64,000 bases of DNA from Pseudomonadota bacterium (GTDB lineage Bacteria; Pseudomonadota; Gammaproteobacteria; Magnimaribacterales; D2472). A program made the translations under genes and the position numbers. The stretch is from the NCBI GenBank assembly GCA_028404565.1, contig JAOOBR010000001.1, forward strand, positions 1-64,000. The letters run 5' to 3'. This document shows, in pieces, positions 1 to 64,000 of this stretch. The notes beneath the pieces are model-generated. The model was given only the letters and a program-made list of their open reading frames with translations. It was not told the origin of the DNA and made no database searches. Numbering within the stretch: the first letter of the stretch is position 1; each line of letters begins with the position of its first letter.

Positions 1-146
1 GAGGTGTTTGATATTCAAAACTAAAAGGTTCGATAAGCCTATTTGAAAAAGCTATTAAAAAAATAAAGATAAGAGTTACTATCGGCGGAGGTATTTTTGT
101 TTCCATGAAAAAATTATATCAATCAACAGCTAAAATGCTAATAAGC

Positions 147-764
147 TTATCCTGCTGGAGCAGTGGTTGATGCTGCTGCTTCATCTTCAAGTTGTTGATT
201 CAATGAAGAAATTGAAGAAACAAAAGAAACTCCATTACCTAGGTATGCTGTGACACCATTTACATTAAATTTTTTAGTAAGCTCATGATCTATCTCGCTT
301 TGGCCTGATGCAATATCAATTTTTCTTATTTCTTTGTTAGAAAAGGCTATTAAAGTCTCGCCTACGTAAATAATCTCAAATTTTTCAAAGGAGAAAAGTT
401 TCTTTTGCTTTATGCTTTTCTTATAAATTATTCTTCCTGTTTCACAACAAAGTTTTGTGAAATCCACTGCCCCAGATTTAAAAATTAAATCCTTTCCAAT
501 AAAGATTGGCTGAAAATATATATTCCAACCACATAGAAAATCATAACGATATCTCCATAATAAATTACCTGAGCTTTCACTAAAACAGCTTATGTTTTTT
601 GTGCCTGCCCAATTTTGGTGGATTACAAGGAGAAAATCCTCATATTGAGCAATAGCTTTTGGGGTTTGTCCGTGAGGTAAATTTGCAACCCACAAAGATT
701 CATGGGTATCCAAATTGTACTTTACGACTGAATTTTTCTTTCCAAAAATTCCTATTTTTTCCAT
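147..764 (-). CDS. hypothetical protein, possibly PQQ-like beta-propeller fragment
   Basis: 205-aa ORF with repeats such as 'SGNLLWRYRYDF' and 'KIDIASGQ' typical of PQQ-like blades. Confidence 0.45.
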   Translation of the reverse strand: MEKIGIFGKKNSVVKYNLDTHESLWVANLPHGQTPKAIAQYEDFLLVIHQNWAGTKNISCFSESSGNLLWRYRYDFLCGWNIYFQPIFIGKDLIFKSGAVDFTKLCCETGRIIYKKSIKQKKLFSFEKFEIIYVGETLIAFSNKEIRKIDIASGQSEIDHELTKKFNVNGVTAYLGNGVSFVSSISSLNQQLEDEAAASTTAPAG

Positions 765-767
765 TGG

Positions 768-1148
768 TTAGGAAAAACTGTTTTCTTTTCGTTTGACTAA
801 AAAGAGTAAAAACCCTGCTAATACCAATTCGACCAAGATTTTATCGGTCGATAAAGCTGCATCATGAAATACAAATGCAATTAATCTTGATACAGCTGCA
901 AAGCCAAATAAGGCAATTGGAGTATATAACCAAACTGTATTCTTTTTGACAGCCGCACATAGAGTGAAAACACCCACAACAAGAAAGAAACTTGCAAGAT
1001 CTCCAATTTGCGTACTAAGTCCATGACTAGAAAGCAAGCTCATACCTAAACCTGCTGCAGCTGAAGTTGGATCAACCAACCACTGAAGACCCATCAACAA
1101 GAAAAGAAAACCTATAGCATAAGTAAGAATATTAAATAATTTGTCCAT
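768..1148 (-). CDS. small integral membrane protein (DUF4345-like)
   Basis: 126-aa ORF with about four hydrophobic segments. Confidence 0.45.
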   Translation of the reverse strand: MDKLFNILTYAIGFLFLLMGLQWLVDPTSAAAGLGMSLLSSHGLSTQIGDLASFFLVVGVFTLCAAVKKNTVWLYTPIALFGFAAVSRLIAFVFHDAALSTDKILVELVLAGFLLFLVKRKENSFS

Positions 1149-1173
1149 TCAATAATTATAAAACAATAAAAAA

Positions 1174-1206
1174 ATTTGTAACATTTTGCTTTCTATCGCG
1201 TCTAAG
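1174..1206 (+). promoter_or_regulatory. putative ECF-type promoter of the sigma factor gene
   Basis: AAAAAAATTTGTAAC, 16-nt spacer, CGTCTAA; same architecture as at 2482-2513. Confidence 0.55.
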
Positions 1207-1233
1207 AGAAAAAGAAAAAATATTTATAAGAAT

Positions 1234-1812
1234 ATGGGAGCTATATCTGCGATTCGTCCTCCTGCTGAAATTAAGCAGCAAAATTCTATTGCTGTTAAAC
1301 AATCTAACTTGGAAGTATGCAAGAATAGAAAACATATGCCATTTAAGGATTTGCTCTCCTCTATCACTAAAAAGCTAGTGAGTTATGCATTGATGTTAAC
1401 TAGTAATAACGAAGATGATGCATGGGACTTAATCCAATCGACTATTGAAAAACTTATAAAGAATAAAGAAACGCTTCAAGCTTCTAATCAACCAGTGGCA
1501 TACGCCAAGCGAATCTTAAAAAATAATTTTATTGATAACTATCGAAAAGAAAAAAGAATGGTTTCCATTGAAGCCAATGATATTGCAATCAGCAATGATG
1601 GTTTGCAGGAAGCATCTGTAGAGTATCAAGAAATGTTGAAATTCTTAGAGGCTTTTGATGAAACTGATAGAACAATTTTAATGATGCTTGGCAAAGGACA
1701 TAACTACAAAGAAATTCAAGAAGTTGTCGGTGATATCAGCATGGAAAATTTAAGAGTAAAGGCCAATAGAGCAAGAATTAGTCTTGCTAATTGCATGGGT
1801 AGAAAATTATGA
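1234..1812 (+). CDS. RNA polymerase sigma-70 family (ECF-like) sigma factor
   Basis: Sigma region 2-like (DDAWDLIQSTIEKLIKN...RILKNNFIDNYRKEKR) and region 4-like (DETDRTILMMLGKGHNYKEIQEVV...LRVKANRARISL). The ORF's TTG start at 1186 lies inside the putative promoter, so ATG 1234 is preferred. Confidence 0.75.
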   Translation: MGAISAIRPPAEIKQQNSIAVKQSNLEVCKNRKHMPFKDLLSSITKKLVSYALMLTSNNEDDAWDLIQSTIEKLIKNKETLQASNQPVAYAKRILKNNFIDNYRKEKRMVSIEANDIAISNDGLQEASVEYQEMLKFLEAFDETDRTILMMLGKGHNYKEIQEVVGDISMENLRVKANRARISLANCMGRKL

Positions 1813-2477
1813 AAGAAGAAATACAACTAAAAATAATAGAACTAATGGATGACGGTGCCACACTTGAAAGTTCTCTGGAACTCAAAGCTCTTGTTGAGTC
1901 ATCTGATGAAGCAACTAAATTCTATGAAAGCATATTAGTTTCAGAATCTATGCTTAAAAGCTTCTTTGGTGGAGATAAAGCAAAAGCAATAGACAGCAAA
2001 ATAGATGCTTTAGTTGAAGAACAGTTAGCTAAACCTCAGATGGTATCAAGATTTAGCTTTAAACCAGCTGTTGGCTTTGCAGTAGCAGCTAGTTTAGCGG
2101 TCATCGCCCTAACCTTTATTGATCTTCCTACAAATACGGCTGTAAATAATGTCTCTGAGGTTCAGGAAAGTCTTAATGTAGCAAATGAATATCCAACTGA
2201 ATTAATTATTGTTGAGGAAAGTGAAACATTGATAATTTCTGGTTCTGAAATGGATACGCTTTGGAGTACAGCAACTGAAATGGCAAAAGAGCTTGGCGTA
2301 GACAGGTATGAAATCATGTATGTAATGTATGAAGGTAATAAGGATTTCTTTGTTGACTCCGACATCAATCAGCCAAGAGAAGATAAAGATTATTTTGTTG
2401 ATCTTTCTCTCATTGAAGATCTAGAAACACAATTCATCATCAATGAAGTAAAACGCCATATTTACTGTCGTTGTTAA
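1809..2477 (+). CDS. putative membrane anti-sigma factor with FimV/LysM-like C-terminal domain
   Basis: Overlaps the sigma stop by 4 nt (ATGA); one TM segment (PAVGFAVAASLAVIALTFI); C-terminal 'DTLWSTATEMAKELGVDRYEIMYVMYEGNKDFFVDSDIN'. Confidence 0.6.
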   Translation: MKEEIQLKIIELMDDGATLESSLELKALVESSDEATKFYESILVSESMLKSFFGGDKAKAIDSKIDALVEEQLAKPQMVSRFSFKPAVGFAVAASLAVIALTFIDLPTNTAVNNVSEVQESLNVANEYPTELIIVEESETLIISGSEMDTLWSTATEMAKELGVDRYEIMYVMYEGNKDFFVDSDINQPREDKDYFVDLSLIEDLETQFIINEVKRHIYCRC

Positions 2478-2481
2478 AAAA

Positions 2482-2514
2482 ATTTGTAACAAATCTCTCC
2501 CTGCAACGTTAATA
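2482..2514 (+). promoter_or_regulatory. putative second ECF-type promoter upstream of 2543 gene
   Basis: AAAAAAATTTGTAAC, 16-nt spacer, CGTTAAT; matches the promoter at 1174-1206. Confidence 0.55.
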
Positions 2515-2542
2515 AAATAAGCAACTTATTTTTGGAGTCAAT

Positions 2543-3232
2543 ATGGAAGAATATATCGGTTTTGGGATTGTAATCCTCGCACTAACATCATTAGTTTTAT
2601 TATTTAAAAAGATCTTTAAAAGAAATAACAGCTCACTAGGAAATGGAGATGAGATTATCCTCGACAGTGATATGGTGCACTATGGACCCTTTTCAGGTAA
2701 TCCAGGCCGACAACACTTTCGAAAATTTGTCTTCCTCTTAAGTATCTCATCTTCATTCCTTACCGCTGATATTGATATCCAAACGATGGATAATTGGGGT
2801 ATATCTTCTTTTGGTAATGAGCTTTTATATTTAGAAAAACACTCCGAAAATGTGCAATCGACTCTGTTTATTGCCATGGAGAGACCCTTTTGTATTTGCG
2901 CTAATCCTTTATTAACAGCTCCAGTTGGAAACTCTAGCTACAATCCTGGAGATAAAATTGAGGCAACGATGATTGTTGATCAACTCAAACCTAAAAAGAT
3001 TCATTTATATGTAGATACTATTTTTGAAAATGGTAATTATTTACTCAAACCAGTTAATTATCCGCCATTGCGATATGCAGAAATTATCCGAGTTAAATTT
3101 GCTACAAATGTTGAGCTCGAAGATATGCTTTTCAATACCAAAGGCATGTCTAACGCTATGAATCAATCAGAAAGGATTTGCTTTAGTAACTATATACTAG
3201 ATGAATCTAAAATGGATGACACTAAGGTCTAA
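2543..3232 (+). CDS. hypothetical membrane-anchored protein
   Basis: 229-aa ORF, N-terminal TM helix, no recognised family. Confidence 0.6.
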   Translation: MEEYIGFGIVILALTSLVLLFKKIFKRNNSSLGNGDEIILDSDMVHYGPFSGNPGRQHFRKFVFLLSISSSFLTADIDIQTMDNWGISSFGNELLYLEKHSENVQSTLFIAMERPFCICANPLLTAPVGNSSYNPGDKIEATMIVDQLKPKKIHLYVDTIFENGNYLLKPVNYPPLRYAEIIRVKFATNVELEDMLFNTKGMSNAMNQSERICFSNYILDESKMDDTKV

Positions 3233-3234
3233 AT

Positions 3235-3319
3235 TGGTAGGGATGGAGGGAGTCGAACCCCCACGCCTTGCGGCACTTGGTTCTAAGCCAAGCATGTCTA
3301 CCAGTTCCATCACATCCCC
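3235..3319 (-). tRNA. tRNA-Leu (anticodon UAG)
   Basis: Minus strand GGGGATGTGATGGAACTGGTAGACATGCTTGGCTTAGAACCAAG...GGGTTCGACTCCCTCCATCCCTACCA; loop CTTAGAA; encoded CCA. Confidence 0.95.
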
Positions 3320-3347
3320 AGGGTAAAAGAATTATATATTATCTTAA

Positions 3348-4232
3348 CTAGATTGATAGGATTGTTTTTGCAATTAGCTCTGGCTGATTTTCTTGAGAAA
3401 AATGACCTGCATCAATTATTTGGTGATGCATATCTTTAGCTCCTGGTATCTTTTCTATGAAGAATTTTTCTCCACCTATAAAAGCCATGTCATGCTCACC
3501 AAAAAGAGTAATGGTAGGTTTATCAAAGCGTCTAAGTACTTCCCATGCCTCTATATTTTCTTGAACTTGGGGATGTTCTTTAGTGATTGGAACTAAAGTA
3601 GGAAAAACTCTTGGTCCTGCTTTGTATGAATCATCAGGAAATGGAGCATTGTATGCAGCTATTTCAGATTCATTAAGCTGTTTGAGGCTGCCTTGATTAA
3701 CTATCTTTCCGCAGTCAAAGTCTTCAACATTTTGACTGAAGTCCAGCCACTGCATAAAACCATCAGTTGCTCCGCTGCCAATAGGAAGGCCTGAGTTTGA
3801 TACTACTAGTCCATTATATAAGTCTGGATATTTTGCTAATAATCTAAGGCCGATCAGACCACCCCAATCTTGGGCAAAAAAAATGATGTTTTTTAAATCT
3901 AGTTTTTTTATTAATGTTTCAACCCACATAATGTGGTTTGCATAAGAATAATCCTCTCTTGATGCGAGCTTATCAGATTTTCCAAATCCAATTAGATCAG
4001 GAGCAATAACTCTTTTGCCATTGGAAACTAAGATAGGGATAATTTTTCTATATAGGTATGACCATGTAGGCTCACCATGCATCAATAAAACAATTTCTTC
4101 AGATTCAGAGTTTTCATCAAGAAAGTGCATCCTTAAAGTCTGATCATTATGCTCTATATCAATATAATTTGGCTCAAAAGGATAATCTTCTAGATTATCA
4201 AAACATTCATCTGGGGTTCTCAAAATTTTCAT
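3348..4232 (-). CDS. haloalkane dehalogenase-like alpha/beta hydrolase
   Basis: HGEPTWSYLYRK, nucleophile motif FAQDWGGLIGLR, C-terminal GHFSQENQPE. Confidence 0.8.
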   Translation of the reverse strand: MKILRTPDECFDNLEDYPFEPNYIDIEHNDQTLRMHFLDENSESEEIVLLMHGEPTWSYLYRKIIPILVSNGKRVIAPDLIGFGKSDKLASREDYSYANHIMWVETLIKKLDLKNIIFFAQDWGGLIGLRLLAKYPDLYNGLVVSNSGLPIGSGATDGFMQWLDFSQNVEDFDCGKIVNQGSLKQLNESEIAAYNAPFPDDSYKAGPRVFPTLVPITKEHPQVQENIEAWEVLRRFDKPTITLFGEHDMAFIGGEKFFIEKIPGAKDMHHQIIDAGHFSQENQPELIAKTILSI

Positions 4233-4233
4233 A

Positions 4234-5289
4234 TCAACTTTTTACCAATCTTTCACAACCCGAACCATCGAGTATTTCTAATACCTTCGCCCTATCCTCT
4301 TCAGAGAGATTTTCAAATTCTTCTCTTATCCACTTTAGGCACTTGGCCTGATATGGAAAAGCTTTTTGACTCCATACAACACCATCTATTTCCGTTTCCC
4401 AAGTATCATCTCCATTTTCTAACGCTTTGGCATTTGCTATCAATGCTGGTGCATAAACTTTACCGACTTCTGCAAAAAGCTCTTTGAGGCTACTTGGAAC
4501 AGAATCAACATCTAACCACTCTTTATTCTCAATCTTTAGACCTGATAAATCCTCCATTGAGTTTATCCAAGCAACTGTTCTCTTAGAAATTTCATGAGCT
4601 ATATTTCTAGATGTTGGATCGAATCCAATTAATTGAGTAAGTTGACCAAATATTGCGAAGTCTGAAGAGCTTGGTTTTTGTCCCAAAATGAATGGACTAT
4701 TAGCAAGATGTTTTTCCATAATTGCCAGAAAACGTTTATAACTTTCTTCAATAACTGGAGCTGTCTTCTCGTTAGAGCCAACCACCCACAACCTTTCAAT
4801 CTGTCTTGGTCCTATATAGTCACTAAACTGTTTCCAATGCTCATCTGGAAGGCTTGCATTATGATTAAGGGGTAACAAGGAAGCGGCGTTTTCAGCATCC
4901 TCTTTAAAATGCCATCGGTAATGGAACATATATTTTGTCGCCCACTCATCGCCAAAATCTTCCAGTAAAAAATTTAAAAAAGATAAAACGGGATTATCTG
5001 GAATTACGCTCCTTTCTAAATACTCTTTTTCAAAGCGTCTTAGTATCGGTGTAGAGTCAGTAACTGCCTCCATTTCTCCATCTTTATTTGGAAGAATAAA
5101 TGTTGGAAGTAAGGCTGGTTTTGGTTTTTCAATGTTAAATTTTGTAAAAATCTCATCGCTATCAAGAATAGTGCCTGGATCACCCCAAATAATTTCATAA
5201 TTTATATGTCTGTATCTTAGTAAAGAAATCATTTTTCTCGTGTATGGAGACGGAGGAGCTCCAATCAAAGTTATTCTTTCTGAATTCAT
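4234..5289 (-). CDS. glutathione S-transferase family protein
   Basis: N-terminal thioredoxin-like GAPPSPYTRKMISLLRYRHINYEI, C-terminal helical ILGQKPSSSDFAIFGQL. Confidence 0.7.
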   Translation of the reverse strand: MNSERITLIGAPPSPYTRKMISLLRYRHINYEIIWGDPGTILDSDEIFTKFNIEKPKPALLPTFILPNKDGEMEAVTDSTPILRRFEKEYLERSVIPDNPVLSFLNFLLEDFGDEWATKYMFHYRWHFKEDAENAASLLPLNHNASLPDEHWKQFSDYIGPRQIERLWVVGSNEKTAPVIEESYKRFLAIMEKHLANSPFILGQKPSSSDFAIFGQLTQLIGFDPTSRNIAHEISKRTVAWINSMEDLSGLKIENKEWLDVDSVPSSLKELFAEVGKVYAPALIANAKALENGDDTWETEIDGVVWSQKAFPYQAKCLKWIREEFENLSEEDRAKVLEILDGSGCERLVKS

Positions 5290-5292
5290 ACT

Positions 5293-5505
5293 CTAAAGCA
5301 CTCCTAAGAGGCTAAGAGCTATCAAAATGCTTACAAAAGTTAAAACAAGAAAAATATAGAATTCTTTCATCCTGTTGTAGTTAAAAGCATTGTAGGTCAT
5401 GCCAGAGAGAATGATTGGAAGAACAACAATAAAAATACTCCCAGCCAAGATTATAAGAGGTACGAATGCCAATAAAGTTAGTGCCTGAAGAATATATCTA
5501 TTCAT
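5293..5505 (-). CDS. small membrane protein
   Basis: 70-aa hydrophobic ORF packed between neighbours. Confidence 0.5.
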   Translation of the reverse strand: MNRYILQALTLLAFVPLIILAGSIFIVVLPIILSGMTYNAFNYNRMKEFYIFLVLTFVSILIALSLLGVL

Positions 5506-6109
5506 CTATTACAACTTCATTATTTATAGAATTTTGTATCTCAAGAAGAATCTGATTATTTTGAGTTCTGTAAGCTTCTAGAGCTTGAACAGACTCCTCT
5601 ATAAAAAGAATTTGCCTTTTAAGAGATCTTATTTCAGCTTCTGACTGGCTGACAGTTCCTGATAAGTCAGGCTGATTTTCAATTGACTGAGTTAAATTAC
5701 TTAATTCAGTATTGATTGAAGCTATAGCATCATCTATTTCTTTATCCGTTTTATTATATTTTTGGATAAGCTCATTTAAGGTTTTCGTAAGTTTTTCGAT
5801 ATTAACTTTATTTCTTTTGTTGCTAAGGTCCCAAAGCTTTCTAATCTCTTTATCTAAAAATTGTAGTTCTGCGCCAACCTCAATGAGGGAATCAGAATTT
5901 ACCTCATCTAACATAAGTAGTTGATCTTCAATTTTAGACAATCTGTCATCTAATGAAGCAGAGGTTGAATCAATTTTGGTGCTTGTTTGTTCTGACCTGA
6001 GAAGCAAGAAGAGAACTGCGCCCAGTATGGCAACAAATATTATGCCAAGCATCAAGCTACTATTTTTTTGTGGCTTAAAGTTAATACTATCTTCTCTGTT
6101 TACTTTCAT
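5498..6109 (-). CDS. membrane-anchored coiled-coil protein
   Basis: N-terminal TM helix followed by heptad-rich region. Confidence 0.55.
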   Translation of the reverse strand: MKVNREDSINFKPQKNSSLMLGIIFVAILGAVLFLLLRSEQTSTKIDSTSASLDDRLSKIEDQLLMLDEVNSDSLIEVGAELQFLDKEIRKLWDLSNKRNKVNIEKLTKTLNELIQKYNKTDKEIDDAIASINTELSNLTQSIENQPDLSGTVSQSEAEIRSLKRQILFIEESVQALEAYRTQNNQILLEIQNSINNEVVIDE

Positions 6110-6187
6110 AAGTTAATTTATATATTTTTTTAAAAGTAATATAATTTATTAGCTTTGTAAAAGTATATTTTAACTGAAAAAAAAATT

Positions 6188-7303
6188 ATGAATCTAGATT
6201 TCTCAGACGATCAAAAACTTCTTCAAGAAGAAGCTAAAAAATTTTTAACTAAAGAAGATGCTCTAAAAATAAATAGAGCAGTTATGGATAGTGATAAAAC
6301 TTATGACCAAGACCTTTGGAATAAGATTGTAGAGCTTGGATGGACTGGTATTAGAATACCAGAAGAGTATCAAGGATTAGGGCTTTCTCATTTAGAGTTA
6401 TGCGTTATTGCTGAAGAGCTTGGAAGACAGCTTGCTCCAGTACCCTTCTCCTCCTCAGTATATTTGTTTACTGAGACCCTAATTGAATTTGGTAGTGAGG
6501 AACAAAAACAATCAATCCTTCCAAAATTAGTAACCGGAGACGTTATTGGAACTCTTGCAATTGCAGAAACAAATTCAGCTCCCACTATAAATAATATTTC
6601 CGTGGAACTTAAAGATGGAAAACTTTCTGGAACTAAGATTGCAGTTCCTGATGCAGAAGTAGCTACTCATGCAGTTGTTGTAGCAAAAAATGGGGATAGT
6701 GTTTCTTTATGTGTTGCAGATCTAAATTCAGATGATGTTGATATTTCTGTTCAAAGAAATATTGATGAAAGCAGAGGCTATTATTCAGTTTCTTTTAATG
6801 ACGCTAATGCTGAAATAATTGGCGATGAGGAATCAGGTTGGTCAAACCTTGAAAAAATTATGGACCATGCTGCGGTTTTATTCTCCTTTGAACAAATAGG
6901 CGGTGCTCAAGCAAGTCTAGATATGGCTAATACATATGCAAAAGAAAGGTATGCATTTGGCAGACCAATAGGATCTTTCCAATCTATGAAACATAAATTA
7001 GCTGACATGTATGTAGCTTTAACATTAGCTAAATCAAACTCTTTTTATGGAGCATGGGCTCTATCTTCAAATGCAGCTGAACTTCCAACAGCTGCTGCAA
7101 CGGCAAGAGTTTCTGCAACCAAAGCTTTCCAGCTATGTTCTCAAGAAAATATTCAAACGCATGGCGGTAACGGGTTTACATGGGAATATGACTGTCATAT
7201 GTTCTATAAAAGATCTAAAGTGCTTTCACTTAACTTGGGTTCGCTGCCATCATGGCGCGAAAAACTTATTAAAAGCTTAGAACAAGCAAATATTAAACTA
7301 TAG
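6188..7303 (+). CDS. acyl-CoA dehydrogenase
   Basis: ACAD motifs: RIPEEYQGLGLSHLELCVIAEELGR, YAFGRPIGSFQSMKHKLADM, QTHGGNGFTWE. Confidence 0.88.
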   Translation: MNLDFSDDQKLLQEEAKKFLTKEDALKINRAVMDSDKTYDQDLWNKIVELGWTGIRIPEEYQGLGLSHLELCVIAEELGRQLAPVPFSSSVYLFTETLIEFGSEEQKQSILPKLVTGDVIGTLAIAETNSAPTINNISVELKDGKLSGTKIAVPDAEVATHAVVVAKNGDSVSLCVADLNSDDVDISVQRNIDESRGYYSVSFNDANAEIIGDEESGWSNLEKIMDHAAVLFSFEQIGGAQASLDMANTYAKERYAFGRPIGSFQSMKHKLADMYVALTLAKSNSFYGAWALSSNAAELPTAAATARVSATKAFQLCSQENIQTHGGNGFTWEYDCHMFYKRSKVLSLNLGSLPSWREKLIKSLEQANIKL

Positions 7304-7311
7304 GAGAAAAT

Positions 7312-8538
7312 ATGGACTTTAATGATACTCCACAAGAAGCAGAATTTAGAGCTAAGTGCAGAGCTTGGTTAGAAGACAATGCTGAGCTCAAAACAAAGAA
7401 GACTAATTCTGCAAAAAATATGAATGTTGGTAATAAAAGTTTGCTAGAAGCAGCTGCTGAATGGCAGAAGAAAAAATATGATGCTGGCTGGGCAATGATC
7501 CATTGGCCAAAAGAATTTGGAGGAATCGGTGCTACGCCAATTGAAAGGATTATCTGGGCACAAGAGGAGTCAAAGTTTAATGTTCCTAAAGGCGTTTATG
7601 AGATCGGTCTTGGTATGGCTGGTCCTGTAATGATGGAATATGCAACTGATGAGCAAAAAGAAAGATACTTACCTCCAATGGCTGAAGGAAAAGAAATATG
7701 GTGTCAGTTGTTTTCAGAGCCATCTGCTGGTTCTGATGTTGCTGGCCTCAGATCAAAAGCTGTTCAAGATGGAGAGAATTGGATTGTAAATGGTCAAAAA
7801 GTATGGACTTCTGGTGCACATTTCTCTGACTTTGGTATTTTAGTTGTCAGACATGATCCTAGTTTAGAAAAACACAAAGGTCTAACTTTTTTCTTTGTTA
7901 ATATGAAATCTCCAGGTATTGAAGTTAAGCCTATCAAACAGCTAACTGGCGGATCCAGTTTCAATGAAGTCTATTTTAATGATGTGGTTATACCTGACTC
8001 ACAAAGACTTGGTGAAATTGGTGATGGATGGAAAGTTGCTATCACAACTCTTATGAATGAAAGGCTTGCTGTTGGTGATGCTGATGGAGTGGATGCTAAT
8101 GAAGCTTTTGAACTAGCAAAAAAACATGACAAGGACGGAGAACAGCTGATTGATAATAATGCTGTAAGGGAGTCTATTGCTGATTGGTATTGTGAGGCAT
8201 CAGGGCTTAAAAATACAAAACTCAGGACTATGTCAGCACTTTCGAGAGGAGATACTCCAGGACCTGAAGCTTCAATTACAAAAATTGTAAGTGCTAATAA
8301 GCTTCAAGCAATAGGTAACTTTGGAATGGACTCATCAGACATGTCAGGCATGCTGATGGATGAGGAATCTGATTTTATAAAGTTTCAAATGGCATGGATG
8401 GGTGCAGCTGGCTTGAGAATAGCTGGTGGAACCGATGAAATTCTTAAAAATATTATTGCAGAGCGTGTACTTGGTCTACCTCAAGAAGCAAGAGCTGATA
8501 AGGGTCTTGCCTTTAAGGATATACCTAGCGGATCTTAA
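7312..8538 (+). CDS. acyl-CoA dehydrogenase
   Basis: WCQLFSEPSAGSDVAGL, GQKVWTSGAHFSDFGIL, AGGTDEILKNIIAERVLGLP. Confidence 0.9.
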   Translation: MDFNDTPQEAEFRAKCRAWLEDNAELKTKKTNSAKNMNVGNKSLLEAAAEWQKKKYDAGWAMIHWPKEFGGIGATPIERIIWAQEESKFNVPKGVYEIGLGMAGPVMMEYATDEQKERYLPPMAEGKEIWCQLFSEPSAGSDVAGLRSKAVQDGENWIVNGQKVWTSGAHFSDFGILVVRHDPSLEKHKGLTFFFVNMKSPGIEVKPIKQLTGGSSFNEVYFNDVVIPDSQRLGEIGDGWKVAITTLMNERLAVGDADGVDANEAFELAKKHDKDGEQLIDNNAVRESIADWYCEASGLKNTKLRTMSALSRGDTPGPEASITKIVSANKLQAIGNFGMDSSDMSGMLMDEESDFIKFQMAWMGAAGLRIAGGTDEILKNIIAERVLGLPQEARADKGLAFKDIPSGS

Positions 8539-10238
8539 TCAGTAAATTTTGATAAATAAGTGAGAAAGTCAACTGAGTTGCCTTTTTTCATTTCCATCTC
8601 ACCAGCGCCCAAAGTTTTTATAGGGCCCTTAATTCCAGCTAATACCTCTTTGAAAGTTATTTCTTCACTTGAAACAATAAAATCGCAGACTTCTTCTTCA
8701 AAATAAGATGAAATCTCTAATACTTGGTTTCTTATAGTAGTTTTAATCTTTTTCTTATTATCAAAAATAAAACATCCATTCATTAACTCTCCATCAACTT
8801 TAGAAGGATTTAGTCTAACTGATAAAATGCTGAAAAAGTTCTCTACAGGAATCTGATAAAGTGTATCACTATTAGACAATCCTATTGCTGGATCTCTACC
8901 TTCCATGAACTCTTTTGCAGAAGAAAGGAAAAAATTTCTCTTTGGTGGATTAGTTTCATAAATACCAATCTGCATGACTGACTTATTCCTAATCTTCATT
9001 ACTTCTTCTGTCTTGAAGTCTAAGCTAATTAACATTTTTGATAGCTCTAAAACCCACTGATGCTCGCTTGCATCACTTGCTCTAATCAACTCAGAAAATA
9101 AATTTTCATTACCTCCTACTAAATTAGAAATCTTTTGTGATTTCTCATCTATATTTAATGGATCTAAATCAGCTAAATCTCCACTAAACCACCCTAAATA
9201 CCCATTAAAAATACTTCTAACAGAATATCTAACAGTTCCATAAAACTCAGCCAAGTAAGGCGATTCTTTTAGATTTTGAGGCAGCTCAAGCTCTTCAACA
9301 ATCTCATCTGGGGTAAGTCCTTTATTCATTAATCTAACCGTTTGGTCGTGAACATACTGCATGCCATCCCTATAAATAATTAGTGCATTTGATATTTCCT
9401 CACCTTCAACTGGCATTGTATGACTCGGGAAAAGGTATTGTGGATCTAGCGATCTCATTTTATCAATACTGTTCACCCAGCCTATAACATCACGATGTGA
9501 GGTACCTCTGATGGTATAAAGATTAGGAAATGTTGTGTAAAAATTATCACCGGGCATAAGTGCAGACAATTCTGGAAACCATACAAACAATTGATCATCG
9601 GTTTCTCCTGGAGCGTGGTAAAGCTCAACCCTATGTCCTGCTATTTCAAGCTTAAGCTCTTTTTCAAAGGTCAATGTTGGAGCAATATATCCTGGCGAAC
9701 TCCTTCCAGCACTCAAATATGGACCAAGACCTACATTAATAAGCTCATTATCATCAAGATTTGTTCCAAACATCTTTCCACTTCTGAGGGTAATAATTGG
9801 ATTTATGATTCCAAGAATCTTTTCGACTTTCTCTGCTGTTGTTGAGTGGGCAATTACTAAGGGTTTTTCCTCTTGTGCATTATAAAATTCAGAGGCACCA
9901 AAAACATGATCTCCATGGTTGTGGGTATATATAATTGCCTTAATTGGATTTTGATTAATCTTTTGGAATTCGCTTAAAACTTCTTTAGCTTGAGAAATAT
10001 CATCAGTTGTATCAATGATAATATTGCCTCCCTCTCCTTCTACCATGATTGAGTTAGCAATACCAAAGCCAATCGCGACATGAATTCCGTTATCATAAGA
10101 ATATATACCCTTTATAAATTGATTTGAATGCTCCTCTAGTTTTTCAAGCTTACTAATTTTAGGAATATCAAAATCTTCTGAATTTGAACAACTTACTAAA
10201 AAAATGAATAAAATAGGTATTATTAAGAAATTTCTCAT
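8535..10238 (-). CDS. alkyl/aryl-sulfatase-like metallo-beta-lactamase lipoprotein
   Basis: THNHGDHVFGASEFY metal motif, dimerisation-like region, SCP2-like C-terminus; lipobox FLVSCSN. Start trimmed from 10280 to a Met preceding the signal peptide. Confidence 0.75.
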   Translation of the reverse strand: MRNFLIIPILFIFLVSCSNSEDFDIPKISKLEKLEEHSNQFIKGIYSYDNGIHVAIGFGIANSIMVEGEGGNIIIDTTDDISQAKEVLSEFQKINQNPIKAIIYTHNHGDHVFGASEFYNAQEEKPLVIAHSTTAEKVEKILGIINPIITLRSGKMFGTNLDDNELINVGLGPYLSAGRSSPGYIAPTLTFEKELKLEIAGHRVELYHAPGETDDQLFVWFPELSALMPGDNFYTTFPNLYTIRGTSHRDVIGWVNSIDKMRSLDPQYLFPSHTMPVEGEEISNALIIYRDGMQYVHDQTVRLMNKGLTPDEIVEELELPQNLKESPYLAEFYGTVRYSVRSIFNGYLGWFSGDLADLDPLNIDEKSQKISNLVGGNENLFSELIRASDASEHQWVLELSKMLISLDFKTEEVMKIRNKSVMQIGIYETNPPKRNFFLSSAKEFMEGRDPAIGLSNSDTLYQIPVENFFSILSVRLNPSKVDGELMNGCFIFDNKKKIKTTIRNQVLEISSYFEEEVCDFIVSSEEITFKEVLAGIKGPIKTLGAGEMEMKKGNSVDFLTYLSKFTD

Positions 10239-10262
10239 TAAGAGCCTCAGCATAATTCTAAC

Positions 10263-12035
10263 TTGAAAGTGAACGATCATCCATTAAAAGTAGAACACCA
10301 CAACACAAGCTCAGATGGAGGATCTATTGCTTCCAAAGATTATGAAGATAGGTATTTTCAAGATAATGGGTTTGACGAATCAAAAGAAGTCTACATTGAT
10401 GGTAATAACCTCGAAGAGAGGTGGGAAAGTTTCTCAGGGAATTGTTTTACTATTGGTGAGCTGGGTTTTGGTTTAGGTTTAAATTTCTTAACTACGATGC
10501 ATTGTTGGTTGAAGAAAGAGAGGTCCTTTAATCTTGATTACATAGGAATTGATAAAAAAATACTAGAAAAAAGAAATCTGGTGCTGCTTGAGGAAGCATT
10601 CCCAAACTTAAAAAAAGAAATCAATATCTTTAAAGAATGTGATGTAGTTGGTCATAATGGTTTCGAGTGCATTTCGATACCTGATCTTAAAATTAGATTA
10701 ATTTTGGTAACCGAAGATGTTCAAAAAGCAATAAATGATATTTGCATTTCAAATATAGATGCCTGGTTCTTAGACGGGTTTGATCCGAAGAAAAATCCTG
10801 AGATGTGGACAGAAGATGTTTTAAAAGCGGTCTTTGATCTAAGCTCTAGCGATTCATCTTTTAGCTCTTTTACTTCGGTAGGAAGGATAAGAAGAGCGCT
10901 TTTAGAAAATGGCTTCGAGGTGAACAAAGTACCAGGGTTTGGCACTAAGAGACATCGAATTGTTGGTAGAAAGTTTGATGAAAATAAGAAATCCAATGAA
11001 ATCAAGAAGATTGCAATTTTGGGAGCTGGTCTTTCTGGGAGTAACTTAGCTTTTAACCTTGCAAATTCTAATATTGAAGTTGATATATATGATGCTCTAG
11101 ATGACTTAAGCAAGGGTTCGTCAGGTGGTCCAATTGCTTCTATGTATCCAAAATTCTCTTTGGATAATAGCCCAAGATCCAAGTTTTTAATTGCTTCTTA
11201 CTTCTTTTCATTAAATTTTTATATTAAAACTCTTGGCTTTGAGAATACGGGATTACTTTTTTATGGATCAGATGAAACAAAAGATAAGTGGATTTCTAAG
11301 ATATTAAATCTTAAAAGAGATGATTTATTTGAACTCTTAAGCGATGATGAGTTAGAAGATTTCCTTGGAGTCAGTGAGATAAAAAAAGCTCTGCATGTAA
11401 AAAAAGGACTATTTCTTCAACCATTGGAATTAAAAAAGAAATTACTTGAGCATCGCTTTATAAAAATCATACTTAATGAGAAGTTTGTCTCCTTTACTGA
11501 AAAAAAGAATAAAGTTGAAGTAGATTTTAAATCTGGTCTGCGCAAATCATATGATGCTCTTGCAGTTTGCACAGGAAAAGGCCTCAAAGATTTTAATGAC
11601 AATCTTAAGGTTAGCTATGGGCAGATGGCAGGCATAAGCAACAAGGATTTATTCAATATTAAAATGCCCCTCAATCATCAGGGATATATTATCCCAAAAG
11701 TAAATGGCACCAATTGGATCGGAAGTACATATGAACAGTCAACAGATTTTAAAAAAGAAAATATTGAAGAGAAAGTTAAATTAAATCATGCTATTTTTGG
11801 CAATAAAGATATGTCTTTTAAGATACAGGATCTGTGGGAAGGTGAAAGAGTGAGTGCTAAAAATAATCTTCCTATAGCATCAAAAATACCTGGAGCAAAA
11901 AATATTTATTGTATCGGAGGGCTCGGTTCTAGGGGTTTGTCCTATGCCCCCTTCCTCGCAGAGATTGTTTCCTCAGCAATACAAGATAGGCAAATACCTC
12001 TTGGTAAAGAGATATTTACTTTACTTAATATTTAA
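10263..12035 (+). CDS. mnmC: bifunctional tRNA 5-methylaminomethyl-2-thiouridine biosynthesis protein MnmC
   Basis: N-terminal methyltransferase (FTIGELGFGLGLNFLTTM, AWFLDGFDPKKNPEMW) fused to FAD oxidoreductase (IAILGAGLSGSNLAFNLA; GLGSRGLSYAPFLAE); TTG start. Confidence 0.88.
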   Translation: MKVNDHPLKVEHHNTSSDGGSIASKDYEDRYFQDNGFDESKEVYIDGNNLEERWESFSGNCFTIGELGFGLGLNFLTTMHCWLKKERSFNLDYIGIDKKILEKRNLVLLEEAFPNLKKEINIFKECDVVGHNGFECISIPDLKIRLILVTEDVQKAINDICISNIDAWFLDGFDPKKNPEMWTEDVLKAVFDLSSSDSSFSSFTSVGRIRRALLENGFEVNKVPGFGTKRHRIVGRKFDENKKSNEIKKIAILGAGLSGSNLAFNLANSNIEVDIYDALDDLSKGSSGGPIASMYPKFSLDNSPRSKFLIASYFFSLNFYIKTLGFENTGLLFYGSDETKDKWISKILNLKRDDLFELLSDDELEDFLGVSEIKKALHVKKGLFLQPLELKKKLLEHRFIKIILNEKFVSFTEKKNKVEVDFKSGLRKSYDALAVCTGKGLKDFNDNLKVSYGQMAGISNKDLFNIKMPLNHQGYIIPKVNGTNWIGSTYEQSTDFKKENIEEKVKLNHAIFGNKDMSFKIQDLWEGERVSAKNNLPIASKIPGAKNIYCIGGLGSRGLSYAPFLAEIVSSAIQDRQIPLGKEIFTLLNI

Positions 12036-12037
12036 AT

Positions 12038-12559
12038 CTATAGTTCTTGTAAAAGGCTGTTTACAAGTGCTTGTATTGTTTCTGTATCACTTGAATCATT
12101 TAGCCTGTTTTGATTCCAGCTTGTAAAACCAGTCCACAATGATTTGTCTTCAGCTTTGTCTTTAATGGTTAACCTTAAAACAAATCTTTCTTCGGTCTCA
12201 ATATCATCATCTAGGTAAAAGTATCTTCTATCATAGTAATAGCTTCTTGGACCAAATCTGTTTGATTCAATCTCATCTTTAGCTGAAATTGAAAGCTCAA
12301 AAACTAGATTAGAATCTTTTGAAGAGTCTAAGCCTCTTAATTCAAGTTCGCTAACTAATCTTGATTCAATTGCCTCAAGAACAATTGGATTGACTTCAGG
12401 AGATAAATTCTCGCTGTTAGTTTCTAGATAAAAGTCTTCATAACTAAGAAGTGTAAAACCATTCACAGAATCAACTTTTAGATAAAAAGATTGATTAGAG
12501 ACGCATCCGGTTAAGAAAATTACAGTTGCTATCGTAAGGAAATTTTTAAAATTATTCAT
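12038..12559 (-). CDS. DUF4136-like lipoprotein
   Basis: Lipobox FLTGCVS; overall pattern of DUF4136 proteins. Confidence 0.55.
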   Translation of the reverse strand: MNNFKNFLTIATVIFLTGCVSNQSFYLKVDSVNGFTLLSYEDFYLETNSENLSPEVNPIVLEAIESRLVSELELRGLDSSKDSNLVFELSISAKDEIESNRFGPRSYYYDRRYFYLDDDIETEERFVLRLTIKDKAEDKSLWTGFTSWNQNRLNDSSDTETIQALVNSLLQEL

Positions 12560-12614
12560 AATACTAATATGCAGTTCATGTATAGAAAATTCAAGTTATT
12601 GAAATAAAAAAAGA

Positions 12615-15219
<2,605 letters not shown>

Positions 15220-15783
15220 TTAACTGGACTCTTCATCATTTAAAAGATAACGAGATGCTCGCATTTTTAGATCTTTTATACTTTCTGTTGAAAGTGGTTG
15301 TCTGTCTGAATCGCAAATATTTGCATATATCTTTTCACAGAATTTAGTAGCAAACCTTAAAAGATCCTCAACACTGTCAGTTGCGTTTTCCTGTGCAGCC
15401 AGATCAGTCGCTAAAAGTAATGCTTGAGTTTGACTATCTTCATTAAGCGTGCCTGGTTTTAAGGCATTTGCCACTCTAAATTTCTCAATATCATTGTCAT
15501 AAATAGAAAAGAAGTCATCATTCTTTTGAAATCCATAATTAATTAAAAAATCATTTAATTGACTCATATCAAAGAAGTTACCATCAATACTAAATAAATA
15601 TAGAATCACTAAATCTTGCTTTGCGAAAGCTTCACTTTTATAGCTAAAGTCCTTTAAATTTGCCTGCTTTGCTTTCAAAAGCATTTTGTTCGAATTAGAT
15701 ACTTTTCTAAAATAAAGAAATGCCCCAAGTGTGGCTAAGAAAAAACCTAAACCTATTAAGTAAATCTCAGTATTTGAAAGCAT
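15220..15783 (-). CDS. zipA: ZipA-like cell division protein
   Basis: N-terminal TM plus ZipA C-terminal-like domain; located between smc and ligA as in Pseudomonas. Confidence 0.75.
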   Translation of the reverse strand: MLSNTEIYLIGLGFFLATLGAFLYFRKVSNSNKMLLKAKQANLKDFSYKSEAFAKQDLVILYLFSIDGNFFDMSQLNDFLINYGFQKNDDFFSIYDNDIEKFRVANALKPGTLNEDSQTQALLLATDLAAQENATDSVEDLLRFATKFCEKIYANICDSDRQPLSTESIKDLKMRASRYLLNDEESS

Positions 15784-17970
15784 TTATTGGGCTGCGAACT
15801 CAACTGCTTGATTAACATCAACAGAGACGACTCTGGAAACACCAGCCTCTTGCATTGTAACTCCCATTAGGTGGTCACTTTTTTCCATTGATACCTTGTT
15901 ATGGGTTATAAAGATAAACTGAATTTTCTTTGACATTTCTTCAACCATATTGATAAATCTTGAAGTATTTAGATCATCAAGCGGCGCATCAACTTCATCG
16001 AGTAGGCAAAAAGGTGCAGGATTTAATTCAAACAAAGCAAAGACTAAAGCTAACGCGGTCATAGCCTTTTCTCCACCAGATAACTGCGAAAGAGTCGAAT
16101 TCTTTTTACCTGGTGGACGAGCCATAAGCTTAACACCAGCATTTAGGTAGCTATTATCAGTAAGAGATAACTCTGCATTACCTCCTCCAAACATTATTGG
16201 GAAGATAGATTTCAACCTTTTATTTACTGCATCAAAACTCTTAATAAATTTTTCTTTAGTCTCTTTATCAATTTGTAAAATGGCCTTGTTTAACTTCTCC
16301 AGTGCTTCTTCTAAGTCTTCATTTTGCTTATCCAACTCATCTTTTCTTTTTCTCTCCTCAGCAATTTCATCTGGAGCCGCTAAATTAATGGCACCCAATC
16401 TGATAATTTTAGATCTAATGGTCTCAAGTTCCGATTGAAGTTCTTCTATCGATAAATCTTGATAGTTAGCTCTGTCAATATCATTAATATCAATTCCTGA
16501 TTCAGATATTCTTTTCGATGAATTTTCAAGATGAACACTATGAGAACTTATTTCAATTTTTGTATTGGTTATTTTTTCCTGAATTGCTTTAAGATCTAAT
16601 AGGGAAACACTTTTTTCATTTTCCAATCTTCTTATTTCTGCATCTACTTCTTGTTGATCTTTTCTAATAGAATTTAACTTAGTTTCTGCTGAGGCACTTG
16701 TCTCTATAAGCTCTTGAAGTTTTGTAGAAATTTCTTTTGAGCTTTGCGTTGTTTTCTTAAGTTCTGTCTCTAGGTTTTCTTGCTGGTTTAGATACTCATC
16801 GCTAATTTCTTTAGACTGTTTAAGAACAATATTGAATATGCTGAGCAATATATCTTTAAGTTGTTCTGCTTTGCTTTTGATTTCAGGAATAGAGATTTTA
16901 GAAATAATTTCATCTATTAAGTGAAGAGCCTTCTCTTTGGGAGACAAGTTTTCAAAATCTGAAGCTTTTTCAAGAGCATCTTCATAAGCCGCTTTTACTC
17001 TCTCAAGTTCTCTCGTCGTATTATCTTTGGTTGTTCTAATATTTTGAAGATTCTGTTCAAACCTCGCTATTTCTGACCCAACCTCATAAAACTTTTTCTG
17101 CGCATCTTCATATTTAGAAAGAACTGATTCATGCTCTGTTTTGTATTGATCAAGCTTAGCTTGCTTTACTGAAACTTCTGATTCTTTTACAGACTCGTCC
17201 TTTTGAAGCGCTGCGAGATTATTATTCAAAAGATCTCTTTTGTCTCTGGCATCAAGAGAAAACAGGATAGCAACATTCAATTCTTTTTCTTTTTCTTGAT
17301 TTTTATAATCTTTGTATCTATCAGCAGCTTTAGCCTGGCTTTCTAATCTTCTTATCAATCTTCCAATCTCATCCCTGATGTCATTGACTCTAGATAAGTT
17401 TTCCTTTGTCTTTTTTATTCTGCTTTCTGTTTCCTTTCTTCTTTCTCTATATTTTGAAACCCCTGCAGCCTCTTCGATGTGTGTTCTTAACTCCTCAGGC
17501 TTTGCACTTACCAAAGAGGAAACCATTCCTTGCTCGATAATTGCATAACTGCTTGGGCCAAGCCCTGTTCCAAGAAAAATATCCTGAACATCTTTCCTTC
17601 TACACTTAGTGTTATTGATGTAATAACTTGATTGACTATCTCTAGTCATGACTCTTTTTACGGATATCTCATTGAAAGCTGCATACTCGCCTCCTACTTT
17701 TCCACTTGAGTTATCAAATAAAAGTTCAATACTACACTGCCCGGATGGCTTTCTTTGCTCAGATCCATTAAAAATAACATCTGACATTGAATCGCCTCTA
17801 AGATTTTTTGCTGAGAGTTCACCAAGCACCCATCTGACAGCATCAATAATATTAGATTTTCCACATCCATTTGGACCTACAACGGCTACCATATTTGTTG
17901 GGAAAGATATCCTCGTGGGATCCACGAAACTTTTGAAACCAGCCAATTTAATGTGCTTAAGCTGCATCAA
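15784..17970 (-). CDS. smc: SMC chromosome-segregation ATPase, shortened, no recognisable hinge
   Basis: Walker A GPNGCGKSN; signature LSQLSGGEKAMTALAL; Walker B FCLLDEVDAPLDD; 728 aa versus about 1150-1190 aa for typical SMC. Confidence 0.9.
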   Translation of the reverse strand: MMQLKHIKLAGFKSFVDPTRISFPTNMVAVVGPNGCGKSNIIDAVRWVLGELSAKNLRGDSMSDVIFNGSEQRKPSGQCSIELLFDNSSGKVGGEYAAFNEISVKRVMTRDSQSSYYINNTKCRRKDVQDIFLGTGLGPSSYAIIEQGMVSSLVSAKPEELRTHIEEAAGVSKYRERRKETESRIKKTKENLSRVNDIRDEIGRLIRRLESQAKAADRYKDYKNQEKEKELNVAILFSLDARDKRDLLNNNLAALQKDESVKESEVSVKQAKLDQYKTEHESVLSKYEDAQKKFYEVGSEIARFEQNLQNIRTTKDNTTRELERVKAAYEDALEKASDFENLSPKEKALHLIDEIISKISIPEIKSKAEQLKDILLSIFNIVLKQSKEISDEYLNQQENLETELKKTTQSSKEISTKLQELIETSASAETKLNSIRKDQQEVDAEIRRLENEKSVSLLDLKAIQEKITNTKIEISSHSVHLENSSKRISESGIDINDIDRANYQDLSIEELQSELETIRSKIIRLGAINLAAPDEIAEERKRKDELDKQNEDLEEALEKLNKAILQIDKETKEKFIKSFDAVNKRLKSIFPIMFGGGNAELSLTDNSYLNAGVKLMARPPGKKNSTLSQLSGGEKAMTALALVFALFELNPAPFCLLDEVDAPLDDLNTSRFINMVEEMSKKIQFIFITHNKVSMEKSDHLMGVTMQEAGVSRVVSVDVNQAVEFAAQ

Positions 17971-18002
17971 AAAATATCAATAAATTAAATGACTATTTTA
18001 CC

Positions 18003-18782
18003 TTATTTAAGGGCTATTAACCATTGATTTGAAGGGATTTTATAGGTCACATTCACATCATTTTTGAACAATTTAAACAGTCTTTTTGCCTCAAAAATAT
18101 CATCATTCTCACAAATTACTTTTGAGATAATTCGAAGGGTAGATTCATTCATAAATGCAGAAGATATATCAAATCCAGGTATTGGAGAATTAGCATTTGT
18201 AATCTTGTGAATAACCTCACTGGAGTTATTTTGTGAGATTGCTAAAGGAATAAGAGGCCCATCATTGATAAAAATCTTAAAGACAGAGTTTTCAATAGCG
18301 CATTTGGGTAGATCAGAAATATCTAATGTGATTGACGCAGAAGCAAATTGAGGAAATTTTTTATCTCTTAAAAGTGAAAAAAGAAAATAATAAGAGGTCT
18401 CATTACCAGATTGCATAAAATCTTCTTCAGCATATCTAAGAGTAAGTTCTGCAGCATCTAAATTATTTTCTTGAATGGACTTTCTTATAATCTCTTCAAA
18501 CCATAAAACTAGCTCATCCTCAGGAGCATAGTTTCTTATTTTTTTTAAATCTGATGTTTTTAAAGCCTCGCCCGAAATTATCTTAGAATTCACTTCGCTA
18601 ACAAGAATTATCTCCTTTGATGAGCCAATTACAGAGTATTTACTCAAAAAAAGGAAAGAGGGAATGAAAATAATTAATAAGCCAAAGAAAAGGACAAGCG
18701 ATCTTGCCCTATTACCAATATTAAAAATATATAAAAAGAATGGCGCAGCAATTAAAAAAGAAATTATTAAACTTAATATCAT
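18003..18782 (-). CDS. ccmI: CcmI-like cytochrome c biogenesis protein
   Basis: Two N-terminal TM segments; C-terminal 'SVFKIFINDGPLIPLAIS' matching CcmI beta domain; position after ccmH. Confidence 0.6.
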   Translation of the reverse strand: MILSLIISFLIAAPFFLYIFNIGNRARSLVLFFGLLIIFIPSFLFLSKYSVIGSSKEIILVSEVNSKIISGEALKTSDLKKIRNYAPEDELVLWFEEIIRKSIQENNLDAAELTLRYAEEDFMQSGNETSYYFLFSLLRDKKFPQFASASITLDISDLPKCAIENSVFKIFINDGPLIPLAISQNNSSEVIHKITNANSPIPGFDISSAFMNESTLRIISKVICENDDIFEAKRLFKLFKNDVNVTYKIPSNQWLIALK

Positions 18783-19147
18783 CTTCTTCTTATTATTAGG
18801 ACACTAACAGCTATTAGGATCATAAAGATAATAGGACTTAACCATAAAAATAAATTCTCTGAGAAGTCCGGCTCATACAATGAATCTTTTCCATATCGTT
18901 GAACAACATAATCTTTAATTTCTTGATCAGAGCGGCCCTCTTGAATGAGCTCATAAATCTTTCTCTTAAGGTCTTCAGATATTGGTGCATTGCTACTTGA
19001 TAATGAGCCACTCGTGCATTTTGGGCATCTAATCTCATTTATAATTTGGTAGTATCTAGTCTCATCTTCATCAGAATTAAAAATGAACAGAGATTCCCCA
19101 GCTGTATATACTGAAAAAATCATAGAGATAGCAATGAGCCTAATCAT
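18779..19147 (-). CDS. ccmH: cytochrome c maturation protein CcmH
   Basis: EIRCPKC active site, DLKRKIYELIQEGRSDQEIKDYVVQRYGK. Confidence 0.9.
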   Translation of the reverse strand: MIRLIAISMIFSVYTAGESLFIFNSDEDETRYYQIINEIRCPKCTSGSLSSSNAPISEDLKRKIYELIQEGRSDQEIKDYVVQRYGKDSLYEPDFSENLFLWLSPIIFMILIAVSVLIIRRR

Positions 19148-19661
19148 TATTAATTTGATTTATTTTTGATAAAAATTTAGAGCTCCAGACCTTCTGATTT
19201 ACTTCGCCAACATGATGTGAAATTATTTTACCTTTATGAACTAAAAATGTTTCTGGAGCTCCTGTTACGCCTAAATCAAGTGCAAGCTCTCCATAATAAT
19301 CATATAGAGAAAAAATATATGGATCTCCAAGCTTATTTAACCAGTCAGTAGCTTTGTTCTTTTCATCCTTATAATTTAGTCCAATGATAGGAATTGTTTT
19401 TGATATCTCTTCTAAGAATGGATGCTCAACTCTGCAAGTTATGCACCAACTTGCCCAAACATTAAGCACAAAAAGATCTTCTAAATCCTCATTTGTAATC
19501 TTTTTTTCTAAATGAAGAGTCCTTAGAGTAAATTCAGGTAATGGAGTGTTGAGATCTGCTTGAGACTGGCTGTCGTTATCATTTCTTATTAAAGATGTAA
19601 AAAGAATAACAGCTGATAAAAATACAATTACTATTAAGGTTCTTAAAGTTGACTCAAACAT
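19140..19661 (-). CDS. ccmG: thiol:disulfide interchange protein CcmG/DsbE
   Basis: NVWASWCITCRVEHP thioredoxin motif; position. Confidence 0.9.
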   Translation of the reverse strand: MFESTLRTLIVIVFLSAVILFTSLIRNDNDSQSQADLNTPLPEFTLRTLHLEKKITNEDLEDLFVLNVWASWCITCRVEHPFLEEISKTIPIIGLNYKDEKNKATDWLNKLGDPYIFSLYDYYGELALDLGVTGAPETFLVHKGKIISHHVGEVNQKVWSSKFLSKINQINND

Positions 19662-21546
19662 AAATTCTTCTTCTAATTACTAAAACTGCGCCTAAGCTCA
19701 TTATTATTGCAGAAATCCAAATCAATCTAACAAAATAGTTTTCTTGCAAATTAACTATCCATTTACCATTAGATTGCTGCTCACCAATTGTTATATATAT
19801 ATCTTTTATGGGCTTTATGGATATATCTGATTCAGTTGTAATTTCACCTCTTACAAAATATTTTCTTTTTTCTGGATAAAGCTCAAAAGTGTCATCTCCA
19901 TTTGAAAAAATAAAGTCTGCAGAAAGGGATTCAAAGTTAGAACTTTTTTGTAATGAAATCTTATCAAACTTAATTGTATTCTCATTAAATCTAACTTCAT
20001 CTCCGACACTCATACTAAATGTTCTTTCACTGCTAAGAGCAGCATTTAATGAAATTGAAATGATCAATAGTGCAAAACCTATATGTGCTACTGCACTCCC
20101 TTGATTAAAGTATTTTTTAGAAATAACGGAATCAATAATCAATACTATGTATCTTATTAGAATTAAGTTACCAAAAAAAATACCTCCTATTAGCCACCAC
20201 TCATAACTATTCAAAAAATATATGATCGCAATCGAAGACAATATCGTTAAAGCAAAAATTACTGTTGAAGATTTTAGGATTCCTATTAAAGGTATATCAC
20301 GAGACCATATTGAATAAGTTGAAAAAACCAAGAATAAAGAGGTTATAAAAGTAAGTGGTGCAAATACTTTATTGTAAAAAGGACTTCCTACTGAAACTCT
20401 AGAATCTGAAAACGCTTCCAATATTAGTGGATAGGATATGCCTAAGAAAATAATAAATACTGCGGTAATAAAAAAGATATTGTTTGCACCAATAAAAAAT
20501 TCTTTGGAAAAGTCTTTCACCTTATTAACAGACAATATTTTTGATAAATTTTTAACAAAAAGCATTATCGGGCCAGTAATTAAGAATGCGGACATTCCAA
20601 GCAAGTACAAACCTCTTGTTGGGTCATTTGCAAATGAGTGAACACTATCAATTATCCCAGATCTAACAATGAAAGCTCCAAATAAACTCAGCGTAAATGC
20701 AAGAATTGATAAAAATATTGTCCATGCTATTAGATTCTTTGATCTAGAAGAAACGTAAACTGTATGGAGAAGCGCTGTCCCTGCCAACCAAGGCATCAGA
20801 GCAACATTTTCTACCGGATCCCAAAACCAATAGCCACCCCAACCTAGTTCGTAATAAGCCCACCAACTTCCAAGGGCTATTCCAATAGTAAGAAATATCC
20901 ACGATGACAAAATAAAACTCTTGATTTCTGCAATTGGAAACTTTTCAAACCTACCACTTATTAGAAAAGCTGTAACAAATGCAAAAGGAATAACAAAACC
21001 AATATAACCAAAATAAAGCATTGGTGGGTGAATTGCTAAAGCTGGATCCTGCAATATAGGATTAATATCAGCTCCATCGGGAACTCCAAAAGGTAAGATT
21101 CTTTCAAATGGACTTGAAATGAATAATAAAAAAAGAAGGAAGCATGCTACCACTAATGAAATTATCCCTATTGTTTGAGGATAAAAAGTCGTTGTTGTAC
21201 GATTTCTAAATATTAAGAAAAATAGGCCCCATAAAGAAATTATTAAAACCCAAAGAAATAGTGAACCTTCATGTGCGCTCCATATTGAAGTAACTTTATA
21301 AAAGGTTGGAAGATTTGAGTTTGAGTGACTCGCTATGTAAGCCATAGAGAAATCGTCGATTATTGCTAAATAAACAAATAATAAAAATGAAGTAATTAAT
21401 GTTAATGATCCCAATACAAAAACCTTAGGAACAAAAATACTTACGCTGTTAGTATTTGAGGAATAGGACAAAAAAGCTAAAACAAAGCAGGCCAAAAATA
21501 CAATTGATGATGAAAAAGCTAAGAAGTGACTTATTTCACCTATCAT
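19654..21546 (-). CDS. ccmF: heme lyase CcmF
   Basis: WWAYYELGWGGYWFWDPVENVALMPWL; multi-TM. Confidence 0.95.
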   Translation of the reverse strand: MIGEISHFLAFSSSIVFLACFVLAFLSYSSNTNSVSIFVPKVFVLGSLTLITSFLLFVYLAIIDDFSMAYIASHSNSNLPTFYKVTSIWSAHEGSLFLWVLIISLWGLFFLIFRNRTTTTFYPQTIGIISLVVACFLLFLLFISSPFERILPFGVPDGADINPILQDPALAIHPPMLYFGYIGFVIPFAFVTAFLISGRFEKFPIAEIKSFILSSWIFLTIGIALGSWWAYYELGWGGYWFWDPVENVALMPWLAGTALLHTVYVSSRSKNLIAWTIFLSILAFTLSLFGAFIVRSGIIDSVHSFANDPTRGLYLLGMSAFLITGPIMLFVKNLSKILSVNKVKDFSKEFFIGANNIFFITAVFIIFLGISYPLILEAFSDSRVSVGSPFYNKVFAPLTFITSLFLVFSTYSIWSRDIPLIGILKSSTVIFALTILSSIAIIYFLNSYEWWLIGGIFFGNLILIRYIVLIIDSVISKKYFNQGSAVAHIGFALLIISISLNAALSSERTFSMSVGDEVRFNENTIKFDKISLQKSSNFESLSADFIFSNGDDTFELYPEKRKYFVRGEITTESDISIKPIKDIYITIGEQQSNGKWIVNLQENYFVRLIWISAIIMSLGAVLVIRRRIYV

Positions 21547-21548
21547 AA

Positions 21549-21962
21549 TTAGTTCAATTCAAGGTTTGGTGGCATATAGTTCTCATCATGCTTAGCAAAA
21601 ACTTCATCTGCATAAAAAATTCCATCAATATATTTGCCAAGGACAACAATACCTTTTCCCTCTTTAAATAAATCTGGTAACAAGCCTTCATAAATAACTT
21701 TAATAGAGTCTTCAAAATCAGTAACCTCAAAGTTTACTTTGTTTTCATCAATGAAAAAGCTATCTTTTTTTACCATGCCGCCAAGCTTAACTCTTGTATT
21801 TGCTGATAAAACAACATTTTCATCACTTTGTTTTAGTTCGCTAGGTGTTAAAAAATAATCTAGGTTTGAATTGAGCGCATACAATATTAAACCAATACCT
21901 AAACAAGAACTGCCTATAATTAGAAGAACTCCAAAAAGTCTTTTTTTTCTATCCTTCTTCAT
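21549..21962 (-). CDS. ccmE: heme chaperone CcmE
   Basis: ANTRVKLGGMV; AKHDENYMPP heme-binding His region. Confidence 0.93.
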   Translation of the reverse strand: MKKDRKKRLFGVLLIIGSSCLGIGLILYALNSNLDYFLTPSELKQSDENVVLSANTRVKLGGMVKKDSFFIDENKVNFEVTDFEDSIKVIYEGLLPDLFKEGKGIVVLGKYIDGIFYADEVFAKHDENYMPPNLELN

Positions 21963-22107
21963 TTATTTCTTTCTTGGCTTGTCGTATTTTTCTATTTAGA
22001 AGAATGATCGTAGATCCTAGGATTGTAAAAAGGACAATTACAACAATCCACACATAAAATCCATGATCACCCATGCTAAGAATATTTATTAAACTGTCTT
22101 GATTCAT
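21949..22107 (-). CDS. ccmD: heme exporter protein CcmD (52 aa, not in ORF track)
   Basis: Translated by hand: MNQDSLINILSMGDHGFYVWIVVIVLFTILGSTIILLNRKIRQAKKEINEEG; MGDHGFYVW typical of CcmD; between ccmC and ccmE. Confidence 0.88.
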   Translation of the reverse strand: MNQDSLINILSMGDHGFYVWIVVIVLFTILGSTIILLNRKIRQAKKEINEEG

Positions 22108-22109
22108 TT

Positions 22110-22838
22110 TCAAATATTTTTTACCCAGCTTTTATATTTTTCCCTTTTTAATATTTCATTCTGTGAAGAAAGAATAACTAACCCAAAAATTAGACCAATA
22201 AAAGCAACTATAGAAAACATTAAGGGATACAGCATTACTGGATCAATTGAGGGCTTGCTCGTCAATGTTATGGATGCAGACTGATGAAGTGTTGACCACC
22301 AATCAACTGATTTTTTTATTACTGGTATATTTACTACACCTATTAAAACGAGCACTGAGAAAAACTTGTCAGCTTTATCTTTATTTTCAAAAGATGCATG
22401 CAAAGAAATCAAACCAAGATACATTATGAATAAAATCAATGTAGAAGTAATTCTGGCATCCCATTGCCACCAGGTTCCCCATGTTGGTATACCCCAAATA
22501 GAGCCAGAAAATAGTGCAAAGAATGTTACGATTGCTCCAATTGGGGCGATTGATTTCGAGACATATGCAGCTAATTTGAGTTTCCAAATTAGGAAAACAG
22601 CTGAAGTAATTGCCATTACAACAAAAAGAATCTGTGCCATAAATGATGCTGGCACATGCATATAGATTATTCTGTAAGAATCGCCTTGTACTACATCAGG
22701 AGGCGTAAAAAAAAGCCCCCATACTAAAGCGCCAATATAAAGTAAAAAAAAGAATGCTAAAACAGGCTTACCGAACTTGTTAGCTATAGCAAAATAACTC
22801 TTTGGAGAGGCAAATTGATGAAAAAATTTTTTAATCAC
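22110..22838 (-). CDS. ccmC: heme exporter protein CcmC
   Basis: IIYMHVPASFMAQ; GTWWQWDARITSTLILF. Confidence 0.95.
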   Translation of the reverse strand: MIKKFFHQFASPKSYFAIANKFGKPVLAFFFLLYIGALVWGLFFTPPDVVQGDSYRIIYMHVPASFMAQILFVVMAITSAVFLIWKLKLAAYVSKSIAPIGAIVTFFALFSGSIWGIPTWGTWWQWDARITSTLILFIMYLGLISLHASFENKDKADKFFSVLVLIGVVNIPVIKKSVDWWSTLHQSASITLTSKPSIDPVMLYPLMFSIVAFIGLIFGLVILSSQNEILKREKYKSWVKNI

Positions 22839-22863
22839 AGAAATAATATATGGGTTTTTTTTG

Positions 22864-23514
22864 CTATTCCAAATGCGTTCTTAGTATAAATGAAATAACA
22901 AATGGTATAAAACTTGCTACCAGGATCATTACGCCTACTAATAGGCTCAAATGACCAACTAAACTTAAGCCCAACAAGGCTGAGGTTGTCATTTTTCCAA
23001 GAACAATTAGCACAGGAATTAAAAATGGGATTGTTATTAAAAGACCAAGAATAGAGCCTTTTTTAAGGCTAAGGGCATTCCCAAGAGAAAAGAAATTAAT
23101 AAAAATCAAATTTGAGATAACTAAACATAGCAAAGCAATTGAGCTTATCTGTATTGAGATATTCAAAGATAAGATAAATAGAAAGGCAACAAAAGCAAGA
23201 GGAATGCCAATCAATACCCAGTGAGCAAATATTTTATAAAAAACAACTTCAATGAGTTGATCATTTACAGCATATTGCTCAAGAGTACCATCTTCAAAAT
23301 CATCAGAGAAAATTAATTCAGTTCCCAGCATAGTTACCAAAAGTGTAGAAATCCAAATAAAAGATAGGTAAATTTGAGGTGGGTTATCACTATTTATATC
23401 CAAGGTTAATGGAAAAGAAATTATTATTAAAAGGAAAACTAATACAGGCCCAATCCAAGCCCTCCTCCTCTTGAAGAGCTTATACATCTCTATATAAAGA
23501 ATATCTCTATCCAT
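22864..23514 (-). CDS. ccmB: heme exporter protein CcmB
   Basis: Six-TM CcmB pattern (DDFEDGTLEQYAV). Confidence 0.9.
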   Translation of the reverse strand: MDRDILYIEMYKLFKRRRAWIGPVLVFLLIIISFPLTLDINSDNPPQIYLSFIWISTLLVTMLGTELIFSDDFEDGTLEQYAVNDQLIEVVFYKIFAHWVLIGIPLAFVAFLFILSLNISIQISSIALLCLVISNLIFINFFSLGNALSLKKGSILGLLITIPFLIPVLIVLGKMTTSALLGLSLVGHLSLLVGVMILVASFIPFVISFILRTHLE

Positions 23515-24091
23515 TTATTTTAATTTCCCTATAGTCATCTTTAAAGTCTATATGTGAAGTAAAAATAATAGTCTTATTTTTCTTTACTTCTGCTTCCATA
23601 AAGTCCTTTAGAAACTCTTTACTTTTTTGATCAAGGCCAACAAAAGGCTCATCCAGTATCAAAATATTCTCAACAGAATTTAAGACTCTTATCAAAGATA
23701 ATTTTTTTTGTTGTCCAAAAGATAAGGTACCAACAGAGTTATCAATATGCCTTCTAAGATTAAATTTTTCTAATAAATCAAGATTAAAAGAATCCAACTT
23801 CAACCCTTGAATCATTAGATTCTCTCTAATTGATAAATAATTTTTTAAATTATTTTTATGCCCAAGAAAGCAAACTTTGTCTTCATTATGATTAATTAGC
23901 TCACCTTTTGTTTGTTTTGTTAAACCTATGATTATTTTTAACAAGGTTGTCTTTCCGGAGCCATTATCTCCAGAAATTTTTACCAGTTCTCCAAAGTCAA
24001 TTACAAAACTAATATTATTAAGGATATTCCTATCATTAATTTTATAAGAAATATTTTTTGCTTCGATGAGTTTCATATCATGAAAGTCCAA
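23507..24091 (-). CDS. ccmA: heme ABC exporter ATPase CcmA
   Basis: ISGDNGSGKTTLLKIIIGLTK; LSFGQQKKLSLIRVL; ILILDEPFVGLD. Confidence 0.93.
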   Translation of the reverse strand: MDFHDMKLIEAKNISYKINDRNILNNISFVIDFGELVKISGDNGSGKTTLLKIIIGLTKQTKGELINHNEDKVCFLGHKNNLKNYLSIRENLMIQGLKLDSFNLDLLEKFNLRRHIDNSVGTLSFGQQKKLSLIRVLNSVENILILDEPFVGLDQKSKEFLKDFMEAEVKKNKTIIFTSHIDFKDDYREIKING

Positions 24092-24587
24092 TCTTTTTTG
24101 ATCTAATTATAAGTGGAGGTAAGGGTTTTTGGGGATCAATTCTTGAATATAAGCGCTTTCCGATCTCATCAAATGGTGATTTCATTACTTTTCCAATGCC
24201 GCCAATGGAAAAGTATAGATCTCTAGAGAAAAATATTCCTTGCTCTAAAGTTGGTATTTGGTTCATGGATAAAATAATTCCTTTTAGTTTTCTAAGTATC
24301 TTATTTTTATTATTAAGCTTGAACCATCCCCATGATAATTGATTTATTAAAGCCATCTTTTTAAGCGATTCTCTTGAAGACTTATTTGGGCTCGTTCCAG
24401 GTGGTAATAGAACGACCAAATTTGATGAAGAATCTGCAATAACTTTATCTATTAACTCAACTAGCTCAGTCTCCGCATCAAAACCAATACTTGTTATATT
24501 TTCAAATGAAAACGGCTTAAAAAACTTCAGTTTCTCAAGCCGTTTGTTAGATCCTATATAAATATAATTTACTAATATCTTACTCAA
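24078..24587 (-). CDS. short glycosyltransferase-2-like protein (TIGR04283-like remnant)
   Basis: NLVVLLPPGTSPNKSS, SWGWFKLNNKNKILRKLKGIILSMNQIPTLEQGIFFSRDLYFSIGGIGKVM; lacks usual N-terminus. Confidence 0.5.
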   Translation of the reverse strand: MSKILVNYIYIGSNKRLEKLKFFKPFSFENITSIGFDAETELVELIDKVIADSSSNLVVLLPPGTSPNKSSRESLKKMALINQLSWGWFKLNNKNKILRKLKGIILSMNQIPTLEQGIFFSRDLYFSIGGIGKVMKSPFDEIGKRLYSRIDPQKPLPPLIIRSKKIGLS

Positions 24588-25882
24588 ACAGATACTTTAT
24601 CAAGTGCTTGTGAAAGATCATCTTTAATATCATCCAAATGCTCTAATCCTATTGATAACCTTACATATCCAGGAGTTACTCCAGCACTTAATAACTCTTC
24701 CTCATTTAGCTGACTATGAGTTGTGCTCGCAGGATGGATCGCTAGACTTCTTGAATCTCCAATATTTGCAACATGGTAAAACATCTCGAGAGAATTGATA
24801 AATTGCTTTCCAGCCTCAATACCGCCTTTTATCTCAAATCCCATCAATCCACCACAACCACCGCTCAAGTATTTGTCAGCTCTTTCCTTAGCAAGATCAG
24901 AAGCAACAGATGGATGAGAAACTCTTTCCACTTTTGGATGGCTCATTAAGAATTTTGCAATCTCATCAGCATTTCTTGAGTGCTCTCTTATTCTTAGTGC
25001 AAGGGTTTCAAGTCCCTGAATAAACATAAATGCATTAAATGGGCTCATTGCTGCACCCATATCTCTGAGAATAGTAGTTCTTGCTTTAAGTATATAAGCG
25101 ATTGGTCCAAGAGGTTTAACAGCCTCAGTCCAAACAGCACCGCCATATGAGGGATCTGGATTATTAAGAGCAGGTTGTCTTTCTGGATGTGCTTCCCAGT
25201 CGAAATTACCGCTATCAACAATAATTCCACCAATAGATGTTCCATGTCCACCTATGTATTTTGTTGTTGAATGCATTGAAATAGCTGCTCCATGATCAAA
25301 TGGTTTACAGATTACTGGTGCTGCCGTGTTATCAACTATAAGCGGGATACCAAGAGGCTTTCCCAATGCTGCTACTTCTGCAATTGGAAAAACTTCAAAA
25401 CTTGGATTAGGTAGTACCTCTCCATAATAAGCTCTTGTGTTCTCATCAGTAGCTTTCAAGAAATTTTCTGGGTCTGATGGATCAACAAACCTAACTTCAA
25501 TTCCCATATCAGAAAAAACATTTTTAAATAAATTGAATGTGCCACCATACAAATGAGCAGATGCAACTATATTGTCACCATTAGTTGCAAGATTCTGTAT
25601 TGCAACAGTAGATGCTGCTTGACCTGAGGCAACAGCTAAAGCACCAACACCACCTTCCAAGGCAGCAATTCTATCTTCAAGAACTGCAACAGTTGGATTC
25701 ATTATTCGTGAATAAATATTACCTAGTTCTGATAAAGCAAACAGATTAGCTGCATGATCACAGTCATCGAACTGATAACTAGTCGTTTGATGAATAGGGA
25801 CTGCAACTGAGTTTGTATTTTCATCTTTTCTCCAGCCAGCATGAAGACCTATGGTTTCTGGATTAGTATAATTTTTTGACAT
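24584..25882 (-). CDS. metY: O-acetylhomoserine aminocarboxypropyltransferase / Cys-Met metabolism PLP enzyme
   Basis: TTSYQFDDCDHAANLF; SMHSTTKYIGGHGTSIGG PLP lysine. Confidence 0.9.
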   Translation of the reverse strand: MSKNYTNPETIGLHAGWRKDENTNSVAVPIHQTTSYQFDDCDHAANLFALSELGNIYSRIMNPTVAVLEDRIAALEGGVGALAVASGQAASTVAIQNLATNGDNIVASAHLYGGTFNLFKNVFSDMGIEVRFVDPSDPENFLKATDENTRAYYGEVLPNPSFEVFPIAEVAALGKPLGIPLIVDNTAAPVICKPFDHGAAISMHSTTKYIGGHGTSIGGIIVDSGNFDWEAHPERQPALNNPDPSYGGAVWTEAVKPLGPIAYILKARTTILRDMGAAMSPFNAFMFIQGLETLALRIREHSRNADEIAKFLMSHPKVERVSHPSVASDLAKERADKYLSGGCGGLMGFEIKGGIEAGKQFINSLEMFYHVANIGDSRSLAIHPASTTHSQLNEEELLSAGVTPGYVRLSIGLEHLDDIKDDLSQALDKVSV

Positions 25883-26032
25883 TTAATGTCTCCCTAAAGT
25901 TGAATATGTGTAGATTTTACTTCATTTGAAAAGCATTTAATATTACAAATCAAAAAATAGAAGAAAATATATTAAAATTTTTTAAATCTTCAAATGATGG
26001 AGTATGATAGCAATAAAAAATAAAGGTTAATC

Positions 26033-26437
26033 ATGGCAAGAAAATATGTAAATTTTAGAGTTGGGGGTTCCCCATATAAAGAAACAGATGCTTATACCGT
26101 TTGGACAAATGATCTCCTTGGTAAAGTGATAGCAAGTAAAACTATTATTCAACCAGGTCAGTCAACAGAGGGTCATAAGCTTATAGATTCTGATGTTGTC
26201 TACGTCGTTGTGAATGGTCGCGGAAGAATGGAAGTTGTTGAATATATGAATTCTGAAGAAGGTCATGGCGGTGATCCATCTTATGGTGTCGAGCATCAAG
26301 ATTCATATGATTTAGTTGCTGGAGATGTAATTCTTGTTCAGTCAGGAGATTACGTTAAAGTATCAAATAAATCAGAGCATGATCAACTGGCTTATTTAAG
26401 AATCTTCGATCGTGAAGGTTGGCGTGATAAAAAATAA
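26033..26437 (+). CDS. cupin-like domain protein
   Basis: PGQSTEGHKLIDSDVVYVVVNGRGRM...VAGDVILVQSGDYVKVSN. Confidence 0.6.
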   Translation: MARKYVNFRVGGSPYKETDAYTVWTNDLLGKVIASKTIIQPGQSTEGHKLIDSDVVYVVVNGRGRMEVVEYMNSEEGHGGDPSYGVEHQDSYDLVAGDVILVQSGDYVKVSNKSEHDQLAYLRIFDREGWRDKK

Positions 26438-27242
26438 GAAAAATCTATTCTTTCTCAGCGTTGTTTTTCTTTTTAATATCGATACATACGCTGATAAAAA
26501 TTTAGAATCACTTATGTCTGTTCTTTACTCTCAGACATCTGGTGAGATTAAAGCTACTTTTGTTCAGACGTATAACACCGCGACTCAACTTCTGGATAAA
26601 GCTATTAATACTGGAGATTGGGATGCAGTTCTTGAATCTGACGGTAAGTTGGATAGATCACCTGCAATAATCTTAGATGTTGATGAAACTGTATTAGATA
26701 ACACTCCATTTAATGCAAGATCTATCATGAATCATACCAACTATCCTGAGGGATGGGATGAATGGATATATGAAGAAAAAGCAACTTTGATTCCTGGGGT
26801 TAAAGATTTCTTGCTGAACGCCCAAAAAAGAGGTGTAAAAATCTTTTATGTCACTAATCGAAGAAATGTTTATGAAGAAGCTACAAAAAATAATATTAAA
26901 AAACTCGGGCTGCCATTTGATGATGATGTTGATGTGCTCCTAACACGGGGTGAAAATGGTTGGGGTTCAAGTAAAGCCTCAAGAAGATCATATGTTTCTG
27001 AAAATCACAGAGTAATAATGATGTTCGGTGATAACCTTAATGATTTCTTCGATCTTCCTGACAAAGCTAATTATGTTACTAGAAAAGAGTCTGTTCTTGA
27101 ATATGAGAATATGTGGGGTAACAAGTGGTTTATGCTAGCCAACCCTGTCTATGGCCATTGGGAACAATCTATATATGGATTTGAACTGCTTGATGAAGAG
27201 TCAAAAACAAAAGCAAAATTAGAAAATATTAGAGTTAATTGA
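26412..27242 (+). CDS. HAD-superfamily acid phosphatase (5'-nucleotidase, lipoprotein e(P4)-like)
   Basis: ILDVDETVLDNTPF; YVTNRR; MMFGDNLNDF. Confidence 0.8.
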   Translation: MKVGVIKNKKNLFFLSVVFLFNIDTYADKNLESLMSVLYSQTSGEIKATFVQTYNTATQLLDKAINTGDWDAVLESDGKLDRSPAIILDVDETVLDNTPFNARSIMNHTNYPEGWDEWIYEEKATLIPGVKDFLLNAQKRGVKIFYVTNRRNVYEEATKNNIKKLGLPFDDDVDVLLTRGENGWGSSKASRRSYVSENHRVIMMFGDNLNDFFDLPDKANYVTRKESVLEYENMWGNKWFMLANPVYGHWEQSIYGFELLDEESKTKAKLENIRVN

Positions 27243-28224
27243 TCTGTATTTCTGCCACGATAGGCAGATGGTCTGAAATACCCTTACCTGTTAAGATCCC
27301 AAAATTTCTTGGTTTACCATCTTTAGTATCAACATTTATTTCATTTTTTAAGATATATGAGGTTTCTAAACTCATCTTTTTGTTTTTTGGAAAAACAATT
27401 GCATCTAAAAAACTCCAGGTACCATCCTGGCTATAGAAGAAAGTACCTTTACATTTTTTACATCCATCAAGATGTGACACATACCAATCATTATTAAGTT
27501 GGGAATAAATACCCAGATCTTTTTCCTCTTGTGATGTAATATTGAAATCTCCTAAAGCAATCCACTTATCATCATGAGAGTTAACAATCGCATAAAGGTT
27601 ATTTAATGCATCAATTCTTGAATTGGCACTGTTGTATGGAGCTGGAAAATGGACTACATAAACTCTTATGATTTCATTATCCAGACCAAGCTTCACCTCA
27701 AAAATTGGTCTCGAGCTTGTTACTTCAACAGAATCGGAGAATCTAATCTTAAAATTTCTTGCGCCATAAATGGGATACTTTGAAATAATAGCATTATCAA
27801 TTCCTCTATAATCTTCACCTTCGATTAAAGCAAAATCTGTATATCCAAGAGCTTCTATTTTACTGAAGAGCATACGAAGAACATTTAAATTTTCAATTTC
27901 TTGGATTGCGATAATATCTGGTTGAGATTCCCCCATAGAAATTAATAGATCTGAAATATTGGAAATCTTTTTTTGAACTACTTCCTCACTCCAATCTAAG
28001 AATAAACATTCATTTCTCCACTTAGAATTATTGACTTGCAGGCATCCCATAATATGATCATCATTGTTTTTAAATTCAATAGGTAAATAAGCTTTATCAT
28101 CTTTTCCAACATCATCCTGAGCATCAAATAAATTATTTAGATTGTAGGACATAATGGAAATCTGCTCAGCTGAAACAAAATATGAAAAAGATAAAGCTAG
28201 AAATAAAAAAACTCTAATAATCAT
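27235..28224 (-). CDS. secreted endonuclease/exonuclease/phosphatase family protein
   Basis: Signal peptide; MSYNLNNLFDAQDD; IIAIQEIEN; ALGDFNI; SDHLPIVAEI. Confidence 0.8.
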   Translation of the reverse strand: MIIRVFLFLALSFSYFVSAEQISIMSYNLNNLFDAQDDVGKDDKAYLPIEFKNNDDHIMGCLQVNNSKWRNECLFLDWSEEVVQKKISNISDLLISMGESQPDIIAIQEIENLNVLRMLFSKIEALGYTDFALIEGEDYRGIDNAIISKYPIYGARNFKIRFSDSVEVTSSRPIFEVKLGLDNEIIRVYVVHFPAPYNSANSRIDALNNLYAIVNSHDDKWIALGDFNITSQEEKDLGIYSQLNNDWYVSHLDGCKKCKGTFFYSQDGTWSFLDAIVFPKNKKMSLETSYILKNEINVDTKDGKPRNFGILTGKGISDHLPIVAEIQIN

Positions 28225-28225
28225 T

Positions 28226-28993
28226 TTAAATAATGCCTGGAATGACTGCCTTCCTATCTTTGGGATAGTTCTCTATGTTTTCATTACACCACTTATGATT
28301 TGAAATTCCTCTTGGTATGAGATTTGCAGATGTCCAAATAAAGAAGGCTAATCCAGAAGGGCTTAAGCTAGATATTGTCCACCCTAACCACTCCAGCATC
28401 TCTCCAAAATAGTTAGGAGCAGATATCTTTTCATACAGGAACCCCCTCGGAATATGATAGCCAGGACCTTTTGATTTTCTTAAATTTATAAGCATATAGT
28501 CAGATCTAACATTTATATAGAATCCAACTACAAAGATTAATATTCCTAAAATAAATGGAAAACTTGTAAGCCAACTGTTTTCATAATTTGCTATAAAAAG
28601 AATCCAAGTGCACTGAAAAAGGACATTAAAAATGTTGAAAACAAATGCTAGAAAAGCAACAAAAACAGGCATCTTTTTACCATCCATTTCTGCGATAAAA
28701 GGCCAAATTAATGTTCTATGGAAATAATGAAAAATATAAATTAATACAAAAATTGACGATACTAGGCTTAGATTTTCTCTAAAAAAAATACATAGACCGC
28801 CTATCAAGAATACAGATGGAGACTCCATAACTATCCAACCCCATCTTGCATCCATTGAAGGCCCCCAATTAGTATTGGCATGGCGTCCATATGGCGCAGT
28901 AACAAAAAAAAGATAGCAGAAAGTAATGATTGCAATACCAATCCAAAGGCTTAAAAGCAGATAGAAGTTACTAGTGAATAAATCAAAAATCAT
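28226..28993 (-). CDS. steroid 5-alpha-reductase family membrane protein
   Basis: Multi-TM; SAPNYFGEMLEWLGWTISSLSPSGLAFFIWTSANLIPRGISNHKWC. Confidence 0.75.
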   Translation of the reverse strand: MIFDLFTSNFYLLLSLWIGIAIITFCYLFFVTAPYGRHANTNWGPSMDARWGWIVMESPSVFLIGGLCIFFRENLSLVSSIFVLIYIFHYFHRTLIWPFIAEMDGKKMPVFVAFLAFVFNIFNVLFQCTWILFIANYENSWLTSFPFILGILIFVVGFYINVRSDYMLINLRKSKGPGYHIPRGFLYEKISAPNYFGEMLEWLGWTISSLSPSGLAFFIWTSANLIPRGISNHKWCNENIENYPKDRKAVIPGII

Positions 28994-29232
28994 TACAACT
29001 CCTCCGGTACAGGATCAAACCCGCACTCCCCACCAGGTCTGCACTTAATGATTCTTTTAAACCCTAAAATTATTCCTGAAAAAGCGCCAAATTTCTGAAT
29101 AGCCTCTATAGTGTATGTCGAGCATGTAGGTTGGAACCTACAATTGCTTCCAAGCATTGGTGAAAAAAACTTTTGATAAATCTTTATTAATGCAATAAAA
29201 AACTTGCCAATCATTTTATTTATTTGGGGCAA
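28993..29232 (-). CDS. yidD: membrane protein insertion efficiency factor YidD
   Basis: YQKFFSPMLGSNCRFQPTCSTYTIEAIQKFG. Confidence 0.93.
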   Translation of the reverse strand: MPQINKMIGKFFIALIKIYQKFFSPMLGSNCRFQPTCSTYTIEAIQKFGAFSGIILGFKRIIKCRPGGECGFDPVPEEL

Positions 29233-31150
29233 GAGATTCTTGTACTACTGAAGTAGTAAAGTCATCAAGTGATAATATAGATGTATCATCACTGCCAAGC
29301 CTTCTTACTGAAACAGTTCTTTCTGAAACTTCTTTTTTTCCGACAGCAATAATTATTGGTACTTTTGAGACGCTATGTTCTCTGACTTTATAGCTAATTT
29401 TTTCATTTCTTAAATCTGAATTACATCTAATATTTTTACTTCTAAGTGTTTCTGATATCTCTTTTACATAATCATCAGCTTCATCTGTAATTGAACAAAC
29501 TGTCACTTGGGTGGGAGCAAGCCATAAGGGAAGATTCCCGCTGTAGTTCTCAATTAAAATACCAATAAATCTTTCAAAAGACCCCAGAATTGCTCTATGA
29601 AACATAACTGGATTATATTTATTTCCATCCTCTGCAACATACTGAGCATCTAGACGATCAGCAAGATTGAAATCCAACTGAAGAGTTCCACATTGCCACT
29701 TTCTTCCAATAGCATCTGTTAATACAAAATCTAATTTTGGACCATAAAATGCTCCATCTCCTTCGTCTATCCTGTATTCCAATCCAAGTTTTTCGATTGC
29801 ATTTTTTAAAGACAATTCAGCCTTGTCCCAAATCTCATCAGATCCGACTCTTTGTTCTGGACGTGTTGATAGCTTAATTTCGAATTCATTGAACCCAAGG
29901 TCAGCATAGACCTTTGATAATAAATCTATAAAGATAGCTGTTTCCGACTCGATTTGATCCTCAGTAAGAAAAATATGCCCATCATCTTGTGTGAATCCCC
30001 TAACTCTCATTAGTCCATGCATGGTCCCCGATGCTTCATATCGATGACATGAACCAAATTCACATAACCTAAATGGCAGTTCTTTATATGATCTTATGCC
30101 TTGGTTATAGACTTGAACATGTCCAGGGCAATTCATGGGTTTCAAAGCATTTACTCTTTTCTCGTTTGCATGCTCTTCATCGATCTCAGTGATAAACATG
30201 TTCTCTCTATATTTATCCCAATGTCCTGATTTTTCCCAAAGCTTCCTATCTATCACTGATGGAGTATTAATTTCTTTATAATCAGCTTTCTTTTGCATAT
30301 CTGACATATATGATTTTAAAGTTGAATAAATAGTCCAACCTTTTGGATGCCAGAAAACCATTCCCGGAGCTTCATCCTGAAAATGGAAAAGATCCATATC
30401 TTTTCCAATCTTTCTATGGTCTCTTTTTTCAGCTTCCTCAATAGATTTTAGATGTTCTTGAAGCTCTTTTTCATTTCTCCATGCAGTTCCATAAATTCTT
30501 GTAAGCATTTCATTTGTAGAATCTCCCTTCCAGTATGCTCCAGAGACTTTAGTAAGTTTAAATGCTCCAATAAAAGAGAGGTTTGGTAGATGAGGTCCTC
30601 TGCATAAATCAATAAAATCTTCATCAGAATTTGTATAAATCTGAAAATTATCAGTCTGTTCTGCATCATCTATAATTTCTATCTTGAGAGTCTCTCCTTT
30701 TTGTTTAAACATTTTTTTTGCATCTTTTTCGGAGTGAAGTGATTTAACAATATTGGACTTATTTTCTAATATCCTTTTCATTTCATTCTCTATTTTTGGA
30801 AGATCTTCAACCGATATAGGTGTTTCAGTAGAAACGTCATAGTAAAAGCCGTTTTCAATTGTAGGTCCTATAGCCAATCTAGAATCTGAGTATAAATTCT
30901 TAATGGCTTTTGCAAGAACTTGGGCTGTCAATGTATGTCTCATTATCTCTAAACCCTCGTCAGATTGGATAGTAATGATAGAGACTGAAGATTTATCAGG
31001 AAGTTCGTCTAGGAGATCTCTCTGCTCACCATTCACGACAACTGCAACAGCACTTTTAGCAAGTCCTGCGCCTATTGATTTGGCAAGATCTAGGCCATTT
31101 GAACCCTTTTCAAGTTCCTTTGCTGATCCATCCGGTAAATTAATTTCCAT
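29216..31150 (-). CDS. thrS: threonyl-tRNA synthetase
   Basis: TGS, HxxxH second-domain and class II motifs (MNCPGHVQVY, RMRVRGFTQDDGHIF-like region). Confidence 0.95.
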   Translation of the reverse strand: MEINLPDGSAKELEKGSNGLDLAKSIGAGLAKSAVAVVVNGEQRDLLDELPDKSSVSIITIQSDEGLEIMRHTLTAQVLAKAIKNLYSDSRLAIGPTIENGFYYDVSTETPISVEDLPKIENEMKRILENKSNIVKSLHSEKDAKKMFKQKGETLKIEIIDDAEQTDNFQIYTNSDEDFIDLCRGPHLPNLSFIGAFKLTKVSGAYWKGDSTNEMLTRIYGTAWRNEKELQEHLKSIEEAEKRDHRKIGKDMDLFHFQDEAPGMVFWHPKGWTIYSTLKSYMSDMQKKADYKEINTPSVIDRKLWEKSGHWDKYRENMFITEIDEEHANEKRVNALKPMNCPGHVQVYNQGIRSYKELPFRLCEFGSCHRYEASGTMHGLMRVRGFTQDDGHIFLTEDQIESETAIFIDLLSKVYADLGFNEFEIKLSTRPEQRVGSDEIWDKAELSLKNAIEKLGLEYRIDEGDGAFYGPKLDFVLTDAIGRKWQCGTLQLDFNLADRLDAQYVAEDGNKYNPVMFHRAILGSFERFIGILIENYSGNLPLWLAPTQVTVCSITDEADDYVKEISETLRSKNIRCNSDLRNEKISYKVREHSVSKVPIIIAVGKKEVSERTVSVRRLGSDDTSILSLDDFTTSVVQESLAPNK

Positions 31151-31185
31151 ACAAATATCTAATTTTTTACACTATTTTAATAGTA

Positions 31186-32133
31186 TTATTCAATTAATCC
31201 ATCAATATCGTATTTTGATAAAAAATTCCAAACAGTCGTAGACGCTTGAAGATCATGATTATTTAGATTTGGCCAGTTGTGACCCATATTAGTCATCAAA
31301 TAGAGTTCTACATTGGTTTGATTGTCACAACCTGAATATACATCATGAATTCCTCCACCATTATTTCCAAAGATTTCAGATGTATCGGGCTCTAGTGAGC
31401 AGTTATTGATGTTAACCCAATAATCCATAACCTCTTCAATGGGTTTGCCAAAACCATTTCCATCATAATTTACAACTGTATCTTGCAAGCCATGAATTTG
31501 TGCAACTGAAGTTGGGTGAGTTGGGTTACAGCCATCTGTAGTTTCGTTGGTCATAGATCCTGTAACCGATACAACCGCTGCAATCCTTGAACTTAAATCA
31601 CACGCAAGCTTATAGCTCATATATCCGCCATTGGACATTCCAGTTGAGTAAATTCTCTTGGAATCTATTGAATATTCATTACTCAAAAAATTTATAACTG
31701 AATTTATGAACCCGACATCATCAGTTGTGCTACTCGTTGTCCATCCGCCTACATTCCAATGCGGCTGTCCAGTAGCCGGTAATAGAGTTCCTTGAGGATA
31801 AATAACTATAGCCCCTGCATCATCAGCAATAGATTGAAATCCACTATAGTTCATAATCCACAAACCTCTGCTTGTATAGCCGTGCAAAACAAAGAGCACT
31901 GGCGCATTGCCCTGATATCCACTCCCCTCATATACATAAAACTGTCGCACAATATTGTCATGCACAATCGTGCAATTTAGGGTTGAGCCATTTCCATTAT
32001 TTGATTGATAAGTCGAGCAAGATTGACCAGAACTAGTATCTTGACCAGGATCAATTGTAATGTCGGAACCAGATGAGCCTCCACCACATGCTGAAATGAT
32101 TAGAAGAACTCCCAGAAAACCTATTATTCTCAT
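31186..32133 (-). CDS. PHB depolymerase/LpqC-family esterase, lipoprotein
   Basis: ISACGGGSSG lipobox; LHGYTSRG; YSTGMSNGGYMSYKLAC. Confidence 0.75.
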   Translation of the reverse strand: MRIIGFLGVLLIISACGGGSSGSDITIDPGQDTSSGQSCSTYQSNNGNGSTLNCTIVHDNIVRQFYVYEGSGYQGNAPVLFVLHGYTSRGLWIMNYSGFQSIADDAGAIVIYPQGTLLPATGQPHWNVGGWTTSSTTDDVGFINSVINFLSNEYSIDSKRIYSTGMSNGGYMSYKLACDLSSRIAAVVSVTGSMTNETTDGCNPTHPTSVAQIHGLQDTVVNYDGNGFGKPIEEVMDYWVNINNCSLEPDTSEIFGNNGGGIHDVYSGCDNQTNVELYLMTNMGHNWPNLNNHDLQASTTVWNFLSKYDIDGLIE

Positions 32134-32139
32134 AAGTAT

Positions 32140-33411
32140 CTAGTTTATCAGCCCACTAATATCATACAAAGATAAGAATTCCCAAATGAATGCTGCTCCA
32201 TCTATGTCTGCACCTCCACCCTTATCAGAATCAGATGCTGGCCAACTATGGCCAAAATTTTCTAAATACGTAAAATTTATACTGACTCCATCTTGGCAGC
32301 TTGTTGAAATTTCTGAGTACCAAGAATACCCATCTCCGTTTGAATCTTCGCCATCAACAATAATATTTTCAGAACATGAATTAAATGAGCTCCAATAATT
32401 ACTTACAAGCTGGAGAGGAGTAACATAATCACCGCCCTGAACCGGAATCCATGAATCATCCAATCCGTGTACATGAATAACTGGCATAGGTCTTTGCGGA
32501 TCGCAAGAATCATAGTCTTCTGGAGATAAAGATCCTGAAACTGGAGCAACTGCAGCAACTTTGTTGCTTAAAAAACATGCGGTTGTGTATGCCATAAAGG
32601 CCCCGTTAGAGAAACCTGAGACATATACGCGGCCAGGGTCAATCGATAATTCTTCAATTGAATAATCAATAAGTTTCTCAATAAATGAAATATCGCAAAC
32701 CTCTAAGTTTGAACAGTCTCCTCCTGAATACCAGCCAGTATCTCCTTTACCTTCAGCAACTGTTCCTTGAGGGAATATGAGAACAAAATTATTTTGATCA
32801 TTTATTTGTGTAAATCCAGTATATTCCATATTTGCATCTGCATAATCTGCTCCACCATGAAGACTTATAACGAGAGGATAAGACTTATCTGAGGAGAAAC
32901 TTCCTGGAAAGACTACATAAAACTCTCTTTCCAGGTTATCCCAATCTATAGTGCAATATGAAGTAGACTCTGCCTGATCAGTACATACAGCAGATGAATT
33001 GTTACTTCCATCATCACTTTCATCATTTGTAATATTCACTGTGAAATCATAGCTACTTGAATATAGGTTGCCATCAAAAGCTCGAATTGCCACTTCATAT
33101 GAATTATCAAGATTTGCATCAGATGGATTTTCATAGTCAGGTGAAGATAAAAATAACACTTGTCCTGAATCATTAATGGTGAAAGAGCTCTGATCTGAGC
33201 CTCCTGTAATTTGAAAAGTAATGCTATCCCCATCAGGATCAGAGGCTTGCAAAACAAATGCTAAATTTTGATTTTCTAAAGCACTAAATGTAAATGTGCT
33301 ATTAGTAATTGTAGGTGGATTATTTTGAGGAACTGCTTCACTTCCACCACCTCCACCTCCTCCACAACTGGAGATAAAAACCAGAAATAAAAAGAAATAA
33401 ATATTTTTCAT
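32140..33411 (-). CDS. PHB depolymerase-family esterase with N-terminal cadherin-like domain, lipoprotein
   Basis: SSCGGGGGGGS; cadherin-like FSALENQNLAFVLQASDPDGDSITFQITGG; VSGFSNGAFMAYTTAC. Start set at second Met. Confidence 0.75.
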   Translation of the reverse strand: MKNIYFFLFLVFISSCGGGGGGGSEAVPQNNPPTITNSTFTFSALENQNLAFVLQASDPDGDSITFQITGGSDQSSFTINDSGQVLFLSSPDYENPSDANLDNSYEVAIRAFDGNLYSSSYDFTVNITNDESDDGSNNSSAVCTDQAESTSYCTIDWDNLEREFYVVFPGSFSSDKSYPLVISLHGGADYADANMEYTGFTQINDQNNFVLIFPQGTVAEGKGDTGWYSGGDCSNLEVCDISFIEKLIDYSIEELSIDPGRVYVSGFSNGAFMAYTTACFLSNKVAAVAPVSGSLSPEDYDSCDPQRPMPVIHVHGLDDSWIPVQGGDYVTPLQLVSNYWSSFNSCSENIIVDGEDSNGDGYSWYSEISTSCQDGVSINFTYLENFGHSWPASDSDKGGGADIDGAAFIWEFLSLYDISGLIN

Positions 33412-33412
33412 A

Positions 33413-35257
33413 TTATTTAATAGGTAAGTAAACAACTGTATTAGTTGAAAGTATCATAATAAAAACAAGGCAGGTTACAAGTGGACCTAAATAAACTCTA
33501 CCGGTCATTCTAAAAAATATTCTATTGAAGTAAGGCAATATGAACATCATTGGAACAATCCCAAAAAGCAAATTCACGCTTAACCAGTTAGTTGTCCAAA
33601 AAACTGTGCCTGTATTGAAATAGACTGAGTACTGAATAATTATTATGAGCATTAAACCTAATGAATTTGCGAATCCAGCTATTAGCATAGATAGCCATTC
33701 GGGTTGATCTTTAAACCTCATAGCACCGTTTACCCTTAGTGAGTTTGAAAAAAAGAATATAAGAAAAAGTGGAAGATACATTAATAATACAGCAAGCATT
33801 TCTGGCTGAAATATTCTTACTCCCATAAACCAAAATCGATAATCAACATGAAAAAGAGCATAGTTTATAAAAAGGAGTGCATAAAAAGTTGCAAATATTA
33901 CTAACGCTAGGATACAAGTTTTTAAGAGATCCATTCTATTAATACCTAGTCCCCAAGATTTTGTATCTACTCCGTTTCTCTTGCCAAAAAGCTTATAGGA
34001 GAGGGAGAAAATAATGATTCCTACCAATCCATTAAATGCTGCCCATAACATTACTGAGTTATTCATCCTTTGGGGGAAAAACCAAGTCAATTTTCTATTG
34101 GCTGCATCCTCAAATAAAATTTTTGCAACCTCAACCATTGGTATAAAAGTTGTGCAAGCGATTAGAGCGCTTATAAAAAAGATTGACCAAAATATTATTT
34201 TTCCTTTGCCATTTGGAACATTTAAAGGAGCTGGAATGTCTTTTTTAATAGATGAAAAGAATCTTAAATCCAAGAATAATCTTGCGATAGGAATGAGCAT
34301 AATTAATGCTAAAACCATATTTATAAGAGTAAATATTTCTTTCCAGTGCCAAATCTGATTGTTTGAATTAATTGGATTTGGTGCACCGAATACTTTCTCA
34401 AAATAATCCAGTTGATTTGCGGTTGCTTCAAAGTTATAAGGTTGGAACGGATGTAAAACTGGTTCGTTAAAAATCACTCTTAAGGAATTTTTTTCTTTTG
34501 AGCCATAATATTTTCCTAACTCAACTTCCTTTATTTGCTCTTCTTTTGGAAGAACACTGTTGACGGTTCTTAGAGATTCAGGAGCAATTATCATATTGGC
34601 TGAGTCCCATGCAGTGAGTTCATTTCTAAAAGCTCCTTCATCATATAAAGCATAGCTAACACCCATATTTGATTTTGAGTCTCTTAAAATATTATTTCTT
34701 AAGGTGAGGACGTAACCAGAAACATAAACGGAGTCTAATTTACTTTTTGTATTATTTTGTATGGCTTGTTTTCCAAAAAAATCAGCGCCACGTATTGCTG
34801 CATTTCCTCCCATTGAATGACCAGTTGCTCCAATCTTATCAATATCTACAAAATTAAAAGCGCCACTATGCACATCCTCTACTAAGGAAAACATCCCATA
34901 ACCTTGTGTAGTTGCAGCTCTAGTGCTTAAAGATGAAGAAGATAAACCTTGAGCATAAGGATCTATCAGGGCAACAACATACCCTCTTCTAGAAAGCTCA
35001 ATAGCTATATTTGATAAAGCCTCTTTTGATCTTTGAAAACCAGGAATAATAGCTATAAATGGAGCCTTTGATTCCGGTTTAGCAGAATTTGGTCTAAACA
35101 GGTCATAGACAATATATTGGCCCTTGTCTGTATCAAGCCTTAAGCTCTTTACCTCAACATTACCAAAGCTTGTAAGTATCATGGAGGCAAGAAAGCTAAA
35201 AAATAAAATTGATGAAGCTAAGCCAATTAGTAATCTATTTGTTTTAATAAAATTCAT
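33413..35257 (-). CDS. alpha/beta hydrolase fused to multi-TM C-terminal region
   Basis: GFQRSKEALSNIAIELSRRGYVV; IGATGHSMGGNAAIR; several TM helices after it. Confidence 0.7.
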   Translation of the reverse strand: MNFIKTNRLLIGLASSILFFSFLASMILTSFGNVEVKSLRLDTDKGQYIVYDLFRPNSAKPESKAPFIAIIPGFQRSKEALSNIAIELSRRGYVVALIDPYAQGLSSSSLSTRAATTQGYGMFSLVEDVHSGAFNFVDIDKIGATGHSMGGNAAIRGADFFGKQAIQNNTKSKLDSVYVSGYVLTLRNNILRDSKSNMGVSYALYDEGAFRNELTAWDSANMIIAPESLRTVNSVLPKEEQIKEVELGKYYGSKEKNSLRVIFNEPVLHPFQPYNFEATANQLDYFEKVFGAPNPINSNNQIWHWKEIFTLINMVLALIMLIPIARLFLDLRFFSSIKKDIPAPLNVPNGKGKIIFWSIFFISALIACTTFIPMVEVAKILFEDAANRKLTWFFPQRMNNSVMLWAAFNGLVGIIIFSLSYKLFGKRNGVDTKSWGLGINRMDLLKTCILALVIFATFYALLFINYALFHVDYRFWFMGVRIFQPEMLAVLLMYLPLFLIFFFSNSLRVNGAMRFKDQPEWLSMLIAGFANSLGLMLIIIIQYSVYFNTGTVFWTTNWLSVNLLFGIVPMMFILPYFNRIFFRMTGRVYLGPLVTCLVFIMILSTNTVVYLPIK

Positions 35258-35353
35258 TAGTTATAAATTTATATTAGTATTCTAAAGTTTTTTTATTCTT
35301 GAATTTATAAATTCTCGCTGATAGTCTAGATTTTTAACATTTTTGGAGAAAAT

Positions 35354-35719
35354 ATGGAATCGTTAATAGTTATGTCACTTGTTTTGGCAATTTTACAAAT
35401 ATGGATTATTCCGATGGTTTTAAATATGAAAAATATGAATTGGCTTCTTTCAAACAGAGAAGATTCTGATGAGCCATCAGAAATGCTTGCAAGAGCAAGA
35501 AGGGCTTCAACGAATCTTCAAGAAAGTTTGCCAGCTTTTTTAGCATTAGCCCTTTTATCTATGATCGTAAGTGTAGATGTAACCTCTGCTGCATGCTGGT
35601 GGTTGATCTTTAGAGTTGCTCATGGAGCTACATATATTATGGGGATAACGTATGTAAGAACACTTGCTTGGTTCGGATCTATAGGCTCATTGATTGCAAT
35701 GGCTTGCGCTCTAGTTTAG
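35354..35719 (+). CDS. MAPEG family protein
   Basis: RARRASTNLQESLPAFLALALL; four hydrophobic helices. Confidence 0.75.
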   Translation: MESLIVMSLVLAILQIWIIPMVLNMKNMNWLLSNREDSDEPSEMLARARRASTNLQESLPAFLALALLSMIVSVDVTSAACWWLIFRVAHGATYIMGITYVRTLAWFGSIGSLIAMACALV

Positions 35720-35731
35720 AAATTCTTCTAT

Positions 35732-35766
35732 AAAAAAAGCCGGCCTAGAAAAGCCGGCTTTTTTTT
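35732..35766. terminator. bidirectional rho-independent terminator
   Basis: aaaaaaagccggc-ctagaaaa-gccggctttttttt between convergent genes. Confidence 0.85.
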
Positions 35767-35771
35767 AATGA

Positions 35772-36266
35772 TTAGTCTTCGAAATCAGCTTGAACAGTTT
35801 GATGAGTACCGCCATAAGCAGCTGAAGAGAAATGAGATGTTTTAACAACCCAATTTTTACCTTCTTTTACCCACACACCAGTAACTCTGGTTCGATAAGG
35901 CTTCATTCCGCCGTTTCCATCAGCAACGACTCCCTCAGCATAATATCTTACATAGACAGTAGTATCATTAAGCTGATGTGCTTCAGATGCATGAACTTGA
36001 ATCACTCCAGTTCCTCCAGCACTTTGTCTCTCCCAGTCTGATGCAGTTTGAGTAGCCATTGGTTTATGAAAACTCCCATCAGAATTAGTATTTAGCATTC
36101 CTGATGAGCTACTCATAGCCACAACTTTATCCCAATCTGATGTATTCCTTGCTTCCCAATAAGCTTCAATATTTTTTAGAACTGTTTTTTCAGCACCTGT
36201 ATGACCATCAGCAAATACAGCGACTGAAAAGATTAAAGCTAAACTTAAAAATATATTTCTAAACAT
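35772..36266 (-). CDS. secreted NTF2/SnoaL-like (DUF4440-like) protein
   Basis: Signal peptide; KNIEAYWEARNTSDWDKVVAM...YRTRVTGVWVKEGKNWVVKTSHFS. Confidence 0.6.
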   Translation of the reverse strand: MFRNIFLSLALIFSVAVFADGHTGAEKTVLKNIEAYWEARNTSDWDKVVAMSSSSGMLNTNSDGSFHKPMATQTASDWERQSAGGTGVIQVHASEAHQLNDTTVYVRYYAEGVVADGNGGMKPYRTRVTGVWVKEGKNWVVKTSHFSSAAYGGTHQTVQADFED

Positions 36267-36279
36267 TTTTCCTCCTTTT

Positions 36280-36588
36280 TTATTTAGTCATATTAAATCT
36301 TTCTTCACCAACACCGGCTGACATCCAAATTTCATTTGAAACTTGATTTGATAAATCAGCCAAATCAAAAAAGGCTTTCATAGTCTCGGCTGAAGGATCA
36401 GCATCGCTACCCCATACACCCTTCTCTGCATCGACTATAATTCCAATTAAGTTTGGATTCACCCAGAAAAACTTTGCATCATTTACACCTTCAACTTTTT
36501 TTGCAGCCTTGCAAACTGCAAGAGCAGCATGACCGAAAGCGTCTCTATCAGCATCACTTCTCATTTCATATTTTCCTATATGCAACAT
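36280..36588 (-). CDS. small hypothetical protein, ferredoxin-like/ABM-type fold suspected
   Basis: 102-aa ORF with good start context. Confidence 0.5.
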   Translation of the reverse strand: MLHIGKYEMRSDADRDAFGHAALAVCKAAKKVEGVNDAKFFWVNPNLIGIIVDAEKGVWGSDADPSAETMKAFFDLADLSNQVSNEIWMSAGVGEERFNMTK

Positions 36589-36616
36589 AATTTATCTCCA
36601 AAAAAAACACATATTA

Positions 36617-37051
36617 TTAAAGCATACACCATCTTCTCTCAGCAACAACCTCAGTATTCTTGTTGTACATGGCAACAAAGGCATTGTATTTTTTGTCAGC
36701 AAGTTTTCTATCTTCTTCAGATAAAGCTTCTATGCTTTCTCTCCATTCACTCCATGAGTTAACACTATCCCAAACAACCATTGTTGAAACACGATGAAGT
36801 TTTTCTTCTGTCCCATCATCATTTCTTAAATATTGGAGTGCTGGATAAACCTTTACATTTGCGCCCTGCTCGTCGTAAAAGTTTTGATGCATCTTGCTAG
36901 CTTTCATCATTCCTTCAACACTGCCGCCAGAAATAATCTTAGAAACATAATAATTGACAACTTTTCCATCGCAGTCTGAGAAATCTGTTGAAATACGATG
37001 ATCATCTGCAAATGAAAAGATTGAAAAAGTTAATAATAAAAAATATCTCAT
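36617..37051 (-). CDS. secreted hypothetical protein, possible dimeric alpha/beta barrel
   Basis: Signal peptide MRYFLLLTFSIFSFA; start trimmed from 37066. Confidence 0.5.
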   Translation of the reverse strand: MRYFLLLTFSIFSFADDHRISTDFSDCDGKVVNYYVSKIISGGSVEGMMKASKMHQNFYDEQGANVKVYPALQYLRNDDGTEEKLHRVSTMVVWDSVNSWSEWRESIEALSEEDRKLADKKYNAFVAMYNKNTEVVAERRWCML

Positions 37052-37114
37052 AATAAAATCCTCCAATCAGATATTACTACAAGTTTGTGACAGTGAAGAA
37101 AGAATTAGATCAAA

Positions 37115-38485
37115 TTAGCTTTTATATTTCCAGGTGGTGCCATCTTCAGAATCTATAAGCTCAACACCTTTTTCCAAAAGTGAATCTCTTATTGCATCAG
37201 CACCTGTAAAATCTTTATTTTCTTTGAGAGTTTTCCTCTCATTAATAAGCTTCTCTATTTCCGCCAATTCAGAATCACTAATTTCAATTTGCATATTCCA
37301 TTCAGATGGTTTTTTATCAAATACTCCTAAAATACTGCCTGCAAATAATAAAGATTGTTTAATAGTTCCAGGACTAGAAGAATTTTTATTTTTTAAAAGC
37401 TCATTAATAGAAGTTAATACTTTAGGTATATCAAGATCATTAGAAAAATTTTCCATGAGACTTTCATCAATTTCACCTTCTGGATCATCGTCACAGGTAT
37501 CTAGAAAATCATAAACTTTATCTAACAATACTTTGGACTGTTTTATCACATTTTCATTCCAATCAAGTGATTTTCGATAATGAGAAGATAGCAACGCAAG
37601 TCTTATTGTTTCTCCATCATGCTCTTTTAAAAGGTCATTCAAAAGAATAATATTATTAAGAGATTTTGACATTTTTTCGCCATCTATAGTGACAAAACCA
37701 TTATGTATCCAATACTTAGCATAATCTTCAGGATTGTCAGAATTAACGCTTGCACAAGACTGAGCAATTTCATTTTCATGATGAGGAAAGAGTAAGTCTT
37801 GCCCACCACCATGAATATCGAAAGGTATTTTTAGGTTTACTTCAGACATCACACAACATTCTGTATGCCATCCCGGTCTTCCAATTCCCCATGGAGATTC
37901 CCATCCAGGCTGACTTTTGCTTGATGGTTTCCACAAAACAAAGTCCTGTTGATTTTTTTTAATATCGGAAACTTGTACCCTACTTCCAGCAAGTTGTTGA
38001 TCAATTTCTCTGTTTGATAATTTTCCATATCCCTCATGAGAAGGAACATGAAAAAATACATGTCCATCTTTTTCGTAAGCTTTATCTTTCTGGATTAATT
38101 TATCAATAAAATTAATCATATCCTCAACATACTCTGTCGCCTTTGGTTGAATATCTGGATGAAGGACATTCAAATAAGACATATCTGCATTATAAATATC
38201 CGTATATTTTTTTGTCAGTTCGTTTATAGGTATATTAGATTCATTTGCGGCTTCTATTATCTTGTCATCTATATCAGTAATATTTGATACATATGTAACT
38301 TTTGGATATTTATTTCTTAATAGCCTTACAAAAGAATCAAAAACTACCGCCATCCTTGCGTTACCAATGTGCGCATAGTTATAAACTGTAGGCCCACAAG
38401 CATAAATGCGGACGTGGTTTTGATCTATTGGTTCAAACTTTCTCTTTTTGTTAGATAAAGAATCATATAAATAGATTTCGCTCAT
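37115..38485 (-). CDS. cysS: cysteinyl-tRNA synthetase
   Basis: YACGPTVYNYAHIGNAR; GWHTECCVM; KMSKSLNN. Confidence 0.95.
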   Translation of the reverse strand: MSEIYLYDSLSNKKRKFEPIDQNHVRIYACGPTVYNYAHIGNARMAVVFDSFVRLLRNKYPKVTYVSNITDIDDKIIEAANESNIPINELTKKYTDIYNADMSYLNVLHPDIQPKATEYVEDMINFIDKLIQKDKAYEKDGHVFFHVPSHEGYGKLSNREIDQQLAGSRVQVSDIKKNQQDFVLWKPSSKSQPGWESPWGIGRPGWHTECCVMSEVNLKIPFDIHGGGQDLLFPHHENEIAQSCASVNSDNPEDYAKYWIHNGFVTIDGEKMSKSLNNIILLNDLLKEHDGETIRLALLSSHYRKSLDWNENVIKQSKVLLDKVYDFLDTCDDDPEGEIDESLMENFSNDLDIPKVLTSINELLKNKNSSSPGTIKQSLLFAGSILGVFDKKPSEWNMQIEISDSELAEIEKLINERKTLKENKDFTGADAIRDSLLEKGVELIDSEDGTTWKYKS

Positions 38486-38493
38486 GACTATTA

Positions 38494-39105
38494 CTATAAC
38501 TCAATGACACCTAGTTGATTTAACTTTTCAATGAGGTGCTCCATCGCTAATCCCATGACTGTGCTTTCAAGGCCATTAATGTTGGTAAAAAGATCTTTTC
38601 CGTTAGACTCAAAATGGTAACAACCGCATGCGCTGTAAGGTTTATCTAAATTCAAATAGTCCTCAATTTCTTGAAGTGATAGTTTCTTCATTTCTAACTC
38701 AGTAACATCATAATTTGACCAAATCTCTCTTCCTTCGTGAAATATAGAAATACCATTATTTTGGAAATGTTTTTTTCCAGATAAGGATGAGAGATGATTC
38801 ACAGCATCCTCATGATCAATAGGTTTATCAAAAATCACATCATCAATCGTGCACATATTATCTGATCCAATAACGAATGCTTCTAAATTATCCATACTTA
38901 CTGTGCGTGCTTTTTCGAAGGCTAATCTTGAAACCTGCTCTCTAAATGATCTCCCATGCAGTTCCTTTTTTAGTAAATCTTCATCTACGTTGGAATTTAT
39001 AACCTGGAACTCTAGACCAACTCCCTCAAGTAATTGTCTGCGAATTCTTGAACCGCTAGCAAGAATTAATTTTTTTTTAGTTTTGCAAACTTTAGGTAGT
39101 AACAA
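38494..39105 (-). CDS. maf: Maf family nucleotide pyrophosphatase
   Basis: LILASGSRIRRQLLEGVGLEF; FVIGSDNM. Confidence 0.85.
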   Translation of the reverse strand: MLLPKVCKTKKKLILASGSRIRRQLLEGVGLEFQVINSNVDEDLLKKELHGRSFREQVSRLAFEKARTVSMDNLEAFVIGSDNMCTIDDVIFDKPIDHEDAVNHLSSLSGKKHFQNNGISIFHEGREIWSNYDVTELEMKKLSLQEIEDYLNLDKPYSACGCYHFESNGKDLFTNINGLESTVMGLAMEHLIEKLNQLGVIEL

Positions 39106-39114
39106 AGTTAGCTG

Positions 39115-39699
39115 CTATGAACTAGTTGTTATTAAGTTCATAAATTCAGCACGTGTGTCTGGATTCTCTCTGAAGGCTCCAAGCATAGTAGATGTTATTG
39201 TTGAACTTTCTGGTTTATGAACTCCTCTTGTTGTCATACATTGATGTTTTGCATTCATGACAACTGCAACACCTTTTGGTTCAAGCACTTCATTGATTAC
39301 GTTTGCTATTTGAGCAGTCATTACTTCTTGGGTTTGAAGTCTCTTACCAAAAATATCAACAACTCTAGCAAGTTTGCTAATGCCAACAATTCTTTTGTTT
39401 GGTAAATAACCAACATGTGCCTTTCCGAGGATGGGAACTATGTGATGTTCACAATGAGATTCGACACGAATATCTTTTACTATTACCATTTCATCGTAAC
39501 CTTCAACTTCTTCGAAAACTTTTGAAAGAACTTCTTTTGGATCCATTTCATATCCTGCAAAGAATTGCTCATAAGCCCTAACGACTCTCTTAGGCGTCTC
39601 TACCAAGCCCTCTCTATCAGGGTTGTCGCCTGTCCAAGCAAGCATAGTTCTAACCGCGGCTTCGGCTTCTTCTCGAGTTGGTTTTTTGCTATCTGTCAT
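39115..39699 (-). CDS. folE: GTP cyclohydrolase I
   Basis: [42 protein letters not shown]. Confidence 0.95.
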
Positions 39700-39770
39700 A
39701 TTTGATCTCCTTTGATCTTCAATGAGGGAATTATATTAATGATATTTAGCACCAAAATAAAGGAAAATCC

Positions 39771-40475
39771 TTAATCTAATAAGTTTTTTTTATTTTGAAA
39801 TGTAAGCTGTTGTTCTTTTTTAAAAGCCCTATTTACATCTACTGGTTCGTTGGAATTAAGAATCTTTTTAAGAACTTTGATTGAATCTCTCTCCATTAAG
39901 ACTATTTTTGAAGCTATTTCATGCGCCCTTTTCATCATGCTTTCTTTGTCCTTATGTATTGAGCTTATGCCGCCATATGAAAGAATCTCCTCAACTCCAA
40001 CTTTTTCACCAGTGAAAACCATTTCCCTTACTCTTTGTTTTGGGATTATTCTTCCCAAGTGCGCACTTCCAACCAGCACATCAAAATTTATTCCTGGCAT
40101 CTGAAAATAACTATCTTTTGTTGCTAAAACTATATCTGAAGAAGATGGAATAAAAAAACCAGCCCCAATGACAAATCCATCACAGCAGCAAATAATAGGA
40201 ACATCTGAATTATAGATTGCATTTGAAAGCTTCCAGAGATAATCATTAATTATCTCAAGCTTTTCTTTATCAAGGCCATGCTCTTTTCTGTCTGCTCCTG
40301 CTGAAAAACCTTTACCTTCATTTTCAATTATTATCACAGAGATTTGATTATCAAAAGAAGCTTTTTCGATGAGATCATTCATTTCTATCAAGTCATCAGA
40401 TGAAAATGCATTTACTGGTGGAGATGAGATCGTTACCACCATTGTTTTATTTTTAGCTGAGCTTTTTATTCCCAT
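39771..40475 (-). CDS. enoyl-CoA hydratase/isomerase family protein
   Basis: Crotonase fold pattern; NEGKGFSAGADRKEHG. Confidence 0.8.
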   Translation of the reverse strand: MGIKSSAKNKTMVVTISSPPVNAFSSDDLIEMNDLIEKASFDNQISVIIIENEGKGFSAGADRKEHGLDKEKLEIINDYLWKLSNAIYNSDVPIICCCDGFVIGAGFFIPSSSDIVLATKDSYFQMPGINFDVLVGSAHLGRIIPKQRVREMVFTGEKVGVEEILSYGGISSIHKDKESMMKRAHEIASKIVLMERDSIKVLKKILNSNEPVDVNRAFKKEQQLTFQNKKNLLD

Positions 40476-40521
40476 TTTTCTTCGCTTAAAACTGTTATTA
40501 TTAACTGAAACTATTGTAACA

Positions 40522-41169
40522 ATGTCTAATATAAAAGCATTAATAAATCCTGTTACTCCATTTCAGCAGAATGCACCCATTGTATTTTGTGAAGAAACTA
40601 AAAAATGTGCTTTTGTTGATCCAGGTGGAGATCTAGAGATATTGCTAGCTAGCGCTGCAAATAATGACCTAATTCCAGAGAAAATATTACTTACTCATGG
40701 GCATATAGACCATGCTGCTGGTGCTACTGAGCTAGCTAATACACTTAACTTGAAGATAATTGGTCCTCACATTGATGATAAGTTCCTCTTGGATGAATTA
40801 GAAGCACAAGGTTCTATGCTCGGATTATCTGCTCAAAATTGCTCTCCAGATCTATGGTTAAATGATGGAGAAACCGTATCAGTTGGTAATGCAATATTAA
40901 AAGTATTTCTTACTCCAGGTCATACTCCAGGACATATTATTTTTTTTCATGAGCCCTCGAAGTTAGCTATTGTGGGTGATGTTCTGTTTGCTGGATCAAT
41001 TGGAAGAACAGATTTACCTGGAGGAAACTATGCGCAATTGATTGAATCAATTAAGACAAAACTATGGCCCCTTGGTGATGATATAGCTTTTGTTCCTGGA
41101 CATGGACCACCCTCAAATTTTAAAGTTGAACGTTCAACTAATCCTTTTGTTTCTGATAATAATTTATAG
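40522..41169 (+). CDS. metallo-beta-lactamase fold hydrolase (glyoxalase II-like)
   Basis: LLTHGHIDHAAG; TPGHTPGHI; GDVLFAGSIGRTDLPGG; start trimmed to ATG 40522. Confidence 0.85.
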   Translation: MSNIKALINPVTPFQQNAPIVFCEETKKCAFVDPGGDLEILLASAANNDLIPEKILLTHGHIDHAAGATELANTLNLKIIGPHIDDKFLLDELEAQGSMLGLSAQNCSPDLWLNDGETVSVGNAILKVFLTPGHTPGHIIFFHEPSKLAIVGDVLFAGSIGRTDLPGGNYAQLIESIKTKLWPLGDDIAFVPGHGPPSNFKVERSTNPFVSDNNL

Positions 41170-41868
41170 ATTTATACGAAAACCTATCTCAAAAGTTGTT
41201 GAATCATATAGAGAGTTAGTGCTTGCACCGATAGTAAAGGCTGTATATTTACCTCTGTTGTAGATTGCTTCAAAACCAAATCTTCTGTTTTGATCATCTG
41301 AAATCTCATAAATTGTTGGACAATCTAGTTCCAAACATACAATGTCATCATTGATAATTGGTTCTGCTTCTGATGCGACATCAAGGAAAATCCTTCCTTC
41401 CCAATCATTACTGTCACCAAAATGAATACCTGACACAAAATTTGCCTCATATTCATTTTCATCAAAATTGAAGTCATCGTTTTCTACTGACCAACTTTTT
41501 ACTCCAAACTCCCCATAGAGCTCAAATAAATTTTTAATTTCTAAGTTGATTCCGCGTGCTGAAATATTACTCAATATGTCGCCTATCCCAGCATGAGCTC
41601 CAATTCTAAAAGAATCAGTAGTTTTGTCGACTGTTTCTTTCTCAAAGTCTATCCCGTCGCCTCTTCTTTCAAACTTGAGATATAAAGGTCCAGGAAGATT
41701 AAATGAGGTATTTATTGCTAAGCCACTATCTGCATTATTTGCTCCAATATAGCTTATTCCTAGATAGGTATATCTAAAATCAAATTCCTCTCTATCAAGT
41801 CGACCTTTTTCTTCTGAAAAAATTGGTATAGCTAAAAAGAGAAGAAAGAGAAAACTTAAAAATTTCAT
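41164..41868 (-). CDS. secreted/outer-membrane beta-barrel-like hypothetical protein
   Basis: Signal peptide and alternating hydrophobic strands; start trimmed. Confidence 0.5.
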   Translation of the reverse strand: MKFLSFLFLLFLAIPIFSEEKGRLDREEFDFRYTYLGISYIGANNADSGLAINTSFNLPGPLYLKFERRGDGIDFEKETVDKTTDSFRIGAHAGIGDILSNISARGINLEIKNLFELYGEFGVKSWSVENDDFNFDENEYEANFVSGIHFGDSNDWEGRIFLDVASEAEPIINDDIVCLELDCPTIYEISDDQNRRFGFEAIYNRGKYTAFTIGASTNSLYDSTTFEIGFRINL

Positions 41869-41872
41869 TTTT

Positions 41873-43216
41873 TTAATTGTTATCAATAAGTTTAAAGTAA
41901 TTTTTTGAAGCCTGCATTACTTTTGGTGCCAACCATAATGCAGAAATCAGAGTCGGAATAGCCATCATAGCAAATGCACCATCAGCTATATTTATAGCAA
42001 TATCAATTGGGACTATCGAATAAATGAAAATACTTAAAATGTATAGATAAATATAGAATTTCATACCAAATTTTCCAAATAGGAATCTTGAGCAAGATGC
42101 TCCGTAATACGAGTAAGTAAAGATTGTACTCAAGCCAAAACAAATGACGCATATGAAAAGAATTAAGCCGCCAAAGTTTCCTAACAAAATACTAAATGCC
42201 TCTGCTGTTAGTGTAACGCCTTGGGACGATGATGTTTCCCAAACTCCTGATACTAGAATCATTAAAGCAGTAGCTGTGCATATAATTAATGTATCAAAAA
42301 TTGGTCCTGTCATAGCTACTAGGCCTTGTTTAACTGGATTTGAAACTTTAGCAACTCCATGAACCAAAGACTCAGTTCCCATGCCTGCTTCATTTGAAAA
42401 GGCTCCTCTTCTAACACCATAAATTAACACGCCAAAAAAGGTTCCACCTGCAATAGCAGTTCCATTAAATGCATCGACAAAAATTAATTTAAAGGCAGGT
42501 AAAACTAGGTTTAAATTTAGCATGAGCGCTACAATCATGGCTCCAAAATAGATTGATCCCATTAAAGGTACAAGAAACGTTGCAACTTCAGCTATTCTTT
42601 TTAAACCACCAATTACCACTATTCCAGTAATACCTGCGAGGACTAGACCCCCCAAAATATTAAAATTTTCAATTTCTGAAAAAGCAAGATCCCCGGTGAT
42701 TTGAATAAGTTGATTGCTTTGAAAAGCTGGCAAGCAGCCTATCATTCCTGCCAAAGCAAAAAAATATCCTAGGGGTAACATTCTTTTTGGAAGACCATTC
42801 TTTATTACATACATAGGGCCGCCAAAGATTTCTCCTTCTTTGGTCTTTTCTCGATACATCACTGACAAAGTACAGGTAAAAAATTTTGTTGCTATGCCTA
42901 TGATTGCTGTCACCCACATCCAAAAAATTGAGCCAGGTCCTGCTACTGAAATTGCAAGGGCAACACCAGCAATATTGCCCAACCCAATTGTCCCCGACAA
43001 TGATGTGGTAAGTGCTTGGAAGGGACTTACTTCACCTTCATCATCGCTCTTTTCCTTGGAAAAAAGAATCCTAAAAGCATGCAGAAGATATTTAAAAATT
43101 TCAAATCTTGAATAAATTAAAAAAAATATACCAGATCCAATTAATAGAAATATTAACCATGGGCCCCAAGCAGCTGAAGCAAACTGCTCAGCATAGAAGT
43201 TTGGAGATTTGTCCAT
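41873..43216 (-). CDS. AGCS family sodium:alanine symporter
   Basis: ALTTSLSGTIGLGNIAGVALAI; RRGAFSNEAGMGTESLVHG. Confidence 0.92.
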   Translation of the reverse strand: MDKSPNFYAEQFASAAWGPWLIFLLIGSGIFFLIYSRFEIFKYLLHAFRILFSKEKSDDEGEVSPFQALTTSLSGTIGLGNIAGVALAISVAGPGSIFWMWVTAIIGIATKFFTCTLSVMYREKTKEGEIFGGPMYVIKNGLPKRMLPLGYFFALAGMIGCLPAFQSNQLIQITGDLAFSEIENFNILGGLVLAGITGIVVIGGLKRIAEVATFLVPLMGSIYFGAMIVALMLNLNLVLPAFKLIFVDAFNGTAIAGGTFFGVLIYGVRRGAFSNEAGMGTESLVHGVAKVSNPVKQGLVAMTGPIFDTLIICTATALMILVSGVWETSSSQGVTLTAEAFSILLGNFGGLILFICVICFGLSTIFTYSYYGASCSRFLFGKFGMKFYIYLYILSIFIYSIVPIDIAINIADGAFAMMAIPTLISALWLAPKVMQASKNYFKLIDNN

Positions 43217-43249
43217 TCAAATCAGGCCTAATTTTTTGACAGCATCTTA

Positions 43250-43537
43250 TTAATAGCCCTCGACTACTGCATACATTCTCTCGGCTCCACCCTCAAGCAA
43301 ATTTAATGCCTCTTTATATTCTGAACTGCTGTAAGCAGCCAGTGCAGTTTCATAGGAATCAAATTCAACAACTACATTTCTGGAGAAATCGATTCCCTCT
43401 TTCGTTTCATGTTGACCGCCTCTAACAAGAAATTTACCACCAAATTTCTCTATTGCTATTTCAGCTTGTTTGCCATACCTTGAGAGCTTCTCATCATCGA
43501 GAATATTTGCTTTAGCTACCCAATAACCTTTTGGCAT
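43250..43537 (-). CDS. DUF1330 family protein
   Basis: GYWVAKANILDDEKLSRYGKQAEIAIEKFGGKFLVRGG. Confidence 0.8.
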   Translation of the reverse strand: MPKGYWVAKANILDDEKLSRYGKQAEIAIEKFGGKFLVRGGQHETKEGIDFSRNVVVEFDSYETALAAYSSSEYKEALNLLEGGAERMYAVVEGY

Positions 43538-43540
43538 TCT

Positions 43541-44215
43541 TTATTTAACTATTAAAGGTTTAATAATTTTTACATCATCAGCAATATATGCATTTTTTGT
43601 TTTTTCATAATGGGGATGGCCCAAGGTTGCCAGATCGATAGCCTTTTCCATAACTCTAGCTTCAAAATCAGACTCTTCAACTAGCTCATCAATTATTCCT
43701 GCATCAACCGCTTTAGCAAAAGGGTATGGATCTGCATGAAGCAGAACAGAATATGCATGTTTTTTAGAAATCCTACTTGCAGCAATCTGCATAATACTAG
43801 TTGGGATATCCATATTATTCCTAACCTCGTTAGCTTGAGTTACAAAATCTCCTTTCAAGCCTATTCTATAATCACATCCACATGCTACAAAAAGACCCAT
43901 TGCTATAGTATGCCCAGATAAAGCAGCAACAATCGGCCTTGGGAAAGTAAAAATGTCATACATAAACCTCATCCCTAGATCGCTCATTTTTGAGATTTTT
44001 TCCATATCTCCAGATGCAAAGGTTTTTAAATCAAAGCCAGCAGAAAAAATTCCTTCTTTACCCTTTATCACAAGAGAGCCACTATCTTTAGGAACATCAT
44101 TTAAGCAATTATTAATCGCTTCAAGCATTTCTATAGAAAAGACATTTACCTTTCCATCATCTAAGCTTAATACTGATACATCATCGATTTTTTCAAGAGT
44201 TGCATAATCTGTCAT
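43541..44215 (-). CDS. enoyl-CoA hydratase/isomerase family protein
   Basis: Crotonase pattern KGKEGIFSAGFDLKTFASGD; ALSGHTIAMGLFVACGCDYRIG. Confidence 0.85.
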   Translation of the reverse strand: MTDYATLEKIDDVSVLSLDDGKVNVFSIEMLEAINNCLNDVPKDSGSLVIKGKEGIFSAGFDLKTFASGDMEKISKMSDLGMRFMYDIFTFPRPIVAALSGHTIAMGLFVACGCDYRIGLKGDFVTQANEVRNNMDIPTSIMQIAASRISKKHAYSVLLHADPYPFAKAVDAGIIDELVEESDFEARVMEKAIDLATLGHPHYEKTKNAYIADDVKIIKPLIVK

Positions 44216-44218
44216 TTT

Positions 44219-44362
44219 TTACTCCTTAGCATTGGTTTTGCATCTTTTACTACAAAATCTGACCTCATCCCAAGATCTTTCCCATTTTTTTCTCCATGTA
44301 AAAGGCCTATTACATGTTACACAAATTTTTTGAGGAAGATTAGATTTTTTTATTCTTTTCAA
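44219..44362 (-). CDS. DUF2256 family zinc-ribbon-like mini-protein (47 aa, not in ORF track)
   Basis: Translated by hand from TTG: (M)KRIKKSNLPQKICVTCNRPFTWRKKWERSWDEVRFCSKRCKTNAKE; CxxC...CxxxC; overlaps upstream photolyase stop codon. Confidence 0.85.
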   Translation of the reverse strand: MKRIKKSNLPQKICVTCNRPFTWRKKWERSWDEVRFCSKRCKTNAKE

Positions 44363-45846
44363 AGAGTTTTTTCCTCAATAAAAATATCAGCCGCCTTAAA
44401 AATTCTTAATTTCCTATCCTTATCAAGTTTATCTAGAGCTCTAATCATTAGCGATAGACGTGGATTTGAAGCAAAGAATCCTCTATTGTCTTCAATAAAT
44501 TTCCAGTAAAGGCCATCCACAATTTCACACCAATCTCCCCTTTTAAAATTTGACATCCTTAATATGTAACTTGATCCACAAATATATGGCTTAGTAGCAA
44601 ATATTCCTCCATCAGCAAATGTTCCCATACCAAAAACATTGGGAACCATTACCCACTCAGAAGAATCAACGAACATTTCCATAAACCATTTATAAATCTC
44701 TGATGGATGTATTCTTGACATGTTCATTATGCTAGCTAAAACCATAAGTCTATTTATGTGATGAGTATACCCAAACTCTAGTGCGCCTTTTATGGCATCA
44801 TCAAGTGGCTCTATACCAGTCTCTCCTGTATACCATGCATCAGATAGTTTTCTTTGATGGTTCCAATAATTAGCATCAATCATTTTTTCAGAAAAGTTTT
44901 GATAAATGCCTCTTATAAATTCCCTCCATCCTATTATTTGTCTAATAAATCCTTCTAGGCTGTTCAGAGGAATATCGTTTTCCTCAGCATAATTTCTTGC
45001 CTCAGTTATAACTTGCTGTGGAGTAATAATCCCAAGGTTCATTGAACTACTTAACGCAGAATGAAGTTGGAAATGCTCCCCCATAAAAATAGCATCCTCA
45101 TATGGCCCAAAATCTTTAAAACGCTCATCAAAAAAAACATTAAGCCAATCTAAAGCTTGTTCAGAGGTAAAGGGAAAAATATTATTTATTATCCCTGGAT
45201 GATCTTTAAATTCAGTATTTATAAAATTAGAAATTTCTTCAGAATCAAATCGTTTTTTGATAATTGGAAGTTCTGGAATTGTGTAACCTTTAGGTAGCTT
45301 TTTTCTGTTTTCATCATCAAAGCTCCATTTGCCACCCACAGGCTTTCCATCTTCTAGAAGAAGATCCATATCTTTCCTAGATTTTTTGTAGTAGTTGGCT
45401 TGTAATATAAAAGTTTTATCTCCTATGAAATCTTTAAACGATTCTCTGGTATCAATAAACATGGGTGTTTTAAGAATCTCATGGCTAATCTCAAGCTCAT
45501 TAATCAACTGGAGTATTTCATTTTCAAAGGGTTTATCTTCTATTTCAAAGAACTTAATTTTAGTAAATTTATTTCTCTTGATTTCTTCAGCTAATTTTTC
45601 GGTAAAAGGATCATTAAATCTATTATTAAAGTCGTAATAAATATTTTTTATGTTTGATTGGTCAAGAGAGTCTCTAAATGACCTCATTGCATTAAAAAAT
45701 AGAGCAATTTTAGATTTATGATGTTTTTCATATGTGCATAATCCTGAATCCTCACACATAAAAACAGTCTCTTTATCCTCAATTTTTTGCATCTCTAGAG
45801 GGAAAAGCTGATTTCCAAGAATCAATCTTAGGGTTTTATCTGTCAT
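44359..45846 (-). CDS. cryptochrome/photolyase-related protein (DPRP / prokaryotic 6-4 photolyase family)
   Basis: LRLILGNQLFP; FIRQIIGWREFIRGIY; YTHHINRLMVLAS. Confidence 0.88.
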   Translation of the reverse strand: MTDKTLRLILGNQLFPLEMQKIEDKETVFMCEDSGLCTYEKHHKSKIALFFNAMRSFRDSLDQSNIKNIYYDFNNRFNDPFTEKLAEEIKRNKFTKIKFFEIEDKPFENEILQLINELEISHEILKTPMFIDTRESFKDFIGDKTFILQANYYKKSRKDMDLLLEDGKPVGGKWSFDDENRKKLPKGYTIPELPIIKKRFDSEEISNFINTEFKDHPGIINNIFPFTSEQALDWLNVFFDERFKDFGPYEDAIFMGEHFQLHSALSSSMNLGIITPQQVITEARNYAEENDIPLNSLEGFIRQIIGWREFIRGIYQNFSEKMIDANYWNHQRKLSDAWYTGETGIEPLDDAIKGALEFGYTHHINRLMVLASIMNMSRIHPSEIYKWFMEMFVDSSEWVMVPNVFGMGTFADGGIFATKPYICGSSYILRMSNFKRGDWCEIVDGLYWKFIEDNRGFFASNPRLSLMIRALDKLDKDRKLRIFKAADIFIEEKTL

Positions 45847-45882
45847 GTCACTTTACTTAATGATTTTATTGATAATTTCAAT

Positions 45883-45908
45883 AAAAAAGGCCGCTAGTGC
45901 GGCCTTAT
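45883..45908 (-). terminator. rho-independent terminator
   Basis: aaaaaaggccgc-tagt-gcggcctta downstream of 45925-46686. Confidence 0.75.
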
Positions 45909-45924
45909 TAAAATTTGTGTAAGT

Positions 45925-46686
45925 TTAGCTATTCATTTCATTCTTAAACTCAGCACTATTCCATAGTTGGGCATCATCGCAAACAGCATGTGAATCAAAT
46001 ATTGCCTGCATTTCTTTGCCATTTTCAACCCAGTTGATGTTACCAGCTTCCATAGTGTCAAAGTTTTGATGCCAGTTAAGCCAATAGAAATCATAAGGAT
46101 CACTTGAGTCTTGAGGAATGTATACACCATAAGTATAAGGGTCTCCATTTCCATTATCAGCAACCCATTTATTAAATAACTCCATATCTGCCATTAGATC
46201 AGCCTGAGTTGATCCATCTGCATATCTGCATGCCTGAGATTGAGTAGCAAAAGATGTCCAATCAAAATCTGGTGCATCTACTCCACCATGAAGATCAAAA
46301 TCACCGACTTGAGTATTATCGCAATCCAAGACATTTCTTGATGACTGATCCCATTCTTGAGCTTCCGCATTAGAAAGCCAAGATTCCCAAGCCGCATCAG
46401 CTGCTTCTTTTGAAGACCATTGAAGCTCCCACCAGCCACCTTGTTGGCCACTCGCAGGTGCATAACCACCAGCCCAAACCATTTCATCATATACAGCTAC
46501 TAACTCATTCCATTCTGCAACGAAATCTTTCATTGTTTCTGCAGAATAATCAGGACCTGCTTTACATGGAATGAATTGATTAAAATAAATAGTTTGTTGC
46601 GCGTCAGCATCGTCCATTGAGTTAGAGCAACTAACAACAAAGATTATTGCTAAAAAAGACAACAAACTTTTTGAGATTAAATTCAT
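45925..46686 (-). CDS. lipoprotein of unknown function, paralogue of 46771-47616
   Basis: Lipobox FVVSCSN; FIPCKAGPDYSAETM...GGWWELQWSSKEAADAAWESWLSNAEAQEW. Confidence 0.65.
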   Translation of the reverse strand: MNLISKSLLSFLAIIFVVSCSNSMDDADAQQTIYFNQFIPCKAGPDYSAETMKDFVAEWNELVAVYDEMVWAGGYAPASGQQGGWWELQWSSKEAADAAWESWLSNAEAQEWDQSSRNVLDCDNTQVGDFDLHGGVDAPDFDWTSFATQSQACRYADGSTQADLMADMELFNKWVADNGNGDPYTYGVYIPQDSSDPYDFYWLNWHQNFDTMEAGNINWVENGKEMQAIFDSHAVCDDAQLWNSAEFKNEMNS

Positions 46687-46722
46687 AAATTCTCCGAAAA
46701 AATTAACAAGAATTTATATTAC

Positions 46723-46752
46723 AAAAAAAAGCCACCAAAAGGTGGCTTTTTA
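46723..46752 (-). terminator. rho-independent terminator
   Basis: aaaaaaaagccacc-aaaa-ggtggctttt downstream of 46771-47616. Confidence 0.8.
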
Positions 46753-46770
46753 GGATAAAAGTTATCTTTT

Positions 46771-47616
46771 TTAATAGCTTGAAAAATCTGGCATGAAATC
46801 TTTTTGCTCACTATTGTAAAAAGTCCAACCGTGATAAACATCTACAACATCCTCTCTACAACTTGCAAATTCGCTAAATTGTGGAAACAAAATTGATCTC
46901 ATATTAGCTTCGAAGACTTCATTTACTTTTACCATGGATGCTTCACTGTTTGTAAAACTTGCCCAAAGAAAATCTATTCCTTCTTCTGAATGTGAACCAT
47001 CTTCATTTAGTTGAGCAAAGTAGTTGCCATAATGAAAAGATGTTCCATCAAAACCATCAGAATTTTCATATACACCCACGGTATACTTAGGTAAGAATCC
47101 AACTGCATCCTCTTTAGAGGATCCTTCGTTATAAAAACAATGATAAAACTCGCTGTAAAAATATCCACTCTCTGGAAGAACTCCAAAACGATCTGCTTCG
47201 ACTGGAAAAATTGCATCCAATGCATTTCTTCCTTCAGCATCACAAGATAAAACACTTTCATATTTTTCAGTCCATGCTGCAGCTTCAGTATTAGAAGCCC
47301 ATTGAGACCATGCTGCATTTGCGGCATCTTGTGAAGACCAATTAAGCTCCCACCAACCAGTATTTCCGAATGCATTTGATTCAGAAGCTGGAGCATACCC
47401 CCATGCACCTTTTAAATCATCTGCAGTAAGTAAGCTTCGCCATTGACTTATCATTTCTTGCATATTCTCAACAGAGTAGTCTGGACCAGCTTGGCATGGC
47501 ATAAATTCAACAAAAATTGATTCTCCGTTAAACGTTTCTGATTGATTTGAGGCCTGTTCAGTTGAACAACTCACAAAAAGAAACGAAACGATAGATATAA
47601 GTAATAATTTTTTCAT
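46771..47616 (-). CDS. lipoprotein of unknown function, paralogue of 45925-46686
   Basis: Lipobox FLFVSCST; FMPCQAGPDYSVENM...TGWWELNWSSQDAANAAWSQWASNTEAAAW. Confidence 0.65.
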   Translation of the reverse strand: MKKLLLISIVSFLFVSCSTEQASNQSETFNGESIFVEFMPCQAGPDYSVENMQEMISQWRSLLTADDLKGAWGYAPASESNAFGNTGWWELNWSSQDAANAAWSQWASNTEAAAWTEKYESVLSCDAEGRNALDAIFPVEADRFGVLPESGYFYSEFYHCFYNEGSSKEDAVGFLPKYTVGVYENSDGFDGTSFHYGNYFAQLNEDGSHSEEGIDFLWASFTNSEASMVKVNEVFEANMRSILFPQFSEFASCREDVVDVYHGWTFYNSEQKDFMPDFSSY

Positions 47617-47659
47617 AACATTCTCCAAAAGATTATATTAACTGATTTTTAAAGCGCCA

Positions 47660-48025
47660 TTAAGATTCAACATGGAAAAGCTTTGTATAAATTTTCCATT
47701 CATCATCTTTCTTTAAAAAGGATAAACAGTCTAAAAAAATCATTCCTAGGTATGCTTCTCTAACTTTAACTGCAGCAGTATTTCCATAAATCTCACATGA
47801 AAGTATTTCTAGCAACTTTTCATCATTATTTTCCATCGGTGATGGTTGTTGCGATGCTACAAAACCTGCAAAATCATCAACACTCATTTCATGAAAACCG
47901 TCTGGGAGATACCCTGTTATGGCAGCATTGGGATTAAAAGAAGCTTTAATTTTCTCAGGATCTGACTCATAACATCCATCAAAATATAATTGAATACAAT
48001 CCCTTATCATTTCATTATCATTCAT
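47660..48025 (-). CDS. NTF2-like protein (putative lumazine-binding family)
   Basis: RDCIQLYFDGCYESDPEKIKASFNPNAAITGYLPDGFHEMSVDDFAGFV...CLSFLKKDDEWKIYTKLF. Confidence 0.75.
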   Translation of the reverse strand: MNDNEMIRDCIQLYFDGCYESDPEKIKASFNPNAAITGYLPDGFHEMSVDDFAGFVASQQPSPMENNDEKLLEILSCEIYGNTAAVKVREAYLGMIFLDCLSFLKKDDEWKIYTKLFHVES

Positions 48026-48121
48026 TATTTTTCCTCCTTTTTCTTGAAGTTAATATTCTACTACAAGTTCTGTTGGTTAATTGCGACACAAAATGTCATA
48101 TGGCGCAACAATAATAATCAT

Positions 48122-49252
48122 ATGAAAGAGAAAAGATTCAAAAAATTTAGAGATAACTTCTATAAATTTTCTACCTTTTATGCTGGAAATGATCAAGATT
48201 TTACAGCACTGAAACAGTCTTGGGTTATAAATAAAATAGTTAGCAAGAGAAAAAGTTGGGATATTAATTCTTTAACAACATTTATTCAAAGCCTCCCATA
48301 TGAATATGATTTTTTTCAAGGAGATTTTTTCAAATTTTGTCTCCTTGCACTAAAGGGAACATTTATTAAAACCTCCTTTTTGCAAATACAAGATAACGCG
48401 AGTATCGAATTACATACGGGAAGAGATACCGAAAATTCTTCATCAAATCTCTGTGATTACTATATTAATCTCAGGTTTGAGGAGATGTTTAGTGATATGC
48501 CTCTTTTGCCCAAATTAACTGGTTTTCACGTCTACCCCTATAAAAATGATTTTAGTAAATGGAAAACAAAAGCTGATGCTGCTGAAGAAAAGCATCGTGC
48601 TTTTTTTTTAGAGGATAGGGATTTTTTATTTAGCCTAATATGTTTTTTTGGAATGCTTAGGCCGGAAAAGAAAGAATACTATTATAAGATTGCATGCCTT
48701 GAGGACGAGGATTTTTCTTCTCCTGATATTGAGAAAGGAAAGGAAATCTTAATAAAAAGCTTTTTAGATGGAACTGAAACTAAATACATCAATAAAGTAA
48801 ATGCATTAATAAAAAAAGAATTGCTAGCAATTTCATTATTGCCTGACAAAAAAATCTCTGAAATTTATATGGATATTTCTCTAAATGAGAGTTTGAAAAA
48901 GAAATATTTTTTACAATTTAGTGATATTTCTTTACCCAAAACTATTGGTGTAAATCATGATTTTCAAAACGAGGATTTCAGTAAGATTAATATTGGGGAC
49001 AGCATTTATGTAAATAACATGATGGGAGCTCATAAAATAATTCAAAGCTATAGTGATTATTTTTCTGATGCTGATTTAGCTTTTCTTGCTAATAAAAAAG
49101 AATATTTGGGAGAACAAAGTAAAATCAATTGTATTAAAAGTTTCAATCTTGCTGATAAAGATCGTGAAAAGGATTTTTTACCAGAAGATAAAAATACTGA
49201 GATTTTTCAAAAAAAACTTGAATCTGAGCGCTTGAGTATTCATGAACTTTGA
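48122..49252 (+). CDS. hypothetical protein, orphan paralogue A
   Basis: ORF with preferred start ATG 48122; overlaps next ORF by 11 nt. Confidence 0.65.
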   Translation: MKEKRFKKFRDNFYKFSTFYAGNDQDFTALKQSWVINKIVSKRKSWDINSLTTFIQSLPYEYDFFQGDFFKFCLLALKGTFIKTSFLQIQDNASIELHTGRDTENSSSNLCDYYINLRFEEMFSDMPLLPKLTGFHVYPYKNDFSKWKTKADAAEEKHRAFFLEDRDFLFSLICFFGMLRPEKKEYYYKIACLEDEDFSSPDIEKGKEILIKSFLDGTETKYINKVNALIKKELLAISLLPDKKISEIYMDISLNESLKKKYFLQFSDISLPKTIGVNHDFQNEDFSKINIGDSIYVNNMMGAHKIIQSYSDYFSDADLAFLANKKEYLGEQSKINCIKSFNLADKDREKDFLPEDKNTEIFQKKLESERLSIHEL

Positions 49253-50459
49253 AATCTGTGAAGAATTTAAAGAACATTTCTATGATGTCCATCAATTTCA
49301 TTATCTTGATGAAAATAAAAGAGTTAATCTAAAATTTTCTTGGGTTCTAAAAACAATTGTCAGAAAAAATGGGTATTGGAGAAAATATTACTTAACAAGA
49401 TTTATTAATACCCTGCCAAGGTGTTATCGAATCACTGTACCTGAATTATTTAATAGGTATATTGAGGTTGGTAAATCTAGTTTTATTGAAGCTTTGTATG
49501 AACAAACTCAGCAAAATGCTAAAGCTGAGGGAAGGAATACCGTTTCTACAGAAAATACTTCAAGAAATATCGGAGTTGAATTATTGGAACTTCGCCTTGA
49601 GAAAATTCATTCCAACGCTCTTTTTTGTAATATGCCATATAGCAACGATCTGCATTCTAAAAATTATAAAAAAGCATTAAAAGGTATCTCAAAAAAAGAC
49701 AAAAATTTTTGGAGAAAGCGCTTTAAAGCAAGTGAAAAAACTATGAGTTATTTTACGGCTGATAGGGATTTTATTTTTAAGATGATGTTGTTATTGGGTA
49801 CAACCTGTGTAGAGGAAGGAGATGATTCTTCTTTTTTTAACATAAGGGTTGTTACTGGTGAAAGACGCGATATTGACTATGAAGATGCACTTGAAATAGG
49901 TGAATCAATATTTTTTGAACAATTTCTAGATGGTGTTAAGGCAAAGTATAAGAATGAGGCATTATTAAATATTCGCAAAACAAAGAATGCATTAGATTTT
50001 TTGGGTGTAGATCCATATGCATATACTTTTGATGGATGCGTTGGTGAGGCATGTAAAACTGATATATTTTTTTACCCCAAAGATGGATGGAATTCTGACA
50101 GGTGGAATTTTAACAACCATATTACAAAGAAGAAAATGGGATCGTCAGTTAGAGCTGCTCAAGCCTATAAAGAAAAAGATAATCTTTCAAAAAAAAGTAA
50201 GCAGACAGAAATAACATATTGGGAAGTTTTGCCCGGAGATCGAATTGGGGTCAGCTCAATGATTGGAGCGTCTAAATTGATATCAAAATATAGGAAATTT
50301 TTTAATCCAAAAGATATTGATTTTTTATTAAATAGAAAAAAATATTCTGGAGAACAAACTGAAATAAGACCGATAAAAAAGTTTTATTTAAATAGAGAGG
50401 ATCAAGATAAATATAATCATTTACTTGATAAAAATGATCACATTATTTTTCCTTGTTAA
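49242..50459 (+). CDS. hypothetical protein, orphan paralogue B
   Basis: Shares spaced motifs with 48122-49252 along the whole length. Confidence 0.65.
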   Translation: MNFEICEEFKEHFYDVHQFHYLDENKRVNLKFSWVLKTIVRKNGYWRKYYLTRFINTLPRCYRITVPELFNRYIEVGKSSFIEALYEQTQQNAKAEGRNTVSTENTSRNIGVELLELRLEKIHSNALFCNMPYSNDLHSKNYKKALKGISKKDKNFWRKRFKASEKTMSYFTADRDFIFKMMLLLGTTCVEEGDDSSFFNIRVVTGERRDIDYEDALEIGESIFFEQFLDGVKAKYKNEALLNIRKTKNALDFLGVDPYAYTFDGCVGEACKTDIFFYPKDGWNSDRWNFNNHITKKKMGSSVRAAQAYKEKDNLSKKSKQTEITYWEVLPGDRIGVSSMIGASKLISKYRKFFNPKDIDFLLNRKKYSGEQTEIRPIKKFYLNREDQDKYNHLLDKNDHIIFPC

Positions 50460-50466
50460 GGCTCAA

Positions 50467-50556
50467 TGGCGGAGAGTGAGGGATTCGAACCCTCGATACA
50501 GTTACCCGTATACCTCCTTAGCAGGGAGGCGCTTTCGACCACTCAGCCAACTCTCC
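50467..50556 (-). tRNA. tRNA-Ser (anticodon GCU)
   Basis: Minus strand GGAGAGTTGGCTGAGTGGTCGAAAGCGCCTCCCTGCTAAGGAGGT...GGTTCGAATCCCTCACTCTCCGCCA; long variable arm. Confidence 0.95.
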
Positions 50557-50598
50557 GGATTTTTTATTATACAGACAATTTTATAATGCTTAACGAAT

Positions 50599-51933
50599 CT
50601 AATAATCGAATTCCAATCTATGACCAAACTCAAGAGACTCTGAAAAATTCCCATCTTTGAAGGCGATATTTCCATTGAGGATGGTTGCATAAATTGATGA
50701 GCGCATCGTTCTATTCTCTAAGGGAGACCACCCACATTTGTGCAAAATATTTTCTTTATTAACTTTATAGGTTTTATCCATATCCACGCATGTTATATCA
50801 GCAAAGTACCCTTCCCTTAGAAACCCTCTGTCTTTTATGTTGAATCTCTTTGCGACATTGTGACTGGACTTTTCTACAATCATTTCTAAAGAAAAGATAT
50901 CATCAAAATAAAACTCGAGTAGCATCTGAAGAGAGTGCTGGACTAAAGGAATACCTGCAGGAATATTTGGATATTTTTGACTTTTCTCTTCAAAAGTATG
51001 AGGAGCATGGTCGGTTGCAAAAATATCAATCTTATTAGCTTTTACTGCTTCAATAATACCAAGCCTATCTTCCTCTGTTTTAATTGAAGGATTACAAACA
51101 ATAAAATTACCAAGCTCTTCATAATCTTTATCGCTAAAAGTAAGATGATGAACACAACCCTCAGCAGTAATGTGTTTATTCTCAATTGGATCAGTTGTAA
51201 ATAATTCCATTTCCCTTGCTGTGGAAAGATGGAGGACATGTAAATTAGAGCCAAACCTTTTTGCCAAGCCAACTGCTAGTGAGCTTGATAAATAACAACA
51301 CTCCTCATCTCTTATCACTGCATGATGAGCAGCTTCAAGCTTATCGCCAAACTTTTCTTGATAAAGCTTCTCATTCTCTACTAGTCTTTTTGGATCTTCA
51401 CAGTGAGTAACAATATTTGTTGGGCAGTGTTCAAAAATCTTTTCAAGGGATTCATATTTATCAACTAATAAATCACCAGTGGATGCTCCCATAAAAACTT
51501 TCAAGCCGCATGAAGTCTTGGGATCATGTTTTTTTATCTCCTCAATATTGTCATTGGTTGCACCGAGATAAAATGAGTAATTACCAACAGATTTTGCTGA
51601 AGCCATCTCAAACTTTTTCTCTAAATTTTCAATAGTGGAGGTGTTAGGATTTACATTTGGCATCTCAAAATAACTCGTTACACCTCCAGCAAGAGCGGCT
51701 TTTGATTCAGTGGCAATTTCGCCTTTGTGAGTAAGGCCTGGTTCTCTAAAATGAACTTGGTCATCAATTAATCCTGGAATTACAAGTTTTCCTGACAGGT
51801 CTAGTTCCTCAGAAGATTCTGAAGCAATCGAAGCTGCTATTTTTTCAATTCTTTGGTTTTTGATTGCAATATCTACCTGCGATTCAACATTTTCATTGAT
51901 GACATTGCAGTTTTTAAGAACTAAGTCGTACAT
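50599..51933 (-). CDS. dihydroorotase (class I-type amidohydrolase)
   Basis: VIPGLIDDQVHFREPGLTHKGEIATESKAALAGGVTSYFEMPN; IFATDHAPHT. Confidence 0.88.
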   Translation of the reverse strand: MYDLVLKNCNVINENVESQVDIAIKNQRIEKIAASIASESSEELDLSGKLVIPGLIDDQVHFREPGLTHKGEIATESKAALAGGVTSYFEMPNVNPNTSTIENLEKKFEMASAKSVGNYSFYLGATNDNIEEIKKHDPKTSCGLKVFMGASTGDLLVDKYESLEKIFEHCPTNIVTHCEDPKRLVENEKLYQEKFGDKLEAAHHAVIRDEECCYLSSSLAVGLAKRFGSNLHVLHLSTAREMELFTTDPIENKHITAEGCVHHLTFSDKDYEELGNFIVCNPSIKTEEDRLGIIEAVKANKIDIFATDHAPHTFEEKSQKYPNIPAGIPLVQHSLQMLLEFYFDDIFSLEMIVEKSSHNVAKRFNIKDRGFLREGYFADITCVDMDKTYKVNKENILHKCGWSPLENRTMRSSIYATILNGNIAFKDGNFSESLEFGHRLEFDY

Positions 51934-53147
51934 TATTTATTTAACTCAAATACATCATGTAAAACTTTTACGGCTTTTTCAAGATCGTCTTCTTCGATAA
52001 CCAAAGTTAACTTAATTTCAGAAGTACTAATCATGCCAATATTTATTTCATTTTCAGATAACGCCTGAAAAGCTTTAGCTGCAACTCCAGCATGAGACCT
52101 AATTCCAACACCTACAATGGAAACTTTAGCAATTTCGTCGTCTATTATTACTTCTTTATAGTTTATGGATTTTTGAATCCTGTTAATTGCTTCATCTAAT
52201 AAATTTTTTTCTTCACTTGCTATGGTAAAAGTAAAATCTGTCTTACCTTCAATTCCAACATTCTGAACAATAACATCAACTTTTATATCTGATTCACTCA
52301 GGGGGCCAAGTATTTTTGACGCTATCCCAGGGGTATCCTCCACCGCAGTAAAAGTTACTTTTGTTTGATCTTTTTGAAAGGCTATTCCTGAAATTTCTGC
52401 ATTTTCCATAGTTTCGTTCTCTAAAGTTATCATGGTACCAGTACCTGATGAAAAGCTCGATAGAACTCGTACAGGAACCTTAAATTTATTTGCGAACTCT
52501 ACGGCTCTTATTTGAATAACTTTAGCTCCTTGTCCTGCTAGCTCAAGCATGCCTTCCATAGAAATCACATCTAGTTTTTTAGCATTGGGAACAATTCTTG
52601 GATCTGTAGTGTAAATACCATCAACATCCGTATAAATATCACATCGATTAGCTTTAAGAGAAGCAGCAATTGCAACAGCAGTAGTATCAGATCCACCCCT
52701 ACCCAAAGTAGTAACTTCTCCAGTTTCAGTTATTCCTTGAAAACCAGTAATGATTGGAATTGAGCCATCTGCAAGAATCTCTTCCATTTTTGCTTTATCT
52801 ATATCTAAAATCTTTGCTTTTGAAAAGTTAGATGTAGTTTTAAGTGAAACTTGAGCAGCTGAGTAAGATTTGGCTTTCAAACCAAGGGAGTTGAGGGCCA
52901 TTGCTAAAAGAGATGCGCTCACTTTCTCGCCAGTAGATATCAAGGCATCGAATTCTCTTTTACTAGGATTATCTCCAAATAATTTTGAGAGCTCTATAAG
53001 TCTATCTGTCTCTCCTGCCATTGCTGATACAACAACTACGACAGTGTTTATCTCAGCCTCTTTTTTGATGATTTCAGCGACAGCAGCTATTCGCTCTCCC
53101 GAGCCAACAGATGTACCTCCAAATTTTTGAACTATAACTTGTTGCAT
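51933..53147 (-). CDS. lysC: aspartate kinase
   Basis: VQKFGGTSVGSGERI; TLGRGGSDTTAVAIA; two ACT domains. Confidence 0.95.
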   Translation of the reverse strand: MQQVIVQKFGGTSVGSGERIAAVAEIIKKEAEINTVVVVVSAMAGETDRLIELSKLFGDNPSKREFDALISTGEKVSASLLAMALNSLGLKAKSYSAAQVSLKTTSNFSKAKILDIDKAKMEEILADGSIPIITGFQGITETGEVTTLGRGGSDTTAVAIAASLKANRCDIYTDVDGIYTTDPRIVPNAKKLDVISMEGMLELAGQGAKVIQIRAVEFANKFKVPVRVLSSFSSGTGTMITLENETMENAEISGIAFQKDQTKVTFTAVEDTPGIASKILGPLSESDIKVDVIVQNVGIEGKTDFTFTIASEEKNLLDEAINRIQKSINYKEVIIDDEIAKVSIVGVGIRSHAGVAAKAFQALSENEINIGMISTSEIKLTLVIEEDDLEKAVKVLHDVFELNK

Positions 53148-53156
53148 AAGAAAAAT

Positions 53157-55727
53157 TTATGCGAGCGATTGTACGATATTAGGGATATCAGAAACAAATT
53201 TTTCTCTATCGGAAGGCTTGCCTGCGCCTTGAGCAAATTCCACTCTTCCACCACCTTTACCTTCAATAGGTGACGTTAAGGCATTAATGAGGTCTTTTGC
53301 TGAAATTCTTGATTGAAGATCTTTTGATACGGAACAGAGAATAGTTAATGTCTCGTTTTTAGAGCTTAAAAGAATAAAGATAGAGTTATTTGCATTTTTC
53401 ATTTTTTCATCGAGTAGTGGTCTTAATTCTTTGATATCCTCTGATTCTGCCTCTTCAATTAATAATTTAAAGTTATCAATATCATGAGTATTAGAAGATT
53501 TAATTGTGGCTGCTTTGGCAGTTTTACCACCTTTCTTAAGATTTTTATTTTCCTTTAAAAGCTTACTTACTTTATCTTCAATTTCTTCAGCAGGAGCATT
53601 TAAAAGTTTTTGGAGTTGCATAGTTTGATTTTTAAGATTTGACAAATATTCTTGAGCTCTAGGACCAGATAGTGCTTCAATTCTTCTAATACCAGAGGCT
53701 ACACTGCTTTGACTTGTTATTATGAAAATACCAAGATCACCTGTTCTTGAAATATGTGTTCCGCCACAAAGTTCAAGAGAAAAATCATCTTCACCAATAG
53801 ATAAGACTCTTACCTGATCTTCATACTTTTCGCCAAATAAAGATTCTGCACCTGAATTCTTAGCATCTTCCAAATCCATTATTTTGGTAGTTACAGCAGA
53901 ATTCTTTAGTATCTCTTGATTAACTAAATCTTCAATTTTGGTTATCTCTTCATCAGATAAAGGCTCATCGTGAGAGAAATCAAATCTTAGTTTATGCTCA
54001 TCAACAAGTGAGCCCTTTTGCTTAACATGCTCTCCAAGTACCCTTTTTAATGCAGCATGAACTAAATGCGTAGCAGAATGATGAGCTTCAGTTTTTTCTC
54101 TTTTTTCTTTATTCACGTTAACTTCAATTTTATCATCAATTTTTAAGCTTCCTTTGTCTAACTTTATAAGGTGGATAAAAACTTTTCCAGATTTTTTGCA
54201 ATCTAAAATACTACCCTTGGCATTTTTAGATTTAAACTTACCTCTATCTCCAACCTGCCCACCTGACTCTGCATAAATTGCAGTCTGATTGAGCGCTATA
54301 AAGTACTCTTGTGGCTCATTAGCAAGCTCAACTTTTTCATTTTTATTCCAAATCGCTATTACATTTGAGTCTGAAGATAGATGTTCATAACCTATAAAAT
54401 CTGTTTCCTTTACATCTTCTGCAGTAGGAATCTTTGAAACAAATGAACTTGATGCCTTTGACATTTGTTGTTGAGATTCCATATTCTTCTTGAATCCTTT
54501 TTCATCAATCTCAATACCTTTTTCTCTTGCAATATCAGCAGTTAGATCAAATGGAAAACCAAAAGTATCATGAAGCTTAAAGGCCAAATCTCCTGAAATA
54601 ATTTCTTTATTAGCTTCTGCGAGAGTAGAGTCCAGAATTTGAATACCTTTATCAAGAGTTTGTAAAAACTGAGTCTCTTCATTTTTGATGAGTTTTTTAA
54701 TTCTTCCTTCGTCATTTTTTAATTGCGGATAGGCATTGCCCATTGCGTTAACAAAAGTTTTAACTAACTTATGCATAAAGGGTTTATCTGCTCCGATCTT
54801 ATAACCATGTCTGATAGCTCTCCTTAAGATTCTTCTGAGAACATAGCCTCTTCCTTCATTGGATGGAAAAACATCATCTGAAATTAAGAAGCATGATGAT
54901 CTTAGGTGGTCAGCAATTACTTTGTGGGAGACATCTCCAGCATTACTAAGGAGTTTCTCAGATTCTACAATTAGATTTGAAAAGATATCAGTTTCATAAT
55001 TTGATCCTACTCCCTGCATTACTGCAGCAATTCTTTCTAGCCCCATTCCAGTATCAACTGATGGTTTTGGTAAATCATGCAGTATGCCATCTGAATCTCG
55101 GTTGAATTGCATAAAGACTAAGTTCCATATCTCTACAAATCTATCGCCCTCATCTCCATCTTCACCTGGAGGTGTTCCATCATATATGTCTCCGTGATCA
55201 AAAAAGATTTCTGAGCAAGGACCACAAGGTCCAGTATCAGCCATCGACCAAAAATTATCTTTGTCTCCTAGCTTTGCAATTCTATCAGGGTCAATGCCAA
55301 TTTTATTTATCCAAATTTCTTTTGCCTCGTCATCATCTTTATAAACGGTAATCCATAACTTATCCTTATCTAGTTTAAGAACATCAGTTAAGAACTCCCA
55401 TGCGAAAACTATGGCCTCCTCTTTAAAGTAGTCGCCAAAGCTAAAGTTTCCTAACATTTCAAAAAAAGTATGATGGCGAAGTGTATAGCCTACATTTTCA
55501 AGATCATTATGTTTGCCCCCAGCACGAATACATTTTTGGGAAGAAGTGGCTCTGGAGTATTTAAGTTTTTCTTGGCCTAAAAAGACATCTTTAAACTGAA
55601 CCATGCCCGCATTAGTGAAAAGCAAAGTATCATCATTATTAGGTACGAGAGAACTTGAAGAAACAACACTATGATTCTTACTTTTAAAGAACTCTAAAAA
55701 TGCTTCTCTTATCTCATTGGTATTCAT
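53157..55727 (-). CDS. alaS: alanyl-tRNA synthetase
   Basis: EIREAFLEFFKSKNHSVV; AHHSATHLVHAAL; LCGGTHISRTGDLG. Confidence 0.96.
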   Translation of the reverse strand: MNTNEIREAFLEFFKSKNHSVVSSSSLVPNNDDTLLFTNAGMVQFKDVFLGQEKLKYSRATSSQKCIRAGGKHNDLENVGYTLRHHTFFEMLGNFSFGDYFKEEAIVFAWEFLTDVLKLDKDKLWITVYKDDDEAKEIWINKIGIDPDRIAKLGDKDNFWSMADTGPCGPCSEIFFDHGDIYDGTPPGEDGDEGDRFVEIWNLVFMQFNRDSDGILHDLPKPSVDTGMGLERIAAVMQGVGSNYETDIFSNLIVESEKLLSNAGDVSHKVIADHLRSSCFLISDDVFPSNEGRGYVLRRILRRAIRHGYKIGADKPFMHKLVKTFVNAMGNAYPQLKNDEGRIKKLIKNEETQFLQTLDKGIQILDSTLAEANKEIISGDLAFKLHDTFGFPFDLTADIAREKGIEIDEKGFKKNMESQQQMSKASSSFVSKIPTAEDVKETDFIGYEHLSSDSNVIAIWNKNEKVELANEPQEYFIALNQTAIYAESGGQVGDRGKFKSKNAKGSILDCKKSGKVFIHLIKLDKGSLKIDDKIEVNVNKEKREKTEAHHSATHLVHAALKRVLGEHVKQKGSLVDEHKLRFDFSHDEPLSDEEITKIEDLVNQEILKNSAVTTKIMDLEDAKNSGAESLFGEKYEDQVRVLSIGEDDFSLELCGGTHISRTGDLGIFIITSQSSVASGIRRIEALSGPRAQEYLSNLKNQTMQLQKLLNAPAEEIEDKVSKLLKENKNLKKGGKTAKAATIKSSNTHDIDNFKLLIEEAESEDIKELRPLLDEKMKNANNSIFILLSSKNETLTILCSVSKDLQSRISAKDLINALTSPIEGKGGGRVEFAQGAGKPSDREKFVSDIPNIVQSLA

Positions 55728-56515
55728 TTTTTTTCGTATCTGCCACCTGTTAGTGCATTACTAAAAATATTAATTAAAAATGAAAAATATGTCATAAGAA
55801 AGACTAGCACTTTGTATCTTTTACTTGGGATAGAAAGACGCTTGCCAGCAAACATTGCATCAAGGCCTTCTCTAGCTACTCTCTCAGCAGTTAACTTCAT
55901 AAATGCAGGCACTTTGTCCATTTGCTCTTGAGTTCCTGATGCAGAATGAAATTCAGTAACTGTATAACCGGGGCAAACAGAAGTTGAAGAGATTCCCTTA
56001 CGTTTGTAATTTATATTTATAGAATCACTAAATCGATTCATAAATGTTTTAATAGGGCCATAGAGTGTTTGAATTGCAGATGGTGGAGCAAAAGATGCCA
56101 CTGAAGAGACAATCATAACTTTTCCACTGCCCCTTGCTAAAAGATCGGGTACAAACTTCTTTGTTAGAGCGATTACAGATATTGCTAGCACTCTGAGACT
56201 TTTTTCTTCATCTTCCATAGGAACTTCATGAAACGGTTTTGGCAATCCATAACCTGCATTATTGATTAGAATTTCTACGTCATAATTATTATTCTTACAA
56301 AATTCATGAATTTGATCTGGTGCATCAACTTCAGCTAAATCAGCTGTGATGTAATCAACATTCACTTGATACCTACTTCTAATTTCTGATGCTAATTCTT
56401 GCAATCTATTTTCTCTCCTAGCAGTCAAAATAATATTGTGGCCTCTTTCAGCAAGCTGTATTGCTATTTCTTTTCCAATTCCCGCTGAAGCGCCTGTAAC
56501 TATTGCATATGACAT
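55724..56515 (-). CDS. SDR family oxidoreductase
   Basis: VTGASAGIGKEIAIQLAERG; NNAGYG; SSVASFAPP. Confidence 0.88.
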   Translation of the reverse strand: MSYAIVTGASAGIGKEIAIQLAERGHNIILTARRENRLQELASEIRSRYQVNVDYITADLAEVDAPDQIHEFCKNNNYDVEILINNAGYGLPKPFHEVPMEDEEKSLRVLAISVIALTKKFVPDLLARGSGKVMIVSSVASFAPPSAIQTLYGPIKTFMNRFSDSININYKRKGISSTSVCPGYTVTEFHSASGTQEQMDKVPAFMKLTAERVAREGLDAMFAGKRLSIPSKRYKVLVFLMTYFSFLINIFSNALTGGRYEKK

Positions 56516-57031
56516 TTAAAAATCTCCTTTTTTATATCTTTTATAATTTTCAACATAAAATTTTGAGTTTAAAGTTGGTAGTTGTTGCTCTTCCTCCGAT
56601 AACTCTCTTTTTACCTTGGCTGGAATGCCCATAACCATTGAACCATCAGGGATTACAGCATTCTCAGTTATCAAAGCTTTGGCTCCAATTATGCAGTTTT
56701 TACCTATTTTTGCACCATTTAGAATGACAGAATTGATACCAATTAGCGAGCCATCGCCAATTTCACATCCATGAAGCATAGCCATATGCCCTACGGTAAC
56801 ATTATTACCAATGGTGCATTTAAAACCAGGATCTGTATGAATAATAGAACCTTCTTGAATATTTGACCCTTTCCCTATGCAAATAGGCTCATTGTCTCCT
56901 CTTACTACGCAATTAAACCAAATACTTGCGTCTGTATCTAAGAAAACATCGCCAATAACGGTAGCATTACTGGCAATCCAGTAATTTTCGTCACGCATTT
57001 TAGGTTTTTTGCCATCTAGTTCGTAAATCAT
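56516..57031 (-). CDS. gamma carbonic anhydrase family protein
   Basis: Left-handed beta-helix hexapeptide repeats; [28 protein letters not shown]. Confidence 0.88.
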
Positions 57032-57603
57032 CGCTTCCAGTCCAATTTTATTCCTGCATCAAAATAATCATTAACAAAAATTGCTGTGATCATTGCAGTA
57101 AGTCCCCAAATTTTAAAACCATTATAACTCCATGATGGTGATTTAAACTTAATTCCGTCTCTTTCTAATTCTTGCCAAATGATATTTTTCTCATCAAGTA
57201 AATAAAAAATAGGGACATCAAATATTTCATCTATTTCATAATTAGATTTAAAGGTTTGATTAGTTTTTAAAAATCCAACCACTGGATGAACTTCTACTTT
57301 ATGTCTCGAAATAAAATAATCCATTTTTCCTAGGATCTCTAAATTTGTAAATTGGAGATTAATTTCTTCTTCACATTCTCTAAGAGCAGTCTGAAAAATA
57401 TCTTGATCAATCTCTTCCATCATTCCACCAGGAAAACTAACTTCACCTGCATGAGTTTTCATTTTCGATGATCTCAACGTAAATTTAATAGAAAAATTTT
57501 CGTCACTAATTTTTGATAATAAAATCATAACGCCGGCTTTTCTGTTTCCAGAAGTTGCATCATAATTAATATTATTTAATTTATCTTTTATAGAAGAAAT
57601 CAT
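57028..57603 (-). CDS. NUDIX hydrolase, CoA pyrophosphatase-like
   Basis: [29 protein letters not shown]. Confidence 0.85.
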
Positions 57604-57646
57604 TTAAGATAGTTTAACTTTTTTTAGAAAAAATATTGGTTAAGTT

Positions 57647-58183
57647 GTGAAGTATTGTTCAAATTGTGGAAGCTCAAATTTAGAATTTAAAATCCCTGAA
57701 GATGATAATCGCAAGCGATACTGTTGCAATGATTGCGATACAATTTTTTATACAAATCCAAATCTAGTTGTAGGCACATTATCAACATTTGATAATAAAA
57801 TATTAATTGCTAAAAGAAGTATTCATCCACGTAAAGATAAGTGGACCTTGCCGGCAGGTTTTCTTGAAAATGCAGAAACTATGCAAGCTGGTGCATTAAG
57901 AGAAACATTAGAAGAAACTCAAGCTAAAGCTGAAATAATTAAGCCATATACTGTCATAAGTCTACCGCATATCAGTCAGATACACGTTTTTTATCTAGCT
58001 ACACTTCTTTCAGATTCCTTTGGACCAACTAATGAAAGTAGTGAAGTAAAGCTGGTTGAAATATCAGAGATTCCATGGGATGAGTTAGCTTTCCCAACAG
58101 TTTCAATGACTCTAAAATATTATGTTGAGGATTCAAAAAAGGATAATTTTGAATTTCGTGAAGAAGAGATTTTACTGAGCTAA
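57647..58183 (+). CDS. NUDIX hydrolase with N-terminal zinc ribbon
   Basis: YCSNCGSSNLEF...YCCNDCDTIFY; LPAGFLENAETMQAGALRETLEETQ. Confidence 0.88.
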   Translation: MKYCSNCGSSNLEFKIPEDDNRKRYCCNDCDTIFYTNPNLVVGTLSTFDNKILIAKRSIHPRKDKWTLPAGFLENAETMQAGALRETLEETQAKAEIIKPYTVISLPHISQIHVFYLATLLSDSFGPTNESSEVKLVEISEIPWDELAFPTVSMTLKYYVEDSKKDNFEFREEEILLS

Positions 58184-61100
58184 CTTACAAACTTTTTAGC
58201 GTTAATAAAGATCTGCATCCAAGGAGAAAACTCTCCCCAAGATAATGGTTTCCATGAAAATTGGTGGGAGCGAAAAACTCTCTCAGGGTGAGGCATCATG
58301 ATTGTTATATTTCCATTATCATTTGTGATTCCTGTAATTCCTGAAGGTGATTTATTTGGGTTCAATGGATATTGTTCTGTTTGATATCCTGACGAATCAA
58401 CAAAAGTCATACAGATCTTTTCTGAATCAAAAAGTTTATTTATTTCATCTTCATTTTCAAAACATGCTCTGCCCTCTCCATGCGAAACAATAATTGGTAG
58501 CGACCAGTCTTCCATATCATTTAACAGTATAGATTTTGATTTAAGAATTTTTACCTGGCTTAGTCTTGCTTCAAATTGATCGGAATGATTCTTTTGGAAA
58601 CTTGGCCAAGAGTCTGTTCCAGGAATAATTTCTTTTATGGAGGAAAGCATCTGACATCCGTTACAAACACCAAGTGTAAATTTTTGCTCGTCCTCAAAAA
58701 ATTTTAAAAACTTTTCTTGAATGCTATCACTAAAATTGATTGTGCTAGACCAACCTTTACCTGCTCCTAAAACATCACCATATGAAAATCCACCACAAAC
58801 AGCGAGACCATTAAATTGATTTAAATCTTTTTTCTGCTCTAACAAATCCTGCATATGAATATCATGTGCTTCAAAACCTGCTTTTATGAATGCAGCTGCC
58901 ATTTCATTTTGCCCATTTACACCCTGCTCTCTCAAAATTGCAACTTTTGGCTTATTTTTAAGGAAATTTAGTATTTTTAGACCTTTTTTAGGTTGCTTAA
59001 AGGAGTCATTGGCAAATAATCCAGTATTTGAGGTCTTTGAAATAAGATCAAACTCCGACTTTGCGTCATCTTTATTATCTCTTATAGATTTAATGCGATA
59101 TGAGACCTGAGACCAAACCTGCTCAAGCTCTGCAATGTCTCGTGAGAATAACTTATCCTTATTTTTATCAAGAATATCAAAGTTACTTCCCCCTATTTTT
59201 CCTAAATACTGGAATATGAGGTTTTGAGAATCAGCTGATTGCTTTAATTCTTTTAATTTAGATTCATTAATTTGAATAACAACTCCAACCTCTTCAGAAA
59301 ATAAGAATTGCTCTGGTGAAACCTGAAAATTATTATCCAATGAAATCGAGCATCCTATTTTATTTGTAAAGCAAAGTTCAGATAAGGAGGTAAGGATCCC
59401 GCCATCAGAGATATCATGAAGTGCATGAATATTTTTTTTATTTATTCCCCATTGAATAAAATTAAATAAATTTAACAGCTCTTCAGATGAAATATCTGGT
59501 GTATCAGTAAATGAAGTTTCAAAAATATCTTGATAAATTGATCCATTCAATCTAAAAAAAGTATTTGGTTTTACTAAAACTAAGCATGGATCTTCTAAGT
59601 TTTTATACTCTGTGGTTATTGATTTTCTTACATCTTTGACAGGTGCCATAGCTGAAATGATTCCTGTCATTGGACTTTTAACAGTAAAGTTTGTTTGCTC
59701 TTTTTCCCAAGTCGTTTTCATGGATAAAGAATCTTTACCGACAGGAATTGCTATTCCAAGGTCAATACAAAAGTTTGATAACGCTTCCACTCCTTTTCTA
59801 AGATTTAAATCTTCAATATTTTCTCCACATGCTGCCATCCAGTTAGCTGATGCTCTTATAGAAGAAATAGATTCAATTGGTACTGACATCATATTAGTTA
59901 CAGCTTCAGCTACTGCCATTCGCATTGAGGCAGCTGCATTATGAATAGATAAAGCTGGTCTCTCTCCAATACTTATAACTTCTCCGCAAACATCGTCAAA
60001 AGATCTCAAGGACATAGCATAGTTTGATGTAGGTACTTGCCACTTTCCAACAAACTGATCTCTTGCAACCATTCCTCCTACAGATCTATCACCAATTGTA
60101 ATTAAAAATGACTTTGAGCCAACAGTAGGATGACTAAGAACATTTTCAGCACTATTCTCAATATGTTTTTTAACAGACTCTTTTGCTTTTGGATCAAGCT
60201 CTGAAATATCTAAATCATTGTCTTCATCTATTGCTATCTTTTGTTCAACATTAAAAACATTTTTTTCTTCTTTAACGACTTTTTTTTCTAGGGGCAGTTC
60301 ACCAAACAGCATAGATAGGGGGACCTCCACTGGATAGTTATTAGCACTTTCATCAAAAAGTTTTACATATTTATCACTTGTTGTTTTTCCTACAACTGCA
60401 AAAGGACAACGTTCTCTCTCACAAATTTCTTTAAATAGCTCTTCATTATTAGAATTAATACTTAAAACATACCTTTCCTGAGATTCGTTTGACCAGATTT
60501 CCATCGGTGACATTGAAAGATCTGCGCATGGAATATCTTTAAGATTTATATGTACTCCCAATTCACTATCTTTAGCTAGTTCTGGTATCGCATTTGAAAG
60601 GCCCCCTGCACCAACATCATGAATAAACTCTATGATGCTGGGATTTTTATTGTTACAAGTATTAATTACTTCTTGGCATCGTCTTTCCATTTCTGCGTTA
60701 TCTCTTTGCACTGAAGCAAAATCTAGATCCTCATCACTTTGTCCTGATGACATTGATGATGCAGCGCCGCCTCCAAGACCAATGAGCATTGATGGACCAC
60801 CTAAAACAATTACCAAATAGTCCTCACTAATTTGTTTTTTAAAATTATTCCTATCAATAATCTCTCCGATTCCACCTGCCAACATAATTGGTTTGTGATA
60901 ACCATATGCTGTGGAATCTTTGAAAGAAGTTTCAAAACTTCTGAAGTAACCTAATATTGATGGACGACCAAATTCATTATTAAATGCTGCACCTCCAAGA
61001 GGTGCATCAATCATTATTTCAAGTGGCGAAGCAATCCTTTCTGGTTTATTCTCATCATCTTCCCAAGAGCGAATAAAGTCAGGGAGTCTCAAGTTTGAAA

Positions 61101-62088
61101 CATTAAACCCAACCAAGCCAACCTTTGGCTTTGCTCCCATTCCAGTTGCACCCTCATCTCTTATCTCTCCGCCTGATCCTGTGGACGCTCCTGGAAACGG
61201 TGAAATTGCGGTCGGGTGATTATGAGTTTCTACCTTTATAGTTGAATTAATCTTTTCTTGAATGAACTCATAAGTTTGATCATCATTTACTGAAAGCCTT
61301 TTAGTATTAACGCCTTCAACAATGGCGGCATTATCTTTATAGGCAGAAATAATATTTTTTGGTGACTCTTTACTGGTCTTCTTAATAAGCTGAAATAAAG
61401 AATCTTCTTTTTCTTCATTACCCACTTGCCAGATAGTGTTAAAGATCTTATGCCTGCAATGTTCTGAGTTTGCTTGCGAGAACATCATGAGTTCAGCATC
61501 AGTAGGATTTCTATTAATCGAATTATAAAAATCTAAGAGATAATCTATTTCATCATTTGAAATTGCAAAACCATATTTTGTGTTTGCATCCTCAAGAGCT
61601 TTTTTCCCACCAGAAATAATATCAATCTCACTGAGACTTCTTTTATCTGTATCAAAGAAAAATTCTTCTAACTCTTCAGTTGTTGAGTAAATAGATTGAG
61701 TCATACGATCAAAGACTGAGGAAAGGTCAAGGTTTGAATTAGGCTCTAAGTTAGAAATCTTAAAGCCATAAAACCTCTCAATTCTGAATATTCCAACAAT
61801 CCCAACATTTTTAAAAATATCTTCAGTTTTTGAAGACCAAGGACTAATGGTTGATCTTCTAGGCCCTACAAAAAAATCAAATTCTTTTGCTAGATCCTCG
61901 CAGCCAAGAATCCTTTTACATCTATCAATCTCATTACAAGAGTCCTCTGCACTAACTAAGAAAACCTCAATACATTCAATAGTCGCTTTAGAGTTATTTG
62001 AAAAATTGAATTCGTCAGTAAGCTTGGCGGCAGTTGCCGAAGAAAAGGCATTTCCCCCAGAGAAGATATTAATTTTTAAATTTGACAC
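58180..62088 (-). CDS. purL: phosphoribosylformylglycinamidine synthase
   Basis: Large PurL; VETHNHPTAISPFPGASTGSGGEIRDEGATG; GATase LGVCNGCQML. Confidence 0.96.
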   Translation of the reverse strand: MSNLKINIFSGGNAFSSATAAKLTDEFNFSNNSKATIECIEVFLVSAEDSCNEIDRCKRILGCEDLAKEFDFFVGPRRSTISPWSSKTEDIFKNVGIVGIFRIERFYGFKISNLEPNSNLDLSSVFDRMTQSIYSTTEELEEFFFDTDKRSLSEIDIISGGKKALEDANTKYGFAISNDEIDYLLDFYNSINRNPTDAELMMFSQANSEHCRHKIFNTIWQVGNEEKEDSLFQLIKKTSKESPKNIISAYKDNAAIVEGVNTKRLSVNDDQTYEFIQEKINSTIKVETHNHPTAISPFPGASTGSGGEIRDEGATGMGAKPKVGLVGFNVSNLRLPDFIRSWEDDENKPERIASPLEIMIDAPLGGAAFNNEFGRPSILGYFRSFETSFKDSTAYGYHKPIMLAGGIGEIIDRNNFKKQISEDYLVIVLGGPSMLIGLGGGAASSMSSGQSDEDLDFASVQRDNAEMERRCQEVINTCNNKNPSIIEFIHDVGAGGLSNAIPELAKDSELGVHINLKDIPCADLSMSPMEIWSNESQERYVLSINSNNEELFKEICERERCPFAVVGKTTSDKYVKLFDESANNYPVEVPLSMLFGELPLEKKVVKEEKNVFNVEQKIAIDEDNDLDISELDPKAKESVKKHIENSAENVLSHPTVGSKSFLITIGDRSVGGMVARDQFVGKWQVPTSNYAMSLRSFDDVCGEVISIGERPALSIHNAAASMRMAVAEAVTNMMSVPIESISSIRASANWMAACGENIEDLNLRKGVEALSNFCIDLGIAIPVGKDSLSMKTTWEKEQTNFTVKSPMTGIISAMAPVKDVRKSITTEYKNLEDPCLVLVKPNTFFRLNGSIYQDIFETSFTDTPDISSEELLNLFNFIQWGINKKNIHALHDISDGGILTSLSELCFTNKIGCSISLDNNFQVSPEQFLFSEEVGVVIQINESKLKELKQSADSQNLIFQYLGKIGGSNFDILDKNKDKLFSRDIAELEQVWSQVSYRIKSIRDNKDDAKSEFDLISKTSNTGLFANDSFKQPKKGLKILNFLKNKPKVAILREQGVNGQNEMAAAFIKAGFEAHDIHMQDLLEQKKDLNQFNGLAVCGGFSYGDVLGAGKGWSSTINFSDSIQEKFLKFFEDEQKFTLGVCNGCQMLSSIKEIIPGTDSWPSFQKNHSDQFEARLSQVKILKSKSILLNDMEDWSLPIIVSHGEGRACFENEDEINKLFDSEKICMTFVDSSGYQTEQYPLNPNKSPSGITGITNDNGNITIMMPHPERVFRSHQFSWKPLSWGEFSPWMQIFINAKKFVS

Positions 62089-62152
62089 TTATTAAAGATT
62101 TAAAAACCTTAATACAATTATAGGATAAAAACTTTGCTCAAACAGTAGCAAT

Positions 62153-64000
62153 CTAGACTTCTATTAACTTTCTTTTAAGTTCTTTAATTTTATCTCTGCA
62201 ATAAGCAGCTTTTTCAAACTCAGTTTGATTTGCATACTTATACATCTGCTCTTCAAGCTTATTAATTGATTTTGAGATTTCATCAGGATTTGATTCTTCG
62301 ATTCTAAATTTCAAATCTTTCGAATAGTCTTGTGGTCTATTTTTGGAGGCTCTTTTATTGACCCTAGCTCCTTCCATAATATCTTTTACTTCTTTCTTAA
62401 TGGACTGAGGTTTAATATTATTTTTTTCATTGAACTCAAGCTGGATATCTCGCCTTCTTGAAGTTTCAGCTAAAGCTCGCTCCATTGATCCAGTTTTTTT
62501 ATCTGCATAAAGAATTGCTTTCCCTCTTAAGTTTCTAGCTGCTCTTCCTATAGTTTGGATAAGGGTTGTTTCAGATCTTAAAAAACCCTCTTTATCTGCA
62601 TCAAGAATTGCTACAAGACTAACCTCAGGAATATCGAGCCCTTCTCTTAGTAAATTAATTCCTACTAAAACATCAAACTTGCCAAGTCTAAGATCTCGAA
62701 TAATTTCTACCCTTTCAACAGTATCAATATCTGAATGCATATATCTTGTTTTGATATCATTCTCATTAAGATAATCTGTCAGATCCTCTGCCATTCTTTT
62801 GGTCAAAGTTGTTATGAGCACCCTTTCCTTGAGCATTGCTCTCTCATTACATTCACCAATCACATCATCAACCTGAGATGTAGCTGGTCTTATTTCAACT
62901 TCTGGATCAGTTAAGCCAGTTGGTCTAACAAGAAGTTCGACTAAGTTGTCATTCTTTTCTGATTCATACTTATTAGGGGTAGCAGAGACATAAATTCTTT
63001 GTGACGCAAGTAACTCCCACTCTTCAAATCTTAGAGGCCTATTATCTACAGCAGATGGTAGCCTGAAACCATACTCAACAAGAGTTTCTTTTCTTGACCT
63101 ATCACCCTTATACATTGCGCCTATTTGCGGAACTGTTACGTGAGATTCATCGATAAAAACTAAGGCATTTTTTGGAACATAATCAAATAAGCAAGGTGGT
63201 GGTTCTCCTGACTCTCTTCCTGAAAGATATCGAGAGTAATTCTCGATTCCTTGACAATAGCCAAGCTCCCGCATCATCTCTAGATCATATTGTGTTCTCT
63301 CTTGAAGTCTTTGAGCCTCAACTAATTTATTATTTTCCTTTAAAAAGGCTAGTCTATCTTTTAGCTCTTCTTCAATTTGAGGAATGCATGCATTAATTTT
63401 CTCTCTTGGAGTTACATAGTGAGTCTTAGGAAAGATAGTAGCTCTTGGTGTTTCGGAGATAATCTCGCCTGTAAGAGAGTCGATCCACAGAAGACTTTCA
63501 ATTTCATCTCCGAACATCTGAATACGTAATGCTTCTCTCTCTGAGTCAGCTGGATATACATCTATAGTGTCGCCCCTGACTCTAAAAGTTGATCTTCTAA
63601 AATCAAGGTCATTTCTGGTGTACTGCATAACAGATAGCTTTTTTAAAAGCTGTCTTTGATCAACTTCATCACCTCTGTCCAAATGCATGACCATCTCTAA
63701 ATAAGATTCTGGCGCTCCTAATCCATAAATGGATGAAACTGTTGCAACAACAATTGCATCTTTTCTTTCTATCAGAGCTTTTGTTGCAGATAATCGCATC
63801 TGTTCAATATGCTCATTAATTGATGCATCTTTAGCTATATAAGTATCTGAAGCTGGGACATAAGCCTCAGGCTGATAATAATCATAGTAAGAAACAAAAT
63901 ACTCAACAGAATTATTTGGAAAAAAATCTCTAAATTCACCATAGAGTTGAGCCGCAAGAGTTTTGTTATGGGCCATGATTATTGCAGGACGCTGTGTCTC
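62153..64000 (-). CDS. uvrB: excinuclease ABC subunit UvrB (5' end off window)
   Basis: [34 protein letters not shown] motif at C-terminus; frame stays open to the edge as [18 protein letters not shown]. Confidence 0.95.

Follow-up and report, generated by a model that had tools for sequence, protein, structure and literature searches.

A putatively autoregulated ECF sigma/anti-sigma cassette of SAR86 with two conserved, probable AAC/CGT promoters and, apparently, a single target gene

The hallmarks of ECF sigma factors are promoters of the AAC/CGT type, autoregulation and a neighbouring anti-sigma gene (PMC8103513). The locus described here resembles RpoE/RseA and SigW/RsiW in its AAC-type -35 and CGT-type -10 elements, in a sigma gene followed by that of a membrane anti-sigma candidate, and in its predicted positive autoregulation; unlike them, it is an accessory cassette which seemingly serves one gene besides its own operon, and partners of the RseB/DegS type are not part of it. 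The closest promoter that we found is that of ECF16, tGTAACc-N16-CGAA (PMC3420878, PMC8315932). EcfF of Bradyrhizobium and BcrS of Brucella, which belong to ECF16, have the -35 element tGTAACc with nearly the same spacing (N16-17; PMC3420878, PMC8315932), and also there an autoregulated sigma/anti-sigma operon is combined with a small target operon. Their -10 element is CGAA, however, whereas CGT[CT][TA]A (CGTTA or CGTCTA) is present here, which places these promoters outside the ECF16 consensus; in addition, the anti-sigma candidate has one transmembrane (TM) helix and a FimV-core/LysM-like outer domain, and the target genes differ.

The window, i.e., the whole stretch of 64,000 nucleotides that was analysed, stems from an uncultured bacterium of the marine SAR86 cluster and contains the following features of the locus:

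1149-3234, no strand assigned: module insertion, from the DUF4345 gene to the 3' end of tRNA-Leu (site empty in three congeners)
1175-1182, plus strand: -35 element TTTGTAAC of promoter 1 (predicted autoregulatory, 5' of sigma; invariant in nine compared sigma promoters)
1199-1205, plus strand: -10 element CGTCTAA of promoter 1 (16 nt past AAC; CGTTA at that place in relatives)
1234-1812, plus strand: ECF sigma factor, 192 aa, start ATG 1234 (PF04542, TIGR02937, orthologue starts)
1809-2477, plus strand: anti-sigma factor candidate, 222 aa (ATGA overlap with sigma, TIGR03505, structure model)
2483-2490, plus strand: -35 element TTTGTAAC of promoter 2 (5' of the target gene; repeat in the window, conserved in relatives)
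2507-2513, plus strand: -10 element CGTTAAT of promoter 2 (16 nt past AAC; relatives compared)
2543-3232, plus strand: target gene, 229 aa (alignment of 19 relatives, structure model, Foldseek 3dtd)
3235-3319, minus strand: tRNA-Leu, adjoining the module with its 3' end (2 nt from the end of the target stop codon)

The original observation, of two near-identical motifs of ECF promoter type with a 16-nt spacer and a CGT box, could be confirmed to the base. In the first copy, TTTGTAAC (1175-1182) is followed by a spacer of 16 nt (1183-1198) and by CGTCTAA from 1199; in the second, TTTGTAAC at 2483-2490 is followed by the spacer at 2491-2506 and by CGTTAAT from 2507. The full TTTGTAAC-N16-CGT motif thus spans 1175-1201, upstream of the sigma gene and ending 32 nt before its ATG at 1234, and 2483-2509, upstream of the next gene, between the stop codon of the anti-sigma gene (2477) and the target ATG (2543). 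Both copies belong to an exact direct repeat of 17 nt, TAAAAAAATTTGTAACA (1167-1183 and 2475-2491), which includes a run of A upstream of the boxes; in copy 2 this run is partly the anti-sigma stop codon itself (2475-2477). Since the spacers diverge after their first base, the copies are two fixed boxes at a fixed spacing and not one long duplication.

The sigma protein matched PF04542 (region 2) with 34.4 bits (cut-off 24) and TIGR02937 with 56.1 bits (cut-off 42.9), residues 38-187 being aligned to positions 4-164 of 165; Pfam region 4 alone gave no match in the protein from the window. With both scores above the cut-offs, the protein has the make-up of an ECF (group IV) factor, region 2 plus region 4 only, and an AAC -35 with a CGT -10 element lies upstream of its own operon, as in that group. 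That the gene starts at 1234 and not at 1186 was borne out as well: the orthologues begin at a Met which matches 1234, and TTG 1186 falls between the -35 and -10 boxes.

The gene after sigma, whose ATG overlaps the sigma stop codon (ATGA), is a candidate for a one-TM anti-sigma factor, judging from this overlap, the single TM segment, the helical N-terminal domain and the conserved linkage to sigma; a Pfam scan of the protein returned no known anti-sigma family. A hydrophobic segment at about residues 85-104 lies between the helical domain and a C-terminal domain (about 141-200), which is predicted to be periplasmic and resembles FimV-core/LysM-like domains. The structure model reached a pLDDT of about 85-92 over most of both domains, and Foldseek with the whole model gave no significant match; the LysM-like assignment is therefore based on sequence profiles. 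TIGR03505 (FimV core) was matched by 16 of 17 orthologues, with a best E of 1.7e-14, while the protein in the window scored 18.3 bits, i.e., under the curated cut-off of 43.45. A periplasmic LysM-like domain is known from FimV/HubP (PMC12918733, where the architecture is described), and the TIGR03505 matches of the orthologues suggest a likeness to it. Neither the long acidic cytoplasmic region nor the C-terminal TPR/FimV domain of FimV/HubP is found in the 222-aa protein, whose N-terminal part is short and helical.

For the target protein, an N-terminal TM helix, a conserved MxxGPFSG loop, a second hydrophobic, signal-like segment and a beta-sandwich domain were recognized, the latter with two invariant Cys in the alignment of 19 relatives and predicted confidently in the structure model. 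The top Foldseek match in the PDB was 3dtd, IalB of Bartonella henselae (probability 1.00, TM score 0.59 by target, 16% identity, E 0.016, 141 columns aligned to the 142-residue structure). The Pfam family IalB was not matched at E<=1 by any of the 19 members, and the target sequence had no match among PDB chains. The outer domain may hence be termed IalB-like by its predicted fold only, which is a modest link; besides lacking an IalB sequence match, the target differs from IalB by the extra TM helix, the MxxGPFSG loop and the second hydrophobic segment. Its relatives, from 97% identity downward, were mostly from SAR86; distant relatives outside SAR86 were not found in 369 genomes sampled across the class, and none were found in phages. 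A contig filed under a Crocinitomicaceae MAG (PBXW01000143.1, L129) carries a target gene with 62% identity and is probably a misbinned SAR86 contig. In one genome (G103; L127 5291-5981, L054 3979-4562 and L126 8-577), stop codons disrupt the target gene that follows sigma, the sigma reading frame has an interruption, and a further copy of the target was seen at a contig edge elsewhere in the assembly.

Sigma was present in 23 of 107 family genomes and the target gene likewise in 23, with both in 22, i.e., in 22 of the 24 genomes having either one. The motif had been expected to be kept in relatives, and AAC, N16 and CGT were indeed found before both sigma and target in all 11 of the closest module-carrying relatives, two of which have a tandem motif pair before sigma. 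In sets containing one sequence per lineage, TTTGTAAC was invariant, CGTTA was conserved to 93-98% and the 16-nt spacer to 72-76%. Of the 23 module carriers, 18 had the form TTTG[TC]AAC-N16-NGT[CT] before sigma, compared to 0.01 expected from dinucleotide-shuffled upstream regions, at a distance to the sigma ATG of mostly 26-35 nt; the five exceptions are genomes of genus g4, where a decayed motif is present at the same place. The g4 genomes (L056-L064) also have a conserved, near-palindromic site about 75-100 nt upstream of sigma, in which the better motif match is directed away from sigma, with no constant divergent gene. Among 12 species, the start of the spacer was seen to differ by promoter class, being mostly AACATTT in sigma promoters and AACAAAT in target and mltB promoters; such class-specific starts, kept across species, may reflect a tuning of promoter strength.

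A 14-letter version of the motif, TTTGTAACA-N15-CGTTA, yielded 26 matches in the 107 family genomes, and its reversed control yielded 0. Twenty of these are sense sites upstream of sigma or target; the remainder comprises three on the opposite strand just before sigma (g4), one at mltB, one leftover site and one in coding sequence. The matches are spread over 18 genomes, 16 of which carry sigma, though 84 of the 107 genomes are without it. The other two are G039, where the match lies inside a coding region and is regarded as chance, and G063, where it is a promoter left after a module swap.

A 40-position sequence model of the motif, built from 19 sites, ranked the two reported sites at the top in this genome (E 5e-8 and 6e-7); they were the only ones at E < 1e-6, and among the matches listed down to E about 0.1 there were no further sites of this genome. 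Since the model finds the two sites alone, the regulon in this organism would consist of the operon and one gene (assembly 79% complete). This agrees with the small, defined regulon that was predicted, and autoregulation is supported by the 18 of 23 carriers with a motif before sigma and by the 11 of 11 with a motif before both units. An additional site was present in three sister species of one genus or sublineage (G054, G065, G073), directly before a gene whose product is MltB, a cell-wall lytic enzyme (lytic transglycosylase; TIGR02282, 352 bits). The motif was not found at the other 47 mltB genes examined, and MltB was rejected as a general member of the regulon. At the mltB sites, no more than about 9 nt separate CGT from the chosen ATG, so that the real start may lie later. 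In another relative (G048) the target is divided: behind the anti-sigma gene, a remnant of 62 aa, which has the TM helix and a segment similar to MxxGPFSG, is preceded by the motif, and a secreted, unlinked target homologue, 16 kb from sigma, has its own motif about 26 nt before the ATG. The specificity of the motif is sufficient to locate the target gene even when it has moved away from sigma. Five stand-alone secreted target homologues in another SAR86 family had no sigma gene in their vicinity and no motif either. In G065 and G060, TGTAAC-N16-CGTTA stands upstream of a DUF4258-like gene (L173 5033-5057, L177 1501-1525); these sites contain the inverted repeat GTAAC-N12-GTTAC and may just as well be operators as ECF promoters. 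G036 has a paralogous second ECF sigma/anti-sigma system (L069 3605-8576), in which TGTAAC-N16-CGT occurs several times and a gene for an HtrA-like protease is present; a larger regulon is possible there.

Taken together, both motifs are very probably promoters of the ECF sigma factor encoded at 1234-1812, which would serve the operon it belongs to and one adjacent gene, the target, as an envelope-response module; we infer the assignment of sigma to promoter from linkage and conservation. The pair could also be promoters of a different sigma factor in the same cell, with the linked sigma regulating something else. The box itself is not specific to this sigma factor, as an almost identical -35 element serves the ECF16 group (PMC3420878). 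Furthermore, sigma was not detected in two of the three genomes with mltB sites (assemblies 63% and 71% complete), and in G063 (L121 4582-5090 compared with L052 776-2807) a single gene that matches OGFr_N has cleanly taken the place of sigma, anti-sigma and target, with the sigma promoter intact directly upstream. Such a reading is nevertheless unlikely, since just two of the 84 sigma-less family genomes have the 14-letter motif, one of them within a coding region, and since the motif travels with the module into different genomic contexts.

In three congeners (G006, G008, G010) the site is empty, with the DUF4345 gene followed by about 20 nt and then by the tRNA-Leu 3' end, whereas in this genome (G000) and in G002 the whole module occupies the gap; it is thus inserted precisely, like an islet, at the 3' end of a tRNA. 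In G004 and G009 the same gap is taken by different small genes, at whose border about 20 bp of the tRNA 3' end are repeated. The tRNA-Leu 3' end appears as an insertion hotspot (window 1149-3319; L253, L254, L252, L249, L251). The target gene of G060 and G076 ends beside the 3' end of tRNA-Ala instead; in two lineages, the module is placed directly at a tRNA 3' end. In G032 a target homologue lies behind a phage-type integrase. The three genes behave like a mobile unit that is complete in itself, a patchy accessory cassette of SAR86. Cargo at a tRNA 3' end is also typical of the additive islands of Methylophilaceae and of tycheposons in streamlined plankton; a copy of the tRNA 3' end as border of the cargo is described for tRNA-Lys (PMC10872708), comparable to the copies of about 20 bp which border the tRNA-Leu cargoes of the sister genomes. 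Unlike those islands, the module measures only about 2 kb, no integrase is present among its genes, the 20-nt tRNA end did not recur in the window, and the far side of the module has no repeat. Elsewhere in the window (15784-17970, minus strand), an SMC-like protein of only 728 aa is encoded, which is unusually small for an SMC.

With a module inserted beside a tRNA, a motif near its left end and, in G063, a swap which starts just downstream of the motif, one might think of the A-rich repeat with TTTGTAAC as a recombination or insertion repeat of the cassette instead of a promoter. This is very improbable: the second box is retained at exactly 16 nt although the spacer is variable, the motifs point into genes and end 10-43 nt before the sigma starts, copies exist also at mltB and at the unlinked target, and the repeats which are tied to this tRNA have a different sequence, namely that of the tRNA 3' end itself.

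A scan of the genome and its relatives had been suggested as a check; the full motif and its conservation gave support, the bare pattern did not. In the 64-kb window, TTTGTAAC-N16-CGT occurs exactly twice; with one mismatch allowed, 4 matches were obtained compared to 0.57 expected, and none of 100 shuffles reached 4. For the looser TGTAAC-N16-CGT, 4 exact copies were counted in the full 1.08-Mb assembly, the remaining two of them within coding regions, and its reversed control has 4 as well; used alone as a genome-wide scan, the bare pattern is therefore uninformative and without significance, which comes from the full motif and from the relatives. A chance resemblance in an AT-rich genome, to which the equal counts of bare pattern and control might point, is refuted by the comparative data and hardly deserves credence, given orthologous positions conserved in 11 further species and a reversed control of 0 for the longer motif in 107 genomes.

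If the promoters belong to the linked sigma factor, the following course of events can be proposed. In the resting state, the membrane-anchored anti-sigma candidate (1809-2477) would hold sigma via its cytoplasmic helical domain. Its periplasmic LysM-like domain might sense a change in the cell wall or envelope, upon which sigma would be freed, probably by proteolysis. Free sigma would then act at promoter 1, driving the sigma/anti-sigma operon in positive autoregulation, and at promoter 2, driving the one adjoining target gene, and thus raise the level of a membrane-anchored protein whose IalB-like beta-sandwich would face the periplasm. An envelope or cell-wall signal is favoured because of the wall-binding type of domain on the anti-sigma candidate and the occasional link to a lytic transglycosylase; signal, release mechanism and the task of the target protein are thus proposals. 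What the genomes themselves show is a pair of motifs conserved with constant spacing, hardly any further sites, the genes which make up the module, a sigma and a target that occur together, and a site that is empty in congeners.

The AAC/CGT type of ECF system as such is known already. New here are the FimV/HubP-like outer domain of the anti-sigma candidate, the IalB-like predicted fold of the target, the mltB motif in one sublineage and the precise occupation of the tRNA-Leu gap. Searches of the open-licence literature yielded no papers on FimV/LysM-like anti-sigma factors and none on an ECF system in SAR86, although this is weak evidence of absence; a LysM-like outer domain in an anti-sigma candidate, a one-gene ECF regulon and movement of a regulatory cassette at tRNA ends were unreported together in the literature searched. 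The wider picture, of a portable envelope-response cassette with a one-gene regulon, a wall-reading anti-sigma factor of a new, FimV/LysM-like kind and a membrane-tethered, IalB-like output, which spreads between tRNA sites among streamlined marine bacteria, is put forward tentatively and could well prove wrong. SAR86 bacteria are abundant in surface oceans, and some of them would thus carry a small, autoregulated ECF cassette for envelope response with essentially one target, whose promoter code, regulator and target can be read from sequence alone.
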